Positions 1 through 38,979 of a stretch of DNA of 38,979 bases are shown here, piece after piece. The stretch is from Komagataeibacter melomenusus (GTDB taxonomy: Bacteria > Pseudomonadota > Alphaproteobacteria > Acetobacterales > Acetobacteraceae): the NCBI RefSeq assembly GCF_013155395.1, contig NZ_JABJWC010000033.1, forward strand, positions 1 through 38,979. The letters run 5' to 3'. The notes beneath the pieces are model-generated. The model worked only from the letters and a program-made list of their open reading frames with translations. It ran no database searches and had not been told where the DNA came from. Position 1 is the stretch's first letter, and every line of letters starts with the position of its first letter. Made by a program: the position numbers and the translations under genes.

Positions 1-115
1 CCGAGAAGCAGATCAAGCCCCCCCCTGCCACGAGCAGGAAGATCAGCCCCCTCTGCGCGGCGGGCGCGGCCATCCATGCCGCCCCGCCCCACTTCAGCCA
101 TAATTCCCTGAACAT
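1..115 (-). CDS. Putative membrane protein, N-terminal fragment cut by the window edge
   Basis: An open frame starts at an ATG at 115 and runs off the left edge without a stop. The 38 visible residues are a Trp-rich, mildly basic N-terminus (it begins MFRELWLKW) and then a hydrophobic stretch of about 16 residues (RGLIFLLVAGGGLICF). This has the shape of a first transmembrane helix or an uncleaved signal anchor. A second in-frame ATG at 73 would start just before the hydrophobic segment. Neither start has a convincing Shine-Dalgarno sequence. No family can be named from so short a piece, and the frame could still be chance. The reading direction matches the neighbouring genes. Confidence 0.4.
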   Translation of the reverse strand, partial: MFRELWLKWGGAAWMAAPAAQRGLIFLLVAGGGLICFS

Positions 116-508
116 GATTAACAACCAGATTACCTGAACATAAAGCCCTACAAATACGTCTATGCATGCCCAAGGGCGCGCCCGAGAAACCCCTGCGGGC
201 AACAGGTTGTCCCCCTGCGCTACGGCTGCGCCGTGTTCCCTAAAATCGATGGCTCCATAAAAAGAGAATGTGCCTGTTAGGTCTTTCTTAACGAGCCGGA
301 ACAGTAAATGAGCAGCCCCCTGCCCTGCAAGATATTATCTGGTTTTTTCACTTATTTCCCAAGTGGATGCCCCTGATACGCTGCGCTGTTTATTTTGGCA
401 GTATAAATATTGCAACCAGGGGAAGGCATGGCTGTAGCAGGCTTTTTTTATCATTATATTTTATAATATAACGCATATTAATTCACAATACGCCATAACA
501 GCCCATGC
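116..508. other. Intergenic region with no recognisable gene
   Basis: This stretch lies between the start of the left-edge gene and the terminator of the helicase gene. I found no coding frame with codon-usage support and no tRNA-like fold. It is G+C-poor toward its right end: about 435-490 is almost only A and T, including an imperfect palindrome around 452-472. That composition would suit a promoter, but I cannot assign one. Nothing else was seen. Confidence 0.5.
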
Positions 509-545
509 AAAAAGGCGCCCGACCAGAGGCCAGGCGCCTTTTTTT
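509..545 (-). terminator. Intrinsic terminator of the helicase gene (bidirectional)
   Basis: GGCGCC at 514-519 pairs with GGCGCC at 533-538. The stem can extend imperfectly through the Gly/Cys-codon-like centre (GGCC against GGTC on the minus strand). It is flanked by five A on the left and seven T on the right, so it has a U-tract in both directions. On the minus strand it lies 55 bases after the helicase stop. Confidence 0.75.
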
Positions 546-599
546 CAATCATGCCGATGCCGTGGCCCACCTGTGCATGCAAGGCGGGCCGAGGCCGGG

Positions 600-1940
600 T
601 CAGACCGCGCGGCGACCGCCGCCACCACCGGCGCGGCTGCCACCGGGGCGACCACCCCGGCCACCACCGGGCGGGCGACCACCGCCAGCCGGACGCGCGC
701 CGCCACCGGGGCGCCCGCCGCCGGGCCGACCACCGCCGCCGCCACGGCCACGGCCGCCGCCACCAAGCACGGGCGGCCGCATGGTCGAGTTCTCGGCCGC
801 TTCCGAATGATACGGATGCTCGGACACCACGGGGATCTTCTTGCCGATATTCTTTTCAATATCACGCAGCCAGGCGCGCTGCTCGGCATCGCACAGCGAC
901 ACCGCCCAGCCTTCGCGCCCCGCGCGCGCCGTGCGGCCGATGCGGTGCACATAGCTCTCGGGCACGTTGGGCAGGTCGTAGTTGAACACGTGGGTCACGT
1001 CATCCACGTCGATGCCGCGGGCGGCGATATCGGTCGCCACCAGCACCTTCACATTGCCTGAACGGAAGCCGGACATGGCCCGTTCACGCGCGCCCTGCGA
1101 CTTGTTGCCGTGAATGGCCTCGGCGGTGATGCCGTGCTCGTTGAGGAAGGTCGCGACCTTGTTGGCCTCATGCTTCATCAGCGTGAACACCACGGCGCGC
1201 TCAACCTTGGGCGAATCCACCAGCAGCTTCAGCGCCTCGCGCTTGTTGCCGGTATCGACAAACATCACGGCCTGGCGGATGCGGTCCACCGTGCTCGACG
1301 GCGGGGTAACCTGCACGGTGGCCGGGTCGCGCAGCAGGCCATGCGCCAGGTCCGAAATGGTCTTGGGCATGGTGGCCGAGAACAGCAGGGTCTGGCGGTC
1401 GGTGGGCAGGGCTGCGACAATCTTGCGGATATCGCGCACGAAGCCCATGTCGAGCATGCGGTCGGCCTCATCGAGCACCAGCACTTCAAGGCCGGACAGG
1501 TCGACATGGCCCTGGCCCATCAGGTCAAGCAGGCGGCCGGGGGCGGCGACGAGCACGTCCACGCCACGGCGCAGCGCCTCGATCTGGCGGCCCTGCCCCA
1601 CGCCACCAAACACGACAGCATGGCTGAAGCGCATGTGGCGGGCGTAGGAGGCAAAGCTCTCCCCGATCTGCGAGGCCAGTTCACGCGTGGGCGCCAGCAC
1701 CAGGGCGCGCGCGCCCTTGGGGTGGGCGCGACCCTTCTCACGGAAGAGACGGTCGAGGATGGGCAGCGCAAAAGCCGCGGTCTTGCCCGTGCCGGTCTGG
1801 GCCAGACCCAGCAGGTCGCGCCCTTCGAGCAGGTAGGGAATGGCGCCGGCCTGGATGGGCGTGGGCGTGGCGTAGCCTTCCTCGTCCAGTGCGCGCAGCA
1901 GCGGCTCTGCAAGATGAAGATCGGCAAACGTCGTTGTCAT
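600..1940 (-). CDS. DEAD-box ATP-dependent RNA helicase, RhlE type, with Gly/Arg-rich tail
   Basis: The 446-aa product is an RNA-remodelling ATPase of the RhlE/DeaD kind, active in RNA decay, ribosome assembly and cold adaptation. Visible motifs in order are the Q motif (TPTPIQ, 25-30), Walker A (AQTGTGKT, 47-54), DEAD (VLDEAD), SAT, and the motif VI arginine finger [10 protein letters not shown] in the second RecA domain. The last ~65 residues are almost only Gly, Arg and Pro ([11 protein letters not shown] and similar), an RGG-like RNA-binding tail typical of this family. I chose the ATG at 1940 because AGGAGG sits 7-9 bases upstream and the protein then starts MTTTFADL, as homologues do. 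A frame extending to 2027 has no such support. The gene is monocistronic, with a terminator at 509-545. deaD and rhlE cannot be told apart with certainty here. Confidence 0.93.
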
Positions 1941-1945
1941 GAATG

Positions 1946-2000
1946 GCGCCTCCTGGCGCAAAAAAACGGGGCAGCGCACCCGTGGGAACGCTGCATGCCC
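1946..2000 (-). promoter_or_regulatory. Structured 5' leader of the helicase gene: terminator-like hairpin and RBS hairpin
   Basis: Reading the minus strand toward the start codon, GCAGCG (1994-1989) pairs with CGCTGC after a 12-base loop. The stem extends by GGG/CCC across a three-base bulge, and seven T follow at 1966-1960, which has the form of an intrinsic terminator. Immediately after it, GCGCC-AGGA-GGCGC (1959-1946) forms a five-base-pair hairpin that holds the AGGA of the Shine-Dalgarno in its loop. The ATG is at 1940. Such an arrangement would allow attenuation or control of ribosome access; that role is inferred. The rest of 1941-2238 shows nothing recognisable. Confidence 0.5.
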
Positions 2001-2238
2001 GGGTGGCGAACCGACAGATGAAGCCAAAACCGGCCCGCATGTGCATGGGAGCAGTCGTTCTGTCGTCGCAAGGATATCATGTAAGGAATAGAGGCCGGTC
2101 CAGTCTGCTTATGGTCGTATCCCCCGCGTCAAGGACACGTGCAATCTAGCCAGCACGGGGAACAGGCGCGGTCCGTTCCCGAGCGTGATGCTCTATCGCG
2201 TTGCGGCCCCAACCGCAAGCTTTTAATGCGCCCCGGCT

Positions 2239-2850
2239 TCAGCGCGGGGGAAAGCGGTCGGTCAGGATGACTTCGCTGTCAGGCAGCTTGCCCACGCGCG
2301 GGGCCGCCGCCTGCGTGCCCCTGCCGATCACCACGAACATCGCCACCACATGGTCGGGCGGCAGGTTGATCAGCCTGCCCACGGCCTCATAATCAAAGCC
2401 ATCCATCGGGCAGGACTGGTAGCCCATGGCGGTGGCGGCAAGCATGAGCGTCTGGGCGGCCAGGCCGCAGCTGCGCATGGTTTCGTCCTGCTGCACCCAT
2501 GCGCGGCCTTCGTAATAGCTGGTGATCCTGGCCGCCATCTGCTGCCTGAGCGCATCGGGCGCGCCATCGAAGTAGCGGGCGGGGTCTTTCTTCCACGCAT
2601 CGCGGTCGGCGCAGAGCACGATCAGCACCGAAGCCTCGGTCACGTGCGGCTGGTCCCACGCCACCTTGCGCAGTTCATGCCGCAGGGCGGGGTCTTTCAC
2701 CACCACGAAGCGGCAGTGCTGCACATTGAACGCCGAAGGCGCCATGCGGGCCGCCGAAAGCAGGGTGCGCAGTTCGGCATCGCTGATCCGGTGGTCGGGA
2801 TCATAGGCGCGGATGGCGCGGCGGGTGCGGATGGCTTCGAGTGTGTCCAT
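2239..2850 (-). CDS. Nitroreductase-family FMN oxidoreductase
   Basis: The 203-aa product belongs to the nitroreductase/NADH-oxidase-like flavoprotein family: FMN-bound homodimers that reduce nitro groups, quinones or other acceptors with NAD(P)H. The N-terminal IRTRRAIRAYD motif with its arginine pair is the usual FMN-phosphate contact. It is followed by the family's SAARMAPSAFNVQHCRFVVV stretch and, late in the protein, an acyl-bed region GYQSCPMDGFD and a conserved IGRGT-like strand. The start at 2850 is supported by a purine-rich GAGGGGAAGG about 10 bases upstream, located in the 29-base gap after metW. It probably shares the metX-metW transcript. Its substrate cannot be read from the sequence, and a role in methionine metabolism is not implied by position alone. 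Confidence 0.88.
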   Translation of the reverse strand: MDTLEAIRTRRAIRAYDPDHRISDAELRTLLSAARMAPSAFNVQHCRFVVVKDPALRHELRKVAWDQPHVTEASVLIVLCADRDAWKKDPARYFDGAPDALRQQMAARITSYYEGRAWVQQDETMRSCGLAAQTLMLAATAMGYQSCPMDGFDYEAVGRLINLPPDHVVAMFVVIGRGTQAAAPRVGKLPDSEVILTDRFPPR

Positions 2851-2879
2851 GGGTCGGGTGCCTTCCCCTCGTGGCGCGA

Positions 2880-3494
2880 TCAGGGGCGCGGGCCGTCCTT
2901 GCGCCGCAGCAGGAACAGCGCCTGTTCGCCAAACAGGTTGGCCAGCCGGATCGAGCGCCGCCACGGTGCGCGCTCGCCGTCCTCGTCAACGGCCATCCAT
3001 TGCTGCACACCATACCCCTCATCGCGGCACAGCGTCAAAAAGTCGAGAATGGTGCACGGGTGGATGTTGGGCGTGTCGTACCATGGCCTGCTCCACACGC
3101 TGGTCATGGGCATGCGCCCGCGCGTGAGCAGTTGCAGGCGCAGCCGCCAGTGGCCGAAATTGGGGAAGGAGACGATGGCATACCGCCCGATGCGCAACAT
3201 CTGGCGCAGCACCTCACGCGGGCGCTCGACGGCCTGGAGCGTGCGTTGCAGCACCACGTAGTCAAAGGCGTTATCGGGGTAATGGGCCAGGTCATGATCC
3301 GCATCGCCATGCATGACCGGCAGGCCATGGGCGACCGAGCGGGTCACCTCCTTCATGTCGATCTCGATGCCACGCGCATCACAGCCGCTGTTGCGAAACA
3401 GGTAGTCCAGCAAGGCGCCATCGCCGCTGCCCACGTCGAGCACGCGGGTGCGGGGGCGGATCATGCCGGCGATGAGTCGCTGGTCAAGGCGCAT
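2880..3494 (-). CDS. metW: Methionine biosynthesis protein MetW (methyltransferase-like)
   Basis: The 204-aa product has a SAM-dependent methyltransferase fold. RVLDVGSGDGALL is the nucleotide-binding motif I, and the family blocks VVLQRTLQAVERPREVL and SFPNFGHWRLRL follow; the latter is diagnostic for MetW. MetW works with MetX, and in Proteobacteria the pair is required for homoserine acylation in methionine synthesis. The ATG at 3494 begins two bases after the metX stop (TGA-cc-ATG), so translation is almost certainly coupled. A longer frame to 3530 would overlap metX and adds no conserved residues. The protein is cytosolic. Length is typical of the family and nothing appears damaged. Confidence 0.95.
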   Translation of the reverse strand: MRLDQRLIAGMIRPRTRVLDVGSGDGALLDYLFRNSGCDARGIEIDMKEVTRSVAHGLPVMHGDADHDLAHYPDNAFDYVVLQRTLQAVERPREVLRQMLRIGRYAIVSFPNFGHWRLRLQLLTRGRMPMTSVWSRPWYDTPNIHPCTILDFLTLCRDEGYGVQQWMAVDEDGERAPWRRSIRLANLFGEQALFLLRRKDGPRP

Positions 3495-3496
3495 GG

Positions 3497-4666
3497 TCAG
3501 GCAATCCCGGCATGTTCGGCGGCTCCGCACAGGAAGCCACGGATGGTACGGTCAAAATCCGGTTCATCAAGCAAAAAGGCATCGTGGCCCTTGTCGCTCT
3601 CGATCTCGACAAACGACACGTTGGCCGCCACCCGGTTGAGCGCGCGCGCCAGCAGCCGCGACTGCGATGTGGGGAACAGCCAGTCGGATGAAAACGACAC
3701 GATGCAAAAGCGCGTGCGCGTGCCTGCGAAGGGGTGCGACATATCGCCATCATGCTCGGCGCCGAGGTCGAAATAATCCATGGCGCGGGTGATGGTGAGG
3801 TAGGAATTGGCGTCAAACCGCCGCACGAAGGTCGAGCCCTGATGGCGCAGGTAGCTTTCCACCTCGAACATCTCGCCAAACAGCGCGCCCGGCCCCCCTG
3901 CCCCGCCCTTGCCCGGCTCATGGCGCACGCGGCGGCCGAATTTGCGCGTCAGCGCGGCCTCGGAAAGGTAGGTGATATGCGCCATCATCCGCGCCACCGC
4001 CAGCCCGCGTGCCGGGATCTCGCCGCATTCCCAATACCGCCCGCCATGCCATTGCGGGTCAGCGAAGATGGCCTGGCGGCTGACCTCGTTGAATGCGATG
4101 TTCTGGGCGGAATGGAAGGGGCTTGTGGCAATGGGCAGGGCCGCGAACACGCATTCGGGGTAGGTCGCGGCCCATTCGAGCACCTGCATGCCGCCCATCG
4201 AGCCACCCACCACCGCCAGCAGGCGGGTAATGCCCAGATGCCCGACCAGCAGCTTCTGCGCGCGCACCATGTCGCGGATGGTGATGGGGGGAAAGTCGGT
4301 ACCCCACGGCTCCTGCGTGCCATCGGGCAGTGTGCGCGGGCTGCGCGGCCCGGTGGTGCCCATGCAGCCGCCCAGCACGTTGGCGCAGATGATAAAGAAG
4401 CGGTCGGTATCGATCGGCAAGCCGGGGCCGACCATGCGGCTCCACCAGCCGGGCTTGCCGGTAAGCGGATGCGGGTCGGCCACGTACTGGTCGCCGGTCA
4501 GGGCATGACAGACCACAATGGCGTTGTCGCGCGCGGGCGAGAGCGTGCCATAGGTGCGGTAGGCCACATCAACCGGGGCGAGATGGAAGCCGCAGTCAAG
4601 CGGCAGGCCCTCGGCAAAGGTTACGCTCTGGTGCGACAGGCTGGTGGCGGGAATGGCGTTGTCCAT
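3497..4666 (-). CDS. metX: Homoserine O-acetyl/succinyltransferase MetX
   Basis: The 389-aa product is an alpha/beta-hydrolase-fold acyltransferase that activates L-homoserine in the first committed step of methionine synthesis. The oxyanion/early motif CHALTGDQY lies near residues 53-61. The nucleophile elbow GGSMGGMQ places Ser156. The catalytic Asp and His are expected in SSDWLFPT and in [10 protein letters not shown] near the C-terminus. Sequence alone does not securely separate acetyl- from succinyl-CoA use. The ATG at 4666 gives the usual N-terminus with the [13 protein letters not shown] block starting near residue 14. The ribosome site is weak (GGAT), so the start is moderately certain. 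An upstream frame to 4747 is low-quality sequence. metW follows directly. A leader with two small tandem hairpins lies upstream. Confidence 0.95.
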
Positions 4667-4706
4667 TCTGAATCCGGCGTTGCATGAACAGGGATGATGC
4701 GCAAAA

Positions 4707-4735
4707 GGCAGCCCCTGCCGTATGGCACCCCTGCC
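4707..4735 (-). promoter_or_regulatory. Tandem hairpins in the metX leader
   Basis: On the minus strand two near-identical short hairpins follow each other: GGCA-GGGG-TGCC (4735-4724) and GGCAG-GGG-CTGCC (4719-4707). They end about 40 bases before the metX start. They could be part of an RNA control element, but they are short and I recognise no known riboswitch core in this 160-base leader. Low confidence. Confidence 0.25.
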
Positions 4736-4826
4736 CTGCCCTTGCAAGGTTCATGCCCACACGACGAGGCGATGGGCGCCTCCCGGAATATCCTTCTTTT
4801 ATTTACACGTTATCAATGAGTAACAT

Positions 4827-8261
<3,435 letters not shown>

Positions 8262-8397
8262 GCGGCCATTCTACCGCACTCGGGGCACGATGTGCACTCC
8301 TTTGCCGCACGCCCCAAAGCGGTGGAGGGGGGCGGCAAAGGCAGTTGTGGGCAGGCGGTAATCCGTTACACAATGTCTGTTGCGTAGAGAGGATATT

Positions 8398-8865
8398 ATG
8401 AAAACCGAACGTATTGATTCCCTACCCTGCATTGAAAATGTCGATTCAATCATGAATGCCATGGAACCGGGCAGCGCGCACGACAAGCTGGCCTATATTG
8501 TCGAAAATTGCAGTCCTTACACATCACTGGCTTTCTGTGCCCTGCTGTTCCCCTCCATTATCGTGGTGGATGGGTGCTTCCTTCTGGAGTATTATTATAC
8601 CGAAAGCAATTTCCTGGATGCCCGCAAAAACTACAATAACGATAAAAGAAAAATTGAAGAAAGTATGAACAACACTTTCCTTTACCTAGCGTTCGAAGGC
8701 TTCAGCGGGAACGTTCCGGATATGGTTTTTGAGGAAATAGGCAAGATTGTCCGGCTTTCATGGGACATGGTTTTAAAAAATACATTTCCTGAACGGGAAT
8801 TTGCCGTGAAATATTTTCATGATGAACAGGATTATGGTCCCGTTGTCACATTCTGCCAGAAATAA
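8398..8865 (+). CDS. Hypothetical protein, A+T-rich, plus strand
   Basis: I do not recognise this 155-aa protein. The ATG at 8398 is preceded by AGAGAGGA four bases upstream. A TTG at 8380 in frame is less likely. The protein is soluble-looking and acidic, with one hydrophobic segment (LAFCALLFPSIIVVDGCFLL, about residues 44-63) that is probably a buried core strand rather than a membrane helix, and a C-terminus ending YGPVVTFCQ. Its shape, a small acidic alpha/beta protein standing alone, is like that of many immunity proteins, but this is only an impression. Base composition sets it apart: the 60-base lines starting at 8641 and 8761 hold 21 and 20 G+C. It is the only plus-strand gene before 38 kb, diverges from dnaE, and converges on another unknown gene. 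This suggests horizontal acquisition. Confidence 0.75.
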   Translation: MKTERIDSLPCIENVDSIMNAMEPGSAHDKLAYIVENCSPYTSLAFCALLFPSIIVVDGCFLLEYYYTESNFLDARKNYNNDKRKIEESMNNTFLYLAFEGFSGNVPDMVFEEIGKIVRLSWDMVLKNTFPEREFAVKYFHDEQDYGPVVTFCQK

Positions 8866-9013
8866 CTCTTTAATGTTTCCATTCATGCTCAATACATAAG
8901 GAACAGGCACATGAAGGTTTGCAAAAATGGTCTTATAGCCGGGCGCGGGCCTGCGCACTTTCGTGCCCTGTCATGGTGCTGGCAGGGGCGGAATCAGGGC
9001 AGGCCATGCCCCA

Positions 9014-9493
9014 TCAGAAAAGCGTTGTAATCCGGTGAATGAAATTCATCATCGAGAGCCTGGCTTTATTCTCGATGGCTTTCTGTTCTTCGCGCTTTTT
9101 CTTTTCCTTCATGAATTTGACAATGCCGTTGATATCCAGTCCCGGCTCTTTTGCAAAAGGTGGCGTGCCTTCAAGCCTGAACAGGTTGTGCTGCAGCGCA
9201 TATTCGTTTGTGAAAATAAAAAACTGTGCCTGCTCATGCGTTTTCTTCATATGAAGAAACAGGTCATCCACATGCGTGCTGAATGAAAGCGCCGTATGTT
9301 GTTGAATGGCAAGGTTGTTATCTTCATACCAGATCGCATGCGCCCGTATGGAACCGTTCCAGTCAATCAGGAAACAGTCATCGTAGATGCCGGGCGTATC
9401 GTAGCACCTGATCCACTTCAGCGGCAGGTTGCGGTCATCATCATGGCTGAGCAGTTCAATATGGAGATGCCTGTAACGTTCAAAATAACTCAT
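9014..9493 (-). CDS. Hypothetical protein, minus strand, convergent with the gene at 8398
   Basis: The 159-aa product is not recognised. It starts MSYFERYRHLHIELL at 9493, behind a G-rich GGGGGTGGGGT that can serve as ribosome site. It has a mixed alpha/beta pattern with many aromatic residues (WIRCYDTPGIYDDCFLIDW, then HAIWYEDNN). A central segment THVDDLFLHMKKTHEQAQFF is followed by a Lys/Glu-rich helix KFMKEKKKREEQKAIENKA near the C-terminus, which could be a coiled coil. There is no signal peptide or membrane helix. Its base composition is lower in G+C than the flanking dnaE and lolD genes (24 of 60 in the line starting at 9061). The 148 bases between it and the convergent gene at 8398 hold no clear terminator. 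Confidence 0.72.
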   Translation of the reverse strand: MSYFERYRHLHIELLSHDDDRNLPLKWIRCYDTPGIYDDCFLIDWNGSIRAHAIWYEDNNLAIQQHTALSFSTHVDDLFLHMKKTHEQAQFFIFTNEYALQHNLFRLEGTPPFAKEPGLDINGIVKFMKEKKKREEQKAIENKARLSMMNFIHRITTLF

Positions 9494-9612
9494 ACCCCAC
9501 CCCCGTTCTTTTCCCGACCATCATGATACCACGAACCGCATCGCGCATGCGCTCAGTGCTTACGGCGCGGGCCTGCACGCCTGTCGGTCCTGCGTTTCCG
9601 GGCGCAAGGAGA

Positions 9613-10314
9613 TCACCCCTCCACCGGCACCACTTTTCCATCCCGCAGGGTCACGATGCGGTCCATGCGGCGGGCAAGGTCCATGTTATGGGTCGCGATC
9701 AGGGCAGCCACGCCATGCGCCCGCACGGTCACGAGCAGGGCATCGAACACGGCATCGGATGTATTGACATCGAGGTTGCCGGTCGGCTCATCGGCCAGCA
9801 GCACATGCGGGCGGTTGGCCAGCGCGCGCGCAATGGCCACGCGCTGCTTCTCGCCACCCGAAAGCTTGCCCGGCAGGTGGTCCAGCCGGTGTGCGAGGCC
9901 AAAATCGGCCAGCAGTTCATCCGCCCGCGCCCGCGCCTGCGCGCGCGGCACACCTGCAATCATCTGCGGGATCATGACATTCTCACGCGCGGTGAACTCA
10001 GCCAGCAGGTGATGGAACTGATAGACAAACCCGATCCGGTCGCGCCGCAGTTCCGTGCGCCCACCATCCGCCAGCGCGCCCGCATCCTGCCCTGCCAGCA
10101 GCACGCAGCCCGCATCGGGTTTTTCCAGCAGGCCCGCCACGTGCAGCAGGGTGGACTTGCCGGTGCCCGAGGGGGCCACAAGGGCCACGATCTCACCACC
10201 ACGCAGCGTAAGGTCCGCCCCGCTCAGAACCTCGAGCGTTTCCTCGCCGCTGATATAGCGGCGCACCACGCCATCAAGATGTAGCGGCGGGGCGGTATTG
10301 ACGGTGTCATTCAT
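9613..10314 (-). CDS. lolD: Lipoprotein-releasing ABC transporter, ATP-binding protein LolD
   Basis: The 233-aa product is the cytoplasmic ATPase that drives release of outer-membrane lipoproteins from the inner membrane to LolA. The Walker A motif reads APSGTGKST at 47-55, with Ala where most ABC proteins have Gly; I recall this variant as usual in alphaproteobacterial LolD. The signature LSGGEKQR, Walker [13 protein letters not shown] and switch His in ATHNMDLA are all present. The ATG at 10314 overlaps the lolC stop by eight bases (ATGAATGA), so the two are translationally coupled. This start gives the normal LolD N-terminus. A longer frame to 10401 lies entirely inside lolC and is rejected. 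The only nearby export partner is lolC, so the complex is likely LolD2 with a single type of membrane subunit or a homodimer of it. Confidence 0.95.
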
Positions 10315-11551
10315 GGCGCAGGGCCTCCACCGGGTCGGTCTTGGCCGCCCGCCATGAGGGATAGAGCGTGGCCAGAAGCGAGAGCACCAGCGCCATGGCA
10401 ATCACCTCGATCACCTGCGACCATACCAGCTTGGCGGGCAGGTGCTCGAGGTAATACACCTCCGCATTGAACAGGTCGGTGCCGGTCATACGCTGGAGCA
10501 ACTGGCGGATGCGCTCGATATTGAGGCAGAACACGATGCCCAGACCGGTGCCGACAAACGTGCCCGTTACCCCCACCGAGGCCCCGCACATAAGGAAGAT
10601 ACGCATGATGGCGCCGCGCGTGGCGCCCAGCGTGCGCAGCACGGCAATATCGGCGCTCTTGTCCTTGACCATCATGATGAGCGAGGAAATGACATTGAAG
10701 GCCGCGACAAGGATGATGAGCGTCAGGATCAGGAACATCACGTTCTGCTCCACCTGCACCGCGCCAAAGAAGGCGTTGTTGCTCTGGGTCCAGTCCATCA
10801 CCCGCACTTCGCCATCCATCGCCTTTTCAATCGCCGTGCGGATGGGGATGACGTTTTCCGCGTCCTTCGTCATCACCTGTATCTGCGTCACCTGCCCCGG
10901 TAGCTGGAAATAGACCTGGGCGGCATGCAGCGGCAGGAACACGTAGCTGGAATTATAGTCACTCACGCCCGCATCAAAGATCGCCACCACGCGGTAGGCC
11001 CGCACGCGCGGCATGGTGCCGAATGCGGTGGCCGCCCCCTGTGGCGAGACAAGGGTAAGCCTGCCGCCCACGGTCAGCCCGGCCCGCTCGGCCAGCGTGG
11101 TGCCGACCACGATCGTGTCATCGCCGCCAAAGTCATCAAGGCTGCCCGCGACAAGGTTGTCACTCACCTCATGCAAGCCCACCAGGTCGGCCCGAGTCAT
11201 GCCGCGCACCAGCCCGCCCGCATTGTAGCTGCCTGAATTGAGCAGCACCTGCGATTCAACCAAAGGTGCGGCCGAGACCACGCCCGGCACGGCGCGCACG
11301 CGGCCTGCCACGGCATCATAATCGCTGATGGTGCGGCTCAGGCCATACACGCTCAGATCGCCATTAAGGCCGAGGATGCGGCCAAGCAGGTCGGCCTTGA
11401 ACCCGTTCATGACCGACATCACGATAATCAGCGTGGCAACGCCAAGCGCGATCCCGACCAGCGAAAAGATCGCGATGATGGAAACGAACCGTTCCCCCCG
11501 CCGGGCCCGCAGGTAGCGCCCGGCGATCATCCGCTCGAAGGGACCGAACAT
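10307..11551 (-). CDS. lolC: Lipoprotein-releasing system transmembrane protein LolC/LolE
   Basis: The 414-aa product is the inner-membrane permease of the Lol system. It has the MacB/FtsX-like layout: one N-terminal membrane helix ([25 protein letters not shown], split by the family's GIALGV turn), a large periplasmic domain of about 220 residues, and three C-terminal helices beginning with [20 protein letters not shown]. The cytoplasmic coupling segment [15 protein letters not shown], which contacts LolD, is intact. Only one membrane gene accompanies lolD, so it may act as the LolC/LolE hybrid (sometimes called LolF) found outside the gammaproteobacteria; the gene symbol is therefore approximate. 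It starts two bases after the proS stop and likely shares its transcript. Confidence 0.93.
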
Positions 11552-11553
11552 GC

Positions 11554-12876
11554 TCAGCCCTGCAGTTTCGCGATAAGGGCCAGCGCGCCTTCTACCGTCT
11601 CCTCGGTGCGCTCACCGGTGCGCCGGTTCTTGACCTCCACCTTGCCTTCCTTGGCACCCCGCGGGCCGACAATGAGCTGCCACGGGTGGCCCATCAGGTC
11701 GGCATCGGCAAACTTGGCCCCTGCCCGCTCGGCACGATCATCATACAGCAGGGCGCGGGGTGCGGTGCCATAAAGCTGCTCGCACAGCGCATCGCACTGG
11801 GCATCGCCATTCTTGAGGTTGATGATGACCGCCTTGAAAGGCGCTACGGATTGAGGCCAGATGATGCCGTTTTCATCATGGCTGGCCTCGATGATGGCCG
11901 CGACAAGGCGCGAGACGCCAATGCCGTAGGAGCCCATCTCGGGGTAGAGCGGCGCGCCATCGGGGCCGCTGACCGCAATATCCATCGACTGGGTGTATTT
12001 GCGCCCGAAGTTGAAGATATGCCCCACCTCGATGCCACGCCCCTCGCGCTGGCGGTCGGCGGGCACTTCGGCCCAGGCGGCGGCGTCATGCATCTCGTCG
12101 GTGGCGGCATAGAACGAGGTCATGCGGGTGAAGAATTTCTCCAGCGAGGCGCGGTCAGCGGTGTCCACGGCCTCGGCCAGCCAGTCCTGATCCTCGAGCG
12201 CGCTGTCAAAGAACACGCCGCTCTCGCCCGTGGGGGCAAGGATGAGGAACTCATGGCTCAGTTCGCCACCAATCGGCCCGGTATCGGCCCGCATGGGGAT
12301 GGCGCGCACGCCAAGGCGCTGGAAGGTGCGCAGGTAGGCCAGCATCATGCGGCGATAGGTATCAACCGCCGAGGCCGTATCGAGGTCGAAGCTGTAGCCG
12401 TCCTTCATGTAGAACTCGCGGCCACGCATCACGCCAAAGCGGGGGCGCACCTCATCGCGGAACTTCCACTGGATCTGGTAGAGAACCTGCGGCAGTTCCT
12501 TGTAGGACTTGACCACCTGCCCGAAGATATCGGTAATCATTTCCTCATTGGTCGGGCCGAACAGCATGTCGCGCTCGTGGCGGTCGCGGATGCGCAGCAT
12601 CTCGGGGCCGTAGTCATCATACCGGCCCGAGCGCTTCCACAACTCGGCGGACTGCATGGTGGGCATCAGCACTTCCTGCGCGCCGGCTGCATCCTGCTCC
12701 TCGCGCACGATGTTGGCGATGTTCTCCAGCACGCGCAGGCCAGCGGGCAGCCAGGCATAGATGCCGGCCGATGTCTGGCGAATCATGCCCGCGCGCAGCA
12801 TGAGCCGGTGCGAGGTGATCTGGGCCTCGGCCGGATTTTCCTTGAGGGTCGGCAGAAAACTGCGGGACAGACGCAT
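11554..12876 (-). CDS. proS: Prolyl-tRNA synthetase, short type without editing insertion
   Basis: The 440-aa product charges tRNA-Pro. It is a class II synthetase: motif 1 near [19 protein letters not shown], motif 2 near [22 protein letters not shown], and motif 3 toward [16 protein letters not shown], followed by the anticodon-binding domain. It is far shorter than the E. coli enzyme because the INS editing domain is missing. This is normal for alphaproteobacterial ProS, where mischarged Ala-tRNA-Pro is usually cleared in trans. The ATG at 12876 has AAGG about 11 bases upstream and gives the canonical [19 protein letters not shown] start. It heads a probable proS-lolC-lolD unit. The promoter should lie in 12877-13117. 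Confidence 0.97.
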
Positions 12877-13117
12877 ATCCGTATGAACCTTGACGTATGA
12901 GAACCGATGATGCTGCGGACCCTAGACCAATCGCAACGCCCGTGGAATGGGGCATGTGCACCCGATGCCCACCCACATTACACTCAAGCGTGATGCAACA
13001 GGGCCGCCTGGGCGTAAACATCCGCGTGAGCAGGCATGGTCGGACGCGTCCGGTGGGCGTATGGTGCCCACACAAATCGGGTTGCACGAAAGCCGCCGGG
13101 TTTAGGGAAAACGTACC
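12877..13117. other. proS upstream region
   Basis: This 241-base stretch lies between the rnj terminator and proS. It must hold the promoter of proS-lolC-lolD, but I see no confident -35/-10 pair. No coding frame or RNA fold was recognised. In particular there is no visible T-box-like specifier stem. Confidence 0.4.
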
Positions 13118-13159
13118 AAAAAAATAATGGCAGGAAACGGGCCACCCGTTCCCTGCCAT
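13118..13159 (-). terminator. Intrinsic terminator downstream of rnj
   Basis: ATGGCAGG (13127-13134) pairs with CCTGCCAT (13152-13159), and AACGGG pairs with CCCGTT inside it across one mismatch, giving a stem of about 14 base pairs. Seven A at 13118-13124 form the U-tract on the minus strand. It lies about 170 bases beyond the rnj stop, so the rnj transcript would include the composite palindrome at 13221-13301. Confidence 0.75.
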
Positions 13160-13220
13160 AAATATTTGCGCCGTGCTGCCAGCATCAGGGACTATCTGAA
13201 CAGTCAGCCTGAAATCATAA

Positions 13221-13301
13221 AAAAGTTTTTGGTGAAGCTTTTTTCAAAAAGCTTCGAAGGACGCCGCCTTTTTTGAAAAAAGGCGGCACCCAAAAACTTT
13301 T
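13221..13301. repeat. Composite palindrome able to form a three-way junction
   Basis: Three nested inverted repeats are directly visible. The outer arms AAAAGTTTTTGG (13221-13232) and CCAAAAACTTTT (13290-13301) match over 12 of 12 bases. Between them stand two further hairpins: GAAGCTTTTT/AAAAAGCTTC (13234-13243/13246-13255, 10 bp) and GCCGCCTTTTTT/AAAAAAGGCGGC (13263-13274/13276-13287, 12 bp, one-base loop). Folded, this is a cloverleaf-like or cruciform element. I recall similar sequences scattered between genes in Komagataeibacter, so it is probably a dispersed REP-like repeat. The number of copies cannot be seen here. It lies in the rnj 3' untranslated region. Confidence 0.75.
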
Positions 13302-13328
13302 ATCAACGATTTGTTTTTAAACAGGTTT

Positions 13329-14972
13329 TCAGACGCGCAGCAGATGCACATCCACCAGCGGGCGCTTTTGCAGCTTGCGGCCAAGTGCCCGGCGCAGCGC
13401 GGTCTTGGCGGCTTCGCGGAAGGTGGTGTCGTTCTCGCGCAGTTCATCGGGAATTTCATCGAGCGCATTGCCGAATTCTTCCGTCACGCGCGCGGTCTCG
13501 GGGTCTTCGGCATCGAGCAGGCCGGGAGCACTCACCTTCGGGTCGCCAATCAGGTAGCCCTCGTCATCGACCGCAAAGCTGCCCAGCACCATGCCATTGA
13601 ACAGCATGCGCCGCCGTGCCGAGAGCACGCCGCCATTCATGGGCAGGATGCGACCGCCATCAAGCACCAGCCGCCCGGTGGGCGCGGTATCGCCAATTTC
13701 CACACCATCGCTGCGGATGTCGAGAATATCGCCATCCTCAAGCAGCACCGGCTCGATGTTGAGTTCCTGCGCAATGGCGGCATTGGCGGTCAGGTGACGC
13801 CACTCGCCATGCACGGGAATGAGGAAGCGCGGGCGCACGAGGTCATAGAGCCTGCGCACGTCGCCGCCCGTGGCATGGCCGGACACGTGCACGAGGTGGT
13901 CCTTGTCGGTAATGACATGCACGCCGCGCCGGGTCAGGTTGTCCTGCACCTGGATGACGGCCTGCTCGTTACCGGGAATCATGCGGCTGCTGTAGATGAC
14001 CGTATCCCCCTCGCCGAGCGAGATGTTGGGATGCGTGTCGGATGCGATGCGCGACAGCGCCGAGCGCGGCTCGCCCTGGCTGCCGGTCACGATCAGCATG
14101 ATCTGGCTGTCCGGCACCGAATTGGCATCCTGCTCGGACAGGAAGTTCGGCACATCGGACAGGTAGCCACATTCGCGCGCCGCAACCTCGAGGTTGCGCA
14201 GGCTGCGCCCTACCACGGCCACGCGGCGGCCTGCGGCCTGTGCCGCCTTGGCCAGCGTTTCCACCCGCGCCACGTTGCTGGCAAAGCAGGTGACCGCAAT
14301 GCGGCCTTCAAGCGAGGCGATGAGGCGGATCATCTCGCGCCGCACATCGGCTTCCGATGCGGAAGGCCCTTCGGTGCGCACGTTGGTGCTGTCGCACACC
14401 ATGGCCAGCACACCCTCGCGGCCCAGTTCGGCAAAGGTTTCGAGGTCGGTCGGCGGGCCCACCTGCGGGTCGGGGTCGATCTTCCAGTCACCGGTGTGGA
14501 TGATGATGCCCTGCGGCGTGCGCAGCACCAGCGACTGTGATTCCGGCACCGAATGCGTGACCGAGACAAAACGCAGGTCGAACGGCCCCACGTTGAATGC
14601 CCCGCCGGGCGCGATCACGTGAATGGGCACCTGCTGCACAAGCCCGGCCTCGCCCAGCTTGCGGCGCAGCACGGCGGCGGCAAACGGCGTGACATAGACC
14701 GGGCAGCCAAGCTGCGGCCACAGATGGGCGATGGCGCCGAGATGGTCCTCATGCGCGTGGGTCACGACCAGGCCGGCCAGCGCCTTGCGGCGCTCGGCGA
14801 TGAACACGGGGTCGGGCAGGATGATCTCGGCCTCGGGCGTGTCATTGCCGCTGAAACCGATGCCGCAATCGACCGCAAGCCACGTGTCGCCCTGGCGGTA
14901 GAGATTGAGGTTCATGCCGATTTCGCCGGTTCCGCCCAGCGGAAGGAAAGAAACGCCTGTCATGTCATTCAT
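13329..14972 (-). CDS. rnj: Ribonuclease J
   Basis: The 547-aa product is a metallo-beta-lactamase/beta-CASP ribonuclease with 5'-to-3' exo- and endonuclease activity in rRNA maturation and mRNA decay. The metal-binding motif HAHEDH is at residues 72-77. Further metal ligands follow in IHTGDWKIDPDP. The beta-CASP part contains GSQGEPRSALSRIA and VSGHATGGD, and the C-terminal His motif is VHGEWRH. The ATG at 14972 has AGGA seven bases upstream; MTGVSF three codons later is an alternative. Length is typical. The gene stands alone between a structured region and its terminator at 13118-13159. RNase J with an RhlE-type helicase elsewhere in the window suggests both take part in RNA turnover, but no direct link is shown. 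Confidence 0.96.
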   Translation of the reverse strand: MNDMTGVSFLPLGGTGEIGMNLNLYRQGDTWLAVDCGIGFSGNDTPEAEIILPDPVFIAERRKALAGLVVTHAHEDHLGAIAHLWPQLGCPVYVTPFAAAVLRRKLGEAGLVQQVPIHVIAPGGAFNVGPFDLRFVSVTHSVPESQSLVLRTPQGIIIHTGDWKIDPDPQVGPPTDLETFAELGREGVLAMVCDSTNVRTEGPSASEADVRREMIRLIASLEGRIAVTCFASNVARVETLAKAAQAAGRRVAVVGRSLRNLEVAARECGYLSDVPNFLSEQDANSVPDSQIMLIVTGSQGEPRSALSRIASDTHPNISLGEGDTVIYSSRMIPGNEQAVIQVQDNLTRRGVHVITDKDHLVHVSGHATGGDVRRLYDLVRPRFLIPVHGEWRHLTANAAIAQELNIEPVLLEDGDILDIRSDGVEIGDTAPTGRLVLDGGRILPMNGGVLSARRRMLFNGMVLGSFAVDDEGYLIGDPKVSAPGLLDAEDPETARVTEEFGNALDEIPDELRENDTTFREAAKTALRRALGRKLQKRPLVDVHLLRV

Positions 14973-15270
14973 TAAAAGGTCCTGTTAGCAAGATATCACG
15001 GGGTGGAAGATGCGTTTGAAGAAAGGGCCCGGAACGCCTGTTCCGTGCCGGTTTGCCTGTCCTGTTGTCAGCCCGGTCGGGGCCAAGATCCTGTCTGTCG
15101 CCATAGGCTGGCTGCGTGCGCGCCCTGCCTCGCCCGGTGGAACCAGCGCATTTCCCGCCCGGAAAATGGCGTTCGACACCGCACCGAAACAAAACGACGC
15201 ACGATTAATTCATGCAAGGGATTATCATGTAATCCCCCTGACTTAAATCTCTTTCCGCAATCGGGGCGGA
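14973..15270. other. Gap between birA and rnj, no recognised gene
   Basis: These 298 bases contain a perfect seven-base-pair hairpin GGGATTA/TAATCCC (15218-15224/15230-15236) just downstream of birA on the minus strand, without a U-tract. A minus-strand frame at 14985-15179 (64 codons, begins MSNAIFRAGN) has no convincing coding pattern. In many alphaproteobacteria coaX (type III pantothenate kinase) lies here; none of its motifs is present. The rnj promoter should lie in this gap. Confidence 0.5.
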
Positions 15271-16062
15271 TTATTCTTGCCTGCCACCCGCCATCAGCAC
15301 CTCGCCCGTCACCACCTGCCGGGGGCCTGCGGGGGTGTCGAGCAGCAGGATTCCGTCATCCGCCAGCCCGGCAAACGTGCCGCTGAAGGCCCGGTTGCCT
15401 GCCACGACATGCAGCTTGGTGCCCGGCGGGTGGGCACGCGCCAGCCACGCCGCGCGTATGGCGCCAAAACCCCCTGCCTCATGGCATTCCAGCCAGGCGT
15501 CAAGGGCGCACAGCACGGCGCGCGCCATGTCCGGCGGGCTGACTGTCACGCCACATTCGGCCAGGCAGGCCAGTTCGCGGCCTTCTATGCGCGGAGCGGC
15601 GGCGAGGTTGGCCCCGATGCCGATCACCTGCCACGGGCCTGCCTCGCTGCTCCCGGTCTCGATCAGGATGCCCGCCATCTTGCGCCCGTGCAGCAGCAGG
15701 TCATTGGGCCATTTGAGTTCAAGCGCGCCCGGTTCAGGCATAAAACCCGCCACGGCGTCATGCAGCGCAAGCCCCGCAATGAACGGCCACAGCCCCACCG
15801 GCACGAAAGCCCCCTGCCCCGCCAGCATGACCGACAGCGCCAGGTTGCCACCCGGATCACGCCATTCGCGCCCCCGGCTGCCACGCCCGGCTGTCTGTTC
15901 AAGGGCGAGCACGGCAAGCCCGTCGCGCCCCTGCCCCGCCGCCAGCATGTCCTTGCACAGGTCGGATGTAGAACCCAGCCTGTCATGCACCTGCAACGGC
16001 CATGCACGCCCCCCGCTGCGGGGAATGCTCATGGTGCGGAAAGCAGAGGGGCTATGGGTCAT
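15271..16062 (-). CDS. birA: Biotin--[acetyl-CoA-carboxylase] ligase
   Basis: The 263-aa product attaches biotin through biotinyl-5'-AMP to the carrier protein of acetyl-CoA carboxylase. The biotin/ATP-binding loop GRGSRGREW, the SxxGNLALS-type strand (DPGGNLALSVML) and the KWPNDLLL motif are all present. The small C-terminal domain is also visible (GTFAGLADDGILLLDT). It lacks the N-terminal helix-turn-helix of the E. coli protein, so it is a monofunctional ligase and not a repressor. The ATG at 16062 lies three bases after the nuoN stop, so birA is the last gene of the complex I operon, an order common in alphaproteobacteria. An internal ATG at 16032 is an alternative start. Confidence 0.93.
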   Translation of the reverse strand: MTHSPSAFRTMSIPRSGGRAWPLQVHDRLGSTSDLCKDMLAAGQGRDGLAVLALEQTAGRGSRGREWRDPGGNLALSVMLAGQGAFVPVGLWPFIAGLALHDAVAGFMPEPGALELKWPNDLLLHGRKMAGILIETGSSEAGPWQVIGIGANLAAAPRIEGRELACLAECGVTVSPPDMARAVLCALDAWLECHEAGGFGAIRAAWLARAHPPGTKLHVVAGNRAFSGTFAGLADDGILLLDTPAGPRQVVTGEVLMAGGRQE

Positions 16063-16065
16063 GAA

Positions 16066-17490
16066 CTACCTGAACAATGCAGCCGCCGCCGCCTGTGCTG
16101 CCGTGGCCACCGGGCCGAGTGCCACGATGAAGAACACGGTCACCAGCCCCATGCCGACGGACACGAACGAGACCGAAACCGGCGCGCGGTCCAGCGCCGG
16201 GGCGGCGGCATCGAAAAACATGATCTTGACGATGCGTATATAATAATATGCCCCGATCACGCTACTGATGATACCGATGGCCGCCAGCCCGTAAAGCTGC
16301 GCGTTGATCGCGGCATAGAACACCATCAGCTTGCCAAAGAAGCCCGCCAGCGGCGGCGCGCCTGCCATGGAGAACATGAACACCGCCATGGCCAGCGCCA
16401 TGCCTGGGTCGCTGCGGCCCAGCCCGGCAAGGTCGCTGATGCGGCTGACCGCACGGCCCTTGCGCCGCATGGCCACGATGCCCGCAAACGCACCCACGTT
16501 CATGAACAGATACGTCACCAGATAGACCAGCGTGCCGCGCGTGCCCTCCGCCGTGCCCGCCGCAAGCCCGATCATGGCGTAACCCATATGCCCGATGGAG
16601 GAATAGGCCATCAGCCGCTTGATGTTGCCCTGCGGAATGGCAGCCAGTGCGCCAAACACCATTGATGCCGCCGAGACCACCTCGATCAGCAACTGCCACT
16701 GGTGCGCCATGGAGCCGAACGGCCCGGCCATGACCCGCAGCAGCACGGCAAAGGCCGCGATCTTGGGCGCGCCCGCCATGTAGGCGGTAACCGAGGTGGG
16801 GGCACCCTGGTACACATCCGGCGTCCACATATGGAACGGCACCATGGACAGCTTGAAGCACAGCCCCACCAGCACGAACACGATGCCCACCATCAGCCCC
16901 GCGGGCAGCACGGCGCTGCCGCGTACCGCCTGCTGCAACCCGGCATAGTCCAGCGTGCCCGCAAACCCGTAGGCCAGCGAGATGCCATAAAGCAGGATGC
17001 CCGAGGCCAGCGAGCCGAGTACGAAGTATTTCAGCCCCGCCTCCGCCGCCGTCACCTGATCGCGCGCGAATGCGCACAGGATGTAGATGGACAGCGAGGA
17101 GAGTTCGAGCCCCACGAACAGCGTCATGAGATTACCCGATGAGGCCATGATCATGGCGCCAAGGGTCGAGAACAGCACCAGCACGGGGAACTCGAACTTG
17201 TCGATTTCCATCTCGCGCGCATAGCCAATGCCCAGCACCAGCGAGAGAGCCGCCCCCGCCAGCGCCAGTACCTTCATAAAGCGCGCAAAGCCATCATTGA
17301 TGAAGACATGGCTGTAACCCGTGCCATCGGGCGAGAGCACCACGAGGGCCGCCGTCACCACCAGGGCGAACAGCGTCATCATGGTGCATGAAAAGAAAGC
17401 CTGACCGCGCTTTTGCATCACCCCGGCCAGCAGGATGACCAGCCCGGACAGGGCCAGCACGATTTCGGGCAGAGCAAGTGTCCAGTTCAT
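16066..17490 (-). CDS. nuoN: NADH-quinone oxidoreductase subunit N
   Basis: The 474-aa product is the antiporter-like ND2 subunit of complex I, with about 14 membrane helices. It pumps one proton per cycle and sits next to the NuoA/J/K connection. It is clearly NuoN and not NuoM: it begins MNWTLALPEIVLALSG and carries the ND2 blocks VGLELSSLSIYILCAFARD and LKYFVLGSLASGILLYG, and later SSIGHMGYAMIGLAAG. The start has AGGG eight bases upstream, within the short gap after nuoL. Length is typical. What is odd is the neighbour: in the usual operon nuoM stands between nuoL and nuoN, while here only 25 bases do. birA follows three bases after the stop. Confidence 0.96.
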   Translation of the reverse strand: MNWTLALPEIVLALSGLVILLAGVMQKRGQAFFSCTMMTLFALVVTAALVVLSPDGTGYSHVFINDGFARFMKVLALAGAALSLVLGIGYAREMEIDKFEFPVLVLFSTLGAMIMASSGNLMTLFVGLELSSLSIYILCAFARDQVTAAEAGLKYFVLGSLASGILLYGISLAYGFAGTLDYAGLQQAVRGSAVLPAGLMVGIVFVLVGLCFKLSMVPFHMWTPDVYQGAPTSVTAYMAGAPKIAAFAVLLRVMAGPFGSMAHQWQLLIEVVSAASMVFGALAAIPQGNIKRLMAYSSIGHMGYAMIGLAAGTAEGTRGTLVYLVTYLFMNVGAFAGIVAMRRKGRAVSRISDLAGLGRSDPGMALAMAVFMFSMAGAPPLAGFFGKLMVFYAAINAQLYGLAAIGIISSVIGAYYYIRIVKIMFFDAAAPALDRAPVSVSFVSVGMGLVTVFFIVALGPVATAAQAAAAALFR

Positions 17491-17507
17491 TGGTTTGACC
17501 CTGACAT
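17487..17507 (-). other. Mini-frame at the site where nuoM is expected
   Basis: In the 25-base nuoL-nuoN gap, the minus strand reads ATG TCA GGG TCA AAC CAA TGA. The TGA overlaps the ATG of nuoN (AATGA). It has no Shine-Dalgarno of its own. It could be chance, a coupling peptide, or a scar that keeps the first and last codons of a lost nuoM. The last reading is speculation. Confidence 0.3.
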
Positions 17508-17515
17508 CCGTGGGG

Positions 17516-19453
17516 TTAGCTTGCGAACAGGATGGTGGTCAGCAGCACCACCAGCCCGATCAGCATGGAAAAGGCATAGACCGCCATCGACCCGGTCTGC
17601 ACCCGCACGGCCTGGCCTGCGCTGCCTGCGGTCAGCCTGGCCAGCCCCTCGGGTATGCCTTCGATAACGCCTTCGTCAGCGCCCTTCCACAACAGGCGCG
17701 CCAGCGCGCGGTAGGGGCGCACGAATATGGCGCCGTACACCTCATCGAAATACCATTTGTTGAGCAGGAACAGGTAAAGCGGGCGCAGGCTGCGCGCCAG
17801 CGTGGCCGGAATGCCGGGGCTTGCGATATAGCACAGATAGGCCACCGCAATGCCCGCAACACCTGCAAAGGTGGGCACCAGCGCAATCAGGCCCGGTGTC
17901 TGTTCAAGGCGCTCCATGATGTCATGCCCCGGCAGGCTGGCAATCGCCCCACCCCAGAACCCGGCCTGGTTGGCGCCTATATAGAACGGCGCCAGCACCA
18001 CGCCCGCCAGCACGGCGCCGACCGACAGGACGGCCAGCGGCACCATCATGGAAGGCGGGCTTTCATGCGCGCCCTCATTGAGATGAAGGTCACGCGGCTG
18101 GCCATGAAACACCAGGAAGATCAGCCGCCAGCTATACAGCGCGGTCAGGAAGGCTGTGATGCAGCCCATGACCCAGCCATAATGGCCCATGGCGGAACCC
18201 GACATCCACGCGGCTTCCTCAATAGCATCCTTCGACCAGTAACCCGCGAACGGGAAGATACCGGCCAGTGCGAGGCTGCCGATCCACATGGCGGCGTAGG
18301 TATAGGGGATCTTCCGCCACAGCCCGCCCATGCGGAACATGTCCTGCTCGTCATGCACGGCATGGATCACGCAGCCTGCCCCAAGGAACAGCAGCGCCTT
18401 GAAGAAGGCATGCGTGGTGAGGTGGAACATCGAGGCCTGGTACGCCCCCACGCCAACAGCCACGAACATGTAGCCAAGCTGCGAGCAGGTGGAATAGGCG
18501 ATGGTGCGCTTGATGTCGGGCTGCACCAGCCCCACGGTGGCGGCGAAGAAACTGGTGGTGCCGCCGATCAGGATGATCAGGTCACGGGTGACGGGGGCGA
18601 GTTCCACCAGCGGCGACATGCGCACCATCAGGAAAACGCCCGCCGTGACCATGGTGGCCGCGTGGATCAGGGCGGAAACCGGGGTCGGACCTTCCATCGC
18701 ATCAGGCAGCCAGGTGTGCAGGAACAGTTGCGCCGACTTGCCCATGGCACCGATGAACAGCAGGGTCGCGATCACCTCCAGCAGCGGGTGCGTACCGAAA
18801 AGCTGGAACGTGTCATGCACATGGTAGGGAATGGCGGCGAAGATCGCATCATACGACACGCTGCCCAGCCGGATGTAGATGAGCGAGATGCCGACAAGGA
18901 AGAACAGGTCGGCGATGCGGTTGACCACGAACGCCTTGATGGCCGCGGCACAGGCCGCAGGGCGGTCATACCAGTAGCCGATCAGCAGGTAGCTCGCGAG
19001 CCCCACCCCTTCCCAGCCAAAGAAGAGCTGGAGCAGGTTGTCGGACGTGACCAGCATGAGCATGGCGAAGGTGAACAGCGAGAGATAGGCGAAGAAGCGA
19101 TACACCGGCTGCGCCTCATGCGCCATGTAGCCCACGCTGTACACATGCACCAGCACCGACACGGTCGTGACCATGGCCACCACGCTGACCGAGAGCATGT
19201 CCATGCGCAGCTGCCAGTCGGCCGCGAAGCCCGCTGCGTGGATCCAGTCCGCCACGGGCACGACAATCGGGTTCACGCCCCCCATCTCGAAGCCCAGCAC
19301 GCCAATGGCGGACAGCGCCGCGCACAGCATGAGGGCGATGGTGGTGAACCGCGCAGCCCCGTCACCCATCAGGCGGCCAAAGCCACCAGCGACCAGAAAC
19401 CCGATCAGGGGCGCGAAAACCGCGACTTCAAACAGGAAGGATGCCGCCTGCAT
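17516..19453 (-). CDS. nuoL: NADH-quinone oxidoreductase subunit L
   Basis: The 645-aa product is the distal antiporter-like ND5 subunit of complex I. Family blocks in order: an N-terminal helix MQAASFLFEVAVFAPLIG, then SVGYMAHE, the core FFGWEGVGLASYLLIGYWY, KAFVVNRIADLFFLVG, LHTWLPDAMEGPTPVSALIH and TTHAFFKALLFLGAG. The C-terminal FLLNKWYFDEVYG and a final hydrophobic segment belong to the lateral helix that runs along NuoM and NuoN and clamps the membrane arm. The C-terminus is normal, so nuoL is not a NuoL-NuoM fusion and is not truncated. A NuoL with an intact lateral helix but no nuoM beside it is unexpected. The start is four bases after the nuoK stop. Confidence 0.97.
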   Translation of the reverse strand: MQAASFLFEVAVFAPLIGFLVAGGFGRLMGDGAARFTTIALMLCAALSAIGVLGFEMGGVNPIVVPVADWIHAAGFAADWQLRMDMLSVSVVAMVTTVSVLVHVYSVGYMAHEAQPVYRFFAYLSLFTFAMLMLVTSDNLLQLFFGWEGVGLASYLLIGYWYDRPAACAAAIKAFVVNRIADLFFLVGISLIYIRLGSVSYDAIFAAIPYHVHDTFQLFGTHPLLEVIATLLFIGAMGKSAQLFLHTWLPDAMEGPTPVSALIHAATMVTAGVFLMVRMSPLVELAPVTRDLIILIGGTTSFFAATVGLVQPDIKRTIAYSTCSQLGYMFVAVGVGAYQASMFHLTTHAFFKALLFLGAGCVIHAVHDEQDMFRMGGLWRKIPYTYAAMWIGSLALAGIFPFAGYWSKDAIEEAAWMSGSAMGHYGWVMGCITAFLTALYSWRLIFLVFHGQPRDLHLNEGAHESPPSMMVPLAVLSVGAVLAGVVLAPFYIGANQAGFWGGAIASLPGHDIMERLEQTPGLIALVPTFAGVAGIAVAYLCYIASPGIPATLARSLRPLYLFLLNKWYFDEVYGAIFVRPYRALARLLWKGADEGVIEGIPEGLARLTAGSAGQAVRVQTGSMAVYAFSMLIGLVVLLTTILFAS

Positions 19454-19457
19454 TTCC

Positions 19458-19781
19458 CTACCCCTTCATCATCGTAATATCGTCGACTTCAATCGAGCCG
19501 CGATTGCGGAAATACACCGTGACAATGGCCAGCCCGATGGCGGATTCCGCCGCCGCGATGGTCAGCACGAACAGGGTCATCACCTGCCCCGACAGGTCGC
19601 CGGTCGCAGCCGAGAACGCCACGAAATTGATATTGGCCGAAAGCAGGATCAGTTCGATCGACATCAGGATGATGATGACGTTCTTGCGGTTGAGAAAAAT
19701 GCCGAACACCCCAAGCACCAGCAGGATCGCGCCAATGCCCAGGTAGGGTGTCAGGCCGATGGCCTCAATCGGGCTATTCAT
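19458..19781 (-). CDS. nuoK: NADH-quinone oxidoreductase subunit K
   Basis: The 107-aa product is the small ND4L membrane subunit with three helices. It starts [20 protein letters not shown]. Two conserved membrane glutamates of the proton path are visible, in [15 protein letters not shown] and in [13 protein letters not shown]. The ATG at 19781 overlaps the nuoJ stop by eight bases (ATGAATAG), which shows translational coupling. An upstream start at 19802 would add seven residues inside nuoJ and is unlikely. Length is exactly typical. Confidence 0.96.
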
Positions 19782-20547
19782 CGCCCTCTCCTTTCGTGCC
19801 ATGCGCAGGCGTCGCGATCACCAGCGCGGTGCCGGTTGCATCCTTGGCTTCCGCCACGCGCCAGGCCTCGGTGCCGTAGGTGCCGGGCACGGCGGCGATG
19901 TCATAGCTCTCACGCGGGCGCAGGAAGCCGCCCTGCGCATCCACGCCCGCGCCAAGGGGCACCTGCAGCATTTCAAGTGAATCGGCCACCGTGCGGTCAT
20001 GCTGGCGGTCGATGTTCTGCCGCCGCCCTGTCGGCCGTTCGCGCAGGGTGAGCACGATGGCCCCGATCATGGCCACCAGCAGCACCAGCGCGCAGGCCTG
20101 GAACAGGAAGATGTAGTGGGTGTAGATCACATCGCCCAAAGCCGCAGTATTGGTGCGCTCGGGTGATGAGGGCACCAGATGCGCGATCTGCCCGATATTG
20201 GAGGCCGACCGCCAGTGCATGAACGCCATGAGCAGTTCAACCAGCAGCACGCCGCCCACAACCCCGCCAATGGGCGCGTAACGCTGCACGCCTTCGCGCA
20301 TCTGCGTAAAGTTGACATCCAGCATCATGACCACGAACAGGAACAGCACGGCCACCGCGCCGACATAGACAATGACCAGCGTCATCGCCAGGAACTCGGC
20401 GCCTGCGATCAGGAACAGCCCGGCTGCGTTGAAGAACGCCAGGATCAGGAACAGCACCGAATGCACGGGGTTGCGCGCGCTCACCACCATGGTGGCGGAC
20501 AGGAGCAGGACCGCAGCAAAAACGTAAAAGACAATCTGGGTCATCAT
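19774..20547 (-). CDS. nuoJ: NADH-quinone oxidoreductase subunit J, with long C-terminal tail
   Basis: The 257-aa product is the ND6 membrane subunit with five helices. It starts [20 protein letters not shown]; the second ATG (20544) is an equal alternative. The conserved third helix with [27 protein letters not shown] is the pi-bulge helix next to the quinone site. After the fifth helix ([17 protein letters not shown]) the family normally has a short RRQNI tail. Here about 70 further residues follow, hydrophilic and Gly/Ala/Thr-rich, which makes the protein longer than most homologues. AGGA about nine bases upstream can start it, but a stronger ribosome site belongs to a tiny frame whose stop overlaps the nuoJ start. 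Confidence 0.95.
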
Positions 20548-20567
20548 GGGTAGGTTTCCTGCCGCAT
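20544..20567 (-). promoter_or_regulatory. Seven-codon leader frame coupled to nuoJ
   Basis: On the minus strand AGGAGGAAA ends five bases before an ATG at 20567; the AGGAGG core has the ideal spacing of eight. The frame encodes MRQETYP and its TGA overlaps the ATGATG of nuoJ. It is the strongest ribosome site near nuoJ and lies in the only sizeable gap (78 bases) of the operon. A leader peptide that delivers ribosomes to nuoJ is a reasonable inference, but not proved. Confidence 0.45.
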
Positions 20568-20625
20568 GGATGTTTCCTCCTGCTGGCACGGCTTCCCCGG
20601 CATGGGCCGGGGCGGCCATGCACGT

Positions 20626-21114
20626 TCAGCGGTACGGGGCATCAAGCTCGAGCCTGCGGGCCAGCACGCTTTCCCAGCGGTCGCCATTGGCCAGCAGCTT
20701 GTCCTTGTCGTACATCAGTTCTTCGCGGGTTTCGGTCGCGAACTCATAATTCGGCCCCTCGACAATCGCATCGACCGGGCAGGCTTCCTCGCACAGGCCG
20801 CAATAGATGCATTTGGTCATGTCGATGTCGTAGCGCGTGGTGCGGCGCGAGCCATCATCGCGCGGTTCGGCCTCGATGGTGATCGCCTCGGCAGGGCATG
20901 TCGCCTCGCACAGCTTGCACGCAATGCAGCGTTCCTCCCCATTGGGGTAGCGGCGCAGCGCATGCTCGCCCCGAAAGCGCGGCGAGAGCACGCCCTTCTC
21001 ATAGGGGTAGTTGATCGTGGCCTTGGGCTTGAAAAATGCCTTCAGCGTTGCCCCCATGCCGGCCGCAAGCTCGGCAAGCAGCATGGAACGGGCGGCTTTG
21101 GTCAATGTATTCAT
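20626..21114 (-). CDS. nuoI: NADH-quinone oxidoreductase subunit I
   Basis: The 162-aa product is the 8Fe ferredoxin-like subunit that carries clusters N6a and N6b toward N2. The two motifs are [12 protein letters not shown] (Cys63, 66, 69, 73) and [12 protein letters not shown] (Cys102, 105, 108, 112). An amphipathic N-terminal helix ([23 protein letters not shown]) binds it to the membrane arm. The ATG at 21114 shares its A with the last base of the nuoH stop (TGATG), so the pair is tightly coupled. A longer frame up to 21177 lies inside nuoH and is rejected. Length is typical. It is followed by the 78-base gap that precedes nuoJ. Confidence 0.97.
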
Positions 21115-22136
21115 CAGCCTGCTCCTCCGGGCAGAAGGCCCGTTACCATCAGGAAGCCCGCCGTCAGCACCATCCACGCCAGCGAGAACGGCAGGAACAC
21201 CTTCCAGCCCAGCCGCATGAGCTGGTCATAGCGGTAGCGGGGGAATGTCGCGCGCACCCAGATGAACACGAACAGGCAGAACAGGATCTTGGCGATCAGC
21301 CACAAGGGCCCCGGTATCCATGTAAAGGGAGCGATGGCCAGCGGCGGCAGCCAGCCACCCAGGAACAGGATGCTGACCATGCCGGACATGAGGAACATGT
21401 TCGCGTATTCACCCAGGAAAAACAGGCCGAAGGCGAGTGCCGAATATTCCACGAAGAAGCCTGCCACCAGTTCGCTCTCGCCCTCGGGCAGGTCGAACGG
21501 CGCGCGGTTGGTCTCGGCCAGTGCCGAGATGAAAAACACGATGAACATCGGGAACATGGGCAGGCAGAACCACACATGGCGCTGCGCCAGCACGATGTCG
21601 TTGAGGTTGAGGCTGCCCACCGCCAGCAGCACCGACACGATCACCAGCCCGATGGACACCTCATACGACACCATCTGCGCCGCCGAGCGCAGCCCGCCGA
21701 GGAAGGCGTATTTGGAGTTCGACGCCCAGCCCGCGATCAGCATGCCGTAAACACCGAGCGAGGAGATGGCCAGCAGGTAGAGGATGCCCACATTGATGTT
21801 GGCAATGGCCAGCCCGTTACCCGTGGGAATGACCGCCCACGCGATCATGGCCAGCGAGAAGGTCAGGAAGGGCGCAAACAGGAACAGCATCCGGTTGGCA
21901 CCCGAGGGAATGACCGTCTCCTTGGTCAGCATCTTGATGGCATCGGCAAAGGCCTGCAGCACGCCGAACGGGCCGTTCACGTTCGGCCCCTTGCGCAACT
22001 GCATCGCGGCCATCACCTTGCGCTCGGCCAGCGTAAGGTAGGCCACGCCCAGCAGCAGCGGCACGAGCACCGCAAGGGATTCGAGCACGATCAGCAGCAA
22101 CTGGCCAAGCGTGGTGTGAAAGAAGAAATCCGCCAT
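21114..22136 (-). CDS. nuoH: NADH-quinone oxidoreductase subunit H
   Basis: The 340-aa product is the ND1 membrane subunit that builds the quinone chamber together with NuoB and NuoD. Family blocks are [17 protein letters not shown] near residue 40, [14 protein letters not shown], the loop [20 protein letters not shown], and [15 protein letters not shown] near the C-terminus. About eight membrane helices can be counted. The ATG at 22136 comes four bases after the nuoG stop, and GGAG, seven bases upstream, is part of the last nuoG codons. Upstream in-frame extension to 22220 would overlap nuoG and is not supported. Confidence 0.97.
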
Positions 22137-22140
22137 GTCC

Positions 22141-24207
22141 CTACTCCGCCGCCTCGATTGCGGGGCGCACATAAATCCCCGAACAGGTTTCCATGGTCGG
22201 GCTTGCGCGACACACGGCATGGGTCAGGTAATAATCGGCAATGACCGGATGGAACGGCGTTGCCGCCACCGCCACGCTGCCCGCCTGCGGGGGCGTTGTG
22301 TCCGTAGTGCCAAGGCGTGTGTGTTCCGCCTGCCCGTAGGCCGGGTGCGCCTGCGCCATCCGTGCGCGCAGGGCCTCGATCGTGTCATAGGGCAGCTTGC
22401 GGCCCGCCACCTCCGAGAAAGCGCGTAGGATGCGCCAGTCCTCACGCGCGTCGCCCGGCGGCATGACCGCGCGGAAGGCGCGCTGCACGCGGCCTTCGGT
22501 ATTGGTGTAGGTGCCCGGCTTCTCGGCATAGAGCACGCCGGGCAGGATCACATCCGCCCGCGCGGCCCCCGCATCACCATGATGGCCCTGATAGATGACG
22601 AACGTGTCCGGCCCGATGTCCTGCACCGCGAACTCATCGGCCCCCATCAGCCACAGCACGTCCACGCCGCCGCCCAGCATGCCCGCCACGTCACGCCCCT
22701 GCGCGCCAGGCACGAGGCCGAGGTCCAGCCCCGCCATGCGGCTTGCCGCCGTGTGCAGCACGTTGAAGCCGTGCCAGTCGGGGCGGATGGCACCCGCCTG
22801 CACCGCCAGGTCCCAGCAGGCCTTTGCAATAGCTGGCCCGTCGGGGCGGGTCAGCGCGCCGTGGCCCACGATGATCATGGGGTTCTTGGCGTTGGCCAGC
22901 ACCTCGGCAAAGGGCAGTTCGCCTGCCGCGAGTTTCGCCAGTGTGTCCGGCCCCTCGCCCAGCACGTCTGCCGTGTAGGTCGGATCGGCATTGGGCGCGC
23001 CGATCATGGCGATGGGGAATTTGCCCCGTCCCGCATCGACAAACCGCCTGCGGATGCGGGCATTGAGCACAGGGGCTTCCTGGCGGGGGATGGAGCCTAC
23101 GATCAGCAGCGCATCCGCCGCGTCAATGCCCGCAATGCCGGTATTGAAGGTGTAGAAGTCACGCCGCGATGTATCGTAATGCGCGCCGTCCTGCCTGCAG
23201 TCGATATTGGGCGAACCCAGCATGTCCATCAGGTCCTTGAGCGCCATCAGGCTCTCGGCATCGCACATGTCACCGGCAATCGCGCCGATGCGCGCGCCCG
23301 GCACGCCCTTGAGGCGCGTTGCGATGAGCGAGAACGCATCCGCCCAGCCTGCGGGCTGGAGCTTGCCGTCCACCCGCACCCAGGGCCGGTCGAGGCGGCG
23401 GCGGCGGAAGCCATCGACCACGAAGCGGCCCTTGTCAGCCAGCCATTCCTCGTTCACCTCATCATTGATGCGCGGCACGATGCGCAGCACCGACGCCCCG
23501 CGGGCCTGCATGACGATGTTGGTGCCCACCGCATCGCACACATCAATGGAGTCCGTGCGCTTGAGTTCCCACGGCCGGGAGGAGAAGGCGTAGGGCTGCG
23601 AGGTCAGCGCGCCCACGGGGCAGATATCGATCAGGTTGCCCGACAGTTCGGATGTCAGTGCCTTCTCGACGTAATTGGTGATCTCGAGGTTCTCGCCACG
23701 GGATACGCCGCCGAGTTCGGGCACGCCCGCCACCTCGGTGGAAAAGCGGATGCAGCGCGTGCACTGGATGCAGCGCGTCATCACCGTCTTGACCAGCGGG
23801 CCGAGATACTTGTCGGTGACCGCGCGCTTGTTCTCGCGGTAGCGCGAATGGTCCGCTCCGTAGCCGAAGGCCTGGTCCTGCAGGTCGCATTCGCCGCCCT
23901 GGTCGCAGATGGGGCAGTCAAGCGGGTGGTTGATGAGCAGGAACTCCATCACCGCGCGGCGGGCACGGCGCACCACCTCGGTATCGGTAAAGATCTGCAT
24001 GCCATTGCTGATGGGAAAGCCGCACGAGGCTACCGGCTTGCGCCCGCCCGAGACCTCGACAAGGCACATGCGGCAGTTGCCCGCGACCGACAGCCGCTCA
24101 TGGTAGCAAAAGCGCGGGATTTCCTTGCCCGCCGCCTCGCACGCCTGCAGCGCGGAAGAGCCGGGGGCGACATCAACCACAATACCGTCAACGGTTACTT
24201 TGACCAC
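22141..24207 (-). CDS. nuoG: NADH-quinone oxidoreductase subunit G
   Basis: The 688-aa product is the largest peripheral subunit. Its N-terminal part holds a plant-ferredoxin-like 2Fe-2S domain ([18 protein letters not shown]) and the His-ligated cluster motif [20 protein letters not shown] 4Fe-4S site [14 protein letters not shown] follows, with a further Cys near [11 protein letters not shown]. The rest is a molybdopterin-oxidoreductase-like domain that no longer binds cofactor in complex I. The start is a GTG at 24207, preceded by GGAG eight bases upstream in the last codons of nuoF. No extra N7 cluster motif was seen, as is normal outside groups related to E. coli. Length is typical of alphaproteobacteria. 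Confidence 0.97.
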
Positions 24208-24212
24208 TGTTC

Positions 24213-25538
<1,326 letters not shown>

Positions 25539-25543
25539 GCGCT

Positions 25544-26194
25544 TTACCCCTGCCCCTGCGGCTTGATTGCGGCGTCATCCACCAGCACCTTGCGCCCGCC
25601 CGCGGGGGCCGAGTTCAGGCGGTCGATGGTGGGGCCGGGCGTGGGGCGCTCGCCGCGCCTGAGGGCCTCGATCAGTTCAAGCGTGCGCGGGCCGTCGAGA
25701 TCCTCGTAGTAATCATCATCAACCTGCAGGATCGGCGCATTGGCGCAGGCGCCAAGGCATTCCACCTCCGTCAGGGTGAACAGGCCGTCCGCGCTGGTCT
25801 CGCCAAACGCGCTGATGCCGGTGGCTTTCTTGCACGCCGCCGTCACGTCATCGGAGCCGCGCAGCCAGCACGAGGTGGTGGTGCAGACCTGCAGATGGTA
25901 GCGGCCGATCGGCTTTGTATTGAACATGAGGTAGAAGGTCGCGACCTCATACACCCGGATCGGCGCCATCTCGAGGCGCCTGGCCACCACGTCCATGGCG
26001 ATGCGCGGTATCCACGCGCTGCCGGTCTGGCGGCCCATCTGCTTTTGCACCACGTAAAGCAGCGGCAGCACGCCGCTTGCCTTGCGCTCGGGCGGGTATT
26101 TGGCCAGGATCACCGCAATCTGCTGCTCGCTCTCGGCATCGAATGCGAAATGGGTGGGTTCCGCGCCCGCAGGCGCAGTGGGCTGGGTGGACAT
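25544..26194 (-). CDS. nuoE: NADH-quinone oxidoreductase subunit E
   Basis: The 216-aa product is the thioredoxin-like 2Fe-2S subunit (cluster N1a). The four ligands are in [10 protein letters not shown] and CLGACANAP. The N-terminal helical part [15 protein letters not shown] block reads [15 protein letters not shown]. The C-terminal ~35 residues ([18 protein letters not shown]) are a Pro/Gly-rich tail common in alphaproteobacterial NuoE. I prefer the ATG at 26194 because AGGTGA stands about six bases before it. A GTG at 26203 would overlap the nuoD stop as GTGA and add three residues, and it is a real alternative. The operon order D-E-F is standard. Confidence 0.94.
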
Positions 26195-26199
26195 GTCGG

Positions 26200-27456
26200 T
26201 CACCTGTCAATCTCGCCAAACACCAGGTCGAGCGACCCGATAATGGCCACGGCATCCGCCAGCATGTGGCGGCGCGACATCTCATCAATGGCTTGGAGAT
26301 GGGAAAAGCCCGTGGGCCGGATCTTGCAGCGATACGGCCGGTTGCTGCCATCGGCCACCAGATACACGCCAAACTCGCCCTTGGGCGTTTCAGTCACGGT
26401 GTAGGTGGCGCCGGGCGGCACGTGATAGCCTTCGGTAAACAGCTTGAAGTGATGGATCAGCGCTTCCATCGAGCGCTTCATCTCGCGCCGGGGCGGTGGC
26501 GTGATCTTGTGATCCTGCACCTTCACCGGGCCGGGGCGCATCTGCTCAAGGCACTGGTTGATGATCTTTACGCTCTCGCGCATCTCGGCCACGCGCACGA
26601 GGTAGCGGTCGTAGCAGTCACCCTGTCGGCCCACCGGCACGTTGAAGTGCACCTTGTCGTAATTGTCATAGGGCTGGCTGCGGCGCAGGTCCCACGGCAC
26701 GCCGGAAGCGCGCAGGCACGGCCCGCTGAAGCCCCAGGCCAGCGCCTGCTCGGTGGTGAACACGCCAATGCCCACCGTGCGCTGCTTCCAGATACGGTTG
26801 CTGGTCAGCAGGCTTTCAAGGTCGTCGATCCATTGCGGGAAGGTACCTGCCCAGTTGGCAATGCGCTCCTCCAGCCCGGCGGGCAGGTCCTGCGCCACGC
26901 CGCCGGGGCGGACGTAATTGGCATGGAAGCGCGCGCCGGATGCGGCCTCGTAGAACTCGATCAGCTTCTCGCGTTCCTCATACCCCCACAGCGCGGGTGT
27001 CAGCGCGCCACAATCCAGCCCGAAGGAGGTCAGGTTGAGGATATGGTTGAGGATGCGCGTGATCTCGGCAAACATCACCCGGATCCACTTCGCGCGGTCC
27101 GGGGCCTCGATGTCGAGCAGCTTTTCCACCGCCAGCGCAAAGGCCTGCTCCTCGCACATGGGCGAGACGTAATCGAGCCGGTCGAAATAGGGCAGTGCCT
27201 TGGGGTAGGTCTTGTATTCGATCAGCTTTTCCGTGCCGCGATGCAAAAGCCCGACATGCGGGATGGCGCGGGCCACGACCTCGCCCTCCATTTCCAGCAC
27301 CAGCCGCAGCACGCCATGGGCGGACGGGTGCTGGGGGCCGAAATTCAGCGCGTGGGAGTCAATTTCCACCACATGACGCTTCACCTCGCCATCGGGCTCT
27401 TCTGGCAGCAGGCTGTCGGGAATGTCCGTATCGCTACGCAGGGTGACATCGCTCAT
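26200..27456 (-). CDS. nuoD: NADH-quinone oxidoreductase subunit D
   Basis: The 418-aa product is the 49-kDa subunit related to the large subunit of NiFe hydrogenases. It lines the quinone pocket. [16 protein letters not shown] near residue 38 carries the His that contacts quinone. The family blocks [30 protein letters not shown] and [34 protein letters not shown] follow; the last is the conserved C-terminus. It is separate from NuoC, as in most bacteria outside Enterobacteria. The ATG at 27456 has AAAGGG about nine bases upstream and lies four bases after the nuoC stop. The longer frame to 27507 would overlap nuoC. Confidence 0.97.
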
Positions 27457-27460
27457 CGGC

Positions 27461-28126
27461 TCAGCCCTTTCGCTTGATGTCGTGGCGGTCGGCATGGGCC
27501 TTTTCATCGCCCGGCAGGGTCAGGATGCCTTCCCATGGCGATTCAAAGTCGAAATTGCGGAAGTCCTGCACCAGGTCGACCGGCTCATAGACCACCTGCC
27601 GCCGTTCCTCGTCGTACCGCATCTCGACATAGCCGGTCAGCGGGAAGTCCTTGCGCAGCGGGTGCCCCTCGAAGCCGTAATCGGTCAGGATGCGGCGCAG
27701 GTCCGGCTGGTCGGTAAACAGGATGCCGAACAGGTCATAGGCCTCGCGCTCCCACCATGTGGCGGCAGGCCAGAGCTGGTGCACCGACGGCACGGGATGG
27801 GTCTCATCCGTGGTCACGATCACGCGGATACGGTGGTTATGGGTGACCGAGAGCAGGTTGTAGACCACCTCGAAGCGTTCCGCACGGTCGGGAAAGTCCA
27901 CGCCGCATATGTCCATCACCTGCTGGCAGGCATAAAGCGGGTCATCGCGCAGCATGGCCATGAGCGCGAGCAGCCGGTCGCGCGTGGTGCGTACCACAAG
28001 CTCGCCCTTTTCGATGCCAGCGGACATGATGCCCGGAATGGTGGTGGACAGGCGGAAGCTGATGGCCCCAAGGCTGCCCGTAACCCCGCGCGGCTGGCTT
28101 GCGGGAAGGTTCTGCACATCAGCCAC
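27461..28126 (-). CDS. nuoC: NADH-quinone oxidoreductase subunit C
   Basis: The 221-aa product is the 30-kDa subunit of the hydrophilic arm, with no cofactor. Its signature [18 protein letters not shown] and the following [21 protein letters not shown] are complete. The start is a GTG at 28126 that overlaps the end of nuoB by eight bases (GTGGCTGA), the same overlap length as between nuoJ and nuoK. The C-terminal ~50 residues ([20 protein letters not shown]) are the usual strap over NuoD. Length is typical. Confidence 0.96.
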
Positions 28127-28700
28127 GGCGGATTGTCCCCGTCCTGCGGATTTTCTTCTGCAGTTGCAGGATGCCGTAGATCAGCGCCTCCGCCGTAGGC
28201 GGGCAGCCGGGCACATACACATCCACCGGCACGATGCGGTCGCACCCGCGCACGACGGAATAGGAATAATGGTAATACCCGCCGCCGTTGGCGCATGACC
28301 CCATGGAGATGACCCAGCGCGGCTCGGCCATCTGGTCGTACACGCGCCGCAGCGCCGGGGCCATCTTGTTGGTGAGCGTGCCCGCCACGATCATCACATC
28401 GGACTGGCGTGGCGAGCCACGCGGGATGATGCCCATGCGGTCGAGATCGTAGCGCGGCATGTAGGCGTGGATCATTTCCACCGCACAGCAGGCCAGCCCG
28501 AACGACATGGGCCACAGGCTGCCCGTGCGCCCCCAGTTGACCAGCTTGTCGAGACTGGCGACGACAAAGCCCTTTTCCGTCATCTCGCCGGTAATGCCTT
28601 TTATCACCGCATCCTGCTCCGCCCCGGGGGGCAGCATCTCGCGGTTCCAGGCAATGCTGTCAGCGGGCCGGCCCGGCCCTGAGGTATCGTCGTTGCCCAT
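28119..28700 (-). CDS. nuoB: NADH-quinone oxidoreductase subunit B
   Basis: The 193-aa product binds cluster N2, the last iron-sulphur centre before quinone. The ligands are the tandem Cys71-Cys72 ([10 protein letters not shown]), Cys136 (MGSCANGGG) and Cys166 ([11 protein letters not shown]). The start choice matters: an ATG at 28721, two bases after the nuoA stop, is possible. But the ATG at 28700 follows GGGGAGG with a spacing of seven, so I take 28700. The N-terminal ~40 residues are variable; the conserved part begins near [15 protein letters not shown]. The product is peripheral and interacts with NuoD, NuoI and NuoH. Confidence 0.95.
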
Positions 28701-28723
28701 CGGGGCGCCTCCCCTTGTCATGT

Positions 28724-29089
28724 TCAATCCCAGTCCAGGGCGCCCTTGCTCCATTCGTAAATGAAGCCGACGACCAGAACGCCGAGGAAACCCATCATGG
28801 AGGCGAAGCCGAACCAGCCGATGCGCGACAGGCTGAGCGCCCAGGGAAAGAGAAAAGCGACCTCAAGGTCGAAAATGATGAACAGGATCGCCACCAGGTA
28901 GAACCGCACGTCAAAACGGCGGCGGGCATTGTCAAATGCCTCGAAACCACATTCATAGGCCGACGTTTTCTCGGCATAGGGTTTCTGGTGGCCAAAAAGC
29001 AGCGAACTGCCCAGCATGGCGCCCGCAATGACCACGGCAATGCACCCGAATATCAGTACGGGCAAATAATCAGCGATAACGGAATGCAT
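28724..29089 (-). CDS. nuoA: NADH-quinone oxidoreductase subunit A
   Basis: The 121-aa product is the ND3 membrane subunit with three helices. The loop after helix one carries [32 protein letters not shown], where the Cys and the acidic residues mark the conformational-switch loop near quinone. I chose the ATG at 29089 ([12 protein letters not shown]). A TTG at 29104 would add five residues. It is the first gene of the operon. The 227 bases between it and the tRNA terminator must hold the nuo promoter: a TTGACG at about 29257 on the minus strand is a candidate -35, but no clear -10 follows at the right spacing. Confidence 0.95.
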
Positions 29090-29316
29090 CTTCCGTGTTC
29101 CCAACCTGTTAATACGCCGCCCGGTGTCTTTATCGACTTATATGTGGCTGAAGGGATGCTAGACCCAACCCGGTGGGGGGAACAGTTACTTAACCGTGTG
29201 CATTCATGAACATTACCGTGAAGACGAATACAGTAACGCTTCCGTCAACACTGTTCTGCTCCGGCCATTATGGCACGATTTATTGTTCTCATTTTTTCGT
29301 GTGGGAAAGCACGCAT

Positions 29317-29347
29317 AAAAAAACGCCAGTGCACGGGCATCTGGCGT
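29317..29347 (-). terminator. Intrinsic terminator of the tRNA-Val/tRNA-Asp transcript
   Basis: ACGCCAG (29323-29329) pairs with CTGGCGT (29341-29347) across an 11-base loop. Seven A at 29317-29323 make the U-tract on the minus strand. It lies 34 bases after the tRNA-Asp 3' end and separates the tRNA unit from the nuo operon. Confidence 0.8.
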
Positions 29348-29381
29348 GGTGCGGAACATTTTATGATGGGCTACGCCATAG

Positions 29382-29458
<77 letters not shown>

Positions 29459-29492
29459 ATGGGGCATGTCCCTGCATGGCAACAGGAAAACA

Positions 29493-29567
29493 TGGTGGGC
29501 GATGACGGGATCGAACCGCCGACCCTCTCGGTGTAAACGAGATGCTCTACCGCTAAGCTAATCGCCC
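29493..29567 (-). tRNA. tRNA-Val (UAC)
   Basis: The minus strand gives acceptor GGGCGAT with ATCGCCC, D arm GCTTAGCGGTAGAGC, anticodon stem TCTCG/CGAGA with loop TTTACAC and anticodon TAC, and T arm GGCGG-TTCGATC-CCGTC. The discriminator is A and CCA is encoded. It lies 34 bases before tRNA-Asp and probably shares its transcript. Confidence 0.97.
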
Positions 29568-29588
29568 GCGCCCCTAGTAAGGGATTAC

Positions 29589-29624
29589 AAAAAAGGGGGC
29601 AACCCGGAAAATGGATTGCCCCCT
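29589..29624 (-). terminator. Intrinsic terminator of hup
   Basis: GGGGGCAA (29595-29602) pairs with TTGCCCCC (29616-29623). Six A at 29589-29594 form the minus-strand U-tract, and a T-rich run lies on the other side as well. It is 26 bases after the hup stop. Confidence 0.85.
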
Positions 29625-29649
29625 CTTTTTTTCCTGAAAACAGGCGGTC

Positions 29650-29937
29650 TTACTTGCTGACCGCTTCCTTCAGGTTCTTGCCCGGCTTGAAACGCACGGA
29701 CGTGGATTCCGGAATGTCCAGCGGTTCACCCGTGCGGGGGTTGCGGCCCTTGGCGGCCTTGCGGGTCGCCGTAACGAACGTGCCGAAACCGACCAGGCGA
29801 ACTTCCTGATTGTTTGCCAGCGCCTTTTCGATCGCACCGAAAACCGCATCAACCACTTCGCCAGCCTTGGCTTTGGCCAGATCGGCTTCCTCGGCTACCG
29901 CAGCAACCAGTTCCTGCTTGTTAAGTGGCTTCTCCAT
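29650..29937 (-). CDS. hup: DNA-binding protein HU
   Basis: The 95-aa product is the small nucleoid protein that bends DNA as a dimer. It starts MEKPLNKQELVAAVAEE; the diagnostic VRLVGFGTFVTATRKA strand precedes the GRNPRTGEPLDIPES beta-arm that inserts into the minor groove. The C-terminal strand-helix is VRFKPGKNLKEAV. The ATG at 29937 has AAGG six to seven bases upstream; a frame extending to 29979 is not supported. It follows lon, as hupB does in many Proteobacteria, and ends at its own terminator. Confidence 0.97.
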   Translation of the reverse strand: MEKPLNKQELVAAVAEEADLAKAKAGEVVDAVFGAIEKALANNQEVRLVGFGTFVTATRKAAKGRNPRTGEPLDIPESTSVRFKPGKNLKEAVSK

Positions 29938-30043
29938 TTTACGCCTTTCTTTGTACTGTGCGCTTACGCAATCGTTCAAACATCGCGCCGCATTTCTGCT
30001 CGCACTATGCCGCTGTTTTTTCTCACGTCAACCAACAGAATTC

Positions 30044-30073
30044 GGGGAATGACAGAGAAAACCGTCATTCCCC
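30044..30073 (-). terminator. Hairpin between lon and hup, possible lon terminator
   Basis: GGGGAATGAC (30044-30053) pairs perfectly with GTCATTCCCC (30064-30073) across a ten-base loop. It lies 45 bases after the lon stop but lacks a U-tract on the minus strand. It may be a factor-dependent terminator or a transcript-end stabiliser. Confidence 0.45.
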
Positions 30074-30118
30074 TCCATCATGACAATTTTGCGACCACGC
30101 ACCCCTGCCCTACGGCGC

Positions 30119-32614
30119 TCAATGCGTCAATGCAGGTGTTGCAGCCCCTTCGGTGCCCGTGGCCGCCACCGGCTCCGTCCACTCGATCGGCTCCGGCTTT
30201 TCCACCAGTGCCTGGCCAATCACTTCATCCACATGCGACACCGGCAGGATGGTCAGCGCCTCGGTCACCACCGAGGGGATATCCACAAGATCCTTCTCGT
30301 TATCCTTGGGGATGAAGATGGTGCGCAGCCCCGCGCGGTGGGCGGCCAGCAGCTTCTCCTTCAGGCCGCCAATCGGCAGCACACGGCCACGCAGCGTGAT
30401 TTCGCCGGTCATGCCAACGTCGCGCCGCACGGGGATGCCCGTCATCACGCTCACGATCGAGGTCGCCATGGCGATACCGGCCGAAGGACCATCCTTGGGC
30501 GTGGCACCCTCGGGCACATGCACGTGCAGGTCGCGCTTTTCAAACAGGGCCGGGCTGATGCCAAAGGTCACGGCCCGGCTGCGCACATAGGACAATGCTG
30601 CCGCGACACTTTCCTTCATCACGTCACCGAGCTTGCCGGTCAGCTTGATGTTGCCCTTGCCCGGCACCATCACGCTTTCGATGGTCAGGATTTCCCCGCC
30701 CACTTCGGTCCAGGCCAGTCCGGTCACGACTCCGACCATGTCTTCCGACTCGGTCTCACCGTGGCGGAAGCGCTTCACGCCTGCGTATTTCTCAAGGTTC
30801 TCGGCCGTGATCGCCACGGTCTTGGCCTTGCCGGTCACGATCTCGGTCACGGCCTTGCGGGCCAGTGTCGCGATTTCGCGCTCGAGGTTACGCACGCCCG
30901 CCTCACGCGTGTAGCTGCGAATCAGCTCGCGCAGGGCATCATCCGACACCGACCATTCGCCCGGCTTGAGGTTGTTGGCCTCCGTCTGCTTGCCCAGCAG
31001 GTGGCGCTTGGCGATCTCGACCTTCTCATCCTCGGTGTAACCCGACAGGCGGATGATCTCCATGCGGTCCAGCAGCGGCTGGGGCATGTTCAGGCTGTTG
31101 GCGGTGGTGATGAACATCACATCCGACAGGTCATAATCGACCTCCAGATAGTGATCGCCAAAGGTCGAATTCTGCTCGGGGTCCAGCACTTCAAGCAGGG
31201 CGGAGGACGGATCACCCCGCCAGTCGGCACCGAGCTTGTCGATCTCATCCAGCAGGAACAGCGGATTCGAGGTCTTGGCCTTCTTCATGCCCTGGATGAT
31301 CTTGCCGGGCATGGAGCCGATATAGGTGCGGCGGTGGCCACGGATCTCGGCCTCGTCACGCATGCCACCAAGCGACATGCGCACGTACTGCCGCCCCGTC
31401 GCCTTGGCAATGGATTTGGCAAGCGAAGTCTTGCCCACGCCCGGCGGCCCCACAAGGCACAGGATCGGCCCCTTGAGCTTCTGGGCGCGACTCTGCACGG
31501 CCAGGTACTCGATGATGCGTTCCTTGACCTTCTCCAGCCCGTAATGGTCGGTATCGAGCACCTTCTGGGCCTCGGACAGGTCATGGCGGACCTTCGAGCG
31601 CTTCTTCCACGGAATGCCCAGAATCCAGTCGAGATAGTTGCGCACCACCGTCGACTCGGCAGACATCGGGCTCATGCTCCGCAGCTTCTTCAGCTCGGCC
31701 AGGGCCTTTTCGCGTGCTTCCTTGCTCAGCTTGGTCTTGGCGATCTTTTCCTCAAGCTCGGCGGTTTCGTCCTTGCCGTCCTCGCCTTCGCCAAGTTCCT
31801 TCTGGATCGCCTTGAGCTGCTCGTTGAGGTAGTACTCGCGCTGGGTCTTCTCCATCTGCCGCTTGACGCGGTTGCGGATGCGCTTTTCCACCTGCAGCAC
31901 GCCGATCTCGGCTTCCATATGCGCGAAAACCCGCTCCAGGCGCGCATTCACGTCCTGGATCTCGAGGATTTCCTGCTTTTCGGGAATCTTCAGGTTCAGG
32001 TGGCTGGCAATGGTGTCCGCGAGCTTTGACAGGTCATCGATCTGGTTGAGCGAGACCAGCACCTCGGGCGCGATCTTCTTGTTCAGCTTGATGTACTGCT
32101 CGAACTGGCCGATCAGCGTGCGGCCGATGGCCTCGGCTTCCTTGCCGTCGGTTTCCTGCTCGGGCACGTCCTCGATCTCGGCCTCGAAATGGCCATCGAC
32201 CTCGTGCAGCGCGGTGATGTGCGCGCGCCTGCCGCCCTCGACCAGCACCTTGACCGTGCCATCGGGCAGCTTGAGCAGTTGCAGGATGGTCGAGACCGTG
32301 CCGTAGCGATAGATGTCATCGGGCGAGGGGTCATCCTGCGCCGCGTTCTTCTGGGCCACGAGCAGGATCTGCTTGTCGCTGCGCGTCACCGCCTCAAGCG
32401 CGCGGACGGATTTCTCACGCCCCACGAACAGCGGCACGATCATGTGCGGGAAGACGACAATATCGCGCAGGGGCAGCACGGCAATCGTGTCACGCGATGC
32501 GTCATCCTCGGCTTCCTCCACGCCACGCGTGGCGGCGACGGGGGTGCCGGTGGTGTTGTTCTCGGTGGTTTCCGTGCCTTCGGGCACGGGAGTCAGTCTG
32601 TCAGTTTCAGACAT
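30119..32614 (-). CDS. lon: ATP-dependent protease Lon
   Basis: The 831-aa product degrades damaged and short-lived regulatory proteins in the cytosol. The N-terminal substrate domain starts with [22 protein letters not shown], followed by a coiled-coil region rich in KEL and KAREKAL. The AAA module has Walker [10 protein letters not shown] and Walker [12 protein letters not shown]. The protease domain has the catalytic Ser711 ([11 protein letters not shown]) and Lys754 (GGLKEKLL). It is a little longer than the E. coli enzyme because of an acidic, Thr-rich N-terminal extension of about 45 residues and a short C-terminal tail. The ATG at 32614 is preceded by AGGAGG, but 13 bases away with an A7 run between, a wide spacing. 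It sits in the cluster tig-clpP-clpX-lon-hup. Heat-shock control is expected from the family, but no promoter was identified. Confidence 0.98.
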
Positions 32615-32727
32615 ATTGTTTTTTTGACCTCCTGATGGACGATCCCGGATGGGCACCCAAGCACGTGGCCTGCCCATCCGTTGCGCCGCATATGCGACAA
32701 CCTCACTTCAATGTTGTCACGACGCGC

Positions 32728-32747
32728 CGCCACCACAAGTGGTGGCG
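32728..32747 (-). other. Perfect hairpin between clpX and lon
   Basis: CGCCACCAC (32728-32736) pairs with GTGGTGGCG (32739-32747) around two bases. It lies 28 bases after the clpX stop and has no U-tract. A second, weaker hairpin GACAAC/GTTGTC lies next to it (about 32696-32718). They may end clpX transcripts or protect them. Confidence 0.5.
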
Positions 32748-32774
32748 ACAATTCGGCGTAAAGCGGCCAGACCG

Positions 32775-34034
32775 TCAGGCGGACTGTTCGGCCGGCTGGT
32801 TCTTGCCATACACATAGACGGGCTGCGCCTTGCCCTCGGCCACTTCCTTGTTGACCACCACTTCCTCGACATTCTTCAGGCCGGGAAGCTCGAACATGGT
32901 CGACAGCAGGATACTCTCGAGAATGGCACGCAGGCCACGGGCCCCCGTGCGCCGCGCAATGGCGCGCTGGGCCACCTGGCGCAGCGCATCCTCGGTGAAG
33001 GTGAGTTGCACGTCCTCCATCTGGAACAGGCGGGCATACTGTTTGACGAGCGCGTTCTTGGGCTTGGTCAGGATCTCGATCAGGGCCGCCTCATCAAGAT
33101 CTTCAAGCGTGGCAACCACGGGCAGGCGACCGATGAATTCGGGGATCAGGCCGAATTTCAGCAGGTCCTCGGGCTCCACCTCGCGCAGCACGGCGCCCAT
33201 GCGCCGCTCGTCGGGCGACTGCACATCGGCGCCGAAGCCGATGCCCGAGCCCTTGCCGCGCGCGCTGATGATCTTGTCCAGCCCCGCAAACGCGCCACCG
33301 CAGATGAACAGCATGTTGGTGGTGTCAACTTGCAGGAATTCCTGCTGCGGGTGCTTGCGCCCGCCCTGCGGCGGCACGGAGGCCACGGTGCCTTCCATGA
33401 TCTTGAGCAGGGCCTGCTGCACGCCCTCGCCGCTCACGTCGCGCGTAATCGAGGGGTTGTCCGACTTGCGCGAGATCTTGTCGATCTCGTCGATATAGAC
33501 AATGCCGCGCTGGGCCTTCTCCACATTGTAGTCGGCTGCCTGCAGGAGCTTGAGGATGATGTTCTCCACATCCTCGCCCACGTAGCCTGCTTCGGTCAGG
33601 GTGGTGGCGTCAGCCATGGTGAAGGGCACGTCGAGGATGCGGGCGAGCGTCTGGGCCAGCAGGGTCTTGCCCGAGCCGGTGGGGCCGATGAGCATGATGT
33701 TGGATTTTGCAATCTCGACATCATTGTTCTTCTGGGCGTGGGCGAGGCGCTTGTAGTGGTTGTGCACCGCCACCGACAGCACCTTCTTCGCATGCCCCTG
33801 CCCGATGACGTAATCATCAAGGATCTTGCAGATTTCACGCGGCGTAGGCACCCCGTCGCGCGACTTGACCAGATGCGTCTTATGCTCCTCGCGGATGATA
33901 TCCATGCACAATTCGACGCATTCATCGCAAATGAACACGGTGGGACCGGCGATCAGTTTGCGGACCTCGTGCTGCGACTTGCCGCAGAACGAGCAGTAAA
34001 GCGTATTTTTGGAATCGCCGGATTTGTTATTCAT
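32775..34034 (-). CDS. clpX: ATP-dependent Clp protease ATP-binding subunit ClpX
   Basis: The 419-aa product is the AAA+ unfoldase that feeds tagged proteins to ClpP. The N-terminal zinc-binding domain has CSFCGK and CDECVELC. Walker A is GPTGSGKT and Walker B is [10 protein letters not shown]. The pore loop GYVGEDVE, the RKH loop ([10 protein letters not shown]) and the IGF loop for ClpP docking (GIGFGADV) are present. The C-terminal small domain includes [12 protein letters not shown] with sensor 2. The ATG at 34034 is followed by the typical [18 protein letters not shown]. It stands 134 bases after clpP, with no clear terminator between, so co-transcription is likely. Length is typical. 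Confidence 0.98.
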
Positions 34035-34168
34035 AACCGCTCCTATTCCCGCTCAGGGGAACTTCTCCATACCTTGCGACCGGGCGAAGAACGCTGCCCG
34101 GACCGCCGCAGGCCACCCTTCCCCACCGGGGCCGGGGGCACGCCTGCGAACGCGCCCCCTCATGCAGA

Positions 34169-34810
34169 TTACTCTGCAGGTTTTGATGCAACGTTACGAC
34201 GGACCACTTCATCCACAATGCCGAATGCCTGCGCCTCTTCGGCGGACATGTAGCTGTCACGCTCCAGCTTCTGCTCGATCTCCTCGAGCGTGCGGCCGGT
34301 GTGCTCCTTGTAGATCTCGTTCAGGCGCTGGCGGATGGTCAGGATTTCCTGCGCCTGGATCTCGATATCGCTGGCCTGGCCCTGCGCCCCGCCCGAAGGC
34401 TGGTGCACCATGACGCGTGAATTGGGCAGCGCGAATCGCCGCCCCTTCTCGCCACCGGCCAGCAGCAGCGACCCCATCGAGGCCGCCTGCCCGATGCACA
34501 CCGTGCTGACGGGGCAGCGGATGTACTGCATGGTGTCGTAGATGGCGAGCCCGGCCGACACCACGCCGCCGGGGCTGTTGATGTAGAACGAGATTTCCTT
34601 GCTGGGGTTCACGCTTTCCAGATAAAGCAGCTGCGCGGAAACCAGCGCCGAGACCTGATCATAGACCGGCCCGGTGAGAAAGATGATCCGTTCCTGCAGA
34701 AGGCGGGAATAGATGTCGAATGCCCGTTCCCCGCGGGAGGTCTGCTCGACCACCATCGGTACCAGAGCGTTATTGAAGATCTCTACGGGATCCCGATCCC
34801 TCATAGCCAT
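34169..34810 (-). CDS. clpP: ATP-dependent Clp protease proteolytic subunit ClpP
   Basis: The 213-aa product forms the tetradecameric serine protease chamber used with ClpX. The triad is visible: Ser111 in [10 protein letters not shown], His136 in [10 protein letters not shown] and Asp185 in [12 protein letters not shown]. The ATG at 34810 ([13 protein letters not shown]) has AGGA eight bases upstream; an ATG two codons later and a TTG at 34831 are alternatives. A short propeptide before the conserved [19 protein letters not shown] is expected to be cleaved. The promoter should lie between the tig terminator at 35009 and 34811, or transcription continues from tig. Confidence 0.97.
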
Positions 34811-35008
34811 ATTCCCGATCCTGAAAAGCAAGGCCCCGTTCCACGTCGCGCGCCCGGTGCAGGAGGCACGGACAGCGCGGGCGCAGCCGGACCCTTCCCG
34901 GTTACTTATGACAAAATAGAGACAAACACGCCAGATACCACCCCACCCCTGTCATTTTGCCAGGAACGGGCTGCACAATCCGCACGCATTCACCTGTCCA
35001 CAAACACT

Positions 35009-35042
35009 TGCGGCGCGCGGAAGTCCCCTTCCGCGCGCCGCA
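35009..35042 (-). terminator. Long perfect hairpin after tig
   Basis: Fifteen bases at 35009-35023 (TGCGGCGCGCGGAAG) match the reverse complement at 35028-35042 without error around a TCCC loop. It lies 26 bases beyond the tig stop. The minus-strand tail (AGTGTTTGTGG) is only mildly U-rich, so it may slow rather than stop RNA polymerase. Confidence 0.6.
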
Positions 35043-35068
35043 GGCGTTACCTATGCCGCCAGAGCGGA

Positions 35069-36406
35069 TCAGACGTCAGCTTCCGGCATTTCGGCCAGTT
35101 CTTCCGGCGTCACGACCTTATCCTCGACCTTGGCCAGCTCGACGATGTAGTCGATGACCTTGTTCTCGAAGATCGGGCCACGCAGGCCATCGATCGCCTG
35201 CGGGTTCTTGCCGAAATATTCGAACACGGCCTGTTCCTGGCCCGGGTAGCGCGCGGCTTCGGCCCGGACGGCGTGCACGATTTCTTCCTGCGTCACGGTG
35301 ATGTTGTTCACACGACCGATCTCGGCAAGCAGCAGGCCAAGCTTCACGCGGCGCTCGGCAATCTTGCGATAGTCCGCGCGCAGGGTGTCCTCGTCCTTGT
35401 CCTTGTCTTCCTCATCGAGGCGACCGGCCTTGCGGTCTTCCTCGATGCGGGCCCAGATCTGGCTGAACTCGGCATCGACCATGCCCGGAGGCGCCTGGAA
35501 GTCGGTCTTTTCAGCCAGCTTGTCGAGCAGCTCGCGCTTGAGGCGCAGGCGGGAAAGCTGGTCGTATTCCTGCGTGACCTGCTGCGTGATCAGCTCGCGC
35601 ACCTGCTCGAGGCCCTCGAAGCCGAGCTTCTTGGCCAGCTCGTCGTCGATCTTGGCTTCGACCGGGCGCTTGAGTTCCTTGACCTTGATGTCGAAGGTGG
35701 CTTCCTTGCCCGCAAGGTGCTCCGCGCCGTAATCGGCGGGGAAGGTGACGGTGATCACTTTTTCTTCACCGGCCTTCATGCCCACGATCTGCTCGGCAAA
35801 ACCGGGGATGAAGCCGGCACCACCGAGTTCGACGTTCACGTCGTCAGCGGAACCGCCTTCAAAGGCCGTGCCGTCAACCTTGCCCACGAAGTCCACGCTC
35901 ACCACGTCGCCATCGGCAGCGGGGCGGTCTTCCTCGACCTTCTCGAACTCGCGCTGGCGGCTCGCGATCTCCTTGAGCGCCTTGTCCACCGTCTCGGCAT
36001 TCACCTCGGACTTGAGGCGCACGAGCGACAGGGTGGACAGGTCGGGAATGGTGATCTCGGGCAGGATCTCGAACTCGACCGTGAACTTCAGGTCTTCCTT
36101 GCTGCCCGGCTCGCTGCCGGAAACGAGGTCAACCTTCGGCTGCATGGCAGGGCGCAGGCCGCGCTCGTCAAGCAGGGTGCGGGTCGCGTCGCTGACGACC
36201 TGCTCCATCACCTCACCCTGCACGGATTCGCCAAAACGCTGCTGCAGGATGCTCATCGGCACCTTGCCCGGGCGGAAACCCGGCAGCTTCATGGACTGTC
36301 CAACTTCTTTCAGGCGCGCGGTGCGCTTGCTCTCGATTTCTGCTGCGGGCACCGTAACGGTGAAACCGCGCTTCAGGCCATCGGAAAGCGTTTCAGTAAC
36401 CTGCAT
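35069..36406 (-). CDS. tig: Trigger factor (ribosome-bound chaperone, prolyl isomerase)
   Basis: The 445-aa product binds nascent chains at the ribosome exit. The N-terminal ribosome-binding domain ends in the signature GFRPGKVP near residue 45, within MKLPGFRPGKVPMSI. The FKBP-type prolyl-isomerase domain spans about 150-245 (GDVVSVDFVGKVDGTAF, ELGGAGFIPGFAEQIVGMKAGEEK). A long helical C-terminal chaperone domain follows. I prefer the ATG at 36406 because homologues start MQVTETLSDGLKR. An in-frame ATG at 36418 has GAGAGG directly against it, which is too close for it but 12 bases from the chosen one. The acidic tail ends PEADV. It precedes clpP and clpX in the conserved order. Confidence 0.96.
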   Translation of the reverse strand: MQVTETLSDGLKRGFTVTVPAAEIESKRTARLKEVGQSMKLPGFRPGKVPMSILQQRFGESVQGEVMEQVVSDATRTLLDERGLRPAMQPKVDLVSGSEPGSKEDLKFTVEFEILPEITIPDLSTLSLVRLKSEVNAETVDKALKEIASRQREFEKVEEDRPAADGDVVSVDFVGKVDGTAFEGGSADDVNVELGGAGFIPGFAEQIVGMKAGEEKVITVTFPADYGAEHLAGKEATFDIKVKELKRPVEAKIDDELAKKLGFEGLEQVRELITQQVTQEYDQLSRLRLKRELLDKLAEKTDFQAPPGMVDAEFSQIWARIEEDRKAGRLDEEDKDKDEDTLRADYRKIAERRVKLGLLLAEIGRVNNITVTQEEIVHAVRAEAARYPGQEQAVFEYFGKNPQAIDGLRGPIFENKVIDYIVELAKVEDKVVTPEELAEMPEADV

Positions 36407-36503
36407 CTGCCAGGCCATCCTCTCGGTCAGAACGTGTCAAAGAACGCAAGAGGCCGGTTGGGGCCACCACGTCTGCTCGCATAACGCGACTTGCCGGGAT
36501 CAT

Positions 36504-36588
<85 letters not shown>

Positions 36589-36669
36589 ACAGTGCCCAGC
36601 CTGTAAGCGCGCGGCTTTAGCGCACCACAGGCCATGGGGCAAGATGCGAAGGGAAAAGGATTGGGCTTT

Positions 36670-38133
36670 TCAGCCGAAAACTTTTTTCGCCAGCCCCTCC
36701 GCCCGGTGGCGCGCCGTGCCGACGTGGCGGTCAAAATCCTCGGCCAGTGGCCATTGCCCCGCATGCAGCGCCGCATCGCCATGCAGCCAGACGCCCGCGC
36801 AGGCCGCCTCCCACGCAGGCATGCCGGCGGCGAGCATGGCGGCGATGATGCCGGTCAGCGTATCGCCCGAGCCTGCCGTGCCCAGCATGGGGGTGGCGTG
36901 GTCATTGATCGCAACCCGGCCATCGGGGGCAGCGATGATGGTATCCGGCCCCTTGAGCACCGTCACGGCCCCCGTGCCCGCCGCCGCCGCACGCGCGGCC
37001 TCCACCCGGTCGGCACCCGGCGTGCCGAACACGCGCGAGAACTCGCCGATATGCGGCGTGATGATGGCGGCCCCCTTCAGCCGCCCGGGGTGGCCTGCCG
37101 CCATACTGAAGGCCCCGGCATCGGCAATCACCGCCCGTCCTGCCGCCACCAGGGCCGGAAAGACCGCCGCCACCTCCGCCACCGACAGGCCGGGGCCGCA
37201 CACCCATACATGGCGGCGTTTATCTTGCAGCAGGGTTTCCAGCGGGTCGGAATCCACGATCAGGCCGGCAGGCGCGGTCATGCGGTAAACCTCGGCACTG
37301 TCCCCTGCGGCGAGGCGCACCAGCCCCGCCCCTGCCGCCCGCGCGCCCGCGGCGGAAAGCCGGGCCGCACCCGGCATCTCGCGCCCGCCGCAGATGCTGA
37401 CCACGCCACGGCTGTATTTATAGGAACTGACCGTGCAGGGCGGCGTGCGCCACAGGCCGGGCTCATTGCGCCATGTGCGAATCGCCACACTTCCGAGCGC
37501 GGATTCGGGAATGCCGATATCGGCCAGCACCATGCGCCCGCACAGCGTGCGGCCGGGCAGCAGCAGGTGGCCGGGCTTGAGGCGGCAGAAGGTGACCGTC
37601 ATCTCCGCCTGCGCCGCACCGCCACACACGCCCCCCGTCGCCCCATCCACGCCGCTGGGCATGTCGATGGCCACGATGCGCTGCGCCGCCTCGAGCACGG
37701 CCACCACCTCGGGCGCCACATCGCGGCTCAGCCCCGCGCCGAACACCCCGTCCACCACCAGGTCGAAGGCGGCCGCACTTTCAGGGGTAAACGGCACCAT
37801 CGGCCCGCGCCACAAGGCGGCGGCAGCCGCTTCATCCCCGCCGGGGCGCGGGGCGGCGAGGCGTGCCACCGAAACCGGCCAGCCCTGCTCGGCCAGCCTG
37901 CGGGCAGCCACGTAGCCATCACCGCCATTATTGCCTGGCCCGCACAGCACCAGCACCCGGCACGGGCGCATGTGCTGGCGTATGGCGCGCGCCACCGCGC
38001 GGCCTGCGTTTTCCATAAGCGTCGAGACCGGCACGCTGCGGGCGGCAGCGGTGTCGACCTGGCCCATCTGTGCTGGCGTGGGCAGCACGAGGCGGCTGGC
38101 CTGATGGGCGTGCATCTGTTCGTTGGCGGGCAT
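36670..38133 (-). CDS. nnr: Bifunctional NAD(P)H-hydrate repair enzyme (epimerase and ADP/ATP-dependent dehydratase)
   Basis: The 487-aa product repairs damaged NAD(P)H. The N-terminal YjeF_N domain (about 20-210) epimerises the hydrate; it contains VLVLCGPGNNGGDGYVAARRL and the later VVDGVFGAGLSR and IDMPSGVDG motifs. The C-terminal YjeF_C kinase-like domain (about 215-487) dehydrates the S-form: KYSRGVVSICGG, ITPHIGEFSRVFG, VTVLKGPDTIIA and the nucleotide-binding GTAGSGDTLTGIIA are visible. The ATG at 38133 has an AAAGGGAAAAG purine run upstream. The frame extends to 38202, but that part is not conserved. The gene is divergent from the CopD-like gene and should share the 136-base promoter region. 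The length is normal. Confidence 0.95.
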   Translation of the reverse strand: MPANEQMHAHQASRLVLPTPAQMGQVDTAAARSVPVSTLMENAGRAVARAIRQHMRPCRVLVLCGPGNNGGDGYVAARRLAEQGWPVSVARLAAPRPGGDEAAAAALWRGPMVPFTPESAAAFDLVVDGVFGAGLSRDVAPEVVAVLEAAQRIVAIDMPSGVDGATGGVCGGAAQAEMTVTFCRLKPGHLLLPGRTLCGRMVLADIGIPESALGSVAIRTWRNEPGLWRTPPCTVSSYKYSRGVVSICGGREMPGAARLSAAGARAAGAGLVRLAAGDSAEVYRMTAPAGLIVDSDPLETLLQDKRRHVWVCGPGLSVAEVAAVFPALVAAGRAVIADAGAFSMAAGHPGRLKGAAIITPHIGEFSRVFGTPGADRVEAARAAAAGTGAVTVLKGPDTIIAAPDGRVAINDHATPMLGTAGSGDTLTGIIAAMLAAGMPAWEAACAGVWLHGDAALHAGQWPLAEDFDRHVGTARHRAEGLAKKVFG

Positions 38134-38269
38134 GTTCTTTTCCCTTTCCCGGCAATTGGCTGCCGCACTGGCCTTGCACATGATACAGGAATGAGGAAAC
38201 AAGCATCCCGCATCCTGCTTTATGGCAGGTGCGCGTTTTCCTTATTCCTTATCCCCGCAAGGAGGCTTC

Positions 38270-38722
38270 ATGTCCCTTTCCATTGTCTGGAGCCTTGTGC
38301 TCGCACTCCATATTACAGGCATGGCGGCCTGGGTTGGCGGCATGATGTATGCGGCCTTCGTGCTCAAGCCCAGCCTCGGCCTGCTCGATGCAACGCAGCG
38401 CGCCTCGGTGCACCTGCAGACGCTGAACCGCTTTTTCCGCATCGTGTGGCACACCATGCCCATGGTGCTCGTGAGCGGCTGGCTCATGATCTGGCATGAG
38501 GGCGGGTTTGCGGTCGTGCCGTGGCAGATCAACCTCATGCAGCTGTTCGGGCTGATCATGGCGGGCGTGTTCGCGCGCATCTATTTCGGCCCCTACCAGA
38601 AGGCCCGCCGCGCCCTGCGCCCGCAGCCGGGGCAGTTCGACTCGATCCGCTCGCTGGTGCTGCTCAACACGGGAATCGGCATCCTGACCATCATCACCGC
38701 CTGCCTGGCCCATCCTTTCTGA
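38270..38722 (+). CDS. CopD/HemJ-like small integral membrane protein
   Basis: The 150-aa product has four membrane helices. The first, SLVLALHITGMAAWVGGMMYAAFV, contains the His and the AWxGGMxY pattern shared by the CopD and HemJ families. The second helix begins RIVWHTMPMVLVSGWLMIWH and has a second His pair. The third is INLMQLFGLIMAGVFARIYF, and the fourth is near SLVLLNTGIGILTIITAC. The histidines on both sides would suit heme or copper binding, but the function cannot be told. The ATG at 38270 follows AAGGAGG with a spacing of four to five. A TTG/ATG extension to 38222 is not supported. It is divergent from the NAD(P)H-hydrate repair gene. Confidence 0.8.
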   Translation: MSLSIVWSLVLALHITGMAAWVGGMMYAAFVLKPSLGLLDATQRASVHLQTLNRFFRIVWHTMPMVLVSGWLMIWHEGGFAVVPWQINLMQLFGLIMAGVFARIYFGPYQKARRALRPQPGQFDSIRSLVLLNTGIGILTIITACLAHPF

Positions 38723-38728
38723 AAATGT

Positions 38729-38748
38729 GGGGCGTAACCTCACGCCCC
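38729..38748 (+). terminator. Weak terminator-like hairpin after the CopD-like gene
   Basis: GGGGCGT (38729-38735) pairs with ACGCCCC (38742-38748) around six bases, starting seven bases after the stop. The tail CCTTGATTTCC is poor in T. In the following 230 bases to the window edge I see only short hairpins (around 38835-38850) and no gene. Confidence 0.4.
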
Positions 38749-38979
38749 CTTGATTTCCATTGAAAATCTCGATACGCACAGGGATTGTGGCGCTTTGAGG
38801 GGTCTCTACCCCGTCGCGTGTCACACTCCCCTTCCCTGCATTGCTGCAGGTACATCAGGGACGGCAGCCTGATACAGCGCGACACGGTGGCAATCGGACG
38901 GGGCCATATTCATCTGCTGATACGTTCGAGAGTAATTTGAGCGCCAAAAAAACGTCCCCCGCCCCGACCCGTTCCGCAA

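Follow-up and report, generated by a model that had tools for sequence, protein, structure and literature searches.

The nuoL-nuoN junction

The stretch of DNA analysed here (the window) comprises 38,979 nucleotides of a Komagataeibacter melomenusus contig and carries, on its reverse strand, a complex I operon in which nuoM is absent between nuoL and nuoN. The genes and features at this locus are as follows.

15271..16062, reverse strand: birA, biotin protein ligase (TIGR00121, 119.1 bits, cut-off 83.1)
16066..17490, reverse strand: nuoN, 474 aa, full length (NF004440, 593.1 bits, cut-off 519; model positions 8-477 of 477)
17487..17507, reverse strand: mini-frame ATG TCA GGG TCA AAC CAA TGA (MSGSNQ, six codons), the stop of which overlaps the nuoN ATG
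17491..17515, reverse strand: nuoL-nuoN intergenic gap, 25 bp, the site of nuoM in most relatives; contains AGGG
17516..19453, reverse strand: nuoL, 645 aa, full length (TIGR01974, 771.8 bits, cut-off 407.5; residues 9-641 on model positions 4-629 of 630)
19458..29104, reverse strand: remaining complex I operon, nuoK to nuoA (NCBIfam best matches)

Each of nuoA to nuoK matched its own family in the NCBIfam profile search; for nuoA three models were listed, all of the NuoA type and all below cut-off (best 102 against 155). The open reading frames and above-cut-off family scores confirm the original prediction of an operon without nuoM, in which nuoL and nuoN are both full length and 25 bp apart, and the mini-frame is present as claimed. 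The AGGG in the gap is likely the ribosome-binding site of nuoN, a simpler reading of these bases than a nuoM relic. The position of birA 3' of nuoN is also seen in many relatives that have the order nuoL-nuoM-nuoN.

A 351-base probe over the junction gave a single-piece match, at 84-100% identity, in all 19 Komagataeibacter genomes. Comparison of the junction in relatives, which had been proposed as a check, found it closed in each of these 19 genomes and filled by nuoM in none of them.

A nuoM gene beside mutL and parE

Another proposed check, a genome-wide search for a NuoM homologue, found one full NuoM on another contig. It was the only NuoM above cut-off in the whole genome (G000:C93; 552.7 bits, TIGR01972 cut-off 263.8). 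The C93 protein aligned to TIGR01972 over model positions 1-483 of 486 (552.6 bits), i.e. at full length, and was assigned to the equivalog NF004499 (589.5 bits, cut-off 585). An antiporter-like ORF, C74, was rejected as NuoM, scoring 21.1 bits against the same TIGR01972 cut-off; its best match was to a hydrogenase-4 subunit B model, far below the cut-off. The displaced nuoM lies 3' of the DNA-repair gene mutL (NF000953, 721.6 bits, cut-off 693) and is convergent with the topoisomerase gene parE (TIGR01055, 750.2 bits, cut-off 723.35). Genes for all 14 complex I subunits are present in the genome, A-L and N in the window (NuoA with the sub-threshold scores given above) and M at C93.

Translation of nuoM probably begins at a GTG start that is conserved in most of the clade. 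A promoter scan of L009 6000-8200 found no sigma-70-like promoter near nuoM, and an AlphaFold single-chain model of NuoM (8 sequences) was of low confidence (mean pLDDT 53.6). Among solved structures the closest chain was 8qby_M, annotated as 'NADH dehydrogenase subunit M' (E 3.4e-129) and presumably from Paracoccus. Four charged residues that we take to be key to NuoM function (TM5 Glu, TM7 Lys, TM8 Lys and TM12 Glu) are conserved in every NuoM of the comparison, 19 of the displaced and 39 of the operon type. The window's genome is thus like the canonical 14-subunit complex I, represented by 8qby_M and by 3rko_M (taken to be the E. coli chain), in its 14 subunit genes, full-length NuoM and key residues, but differs in having nuoM outside the operon and a divergent NuoM with 15 diagnostic residues.

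The gene order nuoL-nuoM-nuoN is typical of, but not essential for, the complex I enzyme. Very probably, the bacterium has an ordinary 14-subunit complex I with its nuoM gene outside the operon. The displaced gene's product would join the subunits from the nuoA-L,N operon; in this we infer the assembly, the start codon and the expression signals. Four explanations had been offered for the missing gene. The first, that it is encoded elsewhere, held, whereas loss by the strain, drop-out from the assembly and a complex with one antiporter fewer fell away, given that displaced NuoM was found, and the junction closed, in 19/19 genomes of the genus. The window's genome is a 146-contig draft, as an assembly artefact dropping nuoM from the operon would suit, but with the junction contiguous in all 19 genomes, five of which have nuoM on the same contig 437-722 kb away, we consider such an artefact next to impossible.

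In favour of a strain or lineage with a complex I one antiporter module short there is the empty junction only. This reading is made extremely improbable by the full, conserved NuoM under purifying selection in all 19 Komagataeibacter genomes, and by the detection of a non-operon NuoM in the Acetobacter pasteurianus proteome (accessible part of PMC10742644). In the data of that source for strain CICC 20001, NuoM is fig_HN.1610, numbered far from nuoB-N (fig_HN.3342-3354), and its proteomic changes (0.62, 0.33, 2.16 and 1.78; NuoN 0.93, 0.31, 2.22 and 2.12) are in the same direction as those of the operon subunits; SucA, which that table also lists, shows a similar course, so the pattern is not unique to Nuo. 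More generally, a gap in an operon is alone a poor ground for inferring gene loss.

Distribution of the split among Acetobacteraceae

Four of the 19 Komagataeibacter NuoM rows (G017, G010, G014 and G002) were flagged with one internal stop; at the three loci that were read (G017, G010 and G014) the open frame starts after the flagged stop and still includes the likely start. A second, distant NuoM (37-39%) occurs in 12 of the 19 genomes and is absent from the window's genome.

NuoM of at least 48% identity was found in 121 of 150 Acetobacteraceae genomes; among these 121, nuoM lies beside nuoN in 100, beside nuoL at a contig end in three, and 18 are split. All 18 genomes with an M-less operon have a displaced NuoM, and in all but one of them mutL and/or parE lie no more than about 7 kb from nuoM; the exception is G134, where both are missing from that neighbourhood. 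A displaced nuoM between mutL and parE is common to many acetic acid bacteria. Nine Acetobacteraceae genomes that are at least 97% complete gave no NuoM match, and no NuoL match either, at the E-value limits used; in the 12 Acetobacteraceae genomes whose only NuoM is of a distant second type, NuoL is likewise of the second type only (40-43%). Among the best 80 named loci, out of 583 confirmed, nuoM is displaced in 20 and adjoins nuoL and/or nuoN in 60. In the class-wide search all 26 loci read from other families have the order L-M-N. We place the split in the common ancestor of those acetic acid bacteria that have retained this complex I.

The original prediction had also proposed that the mini-frame might be a leftover of both ends of nuoM. 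This was not borne out. Junctions were read in 17 of the 18 split genomes (G139 was left out; the match tables place its nuoL and nuoN 35 bp apart, the nuoL stop counted), and the exact frame occurs only in the window's genome and the close relative G013. In G158 and G090 there is also a short frame ending on the nuoN ATGA, but its sequence is another; in Komagataeibacter G012 the ATG is in frame with nuoN, and the other junctions also differ from the window. A relic confined to two Komagataeibacter species is not credible, because the split predates the genus. Clean removal of the operon copy from between nuoL and nuoN, by contrast, fits the comparative data.

Could the displaced NuoM serve another machine, leaving the operon complex without NuoM? 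The second NuoM in 12 of the 19 Komagataeibacter genomes points to more than one NuoM-using machine in the genus, and in the genus of G117 a displaced-type NuoM occurs in addition to a complete operon. Yet the displaced gene is the sole NuoM of the window's genome, and every Acetobacteraceae genome with an M-less operon has it, so that we regard this explanation as highly improbable.

In the literature searched, the split was found only in PMC5158111, the accessible part of which gives nuoM of A. pasteurianus SKU1108 as apart from the nuo operon in one clause, without the clade-wide, synteny or sequence analysis of the present comparison; most subscription papers lay outside the search, and earlier reports are possible. 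In the parts available of the other sources, a published nuo tree was built on nuoHIJKLN, with M left out (PMC4596401), Gluconacetobacter diazotrophicus is given two nuo operons (PMC4596401) and nuoM in one list with its other nuo genes (PMC9368920), and nuoM displacement is not mentioned in those of PMC12361115 or PMC12405394.

Origin and divergence of the displaced NuoM

On one topology, the stem branch of displaced NuoM is 0.91, against 0.28 for NuoL and 0.16 for NuoN (3-6 times longer), a comparison that forces NuoM onto the NuoL+NuoN topology (37 genomes with both proteins read) and may lengthen its stem. The stem is also long in free NuoM trees (0.85 and 0.58). Of the two NuoM trees, the first held 61 of 73 rows, nine near-identical genus rows having been removed by hand and three for less than 80% query coverage, and the second 60 chosen rows. 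Across five pairs, some of which share genomes, dN/dS was 0.08-0.18 for NuoM and 0.08-0.15 for NuoL, indicating that displaced NuoM is now under purifying selection. The split thus offers a natural case in which a subunit of a tightly built complex leaves its operon, passes through a one-time burst of change unshared by NuoL and NuoN, and then settles.

In a related genus, that of G117, all three genomes carry an operon nuoM together with one of the displaced type. This extra copy, G117s, groups with the displaced clade (support 100) as sister to the whole of it, on its own long branch (1.05-1.08) and not nested within it; a duplication private to the genus was rejected (p-AU 1.3e-7). At the 15 diagnostic residues G117s matches the displaced type at 11 and the operon type at four. 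A long stem could draw G117s to the displaced clade, though these 11 residues agree. In trees of ParE+MutL or ParE+MutL+NuoL+NuoN (23 genomes, MutL read in 20), G117 does not come out as the sister of the acetic acid bacteria, and sharing of the displaced type would thus need later losses in other lineages or transfer. The displaced clade's place among operon NuoMs is uncertain: a position like that of NuoL+NuoN was neither recovered nor rejected (p-AU 0.18). Import from other alphaproteobacteria was rejected, since a branch with support 100 separates 19 NuoMs of the latter from the 41 rows of Acetobacteraceae (one of which bears only the label Rhodospirillales).

The presence of both nuoM types in 3/3 genomes of G117's genus suggests that a duplicate took over and that the operon copy was then deleted. 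We somewhat favour this duplication-first history, in which an extra nuoM copy would have arisen and diverged, as it still stands beside the operon nuoM in G117's genus, then gathered many substitutions, and the operon copy would finally have been deleted cleanly. A simple relocation is a possible, less probable account: the operon nuoM itself would have been relocated close to mutL in a single event and then evolved fast for a while, G117's genus acquiring its similar gene by later transfer from an early member of the acetic acid bacteria. Transfer accounts for G117s being sister to the displaced clade when the G117 genome is not sister to these bacteria, and the NuoL+NuoN-like position was not rejected. 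For a single moved copy, however, one would expect an unchanged rate, whereas the stem is lengthened in NuoM alone, and G117s sits outside the displaced clade on its long branch. The extra solo NuoMs of two other Acetobacteraceae, G119 and G029, were rejected as intermediates; they fall on another branch and have Asn for the TM8 Lys.

The involvement of NuoM copy number recalls 2M complex I, which has two NuoM per complex and a lengthened NuoL. The window's genome differs in having one NuoM and a NuoL of 645 aa; G117's genus keeps its second NuoM far from the operon and has a NuoL of ordinary length (645 aa).

More doubtfully, in the ancestor of acetic acid bacteria the duplicated, freed NuoM may have been altered in its proton path or in its contacts with other subunits, replaced the operon copy and then been kept from further change by selection. 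If so, the complex I of acetic acid bacteria would have a functionally changed ND4 module, and G117's genus could build two versions of complex I. A genus with both nuoM copies makes exchange of the antiporter module directly testable. Candidate displaced-type changes, such as His-to-Tyr and Ala-to-Ser, lie around what we take to be the TM7-TM8 region.

Location of nuoM outside the complex I operon

The window (38,979 bp) is one entire contig (C73) of a 3.64-Mb genome in 146 contigs. The original prediction described its nuoL and nuoN as full length with a 25-bp gap between them, which matches the sequence exactly. A NuoM family search of the whole genome gave a single match above the cut-off, on contig C93 (552.7 bits); nuoM is thus encoded elsewhere, one of the options proposed, and has not been lost from the strain. 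The three remaining matches were the window's NuoN and NuoL and a weak ORF on contig C74.

Window, minus strand: complex I operon, nuoA to nuoL and nuoN, then birA
G000:C93:16422-17861 (G000, the window's own genome): displaced nuoM
C93, upstream of nuoM, same strand: mutL (NCBIfam equivalog over cut-off)
C93, downstream of nuoM, convergent: parE (NCBIfam equivalog over cut-off)

The C93 protein scores above the cut-off of the NuoM equivalog NF004499, its nearest solved-structure chains are the NuoM chains of solved complexes, and the acidic residues and lysines that are key to NuoM function are conserved in it. Starts in relatives point to GTG as the start codon: GTG stands at the same aligned position in 12 of 14 displaced nuoM genes (TTG in G103, ATG in G019). 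In the window's genome this GTG is at L009:6408, with the mutL stop 155 bp and an ATG 21 bp before it. Separately, the minus strand of C74 (L010:858-2594) encodes a 578-aa orphan antiporter-domain protein, weakly similar to hydrogenase-4 subunit B (50.7 bits, far under cut-off).

A short frame in the nuoL-nuoN gap (17487-17507, minus strand) had been suggested to be a remnant of nuoM. Comparison of 17 junctions from genomes with displaced nuoM (aligned gaps 0-76 bp) shows that it is not, as the exact frame occurs only in G000 and G013. In G012 an extra base brings the ATG into the reading frame of nuoN; the short frame of G158 and G090 differs in sequence, and the remaining junctions differ too. 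Since nuoN begins with ATGA, an upstream ATG in a suitable frame easily yields such a mini-frame.

Distribution of the split

The split is real and old. All 19 Komagataeibacter genomes have the displaced NuoM (90-100% identity) and a contiguous nuoL-nuoN junction, which disposes of the suggestion that the assembly had dropped nuoM; in five of them both loci share one contig, 437-722 kb apart. A NuoM with 48% identity or more occurs in 121 of the 150 Acetobacteraceae genomes sampled. It lies apart from a nuoL-nuoN pair lacking nuoM in 18 (11 genus codes), directly before nuoN in 100, and directly after nuoL in three (G022, G070, G108), where matches on that contig end. Seventeen split genomes, all except G134, have mutL and/or parE no more than about 7 kb away from nuoM, and mostly adjoining it; G134 has neither. 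In the 12 intact-operon family genomes examined mutL and parE are never neighbours, being at least 0.25 Mb apart on one contig in five and on different contigs in seven.

Among named genomes, 20 of the best 80 of at least 583 loci are displaced (Komagataeibacter, Gluconacetobacter, Acetobacter, Commensalibacter and uncultured relatives), 17 of these with mutL and/or parE in the flanks of nuoM (up to 6 kb each side); nuoL and/or nuoN adjoin nuoM in the other 60. The same adjacency was found in all 26 loci examined outside the family but within the class, where 250 genomes gave a match. Some Acetobacter loci (L179, L189, L190) and G134 (L130) have neither mutL nor parE around nuoM in the stretch examined, which suggests a second move of the displaced gene.

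None of the nine family genomes that are at least 97% complete and lack a NuoM match has a NuoL match, and in the 12 with only a distant, second-type NuoM, NuoL is likewise only second-type (40-43%). Displaced NuoM is accordingly confined, in this sample, to genomes whose operon lacks nuoM, except for G117, an Acetobacteraceae genome of a related genus. A second, distant NuoM (37-39% identity) is present in 12 of 19 Komagataeibacter genomes (for example, G017:C1:3309958-3311385); it is absent from the window's genome, where the displaced NuoM is therefore the sole one. Other antiporter-type matches lie close to this second NuoM, which probably belongs to a second nuo operon; in K. saccharivorans, nuo genes are described on a plasmid (PMC12361115).

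Divergence of the displaced NuoM

Displaced NuoMs form one clade in two trees (19 of 61 rows, support 83; 19 of 60 rows, support 86), which the extra, displaced-type NuoM of G117 joins with support of 100. Branch lengths were fitted on one NuoL+NuoN topology for 34 genomes, 15 with displaced and 19 with operon nuoM. The stem branch of the clade with displaced nuoM was 0.906 for NuoM, 0.281 for NuoL and 0.163 for NuoN, although the fixed topology may somewhat lengthen the NuoM stem (0.85 and 0.58 in free trees). Summed lengths within the clade were similar (5.68, 5.83 and 4.80, respectively). Fifteen NuoM positions are fixed differently in displaced and operon types (at least 90% within each group); the extra G117 copy is displaced-type at 11 and operon-type at four. 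Present-day constraint is ordinary, dN/dS in five pairs being 0.08-0.18 for NuoM, 0.08-0.15 for NuoL and 0.01-0.13 for NuoN. Together with the long stem, this shows a single burst of change that affected NuoM but not NuoL or NuoN, with ordinary selection since.

Origin of the displaced copy and published traces

Operon-type and displaced-type nuoM occur together in all three genomes searched of the genus of G117. The operon copy of G117 occupies the normal position between nuoL and nuoN, and the other is elsewhere, without mutL beside it; dN/dS of 0.02-0.07 among the three genomes indicates purifying selection on both copies. A private duplication within this genus was rejected (p-AU 1.3e-7), yet G117 is not adjacent to acetic acid bacteria in ParE+MutL or ParE+MutL+NuoL+NuoN trees, which leaves either an older duplication with the extra copy lost elsewhere, or transfer between lines. 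We somewhat favour a scenario in which nuoM would have been duplicated first and the operon copy then lost, since a period of redundancy accounts for the burst; simple relocation of nuoM plus transfer between acetic acid bacteria and the line of G117 is the less favoured reading. When the tree is rooted with other alphaproteobacteria, displaced NuoMs are placed within Acetobacteraceae, which gives no indication of a foreign origin; the topology test did not single out their nearest neighbour among NuoMs.

The original observation was thus correct. Its main explanation, displacement of a gene, is an ordinary one and can already be read from one gene list in the literature: that of A. pasteurianus SKU1108 gives nuoM separately from the operon (PMC5158111), so the split is in print there, in passing. 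What the present analysis adds is the clade-wide map, the burst in NuoM only and the genus carrying both copies. In a proteomics table for A. pasteurianus CICC 20001, NuoM is numbered far from nuoB-nuoN and its four fold changes (0.62, 0.33, 2.16 and 1.78) have the same directions as those of operon subunits (PMC10742644). SucA changes likewise in that table, so the data show that energy metabolism is regulated in common and do not show assembly.

Two further Acetobacteraceae genomes, G119 (L126:8069-9598) and G029 (L128:8054-9568), have an extra solo NuoM with Asn replacing the TM8 Lys, and an intact nuoL-nuoM-nuoN operon elsewhere. MAGs labelled Asaia bogorensis (L199, L212, L225) have nuoL-nuoM-nuoN operons of the ordinary Acetobacteraceae type; as the Asaia nuo operon is placed in a clade other than the common one in PMC4596401, these labels may be wrong.
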